Source of the DNA: Halorientalis sp.
GTDB taxonomy: Archaea > Halobacteriota > Halobacteria > Halobacteriales > Haloarculaceae
Length of the DNA stretch: 64,000 nucleotides
NCBI RefSeq assembly: GCF_028275115.1
Contig: NZ_JAQCNH010000039.1
Span: forward strand, 33,628-97,627
Direction: 5' to 3'
The translations under genes were made by a program, and so were the position numbers. The notes below the pieces were generated by a model, which was not told the origin of the DNA, did not search any database, and saw only the letters and a list, made by a program, of their open reading frames with translations. Positions 1 to 64,000 of the stretch are shown one piece after another; position 1 is the stretch's first letter, and each line of letters begins with the position of its first letter.

Positions 1-2
1 AC

Positions 3-2777
3 AGTAGCTTCGATACGAAGACCTTCGACCCGAAATCGCTCGGCGTCGACGCCGGAACCTACGACATCGCCGTCACCGCGTCCCACGAGTCGGGGACGCG
101 CACGTACAACAACACCATCAGTGCACCGACGCAGGTGACCGGAATCCAGACCTACATCGACTTCAGTTCCCGGAGCGTCGCACCGGGCTCGAACCTGCTC
201 GGTCTCGTCAAAGCCTACGACGGCGGCACCGGTGTCGACACCAACGCGAACGACGTCGACATCTCGGTCTACGACAGCAACGGCAAGCAGGTCAAGACGG
301 CCAATCCCAGCAACGGACTCACGAGCGGCGAGGGGTCGTTCAGTGTGACGATGCCCGACGACCCGGGACGGTACCGGATCACCGCGAAAGTCGACACCGG
401 GAGCAAACAGGGCATCGCCCAGCGAGTCGTCCGCGTCAGCGAGCTCGAACTCTCGGTCGAGACGGACAAAGACACCTACAGCCCCACCGACAGCGTCGAC
501 GTGGCCGTCGAGGCGACGGACGCCACCGACGGCAGTGCCATCACCGACGCGACGGTCGAATTACGGGTCAACGGGACGCGGGAGGTTACGTCGACCGACG
601 CCAACGGTGAAGCGACGGTCTCACTCGATCCGAACAAGTTCGCCAGTGGATCCTGGGATCGGGGACACCCTGTCAGGGTGACGCTGACCCAGGAGACGGA
701 CATTGGCGTGGTCCGCAAGACCAGCGGCACGGGCTTCGACGTCCGGTCGTTCGACGCGCGGGCGGCACCGACCAGCCGGTCGTTCACGCCGAGCGAGTCG
801 GCCGAGATGGACGTGTTCGTTCCCACCGACAAGACGATCAGTTCCGTGACGGTCACGAGACTCGACGGCGAGCGCGTCAGCATCGGCGGTGGCTCGGTCA
901 GTAACCCCGCACCCGGCCTCTACCGGGTCGACCTCGGGCAGTTGGCCGTCGGTGAACACATCGCGACCGCGACGGTCACGACCCAGAGCGGCGCGACCGA
1001 GACGGCCGCGGCCCAGGTCGTCGTCAAGAGCTACGAGATCGCGGCTTCGTTGAACAAGCGGACGTTCACGACCACCGAGACCGTCGATCTCACCGTCGGC
1101 GTCCGCAAGCCCGACGGGACGGCCGTCTCGAACCAGCGGGTCGACGTCTCGCTGAACTCGACCGGTCCGGTCAGGGAGGTCGACAGTGCGAGCGCCACGA
1201 CCGGTTCCAGCGGTGAGGCGTCGGTCTCGCTGTCACCGAGTTCGGGCGGTGGACACTTCCTCGAGGTGTCGGTCGGCGAGCAGAAGCGCTACCTCGGGCT
1301 GTTCGTCAGCGACGTGTCCGTGCGCCTCGAAGACAGTAGTGGGAACGACGTCGACGGGTACGAGGCCGAACCAGGGACGACGAAGACGCTGTACATCGAC
1401 GCCTCGAAATCGGACGGCAGCGACGTCCCGGACGGATCGGGCGTGACGGCCTACATCGACGCGTTCGACGACCGCATCGAACTCGGGAGCGCGACGACGA
1501 CGAACGGTGAAGCGAGCATCGACGTGGACGTGCCCGGGTCGGTCCCGGCCCGCGAGTACGGACTCGCGGTCAGGGTGACGACGACCGACGGGACCGGAAC
1601 CGCGGCCGGCGTCATGAACGTCACCGGGGCGAACGCGAAACAGATCACGGCCGCAACCAACGAGAGCGGCTTCGGCCCCGGCGACACCGCACGACTCTCG
1701 GCGACCGTCACCAACGGCAACGGATCGCCCATCGCCAACCAGAACGTCGACTTCGTCCTCCAGTCCGACGGGAGCTCGGAGACGCTGGTCGCGACCGCCA
1801 GCACGAACGGCGACGGCGTGGCGACCCACGACTACGACATCCCGTCGGACGCCAGCGACGGAGCGTACGTCCTGAAGACGGCGTTGACCGACGCGCCGTC
1901 GATACGGAGCTACAGCGGCTATCGGGTCCGGAGCTTCGACGTGAGCGTCGAGGCCGAGGACGGTCCGTTCGCGCCCGGCGATAGCGTCTCGCTGACCGTG
2001 TCGGCGACCGACGACAGCGGCAACGCGGTGTCGGCGACGGGTGGCTCGCTGACCCTGGTCCTGCCCGGCAGCAACGCCGAGAAGGAACTCTCGCTGTCGG
2101 GGTCGGCCCCGTACGACGTGTCGGTGACCGTCCCGGACGACGCGGACGTCACCGGCACGCGAACCATCAGCGCGACGCTCGAGAAAGACCGGACCAGCGA
2201 CACCGACTCGACGCTGGTCGACGTGCGCGACGAGAGCGAGAGCGCGAACCTCTCGATCGCAGAGCCGCTAACCGCCGGCCAGTCGACGACGGTGACCGTC
2301 GACGGAACGGTGGACCGGACGGCCACGCTGACGGCCTTCTCGCCCAACGCCGGCACCGTCGCGTTCAATGGGAGCGTCGGCGTGTCCAGTTCCAGCGACA
2401 CGACCACGTCGATGACCATCGACTCACCCGGGGACCACATCGTGAAGCTCTCGGTGCCCTCGGTCGGGACGATTACGGAGGTCGTCGAGGTCCAGCCGTC
2501 GAGTGGGAACGTGAGCGTCTGGACCGGGACCGGCGTCAGCGCGAACGCCACCGAGTTCACGACGAGTGAAGACGTCTACCTGAAGAGCAACCAGAAAGGG
2601 ATGACCGCCACTGTCATCGGCGAAGACGAAACGTACGAGGTCGAGTTGGACCAGCAGAGCGGTGACACCTACTACGGGACGCTGTCGACCGACCGGCCTT
2701 CGGGTGTCTACCTCGTCAGGCTCGACTCCGGCGACGCGACCGGCGTCGACGACACGCTCGTCGAGGTGAGCGACTGA
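3..2777 (+). CDS. Large secreted/surface protein with repeated Ig-like/macroglobulin (MG2-like) domains, 5'-truncated by the window edge
   Basis: The frame is open from position 3 upstream of the listed GTG at 135 (SSFDTKTFDPKSLGVDAGTYDIAVTASHESGT...). Repeated units of the type 'F.P.DSV.L.V.ATD..G.AV' and many 'TNGDGVAT'-like turns. Confidence 0.75.
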   Translation, partial: SSFDTKTFDPKSLGVDAGTYDIAVTASHESGTRTYNNTISAPTQVTGIQTYIDFSSRSVAPGSNLLGLVKAYDGGTGVDTNANDVDISVYDSNGKQVKTANPSNGLTSGEGSFSVTMPDDPGRYRITAKVDTGSKQGIAQRVVRVSELELSVETDKDTYSPTDSVDVAVEATDATDGSAITDATVELRVNGTREVTSTDANGEATVSLDPNKFASGSWDRGHPVRVTLTQETDIGVVRKTSGTGFDVRSFDARAAPTSRSFTPSESAEMDVFVPTDKTISSVTVTRLDGERVSIGGGSVSNPAPGLYRVDLGQLAVGEHIATATVTTQSGATETAAAQVVVKSYEIAASLNKRTFTTTETVDLTVGVRKPDGTAVSNQRVDVSLNSTGPVREVDSASATTGSSGEASVSLSPSSGGGHFLEVSVGEQKRYLGLFVSDVSVRLEDSSGNDVDGYEAEPGTTKTLYIDASKSDGSDVPDGSGVTAYIDAFDDRIELGSATTTNGEASIDVDVPGSVPAREYGLAVRVTTTDGTGTAAGVMNVTGANAKQITAATNESGFGPGDTARLSATVTNGNGSPIANQNVDFVLQSDGSSETLVATASTNGDGVATHDYDIPSDASDGAYVLKTALTDAPSIRSYSGYRVRSFDVSVEAEDGPFAPGDSVSLTVSATDDSGNAVSATGGSLTLVLPGSNAEKELSLSGSAPYDVSVTVPDDADVTGTRTISATLEKDRTSDTDSTLVDVRDESESANLSIAEPLTAGQSTTVTVDGTVDRTATLTAFSPNAGTVAFNGSVGVSSSSDTTTSMTIDSPGDHIVKLSVPSVGTITEVVEVQPSSGNVSVWTGTGVSANATEFTTSEDVYLKSNQKGMTATVIGEDETYEVELDQQSGDTYYGTLSTDRPSGVYLVRLDSGDATGVDDTLVEVSD

Positions 2778-3853
2778 TGTCACGACGCCCGTTCCTGGCG
2801 ATACTGGTCGCACTGACCGTCGTCGTCGGGGCCACCGGCGTCGTGGCCGCCGACACGTCCCTATCGATCACCGACGTCTCCCTGCCCGATAGCGTCTCGC
2901 AGGGCGACTCGTTCGACCTCACGGTCTCGGTCTCCGGCGAGGAGATTCAAAACGACGAGGTCGACGTGTCGCTGACCCTGCCCGACGGGATCTCGTGTAC
3001 GCCGACCGGGACGCAGACGGTGACGCTCTCGAGCGGAACCGCGCAGGCCACCTTCGACTGTGACGCGGACGTGGAGGGAGATTACAGCGGCGAGATCACC
3101 GTCAGCGCGTCGGGGGTCAGTTCCGGCGACGATCCCGACCCGTCCCAGTCGACACAGGCCGGTCTCGAAGTGATCAGCCCCGCGAGCCTGACGCTGTCGA
3201 CCTCGCTGGATTCGAGCAGTATCGACGAGGGAGCGTCGACCACGCTCACGACCGTCGTCCACAACTCCGGGGACGCCTCGACGAGTTACAGTCTGTCGCT
3301 GTCCGCCGAGAGCGGCTACTCGAGCAGCGTCTCCAGCGGGTCCACCAGCGGAACCGTCGCCGGCGGTGCGACCGAGACTGTCGAGTACACCGTCACTGGC
3401 GACAGTAGCGGCGACTATTCCCTCACCGCCAGCTTGAGCGGGGGTAACGGACAGTCAGTCGACGAGAGCGAATCGCTGTCTGTCGCCAGCACCGGCGGCG
3501 GTGGTGGTGGCGGCGGTGGCGGTGGCGGCGGCGGTGGCGGCGGCGGCGGATCGAGTTCGACTGCGACCACCACCACTACCACGACGGGGACGGTGACCGA
3601 CACCGACTCGACCGACAGAACTGCCACCGGCGACGACGACGGCACGGCGACCGACAGCGACAGTCGGACGACGATGGAAGAGATGACCGAACAGGAGACG
3701 GAAACGATGGCAGCAACCACGGCACCGACCGGGACCGAACAGGCCGGGACGACCGCGGCCGAGACGACGGCGGAATCGGGGCCGGGCTTCGGCGTCGGTC
3801 TCGCTGTGGTCGCGATGCTGGCTGCGGCGCTGCTGGCTCGGCGAAGGCGGTAG
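2777..3853 (+). CDS. PGF-CTERM sorting-domain surface protein (CARDB/Ig-like) with poly-Gly and Thr-rich stalk
   Basis: N-terminal signal peptide; C-terminus 'GPGFGVGLAVVAMLAAALLARRRR' fits PGF-CTERM (archaeosortase A target). Start overlaps the upstream stop (TGATG). Confidence 0.85.
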   Translation: MSRRPFLAILVALTVVVGATGVVAADTSLSITDVSLPDSVSQGDSFDLTVSVSGEEIQNDEVDVSLTLPDGISCTPTGTQTVTLSSGTAQATFDCDADVEGDYSGEITVSASGVSSGDDPDPSQSTQAGLEVISPASLTLSTSLDSSSIDEGASTTLTTVVHNSGDASTSYSLSLSAESGYSSSVSSGSTSGTVAGGATETVEYTVTGDSSGDYSLTASLSGGNGQSVDESESLSVASTGGGGGGGGGGGGGGGGGGGSSSTATTTTTTTGTVTDTDSTDRTATGDDDGTATDSDSRTTMEEMTEQETETMAATTAPTGTEQAGTTAAETTAESGPGFGVGLAVVAMLAAALLARRRR

Positions 3854-4012
3854 CCTCGGAAGCCGATTGCTCTCGAGTTCCTTCTTCACGGTGGTCCTGA
3901 CGGTTCTACGGGCTGGCACATCGACGTGCCGAGGTCGACGGTCGCCGCGACGGTGTCCCGAAGCTATCACTGGTACTGCCGTCTCCGCGGGACGAAAAGA
4001 CGAGTCGGCTGG

Positions 4013-5161
4013 TTACAGGTAGCCGTGCTCGGCCAGTCGCTCGACGCCCTCGCGCAGGCGCTCTTTGCTCGCGGCGTAGGAGAGACGGGCGTAGCCGGGC
4101 GTGCCGAAGGCGCTCCCCGGGACGGTGGCAACGTGGGCGTCCTCGATGGCACCTTCACACCAGGTCTGGTCGTCGTCGTCGACGGGCAACATCATGTAGA
4201 ACGCGCCGTCGCCGACGGGCACGTCGACACCGTGGTCGGCGAAGAGGTCGGCGAGCATGTCGCGCCGTTCCTCGAAGGCGTCGCACATCTCCACGACGGC
4301 CTCGTCGGTGTTTTCGAGTGCCTCGACGCCGGCGTGCTGGACGAAGTTCACGGCACAGGAGACCGAGTGGCTGTGGAGCTTGCTCGCCTGTGAGACCAGT
4401 TGTTCGGGCCCCGAAAAGTAGCCGAGTCGCCAGCCGGTCATCGCGTATGCTTTCGAGAAGCCGTTGAGGGTGATCGTGCGGTCGCCCATCCCGTCGAGCG
4501 CGCCGAGGCTCGTCTGTTCGACGCCGTAGGTGACTTCCTTGTAAATCTCGTCGGAGATCACAGTGATATCGTGCTCGACCGCGATGTCCCGAACGCCGTC
4601 GAGGGCGGCGTCGGTGTACACTGCGCCGGTCGGGTTCGACGGGGAGTTGACGACGAGCAACTCGGTGTCGTCCGAGACGGCCTCCGCGAGTTCGTCCAGT
4701 GCGGGTTCGAGCTGGAACTCGTGGGGCGACAGGTCGACGCGGCTAAGGCTGCCGCCGGCGATCTTCACCATCGCCTCGTAGGAAACCCACGCGGGGTCAA
4801 GCAGGCAGACCTCGTCACCGTCGTCGACGAGAGCCATGACGATCTCGAACAGCGCCTGCTTGCCACCCGGGGTGACGATGATCTCGTCCGTGTCGTGATC
4901 GAGGCCGTCGTCGGCGAGTTTCGCGGCGATGGCCTCTTTCAGTTCTGGAATCCCGTTCGAGGGGGTGTAGCCCGTCTTTCCGGCCTCCAGTGCATCCTCG
5001 GCGGCGTCTTTGACGTTCTGGGGGGTGTCGAAGTCGGGTTCGCCGACCGAGAGGTCGACGACGTCAACGCCGTCGGCTTCGAGTTCTGCGGCGAGGTTGC
5101 TAATCGCAAGGGTTGCGCTCGGTTCCACTCGCTGTACGCGGGATGCGAAGTCCAGGTCCAT
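4013..5161 (-). CDS. Pyridoxal phosphate-dependent class I/II aminotransferase (aspartate aminotransferase-like)
   Basis: 'SVGEPDFDTP', 'NSPSNPTGAVY', 'SDEIYKEVTYG', 'LNGFSKAYAMTGWRLGY'. Start trimmed to MDLDFASRV at 5161. Confidence 0.9.
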   Translation of the reverse strand: MDLDFASRVQRVEPSATLAISNLAAELEADGVDVVDLSVGEPDFDTPQNVKDAAEDALEAGKTGYTPSNGIPELKEAIAAKLADDGLDHDTDEIIVTPGGKQALFEIVMALVDDGDEVCLLDPAWVSYEAMVKIAGGSLSRVDLSPHEFQLEPALDELAEAVSDDTELLVVNSPSNPTGAVYTDAALDGVRDIAVEHDITVISDEIYKEVTYGVEQTSLGALDGMGDRTITLNGFSKAYAMTGWRLGYFSGPEQLVSQASKLHSHSVSCAVNFVQHAGVEALENTDEAVVEMCDAFEERRDMLADLFADHGVDVPVGDGAFYMMLPVDDDDQTWCEGAIEDAHVATVPGSAFGTPGYARLSYAASKERLREGVERLAEHGYL

Positions 5162-5162
5162 A

Positions 5163-5564
5163 TTATAGTTCCTCCACGAGGTCGACGGCTCCGTCCAGTG
5201 CGGCGACACCGTAATCGGTGCGGGCGCGGGCTTCGTCCATGCTCATACCGGGGCCGGTCACGCCGAGCGTCACCGGGGTGTCACGGTCGAGGCTCACGTC
5301 GGTCAGCCCCTGTGCCATGGCGTTGCCGATCACCTGGTCGTGGTCGGTGTCGCCGGACTTGATCGCACCGACGACCGTCACGGCGTCCACGTCGTCCCGA
5401 CGTGCCAGCCGGTCGGCGGCCAGCGGCGAGTCGTACGCGCCGGGGACGTGGACGGTCTCGACGACCTCCGCGTCGAGCTCGTCGGCCCGCGTCTTGGCCG
5501 CCGCCTCCATCTCCTCGGTGACGTCGCGGTTGAACTCCGCGACCACCAGTCCGAGCCGTACCAT
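5163..5564 (-). CDS. ribH: 6,7-dimethyl-8-ribityllumazine synthase
   Basis: 'VAEFNRDVTEEM', 'VHVPGAYDSPLAADRLARRDDVDAVTVVGAIKSGDTDHDQVIG' lumazine synthase motifs. Confidence 0.9.
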   Translation of the reverse strand: MVRLGLVVAEFNRDVTEEMEAAAKTRADELDAEVVETVHVPGAYDSPLAADRLARRDDVDAVTVVGAIKSGDTDHDQVIGNAMAQGLTDVSLDRDTPVTLGVTGPGMSMDEARARTDYGVAALDGAVDLVEEL

Positions 5565-5688
5565 GTGTCCCGGATAGCAACCGCGACCTAAAGAAATACC
5601 GTTCGGCGGTCGTCGGGTGCGACCGAAACCGATGGCCGCTCGTTTGCAACCAGAAGGGTTCTAAATCCTCGGACAGATTGCACCGACA

Positions 5689-7563
5689 ATGGCAACGGTC
5701 GAGGACGACGATTCCGCGACGGAGTCCGCCGCCCAGCGGTCCGAGTCTGCCCTCCCCACGCACCTCGGCGTCGACCGCCTCGTGCTGAGCGTCGCAGCCA
5801 TCACAGCGCTCGCGTTGTTCGCTCGCTTCCTGTTCCTCGGCGAGCGAATCGCCCACTGGGACGAAGGCCGCGTCGGCTGGTGGATCCTCCAGTACGTGCA
5901 CACCGGCGACTACGCGTATCGAGCGATCATCCACGGTCCATTCTACCACCACGTCAACGGCCTCCTGTTCAGTGTGTTCGGCACCAGCGATTTCTGGATG
6001 CGGGCGGTCGTGGCACTGCTCGGTGGGCTGACGCCACTGGCCGCACTCGGACTCCGGCACCGCCTGCGTGACGTCGAGGTCGCGCTCCTCGCGCTCTTTC
6101 TGGCCGCCAATCCCCTGCTTCTGTACTACTCGCGGTTCATGCGAGGCGATCCCATCGTCGCCTTCTTTATGTTCGGCGCGGTCGTCGCCTTCGTCCGTCT
6201 CGTCGACTTCAGGCAGGCGCGCTACCTGTTCTTTGGCGTCACGGGCGTCGCCCTCGCGCTGACCGCCAAAGAGAACGCGATCATCTATCCGGTGACCTGG
6301 CTCGGCGCGCTGGTGCTGCTGCTCGACCACCGGCTCTTCGTGGCGCGCGACGGCGAGCGCGCCTGGACGGCGATTCTGAAGGAGCGAGTCGTCGGGACGG
6401 TCTCCGCCGGTTGGGACTGGCTGCACTGGCTCCTGCTTGCGGTGGTCCAGTTTTTCCTCATCGTCGTCTTTTTTTACGCGCCCCGCGACGGCGACCCGGG
6501 TGACGTGGGCCTGTACAACGCCATCGGCCAGGGCGACCTCGGGATGTTCGTTACCGTCGTCGACCGGGCACTCGTCGGTTCCTGGACGGAGTTCTACGGG
6601 CTGTGGGTCGACGGCGGGATGAGCGACCACGCCTACCTGCCGTACCTCGGCGACATCGCAGAGACCCTGGGGTACGGTGCGCTCGTGCTCTGTGTGTTCG
6701 CGGTACTCGGATTCGTGGTCGACCGGTACTCGGGCGAGCGCCCACGTGATTTCGTTTCCTTCTCGTTTTACTGTGGGTTCGTCTCCGTACTGGGCTACCC
6801 TATCGTCACGGACATCCAGGCCCCGTGGGCGGCCATCCACGCGGTCGTGCCGCTGGCGGTCCCTGCGGCGGTCGGGTTGGGGCTGGTTCTCAGGTGGGGT
6901 CGTGACAGTCTCGCCGCTGACGACCCGGTCGCGATGGCCGCGGCCGCAGTGGTGGTTGTCGTCGCGGTCAGTTTCGTCGTCGGCGCTGGGGCGTCGTTCG
7001 TCTACATGACGCCACAAGCCGAGGAGAATGAAAACGCGCTCGTCCAGTACGCACAACCCGGCGACGACGTGCGGCCAGCGCTAAACAGCATGGAGATGGC
7101 CGCCGCCGCCAACGAGGGCACCGACGTGTTGTTCTACGGTGACTTCTTCGTCAACGACCAAACGAACGCCACGACCGACTTCGTCAGGGCCGGCTACCCG
7201 GCCGACTCGAGCCTGCTCCCGGAAGGGGACCGACGGCTCGTTCTCTCGCCCGCATGTGCTGACTGGTTCAACGCCCTCCCGCTCCCGTGGTATCTCAACC
7301 GGTCCGGGGCCGACGTGAGCTGTGCCGACAGCACCCCCGAACTCGGCGACGCAGCGGAGTCCGAGCCACCGATCGTCGTCGTGCGGGCCCACGACGATGA
7401 CGACGGGGAGGACCAGGTCAACGAGGAACGACAGGCTCGCGAACAGTTCCCGACGTACTGGAGTGCGACATACGAGCTCCGGACCTACGGGACGGAGACC
7501 GTCTTCCTCGTCCACCCGGACTACGTGGGCGAAGTGAACGCGTCGGCGACACAGCCGGGGTGA
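5689..7563 (+). CDS. Multi-pass membrane protein of the TIGR03663/Agl23 (flippase activity-associated) family
   Basis: N-terminal 'HWDEGRVGWWILQYVHTGDYAYRAIIHGPFYHHVNGLLFSVFG.SDFWMRA' and ~10 hydrophobic segments, GT39/ArnT-like. Confidence 0.8.
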   Translation: MATVEDDDSATESAAQRSESALPTHLGVDRLVLSVAAITALALFARFLFLGERIAHWDEGRVGWWILQYVHTGDYAYRAIIHGPFYHHVNGLLFSVFGTSDFWMRAVVALLGGLTPLAALGLRHRLRDVEVALLALFLAANPLLLYYSRFMRGDPIVAFFMFGAVVAFVRLVDFRQARYLFFGVTGVALALTAKENAIIYPVTWLGALVLLLDHRLFVARDGERAWTAILKERVVGTVSAGWDWLHWLLLAVVQFFLIVVFFYAPRDGDPGDVGLYNAIGQGDLGMFVTVVDRALVGSWTEFYGLWVDGGMSDHAYLPYLGDIAETLGYGALVLCVFAVLGFVVDRYSGERPRDFVSFSFYCGFVSVLGYPIVTDIQAPWAAIHAVVPLAVPAAVGLGLVLRWGRDSLAADDPVAMAAAAVVVVVAVSFVVGAGASFVYMTPQAEENENALVQYAQPGDDVRPALNSMEMAAAANEGTDVLFYGDFFVNDQTNATTDFVRAGYPADSSLLPEGDRRLVLSPACADWFNALPLPWYLNRSGADVSCADSTPELGDAAESEPPIVVVRAHDDDDGEDQVNEERQAREQFPTYWSATYELRTYGTETVFLVHPDYVGEVNASATQPG

Positions 7564-7636
7564 GCGCCGCGAAGACCGTTTCCACCGGCTCCCGGGTTGA
7601 CAATACTTAACCGCGTGCCCTGGGAATCGGCGATCG

Positions 7637-8785
7637 ATGACACTCACGTCGCCAGGACCGACCCTCGGCGTCGTCGGGGGCGGCCAACTCGGCCGGATGC
7701 TCGGCGAAGCCGCGGCACCGCTCGGGGTTGAACTCGTGGTGTCGGACCCGACGCCTGACGCGCCGGCCGCACCGGTCGTCCGGGACCAGATCGTCGGCGG
7801 CTTCGACGACCCCGAGACTCTGCGGGCACTGGCCGAGCGAGCCGACTACCTCACCTTCGAGATCGAACTGGCCGACCCCGACCTGCTCGAAGCAGTCGGC
7901 GAGGAGACAGGCGTCCCGGTCCACCCCGCACCGGAAACACTCCGGCTGATACAGGACAAACTCGTTCAGAAGGAGCGACTGCGGGCGGCGGGGGTGCCGG
8001 TACCGGCGTTCCGGCAGGTCGATGCTGTCGAGGACCTCCGGGCGGCACTGGACGACCTCGGGACGCCAGCGATGCTCAAAGCGCGCCAGGGCGGCTACGA
8101 CGGGCGTGGGAACGTCCTCGTGGAGGCTCGCGAGGACGCCGAGTCGGCGATGGACGAGGTCGCCGGTCCGGCGATGGTCGAGGCGTTCGTCCCCTTCGAG
8201 CGCGAACTCGCGGTGATGGGGTGTGAAGGTGACGAGGAGACCGACATCTTTCCCGTTACCGAGACGGTCCACGAAGCAGAGATTCTCCGGTCGACGGTTT
8301 CGCCGGCGCGAGCGCCCGACGAGCGAATCGACGCCGCCCGCGAGGTCGCCCGTGACGTGCTGGCGGAGATGGACGGACGGGGCGTCTACGGTATCGAGTT
8401 GTTCGACACGGGCGAGGAGGTCCTGCTCAACGAGGTCGCACCGCGCCCGCACAACTCCGGGCACTGGACCATCGAGGGCTGTCACACCTCACAGTTCGAG
8501 CAACACGTTCGGGCCGTCACGGGGCGGCCGCTGGGCTCGACCGAACGCCGGGACCCGACGGTGTCGTTCAATATCCTCGGTGACGGCGACGAGCGCCGGG
8601 AAGCACGGCTCACGGGTGAGGCGACCGTCTTCGAACGCGACCGGGCACACCTCCACTGGTACGGAAAACACGAGGTGTACCCGCTTCGGAAGACGGGCCA
8701 CGTCACGCTGACCGGCGACGACGAGGGGACCGACGAACTGCTGGCATCGGCACGACAACTGCGTGAACAACTCACCTTCGAATGA
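7637..8785 (+). CDS. purK: 5-(carboxyamino)imidazole ribonucleotide synthase
   Basis: 'LGVVGGGQLGRML', 'LKARQGGYDGRGN', 'NEVAPRPHNSGHWTIEGC' ATP-grasp PurK motifs. Confidence 0.95.
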   Translation: MTLTSPGPTLGVVGGGQLGRMLGEAAAPLGVELVVSDPTPDAPAAPVVRDQIVGGFDDPETLRALAERADYLTFEIELADPDLLEAVGEETGVPVHPAPETLRLIQDKLVQKERLRAAGVPVPAFRQVDAVEDLRAALDDLGTPAMLKARQGGYDGRGNVLVEAREDAESAMDEVAGPAMVEAFVPFERELAVMGCEGDEETDIFPVTETVHEAEILRSTVSPARAPDERIDAAREVARDVLAEMDGRGVYGIELFDTGEEVLLNEVAPRPHNSGHWTIEGCHTSQFEQHVRAVTGRPLGSTERRDPTVSFNILGDGDERREARLTGEATVFERDRAHLHWYGKHEVYPLRKTGHVTLTGDDEGTDELLASARQLREQLTFE

Positions 8786-9423
8786 GCGACGACATCGACA
8801 GCCTGAGACAGGCGCTACGCGGGGAGGCACAGCGCGACAGACCGACCGAGGACACACCCGAAATCGGGGTCGTCATGGGCTCGGACTCGGACTTGGACGT
8901 GATGGCCGGCTCCGAGTCTGGCCGTCCTGGAGCATACGACGCCCTGACCGAGCAACTGGACTTCGCGGAACAGACCAGTTACGACGACCCGCCCGACTCG
9001 CGGTTCACGTTCGAGACGGTCGTCGTCTCAGCACACCGGACGCCGGGGTTGATGTACGCGTACGCAGAGACGGCCGAGGACCGCGGGTTGGACGTGATCA
9101 TCGCCGGCGCCGGCGGGAAGTCGGCGGACCTGCCGAACATGACCGCCTCCATCGCCTACCCCCTGCCGGTGATCGGCGTCCCGGTCCAGGAGAAGTCGGT
9201 CGACTCGGTGATCGGGATGCCACAGGGCGCACCGCTGACGGCCGTCGACACGGGGAAGTCGTTCAACGCCGCGCTGTCGGCGGTCCAGTACCTCGCGCGT
9301 CAGCACGACGAACTCCGTGACCGACTGGTCGAGTACCACGAGGGGCTACAGGACGGCGTGGCCGAGGTCTCACGCGACCTGCACGAACTCGGGACGCCCG
9401 GATTCAGGCGACGAAACGAGTGA
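8782..9423 (+). CDS. purE: 5-(carboxyamino)imidazole ribonucleotide mutase
   Basis: 'GVVMGSDSDLDVM', 'VVSAHRTPGLMYAYAE', 'IIAGAGGKSADLPNMTA', 'IGVPVQ'. 4-bp overlap with purK. Confidence 0.95.
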   Translation: MSDDIDSLRQALRGEAQRDRPTEDTPEIGVVMGSDSDLDVMAGSESGRPGAYDALTEQLDFAEQTSYDDPPDSRFTFETVVVSAHRTPGLMYAYAETAEDRGLDVIIAGAGGKSADLPNMTASIAYPLPVIGVPVQEKSVDSVIGMPQGAPLTAVDTGKSFNAALSAVQYLARQHDELRDRLVEYHEGLQDGVAEVSRDLHELGTPGFRRRNE

Positions 9424-9498
9424 CACAGCGGCGGCGTCCGGCGGCGAGACGTTGTCGAACCCAGCATCTTTTTTACTCGTTCCTGCGTCCGGCCGGAT

Positions 9499-10197
9499 AT
9501 GTTCAGCATTGGCGACCGACAGGTGATTATCGCGGTCCTGCTGGCTGCGACGATGGTCCTGGCGGGCTGTTCGGGTGGCGGGGGCCCGACACCGACGGAC
9601 GGTGGAACGGACAGTTCGACCGACGCCGACGCCGAAGCCGGAGTATCGGCGGACAGCTACCAGTGGGCCGAGGGGGAATCGTACACTTACGAGAGTGACG
9701 CCTCACAAGGGAGCAGTAGTCGGTACACGTGGGTGGTCACCGACGTGAACGATGGAGCGGTGACGGCCGAACTCACGAGCAGTTTCGGCAGTCAGTCTCA
9801 GACGGTGAACATCACGGGGCCACAGGGCGACGTCTTCAACGGAACGGACCAGAACCCACCGCAGTCGTTCACGTTCGTGCTGCTGCAGATTCCACAGGCT
9901 CTCATCCAGGGTGAGACGCTCGAACCAGGGAACTCCTGGACGGTGTCCAGTGACGAGTTCCAGGTCAGCGGAGCGGAACCGCAAGAGCAGTCCCAGGAGC
10001 AGTCCCAAGAGGTCAACGTGAGCGTGACCGGCACCTCACAGATTCAGGGGACACAGTGTTACGACGTGGAGGTGTCGACGGCGAACGAGACGTTCAGTGC
10101 CTGTGTCAGGGAAGACTGGCCGTTCGCCTTGGAGATGACGTTCACGCTCCAGAGCCAGACCACGACGTACACGCTGGTCGACTTCGACCGGCCCTGA
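9499..10197 (+). CDS. Predicted lipoprotein, paralogue of the next gene
   Basis: Lipobox 'LAGCSGGGG'. C-terminal 'CYDVEVSTANETFSACVREDWPFALEM' parallels the downstream gene. Confidence 0.7.
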   Translation: MFSIGDRQVIIAVLLAATMVLAGCSGGGGPTPTDGGTDSSTDADAEAGVSADSYQWAEGESYTYESDASQGSSSRYTWVVTDVNDGAVTAELTSSFGSQSQTVNITGPQGDVFNGTDQNPPQSFTFVLLQIPQALIQGETLEPGNSWTVSSDEFQVSGAEPQEQSQEQSQEVNVSVTGTSQIQGTQCYDVEVSTANETFSACVREDWPFALEMTFTLQSQTTTYTLVDFDRP

Positions 10198-10266
10198 GGA
10201 CGGTCCCGGTCTCCGCTCTTTGATCTGTGACTGTCCAATAAGACTAAACGCCAAACTGTAATACGA

Positions 10267-11034
10267 GTGGCTATGGGGACGTTGCGGGCGCGGACGGTCG
10301 GGGGTACAGTACTACTGGCGCTGTTGCTCGTTTTGACGGGTTGTAGCGGCGGCGGTGCCGACAGCACGCCGGGCGCAACTACCACGCCGACGAACACACC
10401 AGCCGCCACGTCGACCGACGCGGGGACAGCCACCGTTGGCACCGACGGCGGCGTCACCGGTGACAGTGACACCGAAGCCAGCGAACGGTTCGGCAGCGAC
10501 TGGGACCGATTCTACGTATTCAACGAGAGCGAGGCCTACGGGTACGAGGCACAGTTGCCGAACAGGACGACACAGATGGCGTGGGTCGTCACGTCGACGG
10601 CCAGCGAGAACCCGGGGCTGTACGAGGGCGTGACTGCGAGCGTCACCGTCGACCGATTCAGGACGAACGCCACCGCGTCACAGGCGGACATCTTCGCCGA
10701 GATAATCAGCGACGGGTCCGTAGGCGAACCGTTCCTGTACGTGCGGACGCCGGTGGTACTGGCGGCGGGTCACGACCTGAGCGTCGGTAACTCGTGGACG
10801 ATTCAGGGCAGTGAGGTGAGCGTCGGCGACGGGTTCGAGGTCAGTTGGGACGAGGCGACTGCGGAGATTACCGGGACTGCGACCGTCGCGGGAGAGCCGT
10901 GTTACACGATGGAGCTTCGCTTCCCGGGCAACGAGACGGGGCCGGTCAGTTGTGTGAAGTACGACTGGCCGTTCGCGCTGGCAGTCGACACGACCACCCA
11001 GGACTACCGACTGGCGGAGTTCGAGCGCCCCTGA
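10267..11034 (+). CDS. Predicted lipoprotein, paralogue of the preceding gene
   Basis: Lipobox 'LTGCSGGG'. C-terminal 'CYTMELRFPGNETGPVSCVKYDWPFALAVDTTTQDYRLAEFERP'. Confidence 0.7.
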   Translation: MAMGTLRARTVGGTVLLALLLVLTGCSGGGADSTPGATTTPTNTPAATSTDAGTATVGTDGGVTGDSDTEASERFGSDWDRFYVFNESEAYGYEAQLPNRTTQMAWVVTSTASENPGLYEGVTASVTVDRFRTNATASQADIFAEIISDGSVGEPFLYVRTPVVLAAGHDLSVGNSWTIQGSEVSVGDGFEVSWDEATAEITGTATVAGEPCYTMELRFPGNETGPVSCVKYDWPFALAVDTTTQDYRLAEFERP

Positions 11035-11154
11035 GCTAGCGGGGGCAGGTGGCCCGGTTTCTGTCAGCGGTCAAAACCGTGATTTTTGGGCTCGTGGAAT
11101 CTATGAACCCTTATATGGCGTCGTTCCCAACCACAGGATGATAGGTGTATACGG

Positions 11155-11565
11155 ATGGGTAATCCATGGATAGCCATCGGGGCACTAGCGTTGGTCGGCC
11201 TTCTCATCCCAGTCGGGATGATGGGGATATCGAAGCTTCTCCGGCCCAGTGTGCCCGAGCAGGGAAAACGCTCCACATACGAGAGCGGTGAGATCCCGAC
11301 CGGTGACACCCGGATTCGGTTCAACATCCAGTACTACATGGTCGCGCTGCTGTTCGTGATCTTCGACATCGAAACCGTCCTGATCTTCCCGTGGACGGTC
11401 ATCTACCGCAGCGCGCTGGAGAACGGCGTCTCGTTGACGAGGACGCTGGGTCCAATGCTGGTGTTCATCGGCGTTCTCGTCGTCGGTCTCGGGTGGGCGT
11501 GGCGCAACGGCGCGGTCAAATGGGTCCGCTCACCGCGGGCCGAAACGCAGAAAGATGCCAGGTAA
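11155..11565 (+). CDS. nuoA: NADH-quinone oxidoreductase-like (complex I) subunit A
   Basis: 'YESGEIPTGDTRIRFNIQYYMVALLFVIFDIETVLIFPW'. Confidence 0.95.
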   Translation: MGNPWIAIGALALVGLLIPVGMMGISKLLRPSVPEQGKRSTYESGEIPTGDTRIRFNIQYYMVALLFVIFDIETVLIFPWTVIYRSALENGVSLTRTLGPMLVFIGVLVVGLGWAWRNGAVKWVRSPRAETQKDAR

Positions 11566-11568
11566 CAC

Positions 11569-12270
11569 ATGAGTAGTCAAGACAAACTGACGGATACGGT
11601 CGGTGCCGACTCGCAGTCGACACAGGACGCCCGGATGGGCGAGGGAGCCGACAACCGGTTCAACTCCCCGCTCCGGAAGGCGCTGGGCTCGTCCCCGTTC
11701 ATTCTCACGAAGTTCGACAAGTTCATGAACTGGGTTCGGGGCTCGTCGATGTTCATGCTGCAGTTCGGAATCGCCTGCTGCAGCATCGAGATGATGCATA
11801 CGTACTCGGTCAAACACGATCTCGACCGGTTCGGAGCCGGCGTCCCGCGGGCCTCGCCGCGACAGGCCGACGTGATTATTATTCCTGGGACTATCGTCTC
11901 GAAGTTCGCCCCACGGATGAAGCGGGTGTACGACCAGATGCCCGAGCCGAAGTTCGTCGTCGGTATGGGCTCGTGTACCATCTCCGGCGGCCCGTTCCAA
12001 GAGGGGTACAACGTTATCAAGGGCGCCGAAGAGGTCATTCCGGTCGACATTCACGTCCCGGGCTGCCCGCCTCGTCCGGAGGCCCTAATCTACGGGATTG
12101 CCAAGCTTCAGGAGCGGGTCGCGAACGGCGAGTCCGCGCCCGTGACGGTCAAGCCGTACGAACTGGAACAGTTCGGCGACCTCGACCGGGACGAACTCGT
12201 CGAAAAACTCGCCGGCCAGATCGACCACGACGACCTGGTCATGCGGTACAACTGGGTTGATTCGCCATGA
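11569..12270 (+). CDS. nuoB: Complex I subunit B
   Basis: 'FGIACCSIEMMHTYSVKHDLDRFGAGVPRASPRQADVIIIPGTI', 'VVGMGSCTISGGPFQEGYNVIKGAEEVIPVDIHVPGCPPRPEALI' [4Fe-4S] N2 ligands. Confidence 0.97.
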   Translation: MSSQDKLTDTVGADSQSTQDARMGEGADNRFNSPLRKALGSSPFILTKFDKFMNWVRGSSMFMLQFGIACCSIEMMHTYSVKHDLDRFGAGVPRASPRQADVIIIPGTIVSKFAPRMKRVYDQMPEPKFVVGMGSCTISGGPFQEGYNVIKGAEEVIPVDIHVPGCPPRPEALIYGIAKLQERVANGESAPVTVKPYELEQFGDLDRDELVEKLAGQIDHDDLVMRYNWVDSP

Positions 12271-13943
12271 GTCTGGAAGACCCGGGGCCACGTGACGTTG
12301 GCCTCACGAAAACAGGTGACGTCAACTACGACGAACTCGAATCGCTGCTGGGCGACGACGTGCTGGGCCGCGAGGAACACCTCAACGCCGAGGCCTTCGT
12401 CATCCGGCCCGACGCCGTGCAGGACGTCCTCTCGACGCTGAAAACGGACGCCGGCTTCGACAACTGCAACTGCGTTACCGCACAGGAGTATCAGGACCGC
12501 TACGAGACGATCTATCACCTCACGAAGTACGACGACCGAACCCAGGAAGTCGGCGTCGTCGTGCCGACGAGCAAGGACAATCCCGTCTCGGAGTCTGCCG
12601 AGCCGGTTTTCCGGACGGCCGACTGGCACGAGCGTGAGGCGTACGACTTGGTAGGCATCGAGTACGAGGGTCACCCCGACCCGCGCCGGATTCTCCTCCC
12701 GGAAACCTGGCAGGGTCACCCCCTCTCGATGGATTACGACCAGACCAAGCCACAAGTCGTCACCCTGCGTGAGAACAAGAACCCGCTCGAGGAGGACCAG
12801 CGGCTCAACGACGACAGCGACACGATGTTGCTCAACATCGGGCCTCACCACCCGGCCACGCACGGCGTCCTCCACGTGGAGGCGACGCTGGACGGCGAGC
12901 AGGTCGCCGACGTGGAGCCCGACATCGGCTACATCCACCGCTGTGAGGAACAGATGTGCCAGCAGGGCACCTACCGCCACCAGATCATGCCTTACCCCGA
13001 CCGCTGGGACTGGGGCGGTGCGGGGCTGCTGAACGAGTGGGCGTACGCCCGGACGGCCGAGACGCTGGCCGACATCGACGTGCCCGAGTACGCGCAGGTC
13101 ATCCGGACGATGTCCGGCGAGCTGTCGCGGATTCTCTCGCACATGCTCGCTGTGGCCGCGTATGCGCTGGACGTCGTCGGTGACTTCACCGCGACGTTCA
13201 TGTACGGGATGCAGGACCGGGAGGTGGTTCAGAACATCCTCGAAGACCTGACCGGCCAGCGGCTGATGTTCAACTACTTCCGGCTGGGCGGGGTCGCCTG
13301 GGACCTGCCCGAGCCCCGCGGGGAGTTCTTCGAGCAGATCCGGGCGTTCATCGACGACCTGCCCGAAAAGCTGGAGGAGTACCACAATCTGCTGACCAGC
13401 AACGAGATTCTGCAGATCCGGACCGTCGACACTGGTCGGCTCGAGCCCGAGATTGCAAAGAGCTACGGCGCGACGGGACCGGTCGCCCGCGGGTCGGGCA
13501 TCGACTACGACATCCGTCGGGACGACCCCTACGGCTACTACGACAAACTCGACTGGAACGTGGTCACCGAGGACGGGTGCGACAACTACGCCCGTCTACT
13601 GGTTCGGCTCCAGGAGGTGGAGGAGTCGGCCAAAATCATCAACCAGTGTGTCGACCTGCTCGAGGGCTGGCCCGAGGAAGACCGGACGATTCAGGCCAAC
13701 GTCCCCCGGACTATCAAGCCCGAACCCGACACCGAGGTCTACAAGTCCGTCGAGGCTGCGAAGGGTGAGCTCGGAATCTACATCCGCTCGGACGGGACGG
13801 ACACGCCGGCCCGATTCAAGATTCGGGGTGGTTCGTTCTCAAACCTGCAGACGCTGCCGGAGATGGCCGAGGGCGAGTACATCGCGGACCTGATCGCGTC
13901 GCTCGGCAGTCTGGACACCATCATGGGTGAGGTGGACCGGTAA
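12267..13943 (+). CDS. nuoCD: Complex I fused subunit C/D
   Basis: NuoC motif 'ERE.YDLVGIEYEGHPDPRRILLPETWQGHPL' followed by NuoD 'NIGPHHPATHGVLHVEATLDGE'. Confidence 0.96.
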   Translation: MSLEDPGPRDVGLTKTGDVNYDELESLLGDDVLGREEHLNAEAFVIRPDAVQDVLSTLKTDAGFDNCNCVTAQEYQDRYETIYHLTKYDDRTQEVGVVVPTSKDNPVSESAEPVFRTADWHEREAYDLVGIEYEGHPDPRRILLPETWQGHPLSMDYDQTKPQVVTLRENKNPLEEDQRLNDDSDTMLLNIGPHHPATHGVLHVEATLDGEQVADVEPDIGYIHRCEEQMCQQGTYRHQIMPYPDRWDWGGAGLLNEWAYARTAETLADIDVPEYAQVIRTMSGELSRILSHMLAVAAYALDVVGDFTATFMYGMQDREVVQNILEDLTGQRLMFNYFRLGGVAWDLPEPRGEFFEQIRAFIDDLPEKLEEYHNLLTSNEILQIRTVDTGRLEPEIAKSYGATGPVARGSGIDYDIRRDDPYGYYDKLDWNVVTEDGCDNYARLLVRLQEVEESAKIINQCVDLLEGWPEEDRTIQANVPRTIKPEPDTEVYKSVEAAKGELGIYIRSDGTDTPARFKIRGGSFSNLQTLPEMAEGEYIADLIASLGSLDTIMGEVDR

Positions 13944-15004
13944 TGACACTGTCGGACACCATCGCCGGTCTCCTGGGCCTGAACGCGAACGACCCCCTGC
14001 AGTTTGGCATCGCGGCGATCATCGCGTCGACTATCGTCGGCACGTTCATGCTCGTGAACGTCGCGATTGCCGGTCCCTGGGCCAAGCGGAAGATCACTGC
14101 TACGTTCACAGACCGCATCGCGGTCAACCGCATCGGGCCGTTCGGTCTGATGATCATCGTGGCAGACGCAGTCCGGCTGCTCTCGAAGGAACTGATCGTC
14201 CCAGAAAAGGTCGACCGGCCGGCGTGGGACCTCGCGCCGCTGGTCATCGCGGGCTCGGCGCTCTTTGGCTTCGCGGTCATTCCGATGGGGAGCGGCATCC
14301 AGGTCGCCGACCCCGAGGTCGGCTTGGCGTACGTGTTCGCGGTGGCGTCGCTGGCTTCGGTCGGACTCGTGATGGCGGGGTACGCGTCGAACAACAAGTA
14401 CTCGATGCTGGGCGGCCTGCGCGCTGTGGCCCAGAACCTGGCCTACGAGATTCCGCTGGTCCTGACCGGCGTGTCGGTGGTCCTCTTTGCGGGCACGCTC
14501 CAGTTGGGGAACGTCAACGCCGCGAACACGATCGTCGGTGCACAGCAGGCGACGCTGGCGACCGTCGGCGGCATCGAGATTCCGTCGTGGTACGCGTTCG
14601 TCAACCCGTTCGCCTTCATGCTCTTTCTGGTGGCTAATCTGGCCGAGGTCGGCCGGAACCCGTTCGACACACCGGAGGCACCGACCGAGATCGTCGCCGG
14701 GTACCAGACAGAGTACTCCTCGGTCTACTTCGTGCTGATGTATCTCGGGGAGTTTATCCACATCTTCCTCGGCGGTGCGATCATCGCGACGATCTTCCTC
14801 GGTGGACCAGCCGGTCCGGTTCTGCCCGGAATCGTCTGGTTCCTCGTCAAGATCTGGGCGGTGTTCCTGCTAACCCAGTGGGCGCGGTCGGCGCTGCCCC
14901 GGGTTCGTATCGACCAGCTCATCGAGATCGGTTGGAAGGGAATGCTCGTGCTCTCTTTCGCCAATCTGATTCTGACGGCGATCATCGTCGGGGTGGTCGT
15001 CTGA
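13943..15004 (+). CDS. nuoH: Complex I subunit H
   Basis: 'DRIAVNRIGPFGLMIIVADAVRLLSKE', 'AEVGRNPFDTPEAPTEIVAGYQTEYSS'. Confidence 0.96.
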   Translation: MTLSDTIAGLLGLNANDPLQFGIAAIIASTIVGTFMLVNVAIAGPWAKRKITATFTDRIAVNRIGPFGLMIIVADAVRLLSKELIVPEKVDRPAWDLAPLVIAGSALFGFAVIPMGSGIQVADPEVGLAYVFAVASLASVGLVMAGYASNNKYSMLGGLRAVAQNLAYEIPLVLTGVSVVLFAGTLQLGNVNAANTIVGAQQATLATVGGIEIPSWYAFVNPFAFMLFLVANLAEVGRNPFDTPEAPTEIVAGYQTEYSSVYFVLMYLGEFIHIFLGGAIIATIFLGGPAGPVLPGIVWFLVKIWAVFLLTQWARSALPRVRIDQLIEIGWKGMLVLSFANLILTAIIVGVVV

Positions 15005-15032
15005 TGACCGACGCGACGTTCGGAGGTAACCA

Positions 15033-15494
15033 ATGATCGGACTGCTCAAATCCATGGCGACGACGATGAAACACGCGCTTGACGGAGACACGTTCACCGT
15101 CAAGTATCCTGAAGAAGCACCCGAAGTGAGCCCCCGCTTCCGCGGGGTCCACAAGTTCAGTCAAGAGCGTTGTATCTGGTGTCGGCAGTGTGAAAACGTC
15201 TGCCCGAACGACACGATTCAGATCGTGACCGACGAACAACGCAACGGCGAAGAATACAACCTCCACATCGGGCAGTGTATCTACTGCCGGCTCTGTGAAG
15301 AGGTCTGCCCCGTCGACGCCATCCTGCTGACCCAGAACTTCGAGTTCACCGCCGACACGAAAGACGAACTCGCCTACAACAAAGAACAGCTAAAAAACGT
15401 CCCCTGGTACAAGGACATCGACCCACTCGAGTCCCGTGAACCGGACCGTGGGGCCTGGATCGGCGAAGGCGAAGGCGAACTCGATTACCAGTAA
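15033..15494 (+). CDS. nuoI: Complex I subunit I (2x[4Fe-4S])
   Basis: Two CxxCxxCxxxCP motifs: 'CIWCRQCENVCP' and 'CIYCRLCEEVCP'. Confidence 0.95.
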   Translation: MIGLLKSMATTMKHALDGDTFTVKYPEEAPEVSPRFRGVHKFSQERCIWCRQCENVCPNDTIQIVTDEQRNGEEYNLHIGQCIYCRLCEEVCPVDAILLTQNFEFTADTKDELAYNKEQLKNVPWYKDIDPLESREPDRGAWIGEGEGELDYQ

Positions 15495-15748
15495 AATCGC
15501 GCTGTACCGGGGAGAGCGAAGCGAGACGCCGGCTTTCGCGCCAGTACCTCCGGCGTTTGGTTCGTGAACTGAGTGACCCACTCCTCGACAGCGGTCGCCG
15601 CGGTCGCTCGACCGGCGCGGAGCTATGTCACTGTCATCACAGGGATCCCGATGATGTGGCGTTCTCCGGGGCCCAAGCCGGTTTCGGCTGCGCGCGCGAA
15701 TCTGATAAAGAAATCTTCAAAGGCCCACCGATAAGAGAGTGAAGTAAG

Positions 15749-16024
15749 ATGGGACTGTACGAAATCATAGGGTTCGGGTTGTTCGCGTTCGTTACCATCG
15801 CGAGCAGCCTCGGCGTCGTCCTGTTACGGGACGTGTGGCACTCGGCGCTGATGCTGGGCGTTGCGTTGCTCAGCGTCGCAATCCATTACGTGATGCTACA
15901 GGCCGAGTTCGTCGCCACGATGCAGATACTCGTGTACGTGGGCGGCGTTCTGATCCTGATTACGTTCGCCGTGATGCTCACCCGCAGGGAAACGCCAGCG
16001 GAGTCGCCCGAGGTGACCACATGA
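15749..16024 (+). CDS. nuoJ1: Complex I subunit J, N-terminal part (NuoJ1)
   Basis: 'LRDVWHSALMLGVALLSVAIHYVMLQAEFVATMQILVYVGGVLILITFAVMLTRR'. Confidence 0.9.
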   Translation: MGLYEIIGFGLFAFVTIASSLGVVLLRDVWHSALMLGVALLSVAIHYVMLQAEFVATMQILVYVGGVLILITFAVMLTRRETPAESPEVTT

Positions 16025-16359
16025 CGACCCGACCGCGGATTGCGGACGATATCAACTGGGCGGCGGGTATCGCATCGCTCGGGCTCCTCGCCGTACTGGT
16101 GGCCGTGTTCCTCGGTTCCTCGTTCGGATCGGCGGCCGGGTTCCCAGACGCGTCGATCACCGCAGGAATCGGCTACGCGATGTTTGACCTCGCAGGTCAG
16201 ACGATGCTGGAGACCGAGGAGTTCTTGGTGTCGTTCATCGTCATCGCGGTCGCACTGGACGCCGCGTTGGACGTGGCTGTCATGCTGGCGAAGCGCGACG
16301 ACGAGACGGCTGGCACGCTCGCCGACGGCGGCCAGTCACCGGGACAAGGTGAGCGCTGA
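16021..16359 (+). CDS. nuoJ2: Complex I subunit J, C-terminal part (NuoJ2)
   Basis: Re-started at ATG 16021 within the listed ORF 15835..16359: 'MTTRPRIADDINWAAGIASLGLLAVLVAVFLG...'. Split nuoJ position between J1 and K. Confidence 0.8.
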   Translation: MTTRPRIADDINWAAGIASLGLLAVLVAVFLGSSFGSAAGFPDASITAGIGYAMFDLAGQTMLETEEFLVSFIVIAVALDAALDVAVMLAKRDDETAGTLADGGQSPGQGER

Positions 16360-16661
16360 TGGTTCCCGCCGAGTACTACCTGTTGCTGTCGGCGGGGATG
16401 TTCTGTATCGGTCTGTTCGGAATCCTGACCCGTCGCAATGCCCTGTTGTTCCTGATGTCCGTCGAGTTGATGCTCAACGCGGCCGCGATAAATCTGGTGG
16501 CGTTCTCCCTCCAGTGGGGGAACCTCACCGGCCAGGTGTTCTCCCTGTTCCTGATGGCGCTGGCCGCCGCCGAGGTCGCCATCGGGATCGGTATCATCCT
16601 GGTGCTGTACCGGAACTTCGCGGACATCGACGTAACGAAGCCGACGACTATGAGGTGGTAA
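16359..16661 (+). CDS. nuoK: Complex I subunit K
   Basis: 'LFGILTRRNALLFLMSVELMLNAAAINLVAFS' and 'AAAEVAIGIGIILVLYRN'. Confidence 0.95.
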   Translation: MVPAEYYLLLSAGMFCIGLFGILTRRNALLFLMSVELMLNAAAINLVAFSLQWGNLTGQVFSLFLMALAAAEVAIGIGIILVLYRNFADIDVTKPTTMRW

Positions 16662-16662
16662 G

Positions 16663-18732
16663 ATGGTGAGTGCATTCGAGTTCGTTCCGGCGATTGCGGT
16701 GTTGCCACTCGTATCGTTCGTTGTCGCGCTGGCCTTCGGGAAGTGGATGCCAAAGAAGGGGGCGCTGGCCGGAATCTTCGCGACGGTCGGCTCCCTGCTC
16801 ATTTCGATCTGGACAGCGCTGACGGTCGCGGGCTTCCTCGGGTCGGAGACGGCCTATCGAGAGACGATATGGCGGTTCGCGACGGGGACCGGGACGTTCG
16901 ACCTGCATCTCGGGGTCTTCGTCGATCCGCTGTCCGCCCTGATGCTGTTGATTGTCTCGCTGATCTCCGTCCTCGTGTTCATCTTCTCGCTCGGCTATAT
17001 GAACGACGAGGACGAGACGGGGCTGCCCCGATACTACGCCTCGCTCTCACTGTTCAGCTTCAGCATGCTCGCCTTTGTCTTCGCGGACAACATCCTGATG
17101 GCGTTCATGTTCTTCGAGCTGGTGGGCCTGTGTTCGTTCCTGCTCATCGGTTTCTGGTTCCGCGAGGACGCGCCGCCCAGCGCCGCAAAAAAGGCCTTTT
17201 TAGTCACCCGCTTCGGTGACTTCTTTTTCCTGATCGGCGTCGTCGGCATCTTCGCCACCTTCGGCACGGGGCTGTTCGCCACCGAGGCAGGGTTCCCGCA
17301 TATGGCCGAACAGGCGGTCGCCGGCGAGATGCCCGAACCGGTTGGTGGATTCCTCGGCGCCGTCGGCATGGGCGCCCAGCAGTGGTTCACCGTCCTGGGC
17401 CTGCTCGTGCTTGGCGGTGTGGTGGGCAAGTCGGCGCAGTTCCCGCTGCACACCTGGTTGCCCGATGCGATGGAGGGTCCGACGCCCGTCTCCGCGCTGA
17501 TCCACGCGGCGACGATGGTCGCGGCCGGTGTCTATCTCATCGCGCGCATGTACGGGTTCTACCTCCTGACGCCGACGACCCTAGCCATTATCGCGCTGAT
17601 CGGGGGCTTCACGGCGTTGTTCGCGGCGACGATGGGCGTCGTCAAGCAGGAACTCAAGCAGGTGCTCGCGTACTCCACCATCTCTCAGTACGGGTATATG
17701 ATGCTCGCGCTGGGTTCGGGCGGGTACGTCGCCGCGGTCTTCCACCTGACCACCCACGCCGTGTTCAAGGCGCTCCTGTTCCTCGGTGCGGGGTCAGTCA
17801 TCATCGCCATGCACCACAACGAGAACATGTGGGACATGGGCGGACTCAAAGAGAAGATGCCCGTGACCTACTGGACGTTCCTCTCCGGGTCGCTCGCGCT
17901 GGCGGGTATCGTCCCCTTCGCGGGCTTCTGGTCGAAGGACGAAGTGCTGTACGAGGCACTGATTCACGGCCTCGGCAGCCCGGTGCTGCTGGTCGCGTGG
18001 GCGATGGGCCTGCTGGCCGTCTTCCTGACCGGCTTCTACACCTTCCGGATGGTCTTCCTGACCTTCCACGGTGAGCCCCGGTCGGACACGGCCGAAGACC
18101 CAGAGTCGGTGCGCTGGAACGTGAAGCTCCCGCTCGGGGTTCTCGGCGTGCTGGCGGCGACCATCGGGTTCATCAACATGGTACCGATCAAGAAGCTGAC
18201 CGGGCTGAAGATCGACCTCCTCCACAAGTGGCTGGTGGGCTCCGAGGCGCTCAACGCGGAGTTCCTGACCGGGCTCGAACACTACGAGCCGATTCTGAAG
18301 AACGTCGCCGGCATCGAGTCGAGTTTCATCGCGGGCGGTGAGATTCCGACGCTGCTGCTCTCGGCGGCACTGTCGCTCGGACTGGCGCTGGCCGGCGTCG
18401 GGCTGGCCTATCGGTTGTACGCGGTCGAGGAACCGGTCGAACACACGGAGAAACTCGGCGGTCTACGGACGCTGCTCATGCACAACTACTACCAGGACGA
18501 GTATCAGGTGTGGCTGGCGGAGGACGTGACGCTCCCGCTGGCCCGCCTGGCCGATACGTTCGACCAGGGAATCGTCGACGGCGTCGTCAACGGCGTCTCC
18601 AGTGTGAGTCTGTTCTCGGGCGACCGCGTCCGGCACGTTCAGACTGGTATCGTGTCCAACTACGCAGCCCTGCTGACCGTCGGGCTCGCGCTCCTGCTGG
18701 TCGCCTTCGGCATTCTGGGGGGGTGGTTCTGA
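16663..18732 (+). CDS. nuoL: Complex I subunit L
   Basis: 'ELVGLCSFLLIGFWF', 'FPLHTWLPDAMEGPTPVSALIHAATMVAAGVYLI' and the NuoL C-terminal extension. Confidence 0.96.
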   Translation: MVSAFEFVPAIAVLPLVSFVVALAFGKWMPKKGALAGIFATVGSLLISIWTALTVAGFLGSETAYRETIWRFATGTGTFDLHLGVFVDPLSALMLLIVSLISVLVFIFSLGYMNDEDETGLPRYYASLSLFSFSMLAFVFADNILMAFMFFELVGLCSFLLIGFWFREDAPPSAAKKAFLVTRFGDFFFLIGVVGIFATFGTGLFATEAGFPHMAEQAVAGEMPEPVGGFLGAVGMGAQQWFTVLGLLVLGGVVGKSAQFPLHTWLPDAMEGPTPVSALIHAATMVAAGVYLIARMYGFYLLTPTTLAIIALIGGFTALFAATMGVVKQELKQVLAYSTISQYGYMMLALGSGGYVAAVFHLTTHAVFKALLFLGAGSVIIAMHHNENMWDMGGLKEKMPVTYWTFLSGSLALAGIVPFAGFWSKDEVLYEALIHGLGSPVLLVAWAMGLLAVFLTGFYTFRMVFLTFHGEPRSDTAEDPESVRWNVKLPLGVLGVLAATIGFINMVPIKKLTGLKIDLLHKWLVGSEALNAEFLTGLEHYEPILKNVAGIESSFIAGGEIPTLLLSAALSLGLALAGVGLAYRLYAVEEPVEHTEKLGGLRTLLMHNYYQDEYQVWLAEDVTLPLARLADTFDQGIVDGVVNGVSSVSLFSGDRVRHVQTGIVSNYAALLTVGLALLLVAFGILGGWF

Positions 18733-20271
18733 ATGCTGGTCGAACTGCTCATCCTCTTCGCGCTGGTGGCGGCGGGGATCGTCTTCCTCGTCCCCGACGA
18801 GTACGCGGGCCAGTCCGCGGCCGTCCTCAGTCTCGTGCCTGTCGGCGTAAGCCTCTGGATGTACAGCATCTTCGACGGGACGGGCAACGCCCTACTGGAG
18901 GGGAGCCAGCCCGCCTTCGAGACGATCACGAGCTGGGTCACGCTCGGCCCGTACGCGATCAGTTGGCACGTCGGCCTCGACGGTGTGAGTATGCCGCTGG
19001 TCGTGTTGACCACACTCCTCACGACGCTCGCAATCGTCAGCGCCTGGACACCCATCGACGAGCGGGAGTCACAGTTCTACGGACTGGTGCTGTTCATGCA
19101 GGCCGCGCTGATCGGCGTCTTCGCGGCGCTCGATTTCCTGCTGTGGTTCGTGTTCTGGGAGGCCGTCCTCGTCCCGATGTACTTCCTCATCGGCGTCTGG
19201 GGCGGGCCGCGTCGGAAGTACGCCGCAATCAAGTTCTTCGTCTACACCAACGTGGCGAGTCTCGTGCTGTTCGTGGGCTTTTTTACGCTGGTGTTCGGAC
19301 TCGGTGACTCGATCAGTACGCTCGGGCTCCCGGCCATCGCGCAGGCGCTGAACGCCGGCCAGCTCGGCAGTATCGGCGGCGTCAGCCCCAGCACGGTGAA
19401 ACTGGCGGCGTTCGCCGCCTTGTTTTTCGGCTTCGCGGTCAAGGTGCCGGTCGTCCCCTTCCACACGTGGCTACCGGACGCTCACGTCGAGGCACCGACG
19501 CCGGTGTCGGTGCTTCTGGCGGGCGTCCTGCTGAAGATGGGGACCTACGCTCTGTTGCGGTTCAACTTCACGATGCTCGCGGACGTGGCGCGGGCCAACG
19601 CCGAGTTGATCGCCATCTTCGCGGTCGTCTCGGTAATCTACGGGGCCCTGCTGGCACTGGCCCAGAAGGACCTCAAGCGGATCGTCGCCTACTCCTCTAT
19701 CTCGTCGATGGGGTACGTCATCTTGGGGCTGATCGCGTTCACGCCCCACGGTGTCGGCGGAGCGACCTTCCAGATGGTCAGCCACGGGCTGATCTCCGGG
19801 CTGATGTTCATGGCCGTCGGCGTCATGTACAACGAGACACACACCCGGATGATCGGCGACATGTCCGGGATGGCCGACCGGATGCCCGTCACCGCAGGGG
19901 TGTTCGTGGCGGCCGCCTTTGGCTACATGGGCCTGCCGCTGATGAGTGGCTTCGCGGCCGAGGTACTCGTGTTCATGGGCGCGTTCCGGTCCACGACCAT
20001 CTCGGCGGCCCCGCTGTTCACCGGCATTGCGATGTTCGGAATCGTGATCGTCGCGGGCTACCTGCTGCGTGCGATGCAAAAGACGCTGTTCGGGCCGTTC
20101 CGGCTCGAGACCGACTACGACATCGGGCGCGCCCCGTTCCAAGACGTCGCGCCGCTGTTCGTTCTGCTGGCGCTCGTCATCGCGCTGGGCGTCGCGCCTG
20201 ATCTGTTCTACACGATGATCCAAGACGCAGTGTTCGAAGTGACGGCGCTGGGCCTGGGAGGTGGTGCCTGA
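18733..20271 (+). CDS. nuoM: Complex I subunit M
   Basis: 'WEAVLVPMYFLIGVWGG', 'VPFHTWLPDAHVEAPTPVSVLLAGVLLKMGTYALLRF'. Confidence 0.96.
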   Translation: MLVELLILFALVAAGIVFLVPDEYAGQSAAVLSLVPVGVSLWMYSIFDGTGNALLEGSQPAFETITSWVTLGPYAISWHVGLDGVSMPLVVLTTLLTTLAIVSAWTPIDERESQFYGLVLFMQAALIGVFAALDFLLWFVFWEAVLVPMYFLIGVWGGPRRKYAAIKFFVYTNVASLVLFVGFFTLVFGLGDSISTLGLPAIAQALNAGQLGSIGGVSPSTVKLAAFAALFFGFAVKVPVVPFHTWLPDAHVEAPTPVSVLLAGVLLKMGTYALLRFNFTMLADVARANAELIAIFAVVSVIYGALLALAQKDLKRIVAYSSISSMGYVILGLIAFTPHGVGGATFQMVSHGLISGLMFMAVGVMYNETHTRMIGDMSGMADRMPVTAGVFVAAAFGYMGLPLMSGFAAEVLVFMGAFRSTTISAAPLFTGIAMFGIVIVAGYLLRAMQKTLFGPFRLETDYDIGRAPFQDVAPLFVLLALVIALGVAPDLFYTMIQDAVFEVTALGLGGGA

Positions 20272-21791
20272 TGATTCCGCTCCAGACCGCAGACACGTTA
20301 CCAGACTGGGCGGCGCTGGCCCCGGCAGTCCTACTCGCGGTGACCGCGCTGGCCCTGTTCCTAATCGACAGTATCGACCCGAGCGACGAGTCGCCGGGCC
20401 TGCTCGCAGGCGTCGCGACGCTGGGCCCGGTCCTGGCGATGGTCGTCACGGGCTGGTATCTGGTCGCGGGGACCGGGATGCCCCGGACCGGCGGCGCAAT
20501 CGAACTGTTCAGCGGACAGCTGGTCGTCGACGGAATGAGCCTGTTTTTCACGTTCATCTTTACCAGCGTGTCCGCACTCATCACCGTCGCCAGCTACGAT
20601 TATCTGTCGGGTCGGCAGAACCAGGCCGAGTACTACGCGCTGGTGCTGCTCGCGGCTACCGGGATGTCGGTGATGGCCTCGGCCAACAGTCTCGCGACGG
20701 CGTTCGTCGCGCTCGAACTGTCGAGCCTGCCGTCGTACGGGCTGGTCGCGTATCTCAAGAACGACCGCGGAAGCGTCGAAGCCGGGCTAAAGTACTTCCT
20801 GATCGGTGCGGTATCCTCGGCTGTCCTCGCCTACGGGATTAGCCTTATCTACGCGTCCTCGGGTGTGTTGCAGTTGCCCGCCATCGCGGGCGTTCTGGCC
20901 GCTGGCATCGACAACACCGGTGTCCTCGGCGTAGGCATCCTGATGGTCGCGGGCGGCTTCGCGTTCAAGACCGCCTCCGTGCCGTTCCACTTCTGGGCGC
21001 CGGAGGCCTACGAGGGCGCGCCCGCACCCGTCTCCGCGTTCCTGTCCTCGGCCTCGAAGGCCGCCGGATTCGTCTTGGCGTTCCGCATCTTCGTCACCGC
21101 GTTCCCGCTCGACGTCGTCGCGGGTACTATCGACTGGGCACTCGCGTTCACCGTGCTGGCGTTGGTGACGATGACGGTCGGAAACTTCGCTGCCGCGACC
21201 CAGGACAAGGTCAAGCGCATGCTGGCGTACTCCTCGATCGGGCACGCCGGCTACGCGCTGATCGGAATCGCGGTACTGACGGGCACGGCCGATCAGGGCT
21301 ACGCCCTGGGTGCCAGCATGCTCCACCTGTTCGTCTACGGGTTCATGAACACCGGCGCGTTCCTGTTCGTCGCCCTGGTCGAGTACTGGGGCGTCGGCCG
21401 GACCTTCGAGGACTACAACGGACTGGCAAAACAGGCCCCCGTAGCCTGTGTCGCGATGACGGTCTTCCTGTTCAGCCTCGCGGGCCTGCCCATCGGGGGC
21501 GGGGCGCTCTCGAAGTGGACGCTGCTGTCGGCGACGGCCAGTGCCGCCACGCTGGGTGCATGGCTGCTGGCCGCGGCTCTCATCGTCAACAGCGCGCTGT
21601 CGCTGTTCTACTACTCTCGGGTGGTGAAAGCCATGTGGCTCGAAGACCCGACGGGCGACTTCGAGGTCACGTCGTACCCGACCGGCCTCTATGCGGCCGT
21701 CGTCGGCGCTGCTATCGTGACCTTCCTGCTGTTGCCGGCTTTCGGCGTCGTCTCCGGCACGGCCTTCGACGCCGCGGCCGCACTGTTCTGA
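20271..21791 (+). CDS. nuoN: Complex I subunit N
   Basis: 'ELSSLPSYGLVAYLKN', 'SVPFHFWAPEAYEGAPAPVSAFLSSASKAAGF'. Last gene of the operon. Confidence 0.95.
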   Translation: MIPLQTADTLPDWAALAPAVLLAVTALALFLIDSIDPSDESPGLLAGVATLGPVLAMVVTGWYLVAGTGMPRTGGAIELFSGQLVVDGMSLFFTFIFTSVSALITVASYDYLSGRQNQAEYYALVLLAATGMSVMASANSLATAFVALELSSLPSYGLVAYLKNDRGSVEAGLKYFLIGAVSSAVLAYGISLIYASSGVLQLPAIAGVLAAGIDNTGVLGVGILMVAGGFAFKTASVPFHFWAPEAYEGAPAPVSAFLSSASKAAGFVLAFRIFVTAFPLDVVAGTIDWALAFTVLALVTMTVGNFAAATQDKVKRMLAYSSIGHAGYALIGIAVLTGTADQGYALGASMLHLFVYGFMNTGAFLFVALVEYWGVGRTFEDYNGLAKQAPVACVAMTVFLFSLAGLPIGGGALSKWTLLSATASAATLGAWLLAAALIVNSALSLFYYSRVVKAMWLEDPTGDFEVTSYPTGLYAAVVGAAIVTFLLLPAFGVVSGTAFDAAAALF

Positions 21792-21875
21792 GACCGCGGT
21801 TCGGTTTTCGCTCGTCGCTCCGGTCACGGCTCCCGACCGACAGCCTTTCCGCCTGTCGGTTCTTCCATTTGACCG

Positions 21876-22748
21876 ATGAAGTGGCGGTGTGAGTACTGTG
21901 GGAAGCCACACGAGCGAAACAATCCGCCGTGTGGCAACTGTGGACACAGCGAGTTCGAGAAGGCAGTCGTGCCGATGGCACCGGAAGCCGAGGACGAGGA
22001 CGCTAGCAGGACGTACGCGTGGATCTGTACCGAGTGTGGCAACGACCATCCCAAGCACACGCCGCCCTGTGACCGGTGTGGGAACGCCAAACTGGAACGT
22101 CAGGAGCTCAGCTACGACGAGGACGAGATCGTCGAGGAGATGCTCGAGGGGAGTTCGAGTCAGGCGCCGACCGCGGACGTCGGTTACCTGGAGGTCATCG
22201 ACGCGAAACTCGTCTTGCTCTTTCTGGGGGTGGCGGCGGTGGTGGCGTACCTGGCGCTTGGTTTCTTCGGCGTCGTTCAGATTCCGGGGATTTCACCGAC
22301 GCCACCGGTGCCCGGGAACGCCACCACCGCGGACGGACTGCTGTTCACTGACGTGGAGTCGGCCTACGTCGGCGCGTTGAACACCCGACGGTCCGAGGAT
22401 GGGTTCGGGAATCTGACTGCCGACGAGAACCTCGCCTCGGCGGCGACGTACATCAATCAGCAGGTCGTCCGGGCACAGTACGGCGACGAGGAGCGCCCGA
22501 GAGTCGACCAATCAGAAGTCAGCAACAGGCTGGGAGACGACTGCGCGGACGGGTACGCACCCGCGACGTACTCGTACGATCCGGACCGAGCGGACGAGGC
22601 ATCCAGTGCCGAGCGCGAACTGGCGCAGCGACTGACGACGAGTTACGCACGGACCAGTTCGTTCGAGAACGGGTCGGAAGGGTTGGTCGGTATCGACCTC
22701 CACGCAGGGCCAGATGGGGTTCTCTACGTAACCCAGATCGTCTGTTAG
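21876..22748 (+). CDS. Twin zinc-ribbon, single-TM protein with a CAP-like C-terminal region
   Basis: '[20 protein letters not shown]' and '[20 protein letters not shown]', then one TM segment, then '[31 protein letters not shown]...VLYVTQIVC'. Confidence 0.65.
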
Positions 22749-23029
22749 GTGGCCGACTCGTACGCGGAGCGGAAGTCGTCGGCCTTCTCCATGACGCGCT
22801 CGGCCCCGGCTTCGAGCGCGTCCAGCGCGTCCACGTCTTCCTCGGTCTTGACCGTCAGAATCGGCTCGGTCTGCCCGCCGGACTGTTCGGGGTTCACGTC
22901 GTAGGTCGCGGCCTCGACGCCCACAGATTCGAGTAGCGCGCCCTTCAGGACGTTCATGAAGGTGTGGTCCTCGCCCGCGATCTCGATAGACAGTTCGGTG
23001 TCGGTTTTTTCGATAACCCGCAGTTCCAT
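22745..23029 (-). CDS. rpoL: DNA-directed RNA polymerase subunit Rpo11/RpoL
   Basis: '[34 protein letters not shown]...VEAATYDV'. Start trimmed from the listed ORF. Confidence 0.92.
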
Positions 23030-23395
23030 ACCTTGGTATACCCGCATCGGAGGAATGAGTGTTACGAACTGAATTTGTGCGTCACCGGGCGGCGCGCTTC
23101 GCATGCCGGCTGTCTGGGTTCAGACCGGTTGCCCGGCCGGGAGCGTGGCGAGCGCGTCCAGGAGGAAAACTCCCTGCGAGTCCATCCCTGATGGTCTGCG
23201 GGGTCGAAACGTTCGGGGCGACCGGAGAACGGGAGATATCCCGATATAACACCCGAGGCTGGCCGCCAGGCCGGCCGAGGGTCCTCAAAAATACTGAAGA
23301 GATCGTCGGGCTCTCGAAAACACGTCGGGTTCCAGCACGTGGTCGAAGCGGAAGGGGCACAAAGTATTAGGAGCGCATGGGACTTGTGTGAGATA

Positions 23396-25933
23396 ATGAC
23401 GATACGCGCGGTCGAGCAGGTCGAGAACTGGAACGCTCACCCGTACTCGGGCGGGTACCGCGGCCTGCACGACCTAGCTGACGACGACTTCTCCGGTATC
23501 GTCGCGGCGGGACCGACGCGGCTCTGCATGACGTCGGGGCGTGTGATCGGAATCCTCGACGGTACCATCGAGGACTTCGAGGGCGCGTCTGGCACCGCAT
23601 ACGAGGCGCCAACAGCGGCGCTCCCACTGCTCTCGGTCATGCAGGAGCGAAGCGACGAGGTTCGTGCCCAGTATTACACCGAAGAAACGAGTATCGACGA
23701 GGTCGACCGGACGCTCACCCAGGGGAACTTCACTGGCTACGTCGTGCTGTCGGAAAATGTTCTCAGCGGCGACTACTATCTGGTCTACCACCAGGGCCGC
23801 TCGATGAGCGTCGCCTGGGTCGGCGCGAGCGAGAACCGCCTGACCGACGACGAGGCGTTCGACCGAGCCGACGACGAGGTCGGCATCTACGAGGTGCGAC
23901 CCGTCGACATCGAAGTCGTCGATATTCCCGCACCCGCCGAGTCAGCGGCCGACGAAACAACGCCAGGAGCCGGCGCGGCGACCACGGCGACGACCGACAC
24001 GGAGGTGTTCGACCTCTCGACGGCCGACGACACCGAACCGGCGACGGTCGACGACGAGAGAAGCGGGGCCGACACGGAGTCGGCCAGCGACTCCAGGGAG
24101 GCAGAGACGGGCGGGCAGACAGTCGACGGGTCGGACCCCACTCCTGTGGAACCGGAAACAGGCGCGGAGACGAACGCGGCGGGCGGTGCTGCGTCTGGGT
24201 CCGAGCCAGTGCCGGAGTCGGCCGAAACGCAGGAACAAAGCGGTAACGGCGCGGTCGGTGGCGACACGACGGAGACGGAGGCGGGGACTCGCGACGAGGA
24301 CGCCGGTAGCACAGAGCAGACGCGTAGCGAGTCGGAGCGTCGGGAAGTGGGCGCCTCGCAGTCCGATAGCGAGCGCGGCGGGTCCGCGGGCACGGAGCGA
24401 CAGCAGGACCAGGTTGACCGGGAAACGGCGTCACGACGCAGTGAGACGCGGTCCGATCGACAGCGGTCTAGCGCGCAGGAACCGGCGGCGAGGGAGGCGG
24501 GGACACAGCGCGAGACTGGGTCGCGGAGTGCTGACGGTACGGGCGGCACTGCAGGCACGAACGAACCGCAGTCGGGGGCAGCCGGGTCCACCCACGGCCG
24601 GCAGACGGAGCAAAGCGGTGCCGACGACGCCGGCGAACTGGAAACCAGGTCGATTCCGTCGCTCGACCCCGACCGGACGAGCGAGTCCGACGACCAGAGC
24701 GGACAGGCGGGGCCGACGGCCGACGGCGACCCGACGACAAGCGGGTCTGGCACGCGTTCGGACCGGGAAGCCGGGCCGGCGGAGGGGTCTGAGGGCGAGT
24801 CGCGCCACGGACGGGGACCGACCGGGCAGGGAGACGACCCTGCGCCGCGGCAGGACACGTCCCGGCAGGAACCCGAACGGTCACAGCCGGAGCGGCCATC
24901 CACAGCGGGAGAACAAGGCGAGCCACGCCAGGAGCCTGCCGGCCCCGAGCCGGAGCGCGAGCCACAAGAGCGCCCTGGCACAGGCGAAATCGACGAACTG
25001 GAGGCGGAGCTCGAATCGCGGGAGGCAGCGGTCGCGGACCTCGAGGCGAGACTGGAGACGGTCGAGAGTGAGCGCGACAGTATCGCAGCAGAACGCGACG
25101 AGCTGGCGGCCGAGCGCGACGAACTCCGGGAGCGAGTCGAACAGCTGGAACAGCGGATCGACGACCTCCGGACCGACGAGGGCGGGGAGTCGGTCGCGGG
25201 TCGCGAGCGACTCAGTCCAGCAGAGGCGATAGAGGGCACGAACCTCTTCGTCCGGTACGCGTCGAAGGGTGACGCGACGCTCGAAGAGGGTCACGCCGGG
25301 ACCGCCGAGGCGGGTGCGGTCAACGACAACATGCAGATCCAGTACCACACCCAGTTCGAGGCCGAAGACGCGGCGGTCAACGGGGGGCCGTTCGGGACCT
25401 ACCTCACGGAGACCATCCAGTACAGTTTCGTCGAGTGGATCGTGCGAGTGCTCCCTTACGAGATCAGGGACACCGGCCACCAGGAGGCGCTCGGGCCGCT
25501 GTACGATGCCCTCCCGCGGATCGACCGGGCAGAGCTGAACGGAGCGGTCGGTGTCCAGTACCAGGAAGACGGTGAGGAACACCGGAGTCAGGAGGGCTTC
25601 GACGTGGTACTGCGCGACCGGATGGGGAATCCCCTGATCGTCGCGAACATGAACGAGTCCCGCCAGCCCGCAAGTCGGAGCATGATGGAGGGGTTGATTG
25701 CGGCGTCACAGCGGGTCGGCGAGTCCAAGAAGTCACTGGCCGGCGCCTTCCTCGTCACGTCGAGTTTCTTCGAACCAGAGGCAATGGAAGCCGCCTCGGG
25801 CGCGACGGGCAGCGGGCTACTCAGCCGGGACAAGCGCGAGAGCTTCGTGAAACTCTCGCGGAAAGACGGGTTCCACCTCTGTCTGGTAGAAGCGCGCGAG
25901 GAGAATTTCAACCTCTCCGTCCCGGAGATCTGA
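23396..25933 (+). CDS. Large haloarchaeal orphan protein: conserved N-terminal region, long acidic low-complexity linker, coiled coil, conserved C-terminal domain
   Basis: ATG 23396 (MTIRAVEQVENWNAHPYSGGYRG). Coiled coil 'LEARLETVESERDSIAAERDELAAERDELRERVEQLEQRI'. C-terminal 'EGFDVVLRDRMGNPLIVANMNESRQPA'. Confidence 0.8.
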   Translation: MTIRAVEQVENWNAHPYSGGYRGLHDLADDDFSGIVAAGPTRLCMTSGRVIGILDGTIEDFEGASGTAYEAPTAALPLLSVMQERSDEVRAQYYTEETSIDEVDRTLTQGNFTGYVVLSENVLSGDYYLVYHQGRSMSVAWVGASENRLTDDEAFDRADDEVGIYEVRPVDIEVVDIPAPAESAADETTPGAGAATTATTDTEVFDLSTADDTEPATVDDERSGADTESASDSREAETGGQTVDGSDPTPVEPETGAETNAAGGAASGSEPVPESAETQEQSGNGAVGGDTTETEAGTRDEDAGSTEQTRSESERREVGASQSDSERGGSAGTERQQDQVDRETASRRSETRSDRQRSSAQEPAAREAGTQRETGSRSADGTGGTAGTNEPQSGAAGSTHGRQTEQSGADDAGELETRSIPSLDPDRTSESDDQSGQAGPTADGDPTTSGSGTRSDREAGPAEGSEGESRHGRGPTGQGDDPAPRQDTSRQEPERSQPERPSTAGEQGEPRQEPAGPEPEREPQERPGTGEIDELEAELESREAAVADLEARLETVESERDSIAAERDELAAERDELRERVEQLEQRIDDLRTDEGGESVAGRERLSPAEAIEGTNLFVRYASKGDATLEEGHAGTAEAGAVNDNMQIQYHTQFEAEDAAVNGGPFGTYLTETIQYSFVEWIVRVLPYEIRDTGHQEALGPLYDALPRIDRAELNGAVGVQYQEDGEEHRSQEGFDVVLRDRMGNPLIVANMNESRQPASRSMMEGLIAASQRVGESKKSLAGAFLVTSSFFEPEAMEAASGATGSGLLSRDKRESFVKLSRKDGFHLCLVEAREENFNLSVPEI

Positions 25934-25934
25934 T

Positions 25935-26240
25935 TTAGTTCTCGATTTCCGCGACGTCTTCGATCTTCATATCGTCGAGTTTCCCGATAATGTGGTCAAT
26001 CTTCTCGTCCAGATCGTCGACGAACTCGGAGGTCTGTTCGGTCGTGATTGCACCCTGGCTGGACGGCTCGATGAGATTCTCTTCCTCAAGAACGCGCAGT
26101 GAGTAGCGGACCTTGTGGTGTGGGTAGCCGGTTTCGTTCGACATTTTGACGATACCGATCGGCTCGTTCTCGATTACCATCCGGAGAACCTGCAGATGGC
26201 GCTCAAGCATATCTACTTCTTTCTCAAGTCTGTCTATCAT
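25935..26240 (-). CDS. Small winged-helix transcriptional regulator-like protein
   Basis: 'LERHLQVLRMVIENEPIGIVKMSNETGYPHHKVRYSLRVLEEENLIEPSSQGAITTE' HTH-like pattern. Convergent with the 23396-25933 gene. Confidence 0.75.
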   Translation of the reverse strand: MIDRLEKEVDMLERHLQVLRMVIENEPIGIVKMSNETGYPHHKVRYSLRVLEEENLIEPSSQGAITTEQTSEFVDDLDEKIDHIIGKLDDMKIEDVAEIEN

Positions 26241-26342
26241 GGCAATTGTTAACTTGTGTTCGTAGGTTTTAAAGATTGCTGTCCGACGTACTTAACAAGT
26301 AGCCTCAAGCAGGCCGTTCGTCGGGCACGGATTTAAACTTTT

Positions 26343-26356
26343 GTGTGGTACCACAC
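26343..26356. promoter_or_regulatory. 14-bp perfect palindrome GTGTGGTACCACAC in the purA promoter region
   Basis: Read directly; lies a few bp downstream of the TATA-like 'atttaaact' (about 26331-26338). Confidence 0.6.
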
Positions 26357-26452
26357 GGCACGGAGCGACCGACCAGGCGACTGTGGACGCGGGGAGTGGA
26401 CCGCTCCGAAGGGACCGTAACCTGTTTATCGGGATGGACAGAAATTTCGGTG

Positions 26453-27829
26453 ATGACCGTAACTATCGTTGGGTCCCAGCTGGGCGACGAGGGCAAGGGC
26501 GGCATCGTTGACCTCTACGGCGACGCCGCCGACGTCGTCGTCCGGTACCAGGGTGGCGACAACGCCGGTCACACCGTCGTCGACGGGGACGAGGAGTACA
26601 AGTTGTCGCTCGTCCCGAGCGGGGCCGTTCGCGGCAAAGTCGGTGTCCTCGGCAACGGCTGTGTCGTCAACCCGCGGACGCTGTTCGAGGAACTCGACGC
26701 GCTCCGGGACCGTGGGCTGGACCCGGACGTACGGGTTGCCCGACGCGCACACGTTATTCTCCCCTATCACAGGGTTCTGGACGGAATCGAGGAGGACGTT
26801 AAAAGTGAGACTGACGACGAAGTCGGAACGACCGGCCGTGGCATCGGCCCCACCTACGAGGACAAGGCCGGCCGCCGCGGCGTCCGAGTCGGTGACCTGC
26901 TCGACGCCGACGTACTCCGGGACCGACTGGAGTACGCCGTCCCGCAGAAGCGGGCCATCGTCGAGGACGTGTACGGCCTCAGCGTGTCGGACCTCGAATA
27001 TCCCGAGGCGCTGGACGTGGAGTCTCTCTACGAGGAGTTCCGCGAGTTCGGACGTCGACTGGAGAGCGAAGGTATGACTGTCAACGCGGGCGAGTTTCTC
27101 ACCAGCGCAATCGCCGAGGGACAGAACGTCATCCTGGAGGGCGCACAGGGGACGATCATCGACATCGACCACGGCAACTACCCGTTCGTCACGTCCTCGA
27201 ACCCGACAGCCGGCGGGGCCTGTACAGGCACTGGCCTCTCCCCGGGCGTCGTCGGTGACGGCGAGGTGGTCGGCATCGTCAAAGCCTACCTGAGCCGCGT
27301 CGGGAGCGGCCCGATGCCGACCGAACTCGGCGGCGTCGAAGGTGACACACCCGGTTACGAGGAACAGGGTGAGGGCGACGACGAGGAACTGGCCACATAC
27401 ATCCGCGAGGAGGGTGACGAGTACGGGACCGTTACCGGCCGACCGCGCCGCGTCGGCTGGCTCGACATGCCGATGCTCCGTCACGCGACCCGTGCGAGCG
27501 GCTTCACCGGCCTCGCCGTCAACCACGTCGACACCCTCGCCGGACTCGACGAGTTGCAGGTCGGCCACACCTACGAACTGGACGGCCAGACGCTCGAGAC
27601 GATGCCAGCCACCACCGAACAGTGGGCCGACTGCGAAGTGACCCTCCGGTCGTTCGACGGCTGGCCCGATCAGGACTGGACCGAGGTCGCCGGCGAAGGG
27701 TACGACGCGCTCCACGAGAACGCCCGGACGTATCTCGGTTACCTCAGCGACGAACTCGACACGCCGATTTACGCGGTCGGTGTCGGTCCGGGCCGCTCAC
27801 AGACCATCGTTCGTGAACGTCCCTTCTAG
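26453..27829 (+). CDS. purA: Adenylosuccinate synthase
   Basis: 'VGSQLGDEGKGGIVDLYGDAADVVVRYQGGDNAGHTVV', 'GTTGRGIGPTYEDKAGRRGVRVGDL'. Start trimmed to 26453. Confidence 0.95.
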   Translation: MTVTIVGSQLGDEGKGGIVDLYGDAADVVVRYQGGDNAGHTVVDGDEEYKLSLVPSGAVRGKVGVLGNGCVVNPRTLFEELDALRDRGLDPDVRVARRAHVILPYHRVLDGIEEDVKSETDDEVGTTGRGIGPTYEDKAGRRGVRVGDLLDADVLRDRLEYAVPQKRAIVEDVYGLSVSDLEYPEALDVESLYEEFREFGRRLESEGMTVNAGEFLTSAIAEGQNVILEGAQGTIIDIDHGNYPFVTSSNPTAGGACTGTGLSPGVVGDGEVVGIVKAYLSRVGSGPMPTELGGVEGDTPGYEEQGEGDDEELATYIREEGDEYGTVTGRPRRVGWLDMPMLRHATRASGFTGLAVNHVDTLAGLDELQVGHTYELDGQTLETMPATTEQWADCEVTLRSFDGWPDQDWTEVAGEGYDALHENARTYLGYLSDELDTPIYAVGVGPGRSQTIVRERPF

Positions 27830-28328
27830 CGGCAGAGAACGTCGTCTTCGAGCCCCGCGCCACCGTGACCGCGTCGTCGGCGTCGGCGCCACAGACGTCC
27901 AGACCCGTGCGACGGTGTGAGACGGGTCTTCCGGAGCCGCCAGCACGAGTTCTGGCTTCGGTGGGTCGTACGGACAGTCTCGGTGCTGTACTCGGCGGGA
28001 CCGCCGTCAAGATTGCTGACGAAGGCGTTCTGTCTCGCCGCTGGTACTCCGTGTGCAGGTCCCGTAAAGAGGGCTGCGGCGGGTGGTCTGTGAGCGTCCA
28101 GTCGTAGAACTCGTGGACTGCGGTTTCGATGCCGTCGGCACCATATAGTCGGTTCCGGATGAGCGCTGCTCCCAGGTTCGAGGAGGGCGGCGGACCGGTG
28201 AACTGTGCGGCGTGGACGGCCGGGGGCGGACGCGGGTACCGTGACTGGGTTCGAAGTTGTCGGTGGTGAGCGGTCGGGATGGGGGTCGGTTCGGCACGTT
28301 TTTGTCCCGGCCGGCCGGAGAGTTCAGT

Positions 28329-28523
28329 ATGCGTGAGGACCTGATGGACATCATCTGCTGTCCACTCGACAAAAACGAACTCGACCTGGAGGTCATCCGC
28401 CGGGACGACGACGAGATCATGGAGGGACGACTTGCCTGTACGGAGTGCGGGGAGGAGTACCCCATCGAGGACGGGATTCCGAACCTCCTGCCGCCGGACA
28501 TGCGGGAGGAGTCGGCGGCGTAG
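28329..28523 (+). CDS. Trm112-family zinc-binding methyltransferase activator
   Basis: 'MREDLMDIICCPLDKNELDLEVI...LACTECGEEYPIEDGIPNLLPPDM'. Confidence 0.85.
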   Translation: MREDLMDIICCPLDKNELDLEVIRRDDDEIMEGRLACTECGEEYPIEDGIPNLLPPDMREESAA

Positions 28524-28561
28524 ACTGAACCTTTTTTGCCTCGCCACGCGCAGATGGCGGT

Positions 28562-29140
28562 GTGCCCGAGGAGTTACCCGTCGACGTGAACCGCCGGGAG
28601 CGCAATTCCCTGAACGTCCCGGCGTCCATCGAAACCGACGATTCGTTCGTCGTCAGGGTCCGGAACCACGGGAACGCCAGCCGCGTCCACGTTCACCTCG
28701 ACGAGAACCTCTCGGCGGTCGCCTCCCTCAAGGAGACCAACTACTACGTCGAGGCAAACAGCAGGCGGGACATTCCAGTGAGTGTTCACGAGCGCGGCGT
28801 CGTCCACGGGAAGCTCAAGCTCTCAGCGGGCTACGGGGCGACGACGCGGTGGGTCGACGTAGACCTGACCGAACCCGACGACACCGGGACGGTCGAAGTC
28901 GACGAGAGTCTCGCGGAACCCGGCGGCGGTGAACGCGACGACATCGGTGGCGAGAGGGAGCCGTCGCCCACGGGACCGACGCTTGCGGATGAGGCGGCGC
29001 TGCCCGTGCTAGCACTCGGTGTGCTGGCCATCGCCGTCGCAGTCGGGGCGGCGACGGTCTTCGAGAGCGGACTGGTTGCCGCCGGTGCGGTCGTCGTGTT
29101 CGTCGCCGTCTTGCTGGCCGGCTATCTGCTCGTCCGCTAA
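28562..29140 (+). CDS. Haloarchaeal conserved protein with two C-terminal TM segments
   Basis: Acidic soluble N-terminal region then 'LPVLALGVLAIAVAVGAATVFESGLVAAGAVVVFVAVLLAGYLLVR'. Confidence 0.7.
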   Translation: MPEELPVDVNRRERNSLNVPASIETDDSFVVRVRNHGNASRVHVHLDENLSAVASLKETNYYVEANSRRDIPVSVHERGVVHGKLKLSAGYGATTRWVDVDLTEPDDTGTVEVDESLAEPGGGERDDIGGEREPSPTGPTLADEAALPVLALGVLAIAVAVGAATVFESGLVAAGAVVVFVAVLLAGYLLVR

Positions 29141-30273
29141 TCCTCGGTCTCGACGGCAGGGAGTTCCCCGTCGTCGTCGAACAACTTCGCCCGGAGGTAT
29201 CGTGCGCGGTAGCGGTTGGCACCGTCGTACACGTCCGCTTCGCGAATCTCGTCGGTCCGGCTGTCCGCGACTGCGTCGATGAGGGCCTCGATCTGGTCTT
29301 TCTCACTGGGCGTCAGGTCGAATTCGTAGGTCTGTGACTGTTCGCCCTCGAGTTTCGTCCACTGGCGTGCGGCGGAGACGACGAGCGAACACGGTTCGCG
29401 ACAGGGGAACTGACCGTCGCCGCCGTCCACGTCGAGGTCGGTCTCCTCGTCGTACTCCCACTCGCGTCGCTTGAGACACTGGGAGTCGTCACAACAGGCC
29501 TCGGCCACCCAGTTGACGTGTTCGTAGCCCTCCCCGCGGTCCCAGGTCTGGATGACGCCGTAGATGCCCGACTGCCGTTCCATCGTCTCGCGCCAGTCGT
29601 CCACGTCGAGGTCGCCTTCCCGCTCGCGGTGCCAGTTGACGACCGTCGCCGGGTAGAAGAAATCGACTGTCTGCACCAGTTCTTCCGGGTCGAGGGCGGG
29701 AAACACCCAGCCCGACTGGAGCGTCGGTGCGGTCTTTAGCGGCCGGTACCGGTCGCGCTCGTCGTGTTTGGCGATCTGGCGCGCGTCGAGCGGGTCGTCG
29801 TGTCGAACCAGGTCGTCGACCGGTGTGTCGGCGTCGTCGACGTGCCGGACTTCGTACTGTCGTCGGCCGTCGTCGCGCTCGACGCCGAGGCGAAGTTGCC
29901 CCCACTCGCGGGTCAGGCCCTCTGCCAGTCGGTCGTAGCGGTCCGGAACCGACCGATCCTCGACACCTTCGAGCCAGCGCAGGTACGCCCGGTCGGCGGG
30001 CGCGTCGGGCGCGACGCGAGTCCAGAAGTCCCAGTTCGTGACGTACGCCAAGTTGTCAGTCGCGGCATCTTCGAACTCGGCCTCGGAGAGCCCCTCACGG
30101 TCTGTTTCGGGCGTTCGGAAGCGATAACCCGCGTCCGTCGCCTCCGCTTCGAGGCCGTCACAATCGACGCCATCCTCGCTCGCGGCTTCCCGCAGCCGGC
30201 GAACCGCCGTCTCGGTCATGTCCGAACGATATGGTGCCAGTGGAATAAACTCCGTCGTTCCGTCCCGCTTCAT
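29137..30273 (-). CDS. DR2241-family protein (C-terminal Fe-S binding domain)
   Basis: Cys cluster 'CCDDSQCLKRREW...FPCREPCSLVVSAARQW'. A minus-strand TATA-like box near 30293-30302 would fit a leaderless start at 30273; 30219 (MTETAVRRL) is the alternative start. Confidence 0.75.
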   Translation of the reverse strand: MKRDGTTEFIPLAPYRSDMTETAVRRLREAASEDGVDCDGLEAEATDAGYRFRTPETDREGLSEAEFEDAATDNLAYVTNWDFWTRVAPDAPADRAYLRWLEGVEDRSVPDRYDRLAEGLTREWGQLRLGVERDDGRRQYEVRHVDDADTPVDDLVRHDDPLDARQIAKHDERDRYRPLKTAPTLQSGWVFPALDPEELVQTVDFFYPATVVNWHREREGDLDVDDWRETMERQSGIYGVIQTWDRGEGYEHVNWVAEACCDDSQCLKRREWEYDEETDLDVDGGDGQFPCREPCSLVVSAARQWTKLEGEQSQTYEFDLTPSEKDQIEALIDAVADSRTDEIREADVYDGANRYRARYLRAKLFDDDGELPAVETED

Positions 30274-31265
30274 CGGCAGTCCCGTTCTCGTACTTATATT
30301 TTGGGCCGAACTTCCGGCCTGGAAACGCCGATTCCCCCTTTTTTATACAGGGGAATGTAGCAAGACATGCATGGTCTCACGTTGACTGTCGTCGGTTGCC
30401 GCCCTGTCACCGACCGGTCGCCCGCGACCATGCTTCGGCCCTCCACGCTTCGGCCCTCTCTCGCCTGCAACCGCCACCCAGCCCACCACGTTTCCACGAA
30501 TGACTACCCGAACGCCTGCCGGCACTGCTGGTATAAGAGAGCTATCTGTCTCTCGCGTCGTGCCGTTCGACGAGCGCTCCACGACGACGGCTGCCGTCGT
30601 CCTCGACGTGTGACCCCGCGAAGACGCGACGAGAAGCGTCTCACGAACGCTGCGGGTCGACGCGGGGACGTTCTTTCCGGTGAAACAACGGCCGCGTTCG
30701 GCGCCGGTGTGAACCTGTTCACCTCGTCGGTCGCGTGCCAAAGCCTGACAGTCACCGACGGATTCCCCCGAGGGGCCTTGACCCTCGAACCGCCGGTGGA
30801 CGCGAGCGTCACGCGGAGCGACCTCGGTGGCCCACGGAGCTACGACGGTTCCGAGGAGATGGTCGAAAACGCACCGGCCGAGGTCACCACGCCGGCGGTG
30901 CCGCCGGGTTTCACGCTTTTTTTAAACGGACGACGGACTCGAAGTACGTCGAGTCGGTAGGGCTAACCGACCGGAGCGAAACGTCGCAGTTGGTCGTCAG
31001 GGCACTCGTGACAGACGAGTCGGCACGCCCCGGAAACGACACGCGGCGGGGCGAACGGATTCGGATCGGGGACCGAACGGGACGGTACAGAGGGGCCGGA
31101 CTGACACGGACTGTCTCGTGGCCCGTGAGACGCTCCGGTACGGCGTCAGCGGCCGGTTCGCCTCGAAACCACCGCTGGTCGAGATGGCCAGGTCGATGGC
31201 GTGTCCCGGAACTGCGCGTCTCGAAACGACTATCAACGCGTCTGAACCTCTAGTCGAACGAGCAG

Positions 31266-32489
31266 ATGTCTCGCGGAACCGTCACACCGAAACGGATCGT
31301 CGTGGGGGCGTGTCTGCTGTCGCTCGTGGGGGGCGTTCTCGCAGTCGGATTTCTGTCGACGGGCAGCCCTGATGGGACCGCCCCACAGCAGATCGGGTCG
31401 AACGCCTCGGAGCAGTACGCCGCAATCAGCGGTGTCAATGCCACACGAACCACGATCAACAGAAACGGTGACAGCGTCAGTCGGTCTGTCCACCGCGTCG
31501 CTATGCGTCCCGGGACCGACAAGTTTCGTGAGGAGTTACTGGCCGGACCCCACCACCGGCACAATCTGACCGTGACAAACGGCTCTGTAATGTGGTGGCG
31601 CAATCGGACCAGCGGCGGGGTGCAGCGCCTCACGCTAAGCAATCCCAATCTGTCGGCGCAACGAACAGAGGGAGAGCGCATCGAGCGGTTGTTCGCCCGG
31701 CTGAACGTGACGAGAGGCACGGACCGGACCGCCGCGACACCGACACCAGGCATCAACCCGTTGCCGGCCGTCCCACAGTCCGGTGGTGTGTCCGGGCCAC
31801 AGGCCGGTGACCGACGGGATACCGTTGGAAACGCGGCCTTCGCCGTCAGTTACAACGGCACCGAGACGGTCGACGGTCGGACGGTTTACGTCCTGAGTAT
31901 CACGCCCCGCAACGGGTCGATGGTAGGTGGATTCCGGCAAACACTCTGGGTCGACGCGGAGTGGTTCTTCCCGCTCAAGCGTCATTCGGAGTGGCAGTCG
32001 GACGGTGTCGAGCACGCGAAGACGGTCGTCTACGAGAACGTGACGTTCGATACGGGGTTCGACGAGTCGGTCTTCCGGTTCGATCCGTCCACGAACGTCT
32101 CCGTCGAGCGGGAGGACACGCCACAGCAGGACTTCTACGCGTCGACGGCGGCCCTGCGGCGGGTGACAAACGTCTCGGTGCCGGCGCCGGACCTCCCGTC
32201 GTCGTTCCGACTCCAGTTCGCGTCGAGGACCGAGAGCCCGCGCGTCGCGAGCGTCGGCCAGCAGTACGTCAACGACAGTATGGAGATTTCCGTCTCGAAG
32301 GTCGACGGGCTCTTTTATCCGCCGACGCCCGACCGGTCGGTCAAGGTCGCGGGCCAGCGGGCGAACGTGAGCGTGGGCTACACCAACTACGTTTCGTGGT
32401 CGTGTGACGGCTACAATCACCAGGTGTCCGGCCGTGCCGTCGCACCGGAGTTACTGGTCGAAATCGCCAGATCGGTCGGCTGTGAGTGA
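31266..32489 (+). CDS. Secreted LolA/outer-membrane lipoprotein-sorting-like protein
   Basis: N-terminal hydrophobic signal; LolA-like 'MWWRNRTSGGVQRLTLSN', 'FRQTLWVDAEWFFPLKRHSEW...VVYENVTFDTGFDESVFRFDP'. Confidence 0.7.
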   Translation: MSRGTVTPKRIVVGACLLSLVGGVLAVGFLSTGSPDGTAPQQIGSNASEQYAAISGVNATRTTINRNGDSVSRSVHRVAMRPGTDKFREELLAGPHHRHNLTVTNGSVMWWRNRTSGGVQRLTLSNPNLSAQRTEGERIERLFARLNVTRGTDRTAATPTPGINPLPAVPQSGGVSGPQAGDRRDTVGNAAFAVSYNGTETVDGRTVYVLSITPRNGSMVGGFRQTLWVDAEWFFPLKRHSEWQSDGVEHAKTVVYENVTFDTGFDESVFRFDPSTNVSVEREDTPQQDFYASTAALRRVTNVSVPAPDLPSSFRLQFASRTESPRVASVGQQYVNDSMEISVSKVDGLFYPPTPDRSVKVAGQRANVSVGYTNYVSWSCDGYNHQVSGRAVAPELLVEIARSVGCE

Positions 32490-32546
32490 GTGTCAACGCC
32501 GGGCGTCCGGCGTCACTGTCCGCCGTCGAGTGTCGGCCCGTCCGGA

Positions 32547-32858
32547 TTACCGTTTGTGCAACGAGTACGCGATGAAAAAAACGCCGACGAACTGGAGCAA
32601 CCGCGTCAACAGCGTCAGCGGTTGCTGGAACGTGCGTGGCGGGAGGACCTGCATCCGGAGGAGAACCGAGCCGACGAAGGAGAGCCCGAAAGCTACAGCC
32701 GTGAGCAGGAACAGGCCGATGGAGAGGTACTGCATCGGTCGGCTGTCGTGACGACGGAAGCCGCGGTATGCCTGATAACCGACGTAGCTCCCAACGATGA
32801 CCGAGCCGGCCGAGAGGGCGATTATCGTCCAGTACGCGAGTTGGTCGACTGCCGACAT
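32547..32858 (-). CDS. Small three-TM membrane protein paired with the upstream regulator
   Basis: 'MSAVDQLAYWTIIALSAGSVIVGSYVGYQAYRGFRRHDSRPMQYLSIGLFLLTAVAFGL...'. One base from the HTH gene stop. Confidence 0.75.
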   Translation of the reverse strand: MSAVDQLAYWTIIALSAGSVIVGSYVGYQAYRGFRRHDSRPMQYLSIGLFLLTAVAFGLSFVGSVLLRMQVLPPRTFQQPLTLLTRLLQFVGVFFIAYSLHKR

Positions 32859-32859
32859 C

Positions 32860-33231
32860 TTAGAGGTTCTCCCACATTTTGGTGAATCGGTCGGCAGTGT
32901 CGTCGGCGTCTTCGCCGGGGAATTCGGCCCGAGAGGTTCGTTCGACGGTAGCCTCGTACCCACCGTCTTCGAGGTCCATGGCGAACTCGTCGAGGGTCGC
33001 CGAGTACACTTTGTGGTGGTTGCCGCTCAGTTCGACTTTCGTGCGTTCCTCGATTAGCTCGTACTCCTGGAGCCACTCGATCCGTCGGTAGACGGTCGGG
33101 AGGGACGCGTTGCACTGTTCGGAGAGCTGTTTAGCGGACATGGGTTCGACACTCGTTGCCGCGAGGATTGAGCGGGCGTACTCGTCGCTGAGCAGGTCGA
33201 GGACCTCGGCCAACTCCCAATCCTCACTCAC
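32860..33231 (-). CDS. ArsR-like winged-helix transcriptional regulator
   Basis: 'VLDLLSDEYARSILAATSVEPMSAKQLSEQCNASLPTVYRRIEWLQEYELIEERTKV'. Confidence 0.88.
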   Translation of the reverse strand: MSEDWELAEVLDLLSDEYARSILAATSVEPMSAKQLSEQCNASLPTVYRRIEWLQEYELIEERTKVELSGNHHKVYSATLDEFAMDLEDGGYEATVERTSRAEFPGEDADDTADRFTKMWENL

Positions 33232-33327
33232 GAGTCCAGCATAGAACCAGTGGGGATTAAAAGCCCTCAGTCACTTTCCAGGTCAGAAAACGGGCACAAC
33301 GGGCGGTGGCGGCCGCTCTGTCGCCCG

Positions 33328-34218
33328 TCAGTCGTCCGCGGTCGCCTGCTCCTCACCGGTACCGGTCCCAGTCTCCTCACGGACCCGCTCGATGGCGTCG
33401 TGTACGTCGGCACCGGCGTCGGCCGCCCGTTCAAGTACCACGTCTGCCAGCAGCGGTTCGGTACCGACTGCCCCGGAGTACCAGACCCGGTGGCCGTCGA
33501 CCTCGGCGGGCGTCTCCCAACCCGTCCGGTAGTCGTCGGTCAGTCCCATATCCTCGGGAATGTCCTCCTGGGTGTGGTAGCCGTCGGCGATGAACAAGGG
33601 GACCACCACGATGTCCTCGCTGTCGAAGAAGTCGGTCACGTCGTCGACTTCGGGGTCCTCGTCCATGTAGAGGGGCTTCACCTCGTCGAAACGGTCCCGC
33701 TGGCGGATGTTGTCGGCGTGGTACTCGATAGCCTTCGCCGAGTTCTCGTTGCGCTCGGTGCCGTGGCCAACGACGGCGAGGCCGAACCCCTCGCCCACCT
33801 CGGGATCGCCCGTGACCGACTCCGCGCGCTGGGCGATTACGTCGCTCATCGCGTCGTGTGTCCCGACGGGACCGCAGTAGTGGACAGTCTGGCCCGTGTC
33901 GGTCGCCGTCAGCGTGGTCTGCGTGGCGCCGGTGCCGTTGGACTCCCACTGGTCGACGTCCCAGTCTTCCAGTCGGAACTCTCGGGGGATGACCTGCTCG
34001 GTAAAGTAGCCCTCGCTGACGAACAGCGGGACGAGATAGACTTCGTCGGATTCGACCGTCCGGAGTGCCTCACGGAAGTGCGGTTCCTCTTTCCAGAAGC
34101 TCTCACGGACCTCGTCGAACCCGCCCGACCGCCGGACCGTGTCCGCGTGGTCGAACGTCGGTGTACTCGACTCCGAGTTGAGGTGCGACCCGTGGGCCGC
34201 GATGACCAGCGCTTGCAT
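33328..34218 (-). CDS. cbiX: Sirohydrochlorin cobaltochelatase-type CbiX
   Basis: 'MQALVIAAHGSHLN', 'VYLVPLFVSEGYFTEQVIPREF', 'LAVVGHGTERNENS', 'VVVPLFIADGYHTQEDIPEDMGL' duplicated CbiX half-domains. Confidence 0.88.
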   Translation of the reverse strand: MQALVIAAHGSHLNSESSTPTFDHADTVRRSGGFDEVRESFWKEEPHFREALRTVESDEVYLVPLFVSEGYFTEQVIPREFRLEDWDVDQWESNGTGATQTTLTATDTGQTVHYCGPVGTHDAMSDVIAQRAESVTGDPEVGEGFGLAVVGHGTERNENSAKAIEYHADNIRQRDRFDEVKPLYMDEDPEVDDVTDFFDSEDIVVVPLFIADGYHTQEDIPEDMGLTDDYRTGWETPAEVDGHRVWYSGAVGTEPLLADVVLERAADAGADVHDAIERVREETGTGTGEEQATADD

Positions 34219-34548
34219 AGTCGTTAGTACGGCCAGCCGAGTCTTAGGGGTTCGGATATCGCCGCAGAACTGTCCGGCCAGCGGAAGCCGAACGGCGAGC
34301 AGACCGGCTCAGTCGGTGCCGAACGAGCACGCCTGCCCAAGATTCTCGGGAAGCGCCCGAGTAGTGACCGTTCGAGGTCGTGGGTGCAGGCACCGCTGAT
34401 AGATCGTTTGTACAGACAGTGCCCCGTGCAGTTTGGAGTCGTGGTCTCCGACGTGGCATGTTCGGTCGGGCACTCCCCCCGACACGTCGGTGTGGGTTCT
34501 CCCCGTGAGAATGGGTTGACTGCTACGAACGGCCGAGCGTTTTACTAG

Positions 34549-34586
34549 CCCGTCGAGGCAGGGCGTTTTTAGGCCTGCCGGACGGG
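34549..34586. promoter_or_regulatory. Interrupted inverted repeat (CCCGTC-GA-GGCAGG ... CCTGCC-G-GACGGG) enclosing a TATA-like box
   Basis: Read directly; loop GCGTTTTTAGG, ends 8 bp before the ATG at 34595. Confidence 0.5.
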
Positions 34587-34594
34587 GATGCGGT

Positions 34595-35149
34595 ATGTCG
34601 CTCGCTGCTCGGACACGCGAGGCCGTCCGCGCTCATCCGTTCCTCTACGACGGGCTGCGGGCGGGGGTCGTCAACTACACCGCCGCCGCCCGCTTTCTCG
34701 ACCTCGGCGGGGAGGATGGAGACACCGTCGGACTGGAGTCCGACGAGCCCTCGGCCGCTACCGCTCCCGAGGAGGCCGTCGTGGCCGCACTCCGCCGCTA
34801 CGCCGAGGACCTGCCCGGCTACGACCCCGAGGGGACCGACGCCCGGGTCAGCATGGAGAGCGGACTCGGAGTGGTCGAGAGTGGCGAAACTGCCGACGCG
34901 CTACTGACAGTCGGCGACGCGTCGCTGGTCCCCGCCGGGGGCGAACTCACCGGCATCCTGGCCAGCGGAGACGTAGATGCCGCGGCCCTCGCGCACGTCC
35001 TGAACCGCCTCCGGGCCGAGGAGGTGGCGGTGACGGCCGCCGGCGTCGGCGATGACGCGCTGCTCGTCGTTGTCGAGCGTCGGGCCGGTGCCGACGCGGT
35101 CCGGGCGGTCGAGACGGCGCTTTCGACTGCGCCGGCGAGGGACGACTGA
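34595..35149 (+). CDS. Conserved haloarchaeal protein of unknown function
   Basis: 184 aa acidic ORF, 'MSLAARTREAVRAHPFLYDGLRAGVVNYTAAARFLDL'; haloarchaeal codon bias and a promoter immediately upstream. Confidence 0.7.
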   Translation: MSLAARTREAVRAHPFLYDGLRAGVVNYTAAARFLDLGGEDGDTVGLESDEPSAATAPEEAVVAALRRYAEDLPGYDPEGTDARVSMESGLGVVESGETADALLTVGDASLVPAGGELTGILASGDVDAAALAHVLNRLRAEEVAVTAAGVGDDALLVVVERRAGADAVRAVETALSTAPARDD

Positions 35150-35205
35150 GTCCCGGTAGTGGGTTTCCGACGCATTGAAATCGTCGCCCGCGCTCCATTC
35201 CGGTA

Positions 35206-36690
35206 ATGACTCTTCGCGTGACGAACACCCTCACCGGCGAGCGCGAGGCCTTCGAGCCGCAGGACTCCGATTCGGTGCTGCTCTACTACTGCGGCCTCAC
35301 CACATCGGACCCGGCCCACCTGGGCCACGCCAGGGGCTGGGTGCACGTCGACGTGATGCACCGCTGGCTCGAACACCTCGGTTACGACGTGCGCCACGTC
35401 GAGAATTTCACCGACGTGAACGAGAAGATCGTCGCACGCGTGGGTGAGGACGGCGAGAGCGAGGCCGACGTGGCTCGAACCTACGTCCAGCAGGTGATTC
35501 GAGATATGCGCTCGCTGAATCTCCTGCGAGCGGACGTCTACCCCCGCGTCTCGGAACACGTTCCCCAAATCGTCGAGCTTATCGAGAGACTGATCGAGCG
35601 CGGATACGCCTACGAGGTGAGCGGCTCGGTCTACTTCGACGTGACTGCCTTCGACGAGTACGGGAAACTCTCGAACCAGGACCCCGAGGAACTCGACGCA
35701 CAGGGCGACCCCGACGAACGCTCGGAGAAACGCAACCCCACAGACTTCGCGCTCTGGAAGGCAAACGGCGTCGACCCCGACGCCATCGCCGACCACCAAC
35801 ACGAGGGCGCCGACCCGCCGGCGGCGGCCTGCGAGACCGCCCAGACGTGGGATTCACCGTGGGGCGAGGGACGACCCGGCTGGCACATCGAGTGTTCGGC
35901 CATGAGCACGACCCACCTCGACGACACCATCGACATCCACGTCGGCGGGCAGGACTTGGTCTTTCCCCACCACGAGAACGAGATCGCCCAGAGCGAGGCC
36001 GCGACCGGCCAGCAGTTCGCCCGCTACTGGCTCCACGTCGGCCTGCTCGAAACAAGCGAGGAGAAGATGTCCTCCTCGCTGGGGAACTTCTCGACCGTCG
36101 CGGAGTTCGTCGGGGAACACGGTCCGAACGTCGCGCGCACCTTCCTGCTCTCGACGGCGTACCACAGCAGGGCGACATACAGCACGGAGACGGTCGCCGA
36201 GGCCCGAGAACGCTGGGAGCGACTGAAGACCGGCCATCGGCGGGCCGTCGAGGCCGCCGACAGCGTCGACGCACACACGACCGTCGAGGACGGTACGCTC
36301 CGGGAGACGGTCGCGACGGTCCGTGAGGCGTTCACCGCGGCGATGAACGACGATTTCAACACCCGCGAGGCGACGACGGCCCTGCTCGACCTGACCGGCG
36401 CGGTCAACCGTCACGTCGACGACCACGACGAGTACGACTACGTGGGACTGCGCCGGGCCATCGAAACCTTCGAACACCTCGGTGAGAGCGTCCTCGGCCT
36501 CGACTTCGGCGGCGAGGGCGGCGGTGACGTGCGCGTCGCAACGGAACTCGCAGACCTGATACTCACCGTGCGCGAACGGGAGCGCGAGGCGGGCAACTAC
36601 GAACGGGCCGACGAGTTACGGGACGAACTCGAAGCGCTGGGCGCGACGGTCGAGGATACCGATGACGGACCAGTCGCCCGGTTCGACTGA
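35206..36690 (+). CDS. cysS: Cysteinyl-tRNA synthetase
   Basis: 'YYCGLTTSDPAHLGHARGWVHVDVMHRWL', 'WHIECSAMSTTHLDDTIDIHVGGQDLVFPHHENEIAQSEAATGQQFARYWLHVGLLETSEEKMSSSLGN'. Confidence 0.95.
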   Translation: MTLRVTNTLTGEREAFEPQDSDSVLLYYCGLTTSDPAHLGHARGWVHVDVMHRWLEHLGYDVRHVENFTDVNEKIVARVGEDGESEADVARTYVQQVIRDMRSLNLLRADVYPRVSEHVPQIVELIERLIERGYAYEVSGSVYFDVTAFDEYGKLSNQDPEELDAQGDPDERSEKRNPTDFALWKANGVDPDAIADHQHEGADPPAAACETAQTWDSPWGEGRPGWHIECSAMSTTHLDDTIDIHVGGQDLVFPHHENEIAQSEAATGQQFARYWLHVGLLETSEEKMSSSLGNFSTVAEFVGEHGPNVARTFLLSTAYHSRATYSTETVAEARERWERLKTGHRRAVEAADSVDAHTTVEDGTLRETVATVREAFTAAMNDDFNTREATTALLDLTGAVNRHVDDHDEYDYVGLRRAIETFEHLGESVLGLDFGGEGGGDVRVATELADLILTVREREREAGNYERADELRDELEALGATVEDTDDGPVARFD

Positions 36691-36757
36691 AGATACAACA
36701 ATTGAGAATCGGGAGCGGATTTTTATAAGATGGCGTAACCCAGCTACGGTAGTGCCG

Positions 36758-37657
36758 ATGTATCGAAACGACCGTCCCGCGGCGCTCTGTGTGACCAACG
36801 CCAAGGGCGGGACGGGGAAAACAACGGTGGCGATCAACGTCGCGGGCGCGTTGAACGAGCGCGGACGGGACGTGCTGTTCGTCGACCTCGACCCACAGGG
36901 TAACGCCACGGAGGGGTTAGGCCTCGTCGAGGCGTACGACGCGGCACCGCCCACGCTGTTCGACGTCCTGACCGACCCCGAGCAGCGGTCGGCCGTTCAC
37001 GACCTGATCGTCCCACACGACGAGATGGACGTGTTGCCCAGTAACATCGACATGCTCCAGGCCGAGCACGAACTGACGCTGGCGAACGTGATGGCCACAC
37101 TTGATGCCGACCCGTCGCTTGGTGTTGACCCTGCGGTGCTGGAACCGTTGACGATCAACGTCGGGCCGGAGACGTTCAGCGGGGAAACGGCGCTAGACGG
37201 GCTGGAGAAAGTGCTGGCGGAACTCTCGGGGTACGATTACGTCGTCGTCGACTCGCCACCGTTCTACGGCCAGTTGACCGACACCGCCATCTACGCGACG
37301 GGCAACGTGTTGATTCCCGCGCTGACCGAGGCAACGTCGGAGCGGGCCATCGAACTCCTGTTCGACCAGATCGCGGCCCTCGAGGACCGCACCGGCGAGA
37401 GTGTGCGTGAAGTCGGCGTCGTCGCCAATCGGGTCGAGTCGACGAACGAGGACGCAGAGATGCTGGACTGGCTGGAGGCAGTGTTCGAGGACGTGCCCGT
37501 CTGGTCGATCCGCAAACGGGTCGCGCTCCAGCGAGCCTTCTCCAGTGGCCAGTCACTGTTCACTCACGACCCCGCGGTGGACATGGCCGACCGGTTCCTG
37601 GAGATCGCCGCCGACCTCGACAGACAGTACGGCTTCGCCGAGGAGATACCACAATGA
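36758..37657 (+). CDS. ParA/MinD/Soj-family P-loop ATPase
   Basis: Deviant Walker A 'TNAKGGTGKTTVAINVAGAL', 'FVDLDPQGNATEGLG', 'YDYVVVDSPPFYGQLTDTAI'. TATA-like 'ttttataag' near 36720 supports the 36758 start. Confidence 0.9.
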   Translation: MYRNDRPAALCVTNAKGGTGKTTVAINVAGALNERGRDVLFVDLDPQGNATEGLGLVEAYDAAPPTLFDVLTDPEQRSAVHDLIVPHDEMDVLPSNIDMLQAEHELTLANVMATLDADPSLGVDPAVLEPLTINVGPETFSGETALDGLEKVLAELSGYDYVVVDSPPFYGQLTDTAIYATGNVLIPALTEATSERAIELLFDQIAALEDRTGESVREVGVVANRVESTNEDAEMLDWLEAVFEDVPVWSIRKRVALQRAFSSGQSLFTHDPAVDMADRFLEIAADLDRQYGFAEEIPQ

Positions 37658-38868
37658 CCGACGAGGACACTAACAACCGGATGGAACGGGCGAATCGCAT
37701 TCGAGAGATGCGCGAAGGACGACGCCGCACACCCGCGGACGGCGACGACGCTGAGACGTCCGACGCGACTACGGACGGCGGCGAGGCTGAAGCCGAGCGG
37801 GCCGACGCGTCCGACGCGGTCACGGATGCCGGGAGCACAGCCGAGTCGGAAACCGCCAACGGCGACACCGTAGCCGACGGGACGGCGGACGGGAGCGGAC
37901 GGACGGCCGGTTCGACGGCAACCATCGACGAGACGGTCGACCCACCCGGGGACTCGTCGGCGGCCGACGACGACCCGGAGCCGTTCGAATCCACGGCGGA
38001 CGGGTCCGCTGGCGTCGCGGAGTCCGAGGAGACGACCGACGCCTCGACTGCCGGTGCTGACGGTCGCGGCCAGTTCGCCAGTACCGACGACGAACACGCC
38101 GTCGAAACAAGCGGGTTCGAGTTCGAGGACACGGGCACCGACGACTCCGCTGACCAGCGTAACGGAGCGAGCGAGGGCGGCGACGACCGCGAGACGGCAT
38201 CGGCAAACGCGGCGACCGAGACGGGCGGACAGTCGTCACCGCAGTCGGGTGTCACGGAGTCGGTGTCTTCGGCGGGCGCGGCCGAGGCCGTCGACGCGCT
38301 TTCGGGGACCGAAACGTTCGCCATCCCCGATCAGGCGACGACAGTCTCGGAGGACGACGAGCAGTCGATGCTGAACGCGGAGGGGACCGTCGCTGCGGCA
38401 CGAGCGGCCGCGGCCGGCCGGCGCACGGCTCACGGAGCCGACCAGACGCGCGTTCTCGAGTTCGATCTGGGTGACGAGCGATTCTGCCTCGACATCGAGT
38501 ACATCGAGGAGATCGTCGAACTGGAGAACATGACGCGGGTTCCCAACTCGCCGTCCCACGTCGAAGGAGTGGTCGACCTGCGTGGACAGGTGACGGCCAT
38601 TATCAACCCCAAGGACACGCTCGCCGTCGACGACGACGGTCGCGGCGAACTCATCGTCGTTTTCGACTCCGAGGAGATGGACGAGCAGGGTCACCTTGGT
38701 TGGGTCGTCGACGAGGTACGCCAGGTCACGCCCGTCACAGACGAGGATGTCAACGAGTCACCCGACGAGAACGACGAACACATCAACGGCGTCATCAACC
38801 GCGAGGACGAGGACGACTTCATCGTCTGGACGACCCCCGACCTCGCGTCGAACTCCTCGTCGTCCTAA
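37654..38868 (+). CDS. CheW-domain protein with basic N-terminal peptide and long acidic linker
   Basis: C-terminal 'VLEFDLGDERFCLDIEYIEEIVELENMTRVPNSPSHVEGVVDLRGQVTAIINPKDTL' is a CheW fold. 4-bp overlap with the ParA gene. Confidence 0.9.
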   Translation: MTDEDTNNRMERANRIREMREGRRRTPADGDDAETSDATTDGGEAEAERADASDAVTDAGSTAESETANGDTVADGTADGSGRTAGSTATIDETVDPPGDSSAADDDPEPFESTADGSAGVAESEETTDASTAGADGRGQFASTDDEHAVETSGFEFEDTGTDDSADQRNGASEGGDDRETASANAATETGGQSSPQSGVTESVSSAGAAEAVDALSGTETFAIPDQATTVSEDDEQSMLNAEGTVAAARAAAAGRRTAHGADQTRVLEFDLGDERFCLDIEYIEEIVELENMTRVPNSPSHVEGVVDLRGQVTAIINPKDTLAVDDDGRGELIVVFDSEEMDEQGHLGWVVDEVRQVTPVTDEDVNESPDENDEHINGVINREDEDDFIVWTTPDLASNSSSS

Positions 38869-40109
38869 CTCTCGGCGTCGTTTTCCCCGTCCACGTCCAC
38901 GGTCCCCACTCCTGCGTCCACCGCTTCGCCGCCGGTCACGTCGTCGGCATCGTCCGGGTCGATGTCGAGGTCCAGTTCCTCGCCGATGAGCCCGACCGCC
39001 TTTCTGACCGCACCGACCGACGTCAGGTAACCGGCGCCGACGGTCGTTTTGAGCGCGACTGCGGCTGGGCCGGTCAGGACCGTCGCACCGAACTGCGCGA
39101 CTGCGCCGTCGCCGACGCTGACCAGCCAGCCTGGCGAGTCGAACTGGAAATCGTCGAGTCGCGGCTCGAACCCACCGGCGTCACCCTCGAGGCGATGGTC
39201 GACGAGTTTCTCGATGTTCGCCGCGGCGACGCGGGCCTCGCGGATGGCTGCCTGTGCGCTGGCAGGGACGGCCTGGCCGTCCGAGTCGACGACGCGTGCG
39301 GCGTCGCCGACGACGAACGTGTCGCCGGCCAGCTGGAGGCGGCTTCGGACCAGCGGTCGGTCGCCAGCCAGCGCGTCCGGACCACGGATACCGCCAGTCC
39401 AGACGAACTCGTCGTAGTCGAGTTCTGTGCCGTCGTCCAGCGTAATCGTGTCCGCGTCGGCCCCCTCGACAGGGGCGCTCGTCCGGACCGTGATCCCGCG
39501 GTCGCGGAGCTGTTCACCGACGGCCCGCTGGAACCGCTCGGGGAAGCTCGGCGCGACGGTCTCTTGTTGTTCGAGCAACGTGATATCGACCGACCCGCTC
39601 GCTCCTTCCTCGCGAGCCAGCGCGGCGAGTTCGCCGGCGACCTGGATTCCCGACAGTCCGGCACCCCCGACGACGACCCGCGCGCCACCGGCGTCTACGC
39701 CGTCGAGTACGTCCGCTCGGATGCGTTCGGCGTCGGTGAGCCGCTTCAGCGGCGTCGCGTGTTCCTCGACACCGGGCAGGTCGTAGAAGGCCGTCGCCGA
39801 GCCGAGACAGACCGCGCCCACGTCGTATACGAGTTCGTTCCTATCGTCGAGCGTGGCGACGCCCGCGTCGGCGTCCACGTCGGTGACCCGTGCCTGCCGA
39901 ATCTCGGCGCGCTCGAGGCACTCCGCAAGCGGAACCATAATATCCTCGGCGATGGTAGGGCAGCGGATCGCGCGGTGGAGTTCGTGCTGGACCAGATGGT
40001 CCTCACTCTCGTCGACGACGATCAGGTTCACCGCGGGCGGCAGCCCTCGTTCCAGCCGGCGAGCGAGCGTCAGTCCGGCGTACCCGGCCCCGAAAACTGC
40101 GACGTTCAT
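38865..40109 (-). CDS. FAD-dependent pyridine nucleotide-disulfide oxidoreductase (NDH-2-like)
   Basis: 'MNVAVFGAGYAGLTLARRLE', 'RVVVGGAGLSGIQVAGELA', 'LAGDTFVVGDAARVVDSDGQAVPASAQAAIREARVAAANI'. Confidence 0.88.
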   Translation of the reverse strand: MNVAVFGAGYAGLTLARRLERGLPPAVNLIVVDESEDHLVQHELHRAIRCPTIAEDIMVPLAECLERAEIRQARVTDVDADAGVATLDDRNELVYDVGAVCLGSATAFYDLPGVEEHATPLKRLTDAERIRADVLDGVDAGGARVVVGGAGLSGIQVAGELAALAREEGASGSVDITLLEQQETVAPSFPERFQRAVGEQLRDRGITVRTSAPVEGADADTITLDDGTELDYDEFVWTGGIRGPDALAGDRPLVRSRLQLAGDTFVVGDAARVVDSDGQAVPASAQAAIREARVAAANIEKLVDHRLEGDAGGFEPRLDDFQFDSPGWLVSVGDGAVAQFGATVLTGPAAVALKTTVGAGYLTSVGAVRKAVGLIGEELDLDIDPDDADDVTGGEAVDAGVGTVDVDGENDAES

Positions 40110-40173
40110 GCTCACCTCGTTGGGCCGCCGAAGGCTAAAGCTCTCCCCCACCTCGGGTCCAGCGAGTCGGACC

Positions 40174-41145
40174 CTAAAACAGCGCGTCGCCCTCGTCGAG
40201 CAGCCGCGAGGGGCCGCCAACCTCCCAGACACGCGTGTCCACGCCGCAGTCGGCGATGGCGCCCTCCACGCGGTCGACGTGGTCGGTGGTCGTGTTGATG
40301 TAGGCACTCGCGCCAGTGTCGACCGAGAAGTAGGCCGGGATGTCCGCCTCGCGGAGTTCACGAACTGTGTTGAACACTTCGATAGTCCGGGGCTGCCAGT
40401 ACACCCACCCGGCGGGGCCGGTCATCGTCGCCGCCGCCAGCGAGAGCGAGTCGTGTTCGGCCAACTCGAACGTCCTGTGGAAGTCGCCCGCCAGCAACGC
40501 GTCGCGCATCTCGTCGATCTGCCCGTGAATGTGCGCCATCCGCGCCTCGAACATGTGGCTGTCGGCGGCCTCACGGTGGGCCTCCTCCGTCTCCTTGTAC
40601 GAGGGGACCTCTGCGCCGACGATCCGGAGGCCCTCTTCCAGTTCGGTCTCGATGCGCTCGGACCGGCAGTCGGCGTCGTTCTTTCCGGTCCGGAGATGCG
40701 AGAACGCACCCGTTACCGCCCGCGCAGCGGACGCAGACCCACGGCGCGCGACCGTCGAGATGTCCGGCAGCGTCATGTCGAGATCGGTCGCGCCCACGAG
40801 CGCCCGCGCAGCGGCCGCGAATCCGGACGACGACGACCCGAAACCGATGTTCGTCGGAAAGTCGTTCTCGGACTCGAACCGTACGGCGTGGTCGATATCC
40901 GCCAGGTCACGAACGTGGTCGACGACGCTCTCGATCCGCTCGCGGCTCCGCCCCTCGACTTCCTCACCGTCGATCAGGAACACGTCGTCGTTGCTGTCGG
41001 GTTCGAACTCGATTGTCGTCTTCGTGTGGCTGGGTGCCGTGCAGACGCTGACCGAGTCGTGGTACGGCTGGCGCAGCTGTTCGTCGCGCATCCCGTGATA
41101 CTTCACCAACCCCTCTATCGGATGTGCCTTCGCCGTCGCTTTCAT
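40174..41145 (-). CDS. mvaD: (Di)phosphomevalonate decarboxylase
   Basis: 'MKATAKAHPIEGLVKYHGMRDEQLRQPYHDSVSVC', 'FPTNIGFGSSSSGFAAAARAL', 'AYINTTTDHVDRVE'. Confidence 0.88.
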   Translation of the reverse strand: MKATAKAHPIEGLVKYHGMRDEQLRQPYHDSVSVCTAPSHTKTTIEFEPDSNDDVFLIDGEEVEGRSRERIESVVDHVRDLADIDHAVRFESENDFPTNIGFGSSSSGFAAAARALVGATDLDMTLPDISTVARRGSASAARAVTGAFSHLRTGKNDADCRSERIETELEEGLRIVGAEVPSYKETEEAHREAADSHMFEARMAHIHGQIDEMRDALLAGDFHRTFELAEHDSLSLAAATMTGPAGWVYWQPRTIEVFNTVRELREADIPAYFSVDTGASAYINTTTDHVDRVEGAIADCGVDTRVWEVGGPSRLLDEGDALF

Positions 41146-41235
41146 ACGCCCCGATTAGCGCACTGGGCCTTTGCATTTTCCTCTTTCCCAGTCGTCAGCG
41201 CCCGTGGCACCGAGTGCCGTGGTTCCCGGCGCAGA

Positions 41236-41289
41236 GCGCTCGGGGCGACGACTCGGTCCTACAGCCGCACCGGCACATCACGCTCGTCC
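41236..41289. repeat. 54-bp direct repeat, copy 1 (detached duplicate of the hisF 3' end)
   Basis: Matches 41376-41429 except for one base (actcGgtcct vs actcGatcct, read by eye). Confidence 0.9.
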
Positions 41290-41375
41290 GAATCCACCTT
41301 TTTTCCGCTCGGGTGACCGGCGGTCACCGCTCCCGGCAAAAACGTGGGCGAAAAAACCGAGCGCTCGTCTCACTC

Positions 41376-41429
41376 GCGCTCGGGGCGACGACTCGATCCT
41401 ACAGCCGCACCGGCACATCACGCTCGTCC
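41376..41429. repeat. 54-bp direct repeat, copy 2 (contains the genuine hisF 3' end)
   Basis: Encodes the HisF C-terminus DERDVPVRL* on the minus strand. 140-bp offset from copy 1. Confidence 0.9.
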
Positions 41430-42214
41430 AGATGGCCCTTCGTCTCCGCGATTGAGTACTCACCGAAGTGGAAGATAGAGGCCGCGAGTCCGGCGTCGGC
41501 ACCCGCTTCGGTGAACACCTCGTGCATATCTTCGGGACCACCACAGCCCGAGGAGGCGATCACCGGCGTCGAGACGGTGTCACAGACCGCTCTCGTCAGC
41601 GGGATGTCGTAGCCATCTTTGGTCCCGTCGGCGTCGATGGAGTTGACGAACAGTTCACCCGCGCCACGTTCCTCGGCCTCCTCTGCCCACGAGAGCACGT
41701 CGATATCGGTTCCCTCGCGGCCGCCCTTGACGGTGCACTCGAACCAGCAGGATTCACCGTCGACCTCCACGTAGTGATCGCCCTGCTCGTCGAACCGGCG
41801 GCGGGCGTCGACGCTGATGACGATACACTGACTGCCGAAGGCCGCCGCGCCCTCCTCGATGAGTTCCGGGCGCTGTAGTGCGCCGGTGTTGACCGAGACC
41901 TTGTCCGCGCCCGCTCGCAGGGTCTCCTTTATGTCCTCGCGGGTGCGGATGCCACCACCGACGGTGAGCGGGATAAACACCTCGTCGGCGATGGACTCGA
42001 CGACGTGGAGCATCGTCTCCCGCCCCTCCGCGGAGGCAGTGATGTCGAGGAACACGAACTCGTCGGCGCCAGCCTCGTTGTACTTTTTCGCCATCTCGAC
42101 CGGGTCGCCGGTGTACTTCAGGTCCTCGAAGTTGACGCCGGTGTACACGGCGGCGTTGCCCTCGTCGTCTATGTCCACGTCGATGCACGGGATAATCCGC
42201 TTCGTGAGGGTCAT
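41399..42214 (-). CDS. hisF: Imidazole glycerol phosphate synthase cyclase subunit
   Basis: '[61 protein letters not shown]', '[13 protein letters not shown]'. Confidence 0.95.
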
Positions 42215-42284
42215 CGGTTGTGCGAGGCTACGACACCACCCGACAAAAGCCGTCTGATTCCCACACTCGCCGCCGGCGCGGAGG

Positions 42285-42416
42285 TTACTGCGAGACGTCG
42301 TCGGCCTCAGCCAGGTGTTCGTCGGTCGGCTCGAAGCGGATGAACGCGTAGAAGAGTGCGATCATGCAGGGCAGTACAGCCAGTGCCAGTCCGGCGACGA
42401 GCTCGGCTCCGAACAT
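42285..42416 (-). CDS. 43-aa predicted membrane microprotein
   Basis: 'MFGAELVAGLALAVLPCMIALFYAFIRFEPTDEHLAEADDVSQ': one TM segment and an acidic tail. Confidence 0.55.
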   Translation of the reverse strand: MFGAELVAGLALAVLPCMIALFYAFIRFEPTDEHLAEADDVSQ

Positions 42417-42525
42417 ACACCGGGGTAGGCGGTGTTCCACTTTACCGCTCGCCGCGTATCGGCCGCTGAGTCGCGCGGGCCACGGTTCCAACACACCGAA
42501 GTGTGCCGACCGCGAACTCAGTAGT

Positions 42526-42711
42526 ATGAGTGACGACCACGACGAAGATCGGCCGGACTACGACCCAGAGAGTCCCGATATTCCCGACGGGGAACCGCCA
42601 CTACGTAGCACCGCCCCACAGAGCGACTACGCGAGGAGTCAGGTCGGATTCGGATTCGTCGTCCTCGTGATCGGCCTCACGGTCACGTTCGGTATCCCCT
42701 TCTTGCTCTGA
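42526..42711 (+). CDS. 61-aa acidic protein with one C-terminal TM segment
   Basis: 'MSDDHDEDRPDYDPESPDIPDGEPPLRSTAPQSDYARSQVGFGFVVLVIGLTVTFGIPFLL'. Confidence 0.7.
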   Translation: MSDDHDEDRPDYDPESPDIPDGEPPLRSTAPQSDYARSQVGFGFVVLVIGLTVTFGIPFLL

Positions 42712-42768
42712 GAGACGGTCCCAGACCGTCCGTAGTTATTTTCGACTGGTGGGAGTACGCCCGTCCGT

Positions 42769-43260
42769 ATGCGGAAAGTCAACGAGTCCGAACTGGACTG
42801 GAAGGAGTACGACCGGGAGGAGGCGACGTTCTACCGGAAGGAACTCGGTACGGCCGTCGACACAGACGACCTGGGTTGTAGCCTCTACGAACTGCCGGCG
42901 GGCAACCGCTCGTGGCCCTACCACTACCACACCGCAAACGAGGAGGCGATCTATGTGCTCGCCGGCGACGGCCTGCTCCGGGCCGAAGATGGCGAACACG
43001 AGCTCCAGGCGGGCGATTTCGTCACCCTGCCGGCCGACGAGTCAGGTGGCCACCGCGTCGTCAACGACGGCGAGGAGACGCTGCGCTATCTTGCGGTCTC
43101 GACGATGAACGAGCCCGACGTGACGATCTACCCCGAGATGGAGAAGTTCGGCGTCTACGTCGGTTCGCCACCCGGCGGCCGCGACGAGCGAACCTTCGAG
43201 GGATACTACCCGACGGACGGCAGGGTCGAGTACTGGTCCGAGGCGGAACGCGAAGACTGA
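42769..43260 (+). CDS. Cupin domain protein
   Basis: 'CSLYELPAGNRSWPYHYHTANEEAIYVLAGDGLLRAEDGEHELQAGDFVTLPADESGGHRVVN'. Confidence 0.9.
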   Translation: MRKVNESELDWKEYDREEATFYRKELGTAVDTDDLGCSLYELPAGNRSWPYHYHTANEEAIYVLAGDGLLRAEDGEHELQAGDFVTLPADESGGHRVVNDGEETLRYLAVSTMNEPDVTIYPEMEKFGVYVGSPPGGRDERTFEGYYPTDGRVEYWSEAERED

Positions 43261-45405
43261 TTACTCCAGCTGTCGCTCGATGGCAGACCGCAGTTCGCCG
43301 ACCCTACTGTCGTCGTAGTCGAGCGCATGGTCGCCGACGGAGAGCGACAGCGCACCCGTGTCGTCGGCCGAACCGACGCGCTCGACGGGTGCGACGCCCT
43401 CGAAGGCCGCTTCGACGGCCTCGGCGTCGTCGGTCTCGATCACGACGCGCCCGGGCTGTTCGTGGAAGAGGTATTCAGCGGCGGACGCGTCGTCGTCGAG
43501 GGAGACGTCCGCGCCCGCGTCGTCGGTGACCATCTCCGCGAGCGTCACGGCGAGGCCGCCGTGGCTGGCGTCGTGGGCCGCGAGCGTCGCCTCGTAATCG
43601 GCTACGTCCGCGAGCGTCTCGACGAATGCGGCAGGGTCGTCGGGCAGGGTCGGGAACCGGTCGCTGCCCCCGTGCTGGGCGAGATACTCCGACCCGCCCA
43701 GTCGAGGCTCGACCTCGCCCGACAGCGCCCGGTCGTTGACGACCAGTATCTCGCCGTCACCGGAGAGCGCCGCCGGCGGTGCCTCGTACCCGTCTTTGGT
43801 CCCGACCAGCGCGAGCGTCGGCGTCGGCGGGATGGGGCCAGCGTTGGAGTCGTTGTACAGCGAGACGTTGCCACCGACGACCGGCACGTCGAGTTCGGCG
43901 CACATGTCGGCCAGACCGTCGACGATCTCCTCGAACCCGCCGTACACGTCGGGTTTCTCCGGGTTGCCGCCGTTGAGGCAGTCCACGGCCGCGAGCGGGA
44001 TGGCCCCCTTGGCGGCGACGTTGGTCGCGTTCTCCAGTGCGACCGCCCGTGCGCCGTGGTAGGGCGCGGCGTCCGTCCAGTTGGGGTCGGCTCCGGCCGA
44101 GTATGCCAGGCCGGTTTCAGCTTCGCGAACAGCGAGAATCGCGGCGTCGTCGCCCGGCGGCGTCGCGGTCCGAACCTGCACCTCGTGGTCGTACTGCCGA
44201 TAGACCCACCGCTTGGAGGCCGTGTTGGGACTCCCGACGACGGCCTCGAATGCGTCGACGAGGTCGGTCTCGGGGAGGTCCCGTTCGGGCTGGCTCGGCT
44301 CGACCGACTCCAGGTCGTTGAACGGCGCGCCGTCGCCGAGGAACGCCGCAGGTGCGTCCACGACCGTCTCGCCCTCGAACTCACAGACGTAGTTGCCCTC
44401 GGTCACGTTGCCGATGACCGAACAGCCCAAGTCGTAGCGTTCTGCGATCTCGGCCACTCTGTCCGCGTTCTCCGGCGTCACCTCGTAGGCCATCCGCTCC
44501 TGGGACTCTGCGAGCAGAATTTCCAGAGCGTTCATGTCGGGTTCGCGTTGGTGGACCCGGCCCAACTCGATATGGGCACCGAGCCCGCCCTTGGCGACGA
44601 GTTCGCTGGTCGCACCACCGAGACCCGCGGCGCCGAGGTCGCGGGCCGACTCGACGAGCCCCTCGTCGACCAGCAGTTCGTTGGCCTCGATCAGGAGTTT
44701 CTCCGTGTAGGGGTCACCGACCTGCACCGCCGGCCGGTCCTCGGTTTCGGCGTCCTCCGCGAGGTCCTCACTGGCGAAGGAGGCCCCACCCAGTCCGTCC
44801 CGGCCGGTGGCGTTGCCGACGAGGACCAGTTCGTTGCCCGGTTCCTGTGCCTCGGCGGTGACCAGCCGGTCGGGGTCTTCGACGAGGCCGATACAGGAGA
44901 CGTTCACCAGCGGGTTGCCCTCGTAACCGTCGTGGAAGGCGACGCTTCCCGTCACCGTGGGGACCCCGATGCAGTTGCCGTAGTGGCTGATGCCCTCGAC
45001 GACGCCCTCAAAGAGGTACTGAGAGTGTTCACGGTCGAAGCCACCGAAGTAGAGAGAGTCGGCCAGTGCGATGGGATAGGCTCCCATCGAGAGGGTGTCC
45101 CGGACGATACCCCCGACACCGGTCGCTGCGCCGTCGAACGGGTCCACGTAGGAGGGGTGGTTGTGACTCTCGATACCGAGCGTAATGTAGGTCTCCCCGT
45201 CGGGCAGGGAGACGACGGCCGCGTCGTCCCCGGGGCCGACGACGACCCGTTCACCGTCGCTCTCGAACGCCGAAAGCAGCGGTCGGGAGGAGCGGTACGC
45301 GCAGTGTTCGCTCCAGAGGTTCTCGAAGAGCGCGGCCTCGGCCGGCGTCGGTTCGCGACCGAGTTCCGCAGTGACGAGGTCGCGGTCCTGATCGGACAGA
45401 CTCAT
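43261..45405 (-). CDS. purL: Phosphoribosylformylglycinamidine synthase subunit PurL
   Basis: '[14 protein letters not shown]', '[38 protein letters not shown]', '[16 protein letters not shown]'. Confidence 0.95.
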
Positions 45406-45492
45406 TGTGCCCGCGTAGCCACAGGTCGGCTAAATCGCTTTCCATGTCGCGCGTCCGACAGAGCGAAAAAATCGAGGACAGCGGTCGCGTCG

Positions 45493-47352
45493 TCAGTCGC
45501 CTGCCTGCTCGGCGGCCTCGTCGCCGTCGGCGGGTTCGCCGCCGTCGGACCGGACGTCCGCGGAGGTTCCGTTCTCGTCGTCGGCCTCAACGGGTTCGCC
45601 GCCGTCGGCAGCGACATCCTCACCTTCGCCGCCGTCGGTGGCGATCTGGGTTTCCTGCCGGTTCTCGTGCCAGATGTACTCACGACCGAACAGTTCCGGC
45701 GCTTCCTCCTTGAGGTTCCAGGGGTCCGAGCCGACGTGTGGGCCTTCGAGCCACGACTGGACGATGTTCCAGACGAAGATCAACTGGCCGATCAGCAGGA
45801 TGACCGCGCCCAGCGAGGCCAGTTGGTGGAACGTCGTGGTCGTCGCCAGCGGTGCGACCGTGGCGTCGAACTCGTAGGTCGCGTACCGGCGTGGCATGCC
45901 GAGATAACCAAGCGCCAGCATGGCGAAGAACGTGATGTTAGTGCCGATCATCGACAGCCAAAAGTGCCACTTCGCCAGCGTCCGCTGGTACATCCGACCG
46001 GTGAAGATCGGGAACCAATAGTAGATGGCCGCGAAGACGGCGAAGCCGATAGCACCCATGACGATGTAGTGGAAGTGACCCACGACGTAGTAGGTGTCGT
46101 GCAGCACCATGTCGACCGGAATCGATGCGAGGAACACGCCGGTGACACCGCCCAGAATGAAGTTAGAGACGAACCCGATGCAGAACAGCATCGGTGCCGC
46201 CAGCCGGATCTTCCCGTTCCACATCGTCGTGATCCAGTTGAACGTCTTCACCGCGCTCGGTATCGCGATTGCCAACGAAACTGCCATGAAGCTAGCTCGC
46301 AGGCGTGGGTCCATCCCGGTCGTGAACATGTGGTGTGCCCACACACCGAACGAGAGGACTCCGATGGCTAGCGTCGAGTAGACGACGAATTTGAACCCGA
46401 ACAGCTTCCGGCCCGCAAACCGGGGCAGGATGTAGCTCACGAGCCCCATCGGTGGGAGCACGAGGATATACACTTCGGGGTGGCCGAAGAACCAGAACAG
46501 GTGTTGCCAGAGCATCGTCCCACCACCCTCGACGGCGAAGAAGGTCGTGGCGAAGTTCCGGTCCAACAGCAGCATGATCAGGGCCGAACCCAGCAGGGGG
46601 AACGCGAAGAGGATCAGCGCCGACTGGGTGAGGATGGTCCACGAGAAGATGTCGAGGTTCGCCCAGGTGACATCGTCACCGCGCTCGGTGAAGATGGTCG
46701 CGATGAAGTTGATCGCCCCCATTGTCGCCGAGACACCGGTCAGGTGCAGGCCGAGCATCATCAGGTCGGCACCCATCTGGACCTGTTCGACCGACAGCGG
46801 CGGGTACATCACCCAGGAGGTCTGTGCGGTTCCGATGCCGGGAATGAGGAAGCCGCCCCAGACCAGCAGTGCGCCGGGCGGGAGCAGCCAGAACGCGATG
46901 GCGTTGATCCGCGGGAACGCCATGTCGTCGGCCCCAATCAGAAGCGGAATGAAGTAGTTCGAGAACGCCGCGATAATCGGCGTCCCGAACAGGAACAGCA
47001 TCGTAATGCCGTGACTGGTCAGAATGGCATTGTAGAAGCCGTTCTCGATGACCGCCCCACTCGGGACGACGAGCTGCATCCGAATGAGAAAGGCCATGAG
47101 ACCACCGACCGCGAATGCCAGCACACCGTAGGTGCCGTACAGCATTCCGATGTCCTTGTGGTCGACGGTCGTGAGCCACCGCACGATTCCACCGGGCTTT
47201 TCATCGTGCCCGTACCCCGCTTCCTCGCCGAGAGCGCCCCCACCGGCGAGTGGCGTGTACGAGCGCCAGTCCTCGATTCGCGTCAGCAACGCCGCCACGG
47301 CGATGAGGAACACGCCCATCAACACCGTTAGTGCGAGCTGTTCTGCAGCCAT
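45493..47352 (-). CDS. coxA: Heme-copper (cytochrome c-type) oxidase subunit I
   Basis: 'TVDHKDIGMLYGTYG', 'GGGTMLWQHLFWFFGHPEVYILVLPPMGLVSYI', 'VGHFHYIVMG' heme/CuB ligands. Confidence 0.95.
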   Translation of the reverse strand: MAAEQLALTVLMGVFLIAVAALLTRIEDWRSYTPLAGGGALGEEAGYGHDEKPGGIVRWLTTVDHKDIGMLYGTYGVLAFAVGGLMAFLIRMQLVVPSGAVIENGFYNAILTSHGITMLFLFGTPIIAAFSNYFIPLLIGADDMAFPRINAIAFWLLPPGALLVWGGFLIPGIGTAQTSWVMYPPLSVEQVQMGADLMMLGLHLTGVSATMGAINFIATIFTERGDDVTWANLDIFSWTILTQSALILFAFPLLGSALIMLLLDRNFATTFFAVEGGGTMLWQHLFWFFGHPEVYILVLPPMGLVSYILPRFAGRKLFGFKFVVYSTLAIGVLSFGVWAHHMFTTGMDPRLRASFMAVSLAIAIPSAVKTFNWITTMWNGKIRLAAPMLFCIGFVSNFILGGVTGVFLASIPVDMVLHDTYYVVGHFHYIVMGAIGFAVFAAIYYWFPIFTGRMYQRTLAKWHFWLSMIGTNITFFAMLALGYLGMPRRYATYEFDATVAPLATTTTFHQLASLGAVILLIGQLIFVWNIVQSWLEGPHVGSDPWNLKEEAPELFGREYIWHENRQETQIATDGGEGEDVAADGGEPVEADDENGTSADVRSDGGEPADGDEAAEQAGD

Positions 47353-47509
47353 TGATACTTGGGCCTCAGTACTGGGGGCTAAAGAAAGATTCCCTTTGTG
47401 TCCTCTAGGAACGTGTTCGTCCGGAGACGGCGCGGCGATACAGGGGTGTCAGGAGAGCGTAACTTCCGGCCGGTGAGCACCTGCGAGAACAGAGCGACCG
47501 AACGCCCGG

Positions 47510-47773
47510 TCAGTCTGAGTGGTCCTCGTCTCGTACTTCGGTCTCGGTTTCGGCCTCGGCTTCGGAGATTGCTTTCCCTGAGTAGTACGTCAGAACGGTC
47601 AGCAGGACGAAGGCGATGATCAGAATACCGAACTGGAGCAACGAGATGACGTTGTCCCAGCCGAACGGGTTGACCAGTCCGAAGGCGACGATGAAAAACA
47701 GCAGGATGCCAAGCGGAATCATGTTGACCGTGAGGTCGAGGAGGGTATCACGGTCGAATGTACTCGGGAGCAT
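47510..47773 (-). CDS. Small two-TM oxidase-associated membrane protein
   Basis: 'LTVNMIPLGILLFFIVAFGLVNPFGWDNVISLLQFGILIIAFVLLTVLTYYSGKAI'. Directly upstream of coxA on the same strand. Confidence 0.75.
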   Translation of the reverse strand: MLPSTFDRDTLLDLTVNMIPLGILLFFIVAFGLVNPFGWDNVISLLQFGILIIAFVLLTVLTYYSGKAISEAEAETETEVRDEDHSD

Positions 47774-47851
47774 GTGCAACGATTTAGCGACGACGATAAA
47801 TAGATTGTCGGAATCGTCGCGCCAGTGCGTGACGTCCGCGGCCGAATCCCG

Positions 47852-48268
47852 TTATCGGGGGTCGGCGCTCCGTTCGAGCGCCTGGACGGTACCTCCGGCG
47901 GCCAGTAGCACGATTCCGGCCACTGCGACTGCGAGCGCGCGCGGAACGAGGAGCCCGAAGTCACCGGGCGCGGCGATTACGTCGACAAGGACGCCGGGCG
48001 CGACACCGACCCGCCAGCCGACGACGCTGACGCCGATGGCAGCGAGGACGCTGCCGAAGGCGAGCAGGGAACCCCAGAGCGTGTCGGCGTACGCCGATTC
48101 TTTGAGGATTCCGGCGACGCTCCCACCGAACAACAGGAGGCCGCCGACGGCAATCGAGAAGATACCGACGATGATGCCGACCTCCGAGAGTACGAACCCA
48201 AGCGCGACGAACATTGGCCACGGGCTGGCTTTCCGGTACTGATCGCTCAGGCCGGGTTGCTCTTCCAT
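47852..48268 (-). CDS. Multi-TM oxidase-locus membrane protein
   Basis: 'MEEQPGLSDQYRKASPWPMFVALGFVLSEVGIIVGIFSIAVGGLLLFGGSVAGIL'. Confidence 0.75.
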   Translation of the reverse strand: MEEQPGLSDQYRKASPWPMFVALGFVLSEVGIIVGIFSIAVGGLLLFGGSVAGILKESAYADTLWGSLLAFGSVLAAIGVSVVGWRVGVAPGVLVDVIAAPGDFGLLVPRALAVAVAGIVLLAAGGTVQALERSADPR

Positions 48269-48367
48269 ACAGCGTCGTATGGCCGGCGGGTAAAAGACGC
48301 ATCGAAACCTCGCTGTGAGGAGTCTGGAATCAACATATTCACTACCACCCCATGCTAACGCTCGGAC

Positions 48368-49066
48368 ATGAGCGACCGTTCGGAGGACGTGTCACGACGG
48401 GGTTTCCTGATGGCGACGGCGGGCGGCGCTGCGGCCGCTGGCGTCACGGGCACGGCGACTGCCCAAGAGACCACCGAGGCGGGTGGGACTGCAACGGCAA
48501 ACGGAATGGGGGCCAACGGGACGAGTGCCCCCAAAGGAACCGAGGGCGGTGGCATTCCAGACCTCGGCGGCTATCTGGACAACGCAAACACCTACGACGG
48601 CTCGGTCACGGACAAGACCGGCCAAGACACTGTGACGGTACAGGTCGGGACCGGCGACCAGGGCTACGGCTTCACGCCGGCGGGCGTCCGCGTCGACAAC
48701 GGCGCGACCGTCGAGTGGGAGTGGACCGGTAACGGCGGCTCACACAACGTCGTCGCCGACGAGGGACCGATCGACTCCGGTTCGCCTGCTGGCGGTTCGG
48801 GTGTCATGTACGAACTGACCTTTCAGGAAGACGGCATCTACAACTACTACTGTAGCCCCCACCAGAGCCTGGGAATGCTCGGCTCGGTCGTCGTCGGGAC
48901 GGACTACCCGACCGTAGAGCCAGCGAGCGGTGGCGGTGGTGGCGGCCCCGCCCTGCCGGGAAGCGCCAAGACCATCGGCGTCGCGACGGCGGTCGTCATG
49001 AGCGCGTCACTGGGCCTGTCATACATCTTCATGAAGTACGGCGGCGACTACGAGACGCCGGACTAA
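48368..49066 (+). CDS. Halocyanin-domain (type I blue copper) protein with Tat signal and C-terminal TM anchor
   Basis: 'SRRGFLMATAGGAAAAGVTG' Tat motif; 'VEWEWTGNGGSHNVVADEG...YNYYCSPHQSLGMLGSVVV' copper ligands. Confidence 0.92.
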   Translation: MSDRSEDVSRRGFLMATAGGAAAAGVTGTATAQETTEAGGTATANGMGANGTSAPKGTEGGGIPDLGGYLDNANTYDGSVTDKTGQDTVTVQVGTGDQGYGFTPAGVRVDNGATVEWEWTGNGGSHNVVADEGPIDSGSPAGGSGVMYELTFQEDGIYNYYCSPHQSLGMLGSVVVGTDYPTVEPASGGGGGGPALPGSAKTIGVATAVVMSASLGLSYIFMKYGGDYETPD

Positions 49067-49079
49067 CCGTCGGGACCGC

Positions 49080-49610
49080 TCAAACTGACGTGTCGACCGT
49101 GTGGATTTCGAGGTCGACTTCACGATTACGACCTTCGAGGTCGGCGACGATTCGCTCGACGACCCGTTCGGCCTCCGCCTGAATCTTCGGTTTTACCTTC
49201 TCGACCACCCAGTCCATCGAGACGAATCGTGGGAGGTCGAGCACGCCCGAGTCCGCGGAATCCGGTCGGAACGTAACGGTCAGACGGACACGACAGGCGT
49301 GTTCCTGACTGTCGGCGCGCTCCTCCGGGATCGGTTCGACAGTCCAGTTGCCCTCGGCGTCGATGTCTTTCGTAATCTCCCAGTCGATCCGGTTCGGCCG
49401 GTCGGTGTCGGTCACCTTGGAGTGGGCGGTGTAGGTGAGTTTCCACCAGGCGAAGGTGAGGAAGTAGCGCGTCCCCGAAGTGCCGTCGCCGTCGCTCTGA
49501 ACCTCCCTGAGGTATTTGGAGTAGTTCGCGTACCCGGGAAAGTCCTCGAGAAACTCGTAGATTTCCTCGGGCGGCAGGTAGACGATGGTACTGACCTCAA
49601 CTCTATCCAC
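49080..49610 (-). CDS. SRPBCC/polyketide cyclase-like (START-fold) protein
   Basis: GTG start at 49610: 'VDRVEVSTIVYLPPEEIYEFLEDFPGYANYSKYLREVQSDG'. The listed 343-aa ORF over-extends upstream. Confidence 0.75.
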   Translation of the reverse strand: MDRVEVSTIVYLPPEEIYEFLEDFPGYANYSKYLREVQSDGDGTSGTRYFLTFAWWKLTYTAHSKVTDTDRPNRIDWEITKDIDAEGNWTVEPIPEERADSQEHACRVRLTVTFRPDSADSGVLDLPRFVSMDWVVEKVKPKIQAEAERVVERIVADLEGRNREVDLEIHTVDTSV

Positions 49611-49866
49611 ACCGTCTCTGGGACCGAGCGGTCCGTAAGTATTTTGCAGACGACTCGCCGGAGTCCAGAGCCACTGGGGTAAGAGAGCTATGCGACGCGT
49701 TTCGCGTCGAAACGTGTCAGTGGCTCGGACGCTCCCACCGGCCGAGGGAGCCATCCCCGCCACGGGGCGGAGCAGGGCAGCGATGTCATCGAGACCGCCG
49801 CCAAGGGGTCGGCTCCCGCGAGAAAATCGAACGCTTCTATTTGTAGGGCCACGAACCGTCGTTGTC

Positions 49867-50622
49867 ATGACCGAAACCACGGACGTATGCATCGTCGGCG
49901 GCGGCGTGGCCGGCCTCAGCGCAGGCGTGTTCACCGCCCGGCACGGGCTGGAGACGACCGTCGTGAGTACCGGCGAATCGCTGCTCGCCCGCAACGCCCA
50001 CTTGGAGAACGTCCCCGGGTTCCCCGCCGGAGTGAACGCGCGGCGGTTCCTCGATATGCTCGAACGGCAGGCCGAGGAGGCCGGCTGTGCGTTCCGGGAG
50101 GGGGAGGTCACTCGGGTCAGCGTGGACGACGAGGGGTTCGCCGTCGAGACCGCCGCCGGTGAGCGGTTCTGGGCCGATTACGTCGTCGCGGCGACCAAGA
50201 ACACGGTCGACTATCTTCGGGGAATCGACGGTGTGGGGCTCGTCGACCGCGGGAAAATGTACGTCGACACGGACGAGCGCGGTCGCACCGGCATCAACGG
50301 ACTCTACGCCGCGGGTCGGCTCGCCGAGAAGCCCCATCAGACAGCGGTCTGTGCCGGCCACGGGGCCGAAGTGGCCGTCGCGCTGCTGGAGGCAGACGAC
50401 CGGCCGTTCTACCACGACTGGGTCACGCCGGATGGCTACTTTTCAGACCGGGGACGTGAGGTGCCGCCGGGCTGTGAGGAAATCGACGAGGCCGAGCGCG
50501 AGACACGCGAACGCGAGTCGATGGACGCGATGACCGAGGCGTTCACACAGCGCCATCCTGACGAACCGACCCAACATCCGAGCGTCGCAGCGGACGACGA
50601 GTCGGAGACACGAACCAACTGA
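49867..50622 (+). CDS. NAD(P)/FAD-dependent oxidoreductase (thioredoxin reductase-like)
   Basis: 'MTETTDVCIVGGGVAGLSAGVFTARHGLETTVV', 'GINGLYAAGRLAEKPHQTAVCAGHGAEVAVALLE'. No CxxC redox pair is evident. Confidence 0.82.
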   Translation: MTETTDVCIVGGGVAGLSAGVFTARHGLETTVVSTGESLLARNAHLENVPGFPAGVNARRFLDMLERQAEEAGCAFREGEVTRVSVDDEGFAVETAAGERFWADYVVAATKNTVDYLRGIDGVGLVDRGKMYVDTDERGRTGINGLYAAGRLAEKPHQTAVCAGHGAEVAVALLEADDRPFYHDWVTPDGYFSDRGREVPPGCEEIDEAERETRERESMDAMTEAFTQRHPDEPTQHPSVAADDESETRTN

Positions 50623-50733
50623 GCGTCGGAGGTGGGGGCAGTGACCAAGCGACCGCGAACGTGGACGCCACACGCGGGGGTACTCACGCCGTAGTTTCTT
50701 TTGCCGTGGCGTCGTATCTCCGGTAGAGGCAGT

Positions 50734-51189
50734 ATGAGCGACCTACGACTGGAGAGTCCGGCCTTCGACGACGGGGAGCGGATTCCGGACCGCTACGGCT
50801 ACACCGAGGACGACGTGAACCCGCCACTGCGAATCGAGAGCGTGCCGGACGGGGCGGAGTCGCTGGTACTGATCGTCGACGACCCGGACGCGATGGAACC
50901 CGCAGGGAAAATCTGGGACCACTGGCTCGTGTGGAACATCGCTCCGGGAACCAGCGAAATCCCCGAGAACTGGGCGGCCGAGGATGCCATGGAGGGCCAG
51001 AACGACTACGGGGAACACGGCTACGGCGGGCCGAACCCGCCGGACCGAGAACACACCTATCGGTTCCGGCTGTACGCACTGGATACGACACTTCCCCTGT
51101 CGTCGGCGGCCGACAAGAACGAACTGGAAGACGAGATGATGGGGCAGTTGCTGGCGAACACGCGGCTCGAAGGGACGTACGCGCCATAA
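50734..51189 (+). CDS. YbhB/YbcL-family Raf kinase inhibitor-like (PEBP) protein
   Basis: 'ESPAFDDGERIPDRYGYTEDDVNPPLRIE', 'LIVDDPDAMEPAGKIWDHWLVWNI', 'GYGGPNPPDREHTYRFRLYALD'. Confidence 0.92.
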   Translation: MSDLRLESPAFDDGERIPDRYGYTEDDVNPPLRIESVPDGAESLVLIVDDPDAMEPAGKIWDHWLVWNIAPGTSEIPENWAAEDAMEGQNDYGEHGYGGPNPPDREHTYRFRLYALDTTLPLSSAADKNELEDEMMGQLLANTRLEGTYAP

Positions 51190-51294
51190 GAAAGACGATT
51201 TTCGCGCCCCACCCCCACGGGTGTTACGCACGGTCCGACCGGCTTTGGGTCGGCTTCGGTAGAGAGGGGTGCTGTCGACGTTCGAGTGACCTCC

Positions 51295-51804
51295 TCAGTA
51301 CTCCTCGTGTGCGAACACGGAATCGACCTGTCCCGCACACTCGGTCAGCAGCGTCGCCGCGTCGGAGTACTGGAGAATCTTCTGCATGTCACCGTCCAGT
51401 TCGAACTTGCCGGACATCATGCCGTCAACGGCACCGATGTTGCCCCGCGTCAGTTCGACCCAGTTCTCGTAGGTACCCGTGAGTTTGAAACCGTTGTCGA
51501 CCTCATCCTCGGATTCGATGAGGGAGGCCTCCGTACACTCGCCGTCTTCGAGGCCGACGATGGAGAGGCCCGTGTGACCCTCGGACGTCTCTGTGACGTA
51601 CTGGTCGAGTTCCTCCTGGAGGTGTTCGGGCATGGCCTCGACGTCGATCTCGTCGAGAGGCATATCAGTCATCTTGAAAATAAAGTCGCCGTTGAAATCG
51701 ACACCCCAACCGGCCGATTTCTCGGCGTACTCTTCGTTGCTGTTTACCTTCTGTTGGTAGTCGTCGAACCATTCCGAGCTCGGGAACATGAGTCCATCTG
51801 CCAT
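51295..51804 (-). CDS. SCP2-like sterol-transfer domain protein
   Basis: 'GDFIFKMTDMPLDEIDVEAMPEH...GTYENWVELTRGNIGAVDGMMSGKFELDGDMQKILQYSDAATLL'. Confidence 0.75.
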   Translation of the reverse strand: MADGLMFPSSEWFDDYQQKVNSNEEYAEKSAGWGVDFNGDFIFKMTDMPLDEIDVEAMPEHLQEELDQYVTETSEGHTGLSIVGLEDGECTEASLIESEDEVDNGFKLTGTYENWVELTRGNIGAVDGMMSGKFELDGDMQKILQYSDAATLLTECAGQVDSVFAHEEY

Positions 51805-51939
51805 AGCATCACCACGTGAGACCCCAACCCTAGTAAAACTTCACGGGGAAATGTGTGGCTTCTTTTTAAGCACCCCCAAATCGGGGGCCCATCATCACAT
51901 CCGCTACGGATTTACCACGTCGGGGCCAACGAGTAGCTA

Positions 51940-53094
51940 ATGCTTTCCGGAGTGAACGTCGCGCTCGGGGTCAGCGGCTCCATCGCGGCGGTCAAGACCG
52001 TGGAGTTGGCCCACGAACTACGTCGGCAGGGGGCGTCGGTCAGAGCCGTGATGACAGACAGTGCCAGGGGGATCGTCCACCCGTGGGCCGTCGACTTCGC
52101 GACCGACGAACCCGTCGTCACCGAAATCACCGGGCAGGTCGAACACGTCGAACTGTGTGGCCGTGAGGGCTGGGCCGACGTGCTGCTGCTCGCGCCGGCG
52201 ACGGCCAACACTGTGGGGAAACTGGCAGCGGCGGTTGACGACACGCCGGTGACGACCTGTGCCACCACGGCACTGGGCGCCGACGTGCCCGTGGTCGTCG
52301 CGCCCGCCATGCACGAACCGATGTACGACCACCCTGGCGTCGTCGAAACAATCACACAGGTCCAATCCTGGGGCGTCGAGTTCGTTGACCCGCGAATCGA
52401 AGAGCAAAAGGCCAAAATCGCCAGCGAGGAGGCCATCGTCACCGGAGTCGCCCGCGCGACGACGCCCGATCCGCTGGCCGGTGAACACGTAATCGTCACG
52501 AGCGGCGCGACCACCGAGTCCGTCGACCCCGTGCGAACGCTCTCGAACCGCGCATCGGGCAAGACCGGTCGGGCCGTCGCACGAGCCTGCCACGTCAGCG
52601 GTGCCGACGTGACGCTCGTTCACCACGGCGACGACGTTCACTACGCGGACGTAGCACAGGTCGAGAGCGCAGCGGAGATGCTCGACGCCGTACAGTCTCA
52701 CGCCGACAGTGCCGACGCGCTCGTGTCGGCGGCAGCCATCTCGGACTACACTGTCGATGCCGCCGCTGAAAAGATCAAATCGGGGGCCGACCGGCTGACG
52801 CTCGAACTGACACCCACACCGAAGCTCATCGACACCGTCCGGGAGGCCCACCCCGAACTGGAGATCGTCGGATTCAAACTCGAGACGGAGGGTGGCGCGG
52901 AGACACTGACCGAGCGTGCCCGCGAGACGATGAACCGGGCCGGGTTGTCGTTCGTCGTCGGCAACCGTGCGGACGTGATGGGCGAGGCCAGCACCGAGGC
53001 ACTGGTAATCCGACCCGACCACGTCGACGAGTACACGGGGAGCAAGGCCGGTCTCGGCGCGCGCGTCGCCGAGGAACTCGCGACGGAGCTGTAG
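51940..53094 (+). CDS. coaBC: Bifunctional phosphopantothenoylcysteine decarboxylase / phosphopantothenate-cysteine ligase
   Basis: 'LGVSGSIAAVKTVELAHELRRQG', 'LLLAPATANTVGKLA', 'VVVAPAMHEPMYDHP', 'VTSGATTESVDPVRTLSNRASGKTGRAVARA'. Confidence 0.93.
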   Translation: MLSGVNVALGVSGSIAAVKTVELAHELRRQGASVRAVMTDSARGIVHPWAVDFATDEPVVTEITGQVEHVELCGREGWADVLLLAPATANTVGKLAAAVDDTPVTTCATTALGADVPVVVAPAMHEPMYDHPGVVETITQVQSWGVEFVDPRIEEQKAKIASEEAIVTGVARATTPDPLAGEHVIVTSGATTESVDPVRTLSNRASGKTGRAVARACHVSGADVTLVHHGDDVHYADVAQVESAAEMLDAVQSHADSADALVSAAAISDYTVDAAAEKIKSGADRLTLELTPTPKLIDTVREAHPELEIVGFKLETEGGAETLTERARETMNRAGLSFVVGNRADVMGEASTEALVIRPDHVDEYTGSKAGLGARVAEELATEL

Positions 53095-53610
53095 CTCCTG
53101 GAGTCCCGGAACGTGTGACCGGTCTCTTGTAGTCACCGACACGGGACCGAAGCGACGTGACCGTGAGCTCGAACGGCACGCGGCGGCTTACGTGGTGGTC
53201 AGCGCCGACGGGACCTGTCTCTGAGACGGTGGCTCACCATCGCGAGTGGCATCGGGGCATCCCGGTCCCGGTTTCGGTTCCGGTCGCGTTCGCGGGTGTC
53301 CAGTCCGGCCTCTCGACCGGGGTCGCAGCCGTCCACACGTACTCGTCGTGGTGTCTGTTGTTAGCCGTCACCCAGGTTCAGTCGAGTGAGAGGGCACGTC
53401 CGGAAGGGGTGACGGTCGCGTCGGCCATCGTCGGTGACGCGGGAGCTGCGTCGGGCGCAGTGGTCGTGGTTTGTCCGCTCGGTCCGTCACGGCCGGCCAT
53501 TACAAGAGAGCCGCGACCACAACAGTCTGGCGGGCTCGTCGCACGGGGCGGTTCGGGGCGTTCCGTAGCGTAAACCGCCCGAGACGGAACCGGTACGGTC
53601 GTGAGGGGAC

Positions 53611-55341
53611 TCACAACGCCACGACGGCCGCAATAAGCGCGATGACGACGAGCAGGATACCGAAGCCGATGGTATCCTGTCGGGTGAGTCGCTCGACGGT
53701 CGCGTCGTCGATTAGCGACCGGGGGTCACGGACGAGTCGGGTCGCCGAGCGAGTCAGTCCGACGACCGCACGGTCGACCCAGGCGTACAGTTCGGTCGTG
53801 CCGACGACGAGCCCGCGCGTCCCGTACAGCGTGCCGGGGTTGTAGAGCCGGTCGATGTCGGGAATCTTCGCGACTCTGGAGAGCGGCGTCTTCAGAATCA
53901 CGAAGCCGATCACACCGGCGGCCGCCAGCGCGACTCCTTCCACGACGTGGCCGGGGGTGAAAGCAGTGTAGTCGAACCCACCCGGCAGGATGGCGTACAG
54001 CCCAGGCGGGTAGACGCCGAACAGGACACACAGCGCCGCGACCGCGACCATCGGGACGGCCTGCCCGATGCTCGCATCCTCGACGTACCCGTCGTACTCG
54101 CCGTGGAGAAAGGCGTAGTAGCCGAGTTTGATGAACGAGAGGAAGGTCCCAACCCCACCCGCGAGAAGCAGGTACCACAACACGTCGTAGTGGTTCTTGT
54201 GGGCCGCGACAATAACCATTCCCTTCGAGACGAAGCCGTTGAACAGCGGGAAGCCGGCGATGGACAGGGCGGCGACAAAGAAGGTAACGGCGGTGAGAGG
54301 CATCTTCCGGCCGAGGCCGCCGATCTTCTTCAAGCTCTCCTCGCCCGTGCGGTAGATGACGACGCCGACGGTCATGAACAGCAGGCTCTTGTAGAGGATG
54401 TGGTTGAACACGTGGCCGAAGGCGCCGGCGGTCGCAAGGCTGCTGGCGATGCCGACCCCGGCGACCATGTACCCGACCTGCGACTGGATGTGATAGGAGA
54501 GCAGCCGGCGCATATCGTTTTGTAGCAGGGCCATGCAGGCCCCGAAGACGGCCATCGCGCCGCCCATGTACGCGATAGCGAGTTCACCATCGGGGAATGC
54601 CCGGTACATGCCGTAGACGCCAGTTTTGGTCGTGAACACACAGAGGAAGACGCTGGCGGCGATGTGGGGCCGCGGGTAGGTGTCGGGCAGCCAGGCGTGG
54701 AGGCCGACGAAGCCGACGTTGACGCCGATGCCCAGGGCTGCGAGGACGGGCGCGACGGCACCGGCCACGCCCGGGTCGTGTGCGACACCCGGGAGCGACC
54801 CGAACAGGAACGTGCCCACGGTCGCGTACTGCCAGACGACGGCGGCCAGCAGGAGCGTCCCGCCGAGGCCGTGTAGCAGTGCGTAGCGGTAGGCGGCGCG
54901 GACGGCTTTGCCACCGTAGTGCCAGACCAGCAGGGTCGAGGTGACGGCCATCAGCTCCCAGAAGAAGATCAGGGTGAGCCAGTCACCGGCGAAGACCGCG
55001 CCAAGGCTGGTCCCGACGTACGACAGCGCGAAGGCGGTCTGGACGGCCTCGGCGTCGCTAGCCAAGGAGTACGCCACCGCGACCGCGCCAATGAACCCGA
55101 AGATCAGCCCCATCAGCCGCGAGAACACGTCCATGCGGAAGATGACGGTCTCGAACCCGAACAGGTCGACGTTCATGAAGTAGACACCCTCGGGCACCAG
55201 CCAGACGTAGGGGACGACGACAACGGTCGCGAGGATTCCCAGCGCGTGGGCCGCACTCCGGCCGAGATACCTGTCGGTCAGGGGGAGCAGCAGCGTCGCC
55301 ACCAGGACGGGCACGAACGGTGGGACGATCGGATCGACCAT
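53611..55341 (-). CDS. Mrp-type cation/proton antiporter D-like subunit (third paralogue)
   Basis: 'GLHAWLPDTYPRPHIAASVFLCVFTTKTGVYGMYRAF' antiporter-like motif. Start trimmed to MVDPIVPPF at 55341. Confidence 0.85.
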   Translation of the reverse strand: MVDPIVPPFVPVLVATLLLPLTDRYLGRSAAHALGILATVVVVPYVWLVPEGVYFMNVDLFGFETVIFRMDVFSRLMGLIFGFIGAVAVAYSLASDAEAVQTAFALSYVGTSLGAVFAGDWLTLIFFWELMAVTSTLLVWHYGGKAVRAAYRYALLHGLGGTLLLAAVVWQYATVGTFLFGSLPGVAHDPGVAGAVAPVLAALGIGVNVGFVGLHAWLPDTYPRPHIAASVFLCVFTTKTGVYGMYRAFPDGELAIAYMGGAMAVFGACMALLQNDMRRLLSYHIQSQVGYMVAGVGIASSLATAGAFGHVFNHILYKSLLFMTVGVVIYRTGEESLKKIGGLGRKMPLTAVTFFVAALSIAGFPLFNGFVSKGMVIVAAHKNHYDVLWYLLLAGGVGTFLSFIKLGYYAFLHGEYDGYVEDASIGQAVPMVAVAALCVLFGVYPPGLYAILPGGFDYTAFTPGHVVEGVALAAAGVIGFVILKTPLSRVAKIPDIDRLYNPGTLYGTRGLVVGTTELYAWVDRAVVGLTRSATRLVRDPRSLIDDATVERLTRQDTIGFGILLVVIALIAAVVAL

Positions 55342-57092
55342 CAGATCACCACCCCCGTCACGTTCTCGACCACGAGACGGACGATTTCGAGGAACACGGC
55401 GAAGTCGGGGACGATTCCGAGAACGACCGAGCCAGCCGCCGCGAAGCAGATCGGTCCGAGCATCAGCCACGTGGACTCCGCGCCGGTCCAGCGGCGGTGT
55501 TCCCAGTCGAGCCGGTCGTCCGGCCCGTGTTCCTCGTCGAGCTGGTGAGCCGCTTCGACCGTGTCCTGTACACCCTGTCCCTCGTGGTCACCGGCGAAGC
55601 CGTGGTCCGTGTCGGAGTCGCCGCCGTCCGGGTGGCGTTCGCCCCGACCGCCGTCGGTCACGGTCCCGGGGTCAGTCCCGGCGAACCGGCCGCCAGACGG
55701 CCCTTCGACCAGCGGCTTGTGGTCGGTCTCTGTCGGCATCTCGAAGAAGGCGGTGTAGACGATTGGCCAGAAGTACGCGATGTTGAGAACGCCCGAGACC
55801 AGCAGTGCGACCGCGTAGATGGTCCCGCCAGCGGAGACCGCGCCGATCAGCAGGAAATACTTGCTGACGAAGCCGGCGACGATGGGGATACCAGCCATCC
55901 CCGCCGCGGCGACGGCGAAGGCCCCCATCGTGAGCGGCATACGCCGCCCGATGCCGGCCATGTTGGAGATGTCGTCAGTGTGGGTTTCGACGTGGAGCGC
56001 ACCCGCACAGAAAAAGAGCGTGAGCTTCATGAACGCGTGTGCGGGGATGTGCAAGAGCCCGCCGACGAGAGCGAACGCCGAGGCCCTGCCCGGTGAGCCG
56101 ACGGCGGCGGCCCCGACGGCTAACCCGAGAACGATGTAGGAGAGCTGGCTCACCGTCGAAAAGGCGAGCCGGCGTTTGAGGTTGTCCTGCCGGAGTGCGA
56201 TGACACTCGCGACGACCAGTGTGAACGCGGCGACGGCGGCGAGGGCGGTCCCCATCCCGAGGTCGCCGACGAGTCCCGGACCGTAGATGTCCAGCACGAG
56301 GCGTGCGATGCCGAACACGCCGGACTTGACGACCGCGACGGCGTGGAGCAGCCCGGAGACGGGCGTCGGCGCGACCATCGCGTCCGGGAGCCAGGAGTGC
56401 AGCGGCATCAGCGCAGCCTTGACGCCGAAGCCACCTGCCAGCAGGGCGAAGGCCACCCGGGCCATCATCGGGTCGGCGTTGGCGAGGCTCGCGATGCCTC
56501 CAGGGGTGAACGCGACCGTGCCGGTCAGCCAGTAGACGAGGACCGCACCTGCGAACACCGCGACACCGCCGCCGAAGGTGTACGCGAGGTACTTCCGGCC
56601 CGCAGCACGAGCTTCGTCGGTCTCGTCGTGGCTGACCAGTGGGTATGTCGCGACGGTCAGCAGTTCGTAGAACACGAACAGGACGAACAGGTTCGAGGCG
56701 AACGCGACGCCCACCGCAGAGGAGACGCTGGCCGCGAAGGCCGCGAAGTACCGCGTCTGGGCGTGTTCGTCCAGACCGCGCATGTAGCCCATCGAGTAGA
56801 AGCTCGTAACGATCCACAGCAAACTGGCGAGCAGGCCGAACAGGAGCCCGAGCGGGTCGGCCCTGAGCGCGAACTCGACGCCGGGCAGGAAGGCGCCCAG
56901 TCGAGTGGCGTAGACGGTCCCGGAGAGGACACCGGGGACCATGCTGGCGATGATGCCGAACATGGAGAGCGCGGCCAGCACGGTCCAGGACTCCCGGAGG
57001 TCGGGCCGTCGGGCCGACAGCAGAATCGGGACGATAGCGATTGCCGACACCAGTACCGCCGCGAGCGGCCGGAGTGAGAAGACCTCGGTCAT
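55341..57092 (-). CDS. Mrp-type cation/proton antiporter D-like subunit (second paralogue)
   Basis: 'LMPLHSWLPDAMVAPTPVSGLLHAVAVVKSGVFGIARL'. Confidence 0.88.
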   Translation of the reverse strand: MTEVFSLRPLAAVLVSAIAIVPILLSARRPDLRESWTVLAALSMFGIIASMVPGVLSGTVYATRLGAFLPGVEFALRADPLGLLFGLLASLLWIVTSFYSMGYMRGLDEHAQTRYFAAFAASVSSAVGVAFASNLFVLFVFYELLTVATYPLVSHDETDEARAAGRKYLAYTFGGGVAVFAGAVLVYWLTGTVAFTPGGIASLANADPMMARVAFALLAGGFGVKAALMPLHSWLPDAMVAPTPVSGLLHAVAVVKSGVFGIARLVLDIYGPGLVGDLGMGTALAAVAAFTLVVASVIALRQDNLKRRLAFSTVSQLSYIVLGLAVGAAAVGSPGRASAFALVGGLLHIPAHAFMKLTLFFCAGALHVETHTDDISNMAGIGRRMPLTMGAFAVAAAGMAGIPIVAGFVSKYFLLIGAVSAGGTIYAVALLVSGVLNIAYFWPIVYTAFFEMPTETDHKPLVEGPSGGRFAGTDPGTVTDGGRGERHPDGGDSDTDHGFAGDHEGQGVQDTVEAAHQLDEEHGPDDRLDWEHRRWTGAESTWLMLGPICFAAAGSVVLGIVPDFAVFLEIVRLVVENVTGVVI

Positions 57093-58594
57093 GACAGGAG
57101 GAGTTCGAGCGTGGGAGCGAGTTGTTCAGCGAACGGAACGACCGCCGCGCCGAGCGTGACCGCCAGCACGGCGGCCACGAAGACGGCAGCGTACATCCCC
57201 ACAGAGGGACGTCCGCCGTCGGCGACCACCGCGTCGGGCTGGGCCGCCGTAGCCTCACTCTCGGCACGGTCGGCCATCGTGGCCGGCTCGCGGAAGTACA
57301 TCCGCTCGACGAGCCGGGCGAAGTACGCCAGCGTCAGCAGCGTCGAAGCGAGGATAATCGCCGCCAGTGGCCACAGTTGGGCCTGGACAGCCCCGAAGGC
57401 GATGTACCACTTCCCGACGAACCCGACCGTCGGCGGGACGCCGACCATCGAGAGCGCCAACACGGCGAACGCGCCGGCGGCGTAGGGCATCCGCTCACTC
57501 AGCCCCTCGTACTCGTGGACCTCGCGTGCACCGGTTGCGGTGGCGATTAGCCCCGCCGCGAGGAACAGGCCTCCCTTCATTATCGCGTGGCTCAGCAGGT
57601 GGACGCTCGTGCCGACGATGGCGGTCTGGTTCAGGACTGCGAGCCCTGCCAGCACGAGGCCGAACTGCGAGACCGACGAGTAGGCGAGCATGCGCTTGAT
57701 CTCGGTCTGTGAGACGGCGAGTAGACTGCCAGCGACGATGCTGACGACAGCACCGACGAGCAGCAGCGTCTGTGCCAGGTCGGCCGTGGCGAAGAAGTCG
57801 GGCGTGAACACCGACAGTGAGACTCGGATCAGGGCGTACGCGAACGTCGTCGAAACCAGTGCGGAGATGAGCCCGCTGACGCTGTCCGGCGATCCGGCGT
57901 ACGCCTCGGGCTGCCAGGTGTGCAGCGGGAAGACCGCGGTCTTGATGAACAGCCCGATAGCGATGAAAACAAAGGCGGTCTGGACCAGCGTGGACCCGTA
58001 CCCGACCTGTGCGAGTTGGGCCGACAGGTCCGCCATGTTCAGCGTCCCCGTCCCGATGTAAGCGTAGCCCACGCCCAGCAGGTACAGCGACGCGCCGACG
58101 GTGCCGACGATGAGGTACTTGAGCGCGGCGACCGCCGACCGGCCCGTGTCGCCGCTGGCGACCAGCGCGTACGCCGTGAGCCCCGAAATTTCGATGAACA
58201 CGTACATATTGAACACGTCACCGGTGACCGCGACGCCGGTCAGCCCGCCGATGAGCAACAGATACGTCGCGTAGAATGGGTTCCCGCGCGGACCGGCCGT
58301 GCGAGCGTACGCGAGGACCCCGAGGGAGACGGCCGCGACGAGGAGGACGGCCGACGCGGACAGTCCGTCGATTACGAGTTCGATCCCGTAGAACGACTCG
58401 TACCCGCCGACGACGTAACTGGTCGGGCCGGCCGTGAACACACGGTAGACGGCGACCGCAGCGAGGCCGAGCTGGCCGAGGCCAGCCAGTGCCGCGATTG
58501 GCCACCCGGTTTTCGAGCGCACGAGGCCGGCGAACAGGACGACCACCGACGCCACTAACGGCAGGACGACAAGGAACGGCGGCAGGTCAGTCAT
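57089..58594 (-). CDS. mnhD: Mrp-type cation/proton antiporter subunit D
   Basis: 'VFPLHTWQPEAYAGSPDSVSGLISALVSTTFAYALIRV'. 4-bp overlap with its neighbours. Confidence 0.9.
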   Translation of the reverse strand: MTDLPPFLVVLPLVASVVVLFAGLVRSKTGWPIAALAGLGQLGLAAVAVYRVFTAGPTSYVVGGYESFYGIELVIDGLSASAVLLVAAVSLGVLAYARTAGPRGNPFYATYLLLIGGLTGVAVTGDVFNMYVFIEISGLTAYALVASGDTGRSAVAALKYLIVGTVGASLYLLGVGYAYIGTGTLNMADLSAQLAQVGYGSTLVQTAFVFIAIGLFIKTAVFPLHTWQPEAYAGSPDSVSGLISALVSTTFAYALIRVSLSVFTPDFFATADLAQTLLLVGAVVSIVAGSLLAVSQTEIKRMLAYSSVSQFGLVLAGLAVLNQTAIVGTSVHLLSHAIMKGGLFLAAGLIATATGAREVHEYEGLSERMPYAAGAFAVLALSMVGVPPTVGFVGKWYIAFGAVQAQLWPLAAIILASTLLTLAYFARLVERMYFREPATMADRAESEATAAQPDAVVADGGRPSVGMYAAVFVAAVLAVTLGAAVVPFAEQLAPTLELLLS

Positions 58595-58970
58595 CGGTAC
58601 GCACCTCCTGCAGCACGTCTGCTTCGAGCGTGCCGTACTCGTTGTAGATGCGGACGATCAGCCCGAGTGCGACGGCTGTGAGGCTCACCCCGACGACGAT
58701 GGCGGTGAGGATCAGGACGTGCGGCAGTGGGCTGACGTAGGGGCCCGCCTGTTCGAGGACGGGGCTCTGTGCCCCGTCGACGTACGCCGCGGCGATGAAA
58801 AACAGGAAGATGCCGGTCTGGAAGATGTTCATACCGATCACTTTCTTTACAAGATTCGGACTGGCGATCATCACGTAGGCACCGATCCCCAGCAGGAGGA
58901 AGGTCCCCACGTAGTACGACCGGGTCGCGAGCAGTTCGACCGGCCCGGCAGCGAGGGCGGCGTCGATCAC
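58587..58970 (-). CDS. mnhC: Mrp antiporter subunit C
   Basis: 'LLGIGAYVMIASPNLVKKVIGMNIFQTGIFLFFIAAAYV...LPHVLILTAIVVGVSLTAVALGLIVRIY' NuoK-like. Confidence 0.9.
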   Translation of the reverse strand: MIDAALAAGPVELLATRSYYVGTFLLLGIGAYVMIASPNLVKKVIGMNIFQTGIFLFFIAAAYVDGAQSPVLEQAGPYVSPLPHVLILTAIVVGVSLTAVALGLIVRIYNEYGTLEADVLQEVRTDD

Positions 58971-59494
58971 AGCAACCCCTCCCGCTCGTCGGCGTCACGG
59001 TCGTTTCGCTGGTCACCGCTCGCCCCGGCCGCTAGTCCGAAAAAGAGGCCGGCGACGATTCCGGAGACGATGACGCCGATGCCGATTTCGAACAGTTCGA
59101 TCCCGTACTTGTTGAAATGGTCGATGGGGACGACGTCGTACTCGAGGAAACTGCCGCCGAGAGCGACGGTACCGATCCCCAGCAACAGGACGACGGAGAC
59201 ACCGACCCCGACGATAGCGACGAGGCGTTCGGGCGTGACCCAGTCGCGGGTCGACTCGACGCCGAACGCGACTGCTAGCATCAAGATGACGGTACTGACG
59301 ATGACTCCGCCCTGGAAGCCGCCGCCCGCCGAGTCGGCCCCGTGGAACATGATGAACAGACCGAACGTGAACACGAACGGCGCGACCACTCGGACCGTCC
59401 CCATGATGATCGGGCTCTCGACGTACAGCGTGCGGTCGGAATCGCCCGTGTCGCCGTCTTCGCTGGTCACGGGCTCGCTCTCCGGTGTACTCAT
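58967..59494 (-). CDS. mnhB: Mrp antiporter subunit B (MnhB domain)
   Basis: 'SPIIMGTVRVVAPFVFTFGLFIMFHGADSAGGGFQGGVIVSTVILMLAVAFG'. Confidence 0.9.
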   Translation of the reverse strand: MSTPESEPVTSEDGDTGDSDRTLYVESPIIMGTVRVVAPFVFTFGLFIMFHGADSAGGGFQGGVIVSTVILMLAVAFGVESTRDWVTPERLVAIVGVGVSVVLLLGIGTVALGGSFLEYDVVPIDHFNKYGIELFEIGIGVIVSGIVAGLFFGLAAGASGDQRNDRDADEREGLL

Positions 59495-60027
59495 GCAAAC
59501 ACCTCCCGACCGAGGACGACGAGCAGGCCGACGCCGGCGGCGAAGACGACGACGGCCTCACCCATCGTGTCGAAGCCGCGGTACGCCGCGAGCACCGCCG
59601 TCACGGCGTTTTTTACTTCGGTTTGTTCGTAGGCGTTGTCGAGGTAGTAGTCGGTCACCTCCGACTGGGCGACGGGCGTCTCCGCCGAACCGACCGGCGG
59701 GAGTGCTCCCAGCGTCGACGCGAGAACGCCTGCGATGAGGACGGCGACGAGTAGTCCTTTGGGGTCGAGGGATTCGAAGATTGCTTCGCTCGGCGGTCGG
59801 ACGGTCTTCGTGATAGTGACCAAAAAGAGGATTGTCGTGACGCCAGCACCGACCGCCGCTTCGGTCAGGCCCACGTCTGGGGCCTCCAGGAGGACCCAGA
59901 TCATCGCGATTCCGAGGCTGTAGGCCGCGAACGCGATGATTGCGGCCAGCACGTCACGCAGGACGGCCGTCGCAAGCGCACAGGCCAGTACGAGCGCGAG
60001 CAGTGCGACGGGGACCGGGTCGATCAC
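59491..60027 (-). CDS. DUF4040/MrpA C-terminal-like subunit (hydrogenase subunit MbhD-like)
   Basis: 'LRDVLAAIIAFAAYSLGIAMIWVLLEAPDVGLTEAAVGAGVTTILFLVTITKT'. Confidence 0.88.
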   Translation of the reverse strand: MIDPVPVALLALVLACALATAVLRDVLAAIIAFAAYSLGIAMIWVLLEAPDVGLTEAAVGAGVTTILFLVTITKTVRPPSEAIFESLDPKGLLVAVLIAGVLASTLGALPPVGSAETPVAQSEVTDYYLDNAYEQTEVKNAVTAVLAAYRGFDTMGEAVVVFAAGVGLLVVLGREVFA

Positions 60028-60353
60028 TTGCCGTCACCCCCGCCCCCGTCCTCGGCCGTCCAGGGCTCGATTCCCTGGTCCGCGGCCGCGCGGGAGATAG
60101 CGTGAGCCGCGGTCGGGTTGGTGAGAAACAGGAAGACGAGCAACAGGACGGCCTTGATCGTCGGGAGACTGGACGCGAGCACCGCGGCCGCGGCCGCCAG
60201 CGACAGGCCCGCACCGAGCGTGTCGGCCTTCGAGGCTGCGTGGGCCCGCGTGTACAGGTCCGGCATGCGAAGCAGACCGACCGCGGCGACGACGCCAAAG
60301 AAGACACCACCGGCCAGAAGCGCCAGTACGGCGCCTTCGTACAGCGTCACCAT
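60024..60353 (-). CDS. mnhG: Mrp antiporter subunit G
   Basis: 'FFGVVAAVGLLRMPDLYTRAHAASKADTLGAGLSLAA...LLVFLFLTNPTAAHAISRAA'. Confidence 0.92.
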   Translation of the reverse strand: MVTLYEGAVLALLAGGVFFGVVAAVGLLRMPDLYTRAHAASKADTLGAGLSLAAAAAVLASSLPTIKAVLLLVFLFLTNPTAAHAISRAAADQGIEPWTAEDGGGGDGK

Positions 60354-60629
60354 CTACATGACACCTCCACGCTCGACGGTGAACTTCGAGATAGCGATGC
60401 TCATCAGGAAGTTGAGCAGAGCGTACACCAGAGCGATGTCGAGAACGCCCGGGGAGTCGAGTGCCGCGGCGAACAGCGCGATGATGACGACCGTGTTCGT
60501 CCCGACGACGTTGACAGCGATGACACGGTCCTGCATCGTCGGGCCGCGGACGATCCGGTAGACGATAACGACCGACAGGATAATGAACGCGCCCGCAGCT
60601 GCGAGCAGTGCGTCGGTGAGCAGCGTCAC
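60354..60629 (-). CDS. mnhF: Mrp antiporter subunit F
   Basis: 'IVRGPTMQDRVIAVNVVGTNTVVIIALFAAALDSPGVLDIALVYALLNFLMSIAISKF'. Confidence 0.9.
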   Translation of the reverse strand: MTLLTDALLAAAGAFIILSVVIVYRIVRGPTMQDRVIAVNVVGTNTVVIIALFAAALDSPGVLDIALVYALLNFLMSIAISKFTVERGGVM

Positions 60630-61657
60630 GTCTCCTCACCTCCGTCGTCGCCGCGCTCGCGCGGGCCAGGGCCACGAGCGGCCGCCCGGCCGTAGAAGAC
60701 GAATCGGACCGCCCGTTCGAGGCCGCCCTCCAGCAGGTCCTCGCGCGAGCCCTCGGTGAGTGTGTGGACGACGAAGTGCCGGCTGTTTACGTCGATCGTC
60801 AGCGTTCCTGGCGTGAGCGTGATGCTGTTGGCCAGCGTCATCACCGACAGCTCCGACCAGACGACGGCGTCGAACTCGACGACCTCGGGGTCGATCGGCA
60901 GCGACGGATGGAGCACGACGTAGGCGATAGCGACGTTCGCCACGACGATTTCGTAGAGGAGATACGGCGTGTACACCAGCATACGAACGATACGGGCGAC
61001 GAGTTTCCTCGGCTGGACCGGCCCGGTCGTCGAGACACGTAACAGGACCGTAGCGACGATACCAGCACTCATCGCGCCGGTCACCAAGTCGAAGGCAGCC
61101 AGCGAACCGCCGATGAGTAGATAGAAGCCGTAGGAGAGACCGGCGAGCAGGACGAACTGGCCGAGACCGGCCCGCCTGACGAGGCGGCCCCGACGCGTCC
61201 CGCGCTCGACGGGAGCCATCTCGACGCTGAAGCCGGTCCGTTCGAGTTCGGACTCCAGAGGCGGTAACAGCGGCGTGTTTTCGCCGGGATTGAATTCGGG
61301 GTCGAGAAGAACCGAGTCGATGTCGTTGTCGGTGGCGTAGTCGGCCAGCAACTCGACGTAGTCGCTGGGGCTGAACAGGTAGGTGTCGACGCCGATCAGG
61401 GCGGTTTCGACGCCGACTTCCGGGTCGTCCGCGCCCAGATCCTCAGCGGCCCAGACCGCGACCCGTTCGAGCAGTTCGCGGGCGCTCTCGACGGACCCCT
61501 CGCCCGCGATTCGGCGCGAGGCAGGACAGACGAAGTGAACCGCGTCGTAGCGGTCCTCGGCCTCGACTGCGTTTCGGACGGCGTACGCCACCGTATTCCG
61601 GAGAGTGGGTGACTCGCTGACGGGGACGAGCAGTCGCTCACCCGTCACGGTAGCCAC
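60626..61657 (-). CDS. mnhE: Mrp antiporter subunit E with N-terminal Usp-like domain
   Basis: C-terminal 'LVARIVRMLVYTPYLLYEIVVANVAIAYVVLHPSLPIDPEVVEF...LANSITLTPGTLTIDV'; N-terminal 'RLLVPVSESPTLRNTVAYAVRNAVEAEDRYDAVHFVCP'. GTG start at 61657 or 61648; the listed 61858 start is unlikely. Confidence 0.88.
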   Translation of the reverse strand: MATVTGERLLVPVSESPTLRNTVAYAVRNAVEAEDRYDAVHFVCPASRRIAGEGSVESARELLERVAVWAAEDLGADDPEVGVETALIGVDTYLFSPSDYVELLADYATDNDIDSVLLDPEFNPGENTPLLPPLESELERTGFSVEMAPVERGTRRGRLVRRAGLGQFVLLAGLSYGFYLLIGGSLAAFDLVTGAMSAGIVATVLLRVSTTGPVQPRKLVARIVRMLVYTPYLLYEIVVANVAIAYVVLHPSLPIDPEVVEFDAVVWSELSVMTLANSITLTPGTLTIDVNSRHFVVHTLTEGSREDLLEGGLERAVRFVFYGRAAARGPGPRERGDDGGEET

Positions 61658-62115
61658 CCCGCAGTCGTGGGCAACCGGACCGCCGACCGGCCTGACTCGG
61701 CCGCTGAGTTGTGAACAGCAGTCACTGTTGTCGTGATAACTATATTGCGTCCGAATCAAAGCCATTGTGTTTTTGTATGGGCGGTTCGCCGGTGAATCGG
61801 GTCCGAATCGACCCCAAAACCGGCTTCCGACCGGCCGATATATCATAATTTGTACCATTCATCGGGAGTGACGGGGCGGCACGCATCGATTGACGGTGTC
61901 AGGGGCAAAACCCAGGGACGAGAGGAATACAAATCAGCAGTTATGATGCCGTGAGGCGGGTGTAAACAGCCGTTAAAACAGTACGAGCATTTATGTGAAG
62001 TCACGGCCTTGTCATACTGTAAGCACGCTCGTTCTTTACGGGACCGACGTCCGTCCGGTGGGATTCCCCCGGCTGGGACGGCCCGAACGGCGCGCGTGCC
62101 CCCACCCACCCACCT

Positions 62116-62628
62116 ATGCAACTGAAACAGTTACTCTCAGACGACGATGCCGTGAGCCCGGTCATCGGGGTCATCCTGATGGTCGCGATTACGGTTATTC
62201 TGGCCGCAGTGATCGCAACGTTCGTCCTCGGACTCGGTGAGCAGGTGAGTTCCACCGCTCCGCAGGCGAGTTTCAACTTCGAGTTCGAGGAGACCCAGGA
62301 CAACGTCGACGGACGACTGACGATGACCCACGACGGCGGTGACTCGATCAAGGCCAACGAACTGTTCCTCCGCGGGCAGAACGGGTCTAATGCACAGAGC
62401 ACCTTCGGATACGACGTGACGTGGACCGAGATGATCAGTAATCCGAGTGGATACGGTGCGACTACCGACGGCACCGCGAGCGCGTCAATCGGCAGTACGA
62501 GCGCGGTGACCGGTGGAGACTTCCTCGAAATCGGTATCGGGACCGACGGACAGATGCGACTCATCTTCGAGCAACAGCAGGGCGACAGTTCGGCCACCAT
62601 CGCGACGTTCGAGGGCCCAGACGCGTAA
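62116..62628 (+). CDS. Type IV pilin-like protein (haloarchaeal PilA/archaellin N-terminal domain)
   Basis: '[41 protein letters not shown]'. Confidence 0.9.
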
Positions 62629-62771
62629 CCGACGCGTCAGTTTCCCGTTCGATCAGCGAGTATACTTCGCTGTCTTGCAGTCTTTATTATTTCTCTTCCC
62701 GAGTTCATCGGTTAATTACTGCGTATGTCGAGTCAAAATAGATAAGTAACGGTCATAACAACAGATGTCGC

Positions 62772-63275
62772 ATGCAGGTACGCCAACTGCTGGAAGACGA
62801 CGACGCAGTCAGCCCCGTTATCGGGGTCATCCTGATGGTCGCGATTACAGTTATTCTGGCTGCGGTCATCGCCTCGTTCGTGCTGGGACTCGGTGGCAGT
62901 CAGCAAGAGACACCGCAGGCGTCGTTCTCCTGGGAGTTCACACAGTACAACGATTCTGCTACTGCTCCGGAACCGGAAGGTCTCGCGGAGATAACCCACG
63001 ACGGCGGCGACACGATCAAACACACCGAGTTGGTGTTTCGAGGGAGCGGGTTCCGAGAGGCTGCAGGCACCGACAGGAACATCAGCAGCGGTGACGCCGG
63101 AGAGAACTGGCCCGGAGTCGCAGCCAGCGGATCGCTGGGCGACACCTCCGCCGTCGTCGGCGGTGACAGGGTGAGAATCGGGGCGACGAACGATTACGAG
63201 TTCTCGCTCGTCTGGGAACCTGAAGAGGGCGACACCTCCGCCACCCTCGCCGAGCAGACCGGCCCCGACGCGTAA
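62772..63275 (+). CDS. Type IV pilin-like protein, paralogue 2
   Basis: '[56 protein letters not shown]'. Confidence 0.92.
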   Translation: MQVRQLLEDDDAVSPVIGVILMVAITVILAAVIASFVLGLGGSQQETPQASFSWEFTQYNDSATAPEPEGLAEITHDGGDTIKHTELVFRGSGFREAAGTDRNISSGDAGENWPGVAASGSLGDTSAVVGGDRVRIGATNDYEFSLVWEPEEGDTSATLAEQTGPDA

Positions 63276-63425
63276 CGACCCATTACTCCATTTTTTCGGT
63301 TCACCGGTCGATTAACGACTCGTTTACTCGCAGAGATTATTTTCATCATTCTGTAGCTGGAACGCCTCACTCGGCCGTTGAGCCGACCCGAACGTATAAT
63401 GCGCATAGCAAGTAACGGCTTTGAT

Positions 63426-63920
63426 ATGCAGGTACGCCAACTGCTAGAAGACGACGACGCCGTCAGTCCGGTCATCGGGGTCATCCTGATGGTCGCGATT
63501 ACAGTCATTCTGGCCGCCGTCATCGCCTCGTTCGTACTGGGGCTCGGCGGCAGCCAGCAGCAGACACCGCAGGCATCGTTCTCGTGGGATTACGAGGATG
63601 TCGGAGACGACGACACAGAAGGAATTGCAACCGTCTCTCACGACGGAGGCGATTCGATCAAAGTTTCTGAGCTAAAGTTCCGCGGAAGCGGATTCCTCGG
63701 TGGGGCGCCGTCCGGATATGGAACAGGAGGCGTTGAATCTGCTGGGGAGACCTGGACCGCTCAGAACGCATCCGGCTCGATCGGAGACACCTCAGCAGTT
63801 GTGGGAGGCAATACGGAATCAATCACTGCATCAAGCGATTATGATATTTCCCTCGTCTGGGAACCTGAGGAAGGCGACACCTCCGCCACCCTCTCCGAGC
63901 AGACCGGCCCCGACGCATAA
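63426..63920 (+). CDS. Type IV pilin-like protein, paralogue 3
   Basis: Start trimmed to ATG 63426: '[56 protein letters not shown]'. Confidence 0.92.
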
Positions 63921-64000
63921 CCGACCACGCACTTTTGACTTTCTTCACACCGGTCAGCGACAGCTATCGGCGAGGCACACCCGCGGCAGGTTTATCAGGC

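Follow-up and report, generated by a model that had tools for sequence, protein, structure and literature searches.

The stretch of DNA analysed (the window) comprises 64,000 nucleotides, positions 33628-97627 of contig NZ_JAQCNH010000039.1, of a Halorientalis draft genome of 150 contigs (family Haloarculaceae). On its plus strand lie two overlapping genes, one encoding a ParA-type ATPase and the other a protein with a C-terminal CheW domain, called the adaptor below. The features of the locus are:

36722..36729, plus strand: TATA-like element TTTATAAG, ~28 bp upstream of the parA ATG; putative promoter element.
36758..37657, plus strand: parA, encoding a ParA-type deviant Walker A ATPase of 299 aa with NAKGGTGKTT.
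37085..37198, plus strand: ParA insert of ~35-40 residues (about 110-147), seen as a gap between two aligned blocks; type I alignment.
37511..37534, plus strand: RKRVALQR, ParA residues 252-259; candidate nucleoid-DNA-contact segment.
37654..37657, plus strand: ATGA, 4 bp shared by the parA stop and the start of the CheW gene; putative translational coupling.
37654..38868, plus strand: gene for the CheW-domain adaptor, 404 aa.
37678..37725, plus strand: basic N-terminal peptide of the adaptor, residues 9-24 RMERANRIREMREGRR; proposed ParA-binding and ATPase-activating element, from its conservation and predicted helix.
37741..38442, plus strand: acidic low-complexity linker, about residues 30-263; 14% identity, disordered in the model.
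38449..38838, plus strand: CheW domain, about residues 266-395; Pfam CheW, aligned to Thermotoga maritima CheW (3ur1/1k0s).

The parA reading frame is open from 36662, with an ATG start at 36758. The element TTTATAAG is the sole exact match within the window, where 0.04 would be expected from shuffled sequences, and it is the probable promoter of a two-gene parA-CheW operon; its position before the ATG supports both the start at 36758 and the two-gene arrangement. An earlier sequence-only reading of this DNA had described a 4-bp overlap between the ParA stop and the CheW start, and this was confirmed. A chance overlap or a mis-called start is ruled out by the 39 conserved pairs described below together with the TATA-like box. 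The same reading had confined the CheW fold to roughly the last 140 residues and placed an acidic, low-complexity linker of ~230 aa before it. Both statements hold: Pfam finds CheW at residues 267-387 of 404 and no other domain, and the linker measures ~235 aa with 25% D/E and 56% S/T/A/G. The Arg-rich N-terminus is confirmed as well: the sequence is as quoted and the core R9-R24 is basic, although the first 30 residues are near neutral overall because of flanking D/E. In this genome cheA and cheW1 are located on a different contig, and the pair is not adjacent to che genes. Elsewhere in the window, a 65-nt direct repeat (91%) occupies 41236-41300 and 41376-41440, 140 bp apart; one copy extends into the 3' terminus of the minus-strand gene hisF, a pattern resembling duplication of the end of that gene.

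The ParA protein has Pfam matches of the AAA_31/CbiA type only. KGGTGKTT, K16, K21, D43/D45 and D165 are invariant in 26 aligned ParAs, which identifies a deviant Walker A ATPase. Identity to relatives ranges from 61 to 93% (mean pairwise 69% within type I, the group of the window's pair), and among named Halorientalis records the closest are H. regularis (93%) and H. pallida (92%). The insert has no counterpart in the Soj/ParA structures, in most plasmid ParAs or, for the most part, in type II ParAs. The segment RKRVALQR is invariant in the 26 ParAs and largely retained in type II; from its position relative to Soj, it is a candidate DNA-contacting segment. An archaeal MinD identity is ruled out, since the minD_arch profile scored 61 bits against a family cut-off of 201.75. 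Because the closest solved structures by sequence are Soj/ParA and McdA, and the MinD score falls so far below the cut-off, the nucleoid is the likeliest matrix, and the protein may bind nucleoid DNA in an ATP-dependent manner.

The sequence-only reading had suggested examining the first ~30 residues of the adaptor for conservation. R9, R12, A13, R15, R20 and G22 proved invariant in 25 aligned adaptors, and in the alignment the distant type III proteins have them too. Within type I, mean pairwise identity was 77% in the 16-residue core, 63% in the CheW domain and 14% in the linker; the net charge of the core is +3 to +7 in relatives. Invariant peptide residues are encoded by several synonymous codons, indicating that the constraint acts on the protein; conservation of the segment as DNA or RNA is thereby ruled out. 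AlphaFold2 predicts a helix at residues 4-20 (pLDDT 72-85). In bacteria, ParA is activated by short basic peptides at the N-termini of partners that have nothing else in common (PMC7993993; PMC12462528), and the conservation and layout of the adaptor peptide fit the pattern of these ATPase-activating partners (AAPs). We propose that residues 9-24 bind ParA and stimulate its ATPase. Type III proteins (G247, G286, L126, L113) carry the motif two or three times; the loci for such CheW-type adaptors with tandem basic peptides are L078, L079, L126 and L113, the last truncated at a contig end.

The linker is modelled as disordered, with pLDDT mostly <50. Given its lack of sequence conservation and a length of anywhere between 64 and 269 aa in type I, it is probably just a spacer, a flexible tether. 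The CheW domain (PF01584) scored 73.6 bits against a cut-off of 23.5, and this part was poorly modelled by AlphaFold2 with a shallow alignment. In T. maritima CheW, the receptor-groove residues are L14, V27, I30 and V33 (PMC5706961); they align with L268, I281, I284 and I287 of the adaptor, which are kept, as is the LRG arginine R310, as invariants in the adaptor alignment. The adaptor's CheW domain may dock into arrays of receptors, CheA and CheW.

The distribution of the pair was surveyed in 148 genomes of the family Haloarculaceae, with CheA scored by PF02895. A ParA orthologue was present in 84, and in 83 of these a CheW gene lies directly downstream on the same strand, so that the pairing foreseen by the sequence-only reading is upheld; in the sole exception (G004), a contig break puts the two genes on separate contigs. 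CheA was found in 82 of the 84, and the remaining two genomes are only 58% and 71% complete. Two genomes are without both the pair and CheA: G077, of the same genus and 99% complete, and G062, which is 89% complete. The association of pair and CheA gives a Fisher's p of 3e-23, which overstates the evidence because the genomes share kinship. CheA without the pair occurs in 15 family genomes. Since at least 12 chemotactic family genomes (genera g6, g15, g16 and g21) are without the pair, and Haloferax uses MinD2/MinD4, arrays do not generally require the pair. CheA-positive genomes without the pair, namely G117, G122, G123, G125, G134 and G136 (genus g15), G047, G050 and G145, are natural controls for array positioning there.

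At the locus level, the pair was present in 39 of 40 loci read with this ParA. The 39 pairs show a 4-bp ATGA overlap (n=33), an 8-bp overlap (n=4) or a 10-bp gap (n=2). Flanking genes differ between genera while the pair persists, and CysS is a neighbour only in Halorientalis. An ordinary extra CheW gene that happens to lie beside an unrelated parA is ruled out, since the pair is kept although the flanking genes change. A search of the open-access literature found no paper describing a ParA-CheW pair.

Similar gene pairs occur on haloarchaeal plasmids. In 20 of 20 plasmid-type loci, whose ParAs are roughly 43-60% identical, a partner gene lies directly 3' of parA, and nearly all overlap it, mostly by -4 or -8; on the named plasmids PHS4, pNG300 and pNMAG03, the overlapping partner is annotated 'hypothetical protein'. 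These partners have a basic N-terminus joined to a low-complexity linker, and most of them end in a ~75-aa C-terminal domain with the pattern TYMYLP...EKNRHFFPLVV..GL (also TYMYLP...EKNRH...HGL). The CheW adaptor is without this TYMYLP domain and has CheW in its place. The motif RA.R[ILV][RKGS]..R (in shorter form RAxR[IL]R), a pattern written after viewing the CheW and plasmid groups, was present within the first 60 aa of all 47 CheW partners (40/40 type I/III, 7/7 type II), 21 of 33 plasmid partners and none of 503 other ORFs. With a matrix built from type I alone, 20 of the 33 plasmid partners scored above the 99th percentile of the background. The C-terminal plasmid domain gave no Pfam match and nothing in Foldseek and PDB sequence searches; AlphaFold2 placed two confident helices after 'TYMYLP', and a ribbon-helix-helix fold was considered. 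With no Pfam or fold match, 'centromere-binding' is a putative designation for this domain drawn from gene position.

One locus combines the two arrangements. L071, on a 58-kb contig of genome G337, encodes a ParA that is 65% identical to the window's and carries the insert; its partner starts MSDEGESESDDRMGRADRIRNTREGRR and continues into a non-CheW domain. Its peptide RMGRADRIRNTREGRR scored 36.5 bits, against 2.8 for the best background ORF. L071 is a natural cargo swap. The region (L071:4697-6885) is plasmid-like, with a chemosensory-type ParA, the peptide and the non-CheW domain followed by a ParB-like gene. The pair and the plasmid partners are natural domain swaps from which the exchange of cargo in ParA systems can be read, and they provide a handle on the partition proteins of haloarchaeal plasmids, which are uncharacterised. 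In a further ParA family of haloarchaea (~35% identical), parA is likewise overlapped (-8) by a partner gene, whose product has a distinct conserved N-terminus, MPxxNRFAGL, and a C-terminal domain of the pattern YVRxETLDxLDDAEFEVE...RREHDVRDLTGREFHDA. This uncharacterised ParA/adaptor class is represented by loci L146-L156, L158, L161, L163, L164, L166 and L169 (Haloferax, Halolamina, Natronolimnohabitans and others).

Further ParA-CheW families were found outside the type I/III group. Type II, in Natrialbaceae (Natrialba, Natronorubrum, Halobiforma, Natrarchaeobius), consists of an insert-less ParA followed by a CheW protein of 339-415 aa that begins MTDDRARRIREMRNR or similar; a search of 117 genomes found it in about 28 at E <1e-66. 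This pair lies in the che cluster between cheB/cheA and cheW1; cheA-cheB and parA-cheW(II) diverge, and after the pair there is usually a soluble protoglobin-type receptor and/or cheW1. The pair with its peptide was present in 18 of 20 regions drawn from this search, the remaining two (L239 and L240) being weak matches chosen deliberately, and 17 of the 18 have cheA/cheB inside the fetched stretch. L239 led to type IV, which a family-level search then placed in G410-G413 and G510: ParA4 is followed by a CheW protein and then cheB, and archaellum genes adjoin in G412. The type IV adaptor has a different conserved N-terminus, DPDD.FEDQLSDVG.R.REK......KKAEKLGVSP; its loci are L239:4986-7037 and L250-L253. 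The ATGA overlap recurs in the majority of pairs of type II, of type IV and of the plasmid kind.

In the unrooted ParA tree, types I and III form one group with L071 (97/89), and type II forms another (100/100) among plasmid ParAs. A single clade of the CheW-coupled ParAs of types I/III and II was rejected (p-AU 0.00016; 0.0078 without L071), indicating that CheW coupling either had two or more origins or was repeatedly lost. The CheW-domain tree does not discriminate between one origin and two (p-AU 0.38). Type IV ParA sits on a long branch, and neither its joining with type II (p-AU 0.28) nor with types I/III (0.16) was rejected. The exchange of the cargo domain for CheW probably happened more than once. 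We lean towards the view that haloarchaea repeatedly turned plasmid-partition modules into array positioners by placing CheW behind a ParA-binding peptide (types I/III and II, possibly IV), with the peptide serving as an exchangeable cargo tag; as the tree is unrooted, the direction from plasmid to chemosensory system is one that we infer.

These results suggest, with a probability of about 0.75, that the pair is a chemosensory-array positioning module derived from a plasmid-partition module in which CheW took the place of the cargo domain. ParA-ATP dimers would bind the nucleoid non-specifically, while the partner's CheW domain would dock into arrays of receptors, CheA and CheW. The Arg-rich N-terminal helix, carried on the long disordered tether, would bind the ParA dimer and stimulate its ATPase, and repeated capture and release could move the array over the nucleoid, or share it along the nucleoid, as ParA/ParB do with plasmids. 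The module may have originated as a haloarchaeal plasmid-partition pair in which the putative centromere-binding domain was replaced by CheW. Array positioning is supported by the peptide of the plasmid partners, the che-cluster pair of Natrialbaceae, the third family beside cheB and the linkage to CheA. It is also the simplest account of a Soj/ParA-like ParA combined with a kept CheW groove, given the bacterial precedents of basic peptides and of ParP and TlpT.

Other roles were considered. The CheW protein might be mainly a signalling regulator that competes with CheW1 for receptors, as has been proposed for CheW2 of Halobacterium, its availability being tuned by ParA. CheW2 of Halobacterium salinarum binds receptors, cytosolic ones among them, but not CheA (PMC3579733), and type I CheW sits apart from CheW1 in the CheW-domain tree. 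Such a role is nevertheless unlikely, because it leaves unexplained both the conserved ParA-type peptide common to plasmid partners and the fact that in three families the gene is strictly coupled to that of a partition-type ParA. The same peptide bears on a reading in which it is a nucleic-acid- or membrane-binding tail instead of a ParA ligand. It is Arg-rich, and the basic tail of FrzCD binds the nucleoid directly (PMC5716589); however, the motif is a specific pattern beyond charge, with A13 and G22 among its six invariant positions, and it is found behind parA genes irrespective of the C-terminal domain attached to it. In type IV, where ParA forms a long branch by itself, the partner has a different conserved N-terminus of its own. 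We therefore regard a simple binding tail as improbable.

Least probable of all is that the pair still partitions DNA, with cargo and anchor reversed, so that the CheW domain anchors ParA on a chromosome or plasmid to the array. The partition-like ParA clade and the non-CheW partner of L071 on a plasmid-like contig would suit this arrangement, but the pair is absent where CheA is absent, Pfam finds no DNA-binding domain in the adaptor, and type II lies inside the che cluster. Since the CheW partner carries the same Arg-rich tail as the plasmid adaptors, the pair probably places chemosensory clusters and not plasmids.

For the placing and sharing out of arrays in archaea, MinD2/MinD4 matter in Haloferax, and among the papers found, none names a protein linking an ATPase to the array in archaea. 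In genera such as Haloarcula and Natrialba, the pair gives both an ATPase and an adaptor by name, along with a peptide of 16 residues.

Among known systems, ParP and TlpT each tie a ParA-like ATPase to an array (PMC5706961), and the pair would be an archaeal analogue of ParC/ParP and PpfA/TlpT, while by sequence it groups with the plasmid partition pairs of haloarchaea. Vibrio ParC/ParP resembles the pair in joining a ParA-like ATPase to a partner with an N-terminal ATPase-interaction part, a long linker and a C-terminal CheW-like array domain (AIF) (PMC5706961). The AIF domain of ParP is reported to be nearer CheA-P5 than CheW (PMC5706961), whereas the adaptor domain falls with CheW, split from the CheW domains of CheA by a 100/100 branch in a tree from which ParP AIF itself is absent. 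As to the chemotaxis-operon location expected of ParC/ParP genes, the type I pair is outside the che cluster and the Natrialbaceae type II pair inside; here, in contrast to Vibrio, the peptide and the kin of the ParA point to plasmid partition. PpfA/TlpT of Rhodobacter sphaeroides is similar in its ParA-like, nucleoid-based placing of chemoreceptor clusters and in a partner acting through a basic N-terminus (PMC5706961, PMC7993993). It differs in that TlpT is a receptor and the system proteobacterial, whereas the partner here has a CheW domain only, with a soluble receptor added in some Natrialbaceae operons. Haloferax volcanii places its arrays with MinD2/MinD4, ParA/MinD ATPases that likewise affect array placement in a haloarchaeon (PMC11588486); these are of the MinD subfamily, with no CheW-domain partner described. 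In the AAPs PomX, ParB, ParG and McdB, activation of the cognate ParA by a short basic N-terminal peptide has been demonstrated or suggested, while the remainder sets the cargo (PMC7993993, PMC12462528); these proteins are bacterial, and the likeness drawn here is one of layout and charge. The haloarchaeal plasmid parA pairs of PHS4, pNG300 and pNMAG03 differ in having the ~75-aa C-terminal domain instead of CheW and, in most cases, a ParA without the insert, but they share with the chemosensory pair the gene overlap, the N-terminal motif, the linker layout in many members and a related ParA.
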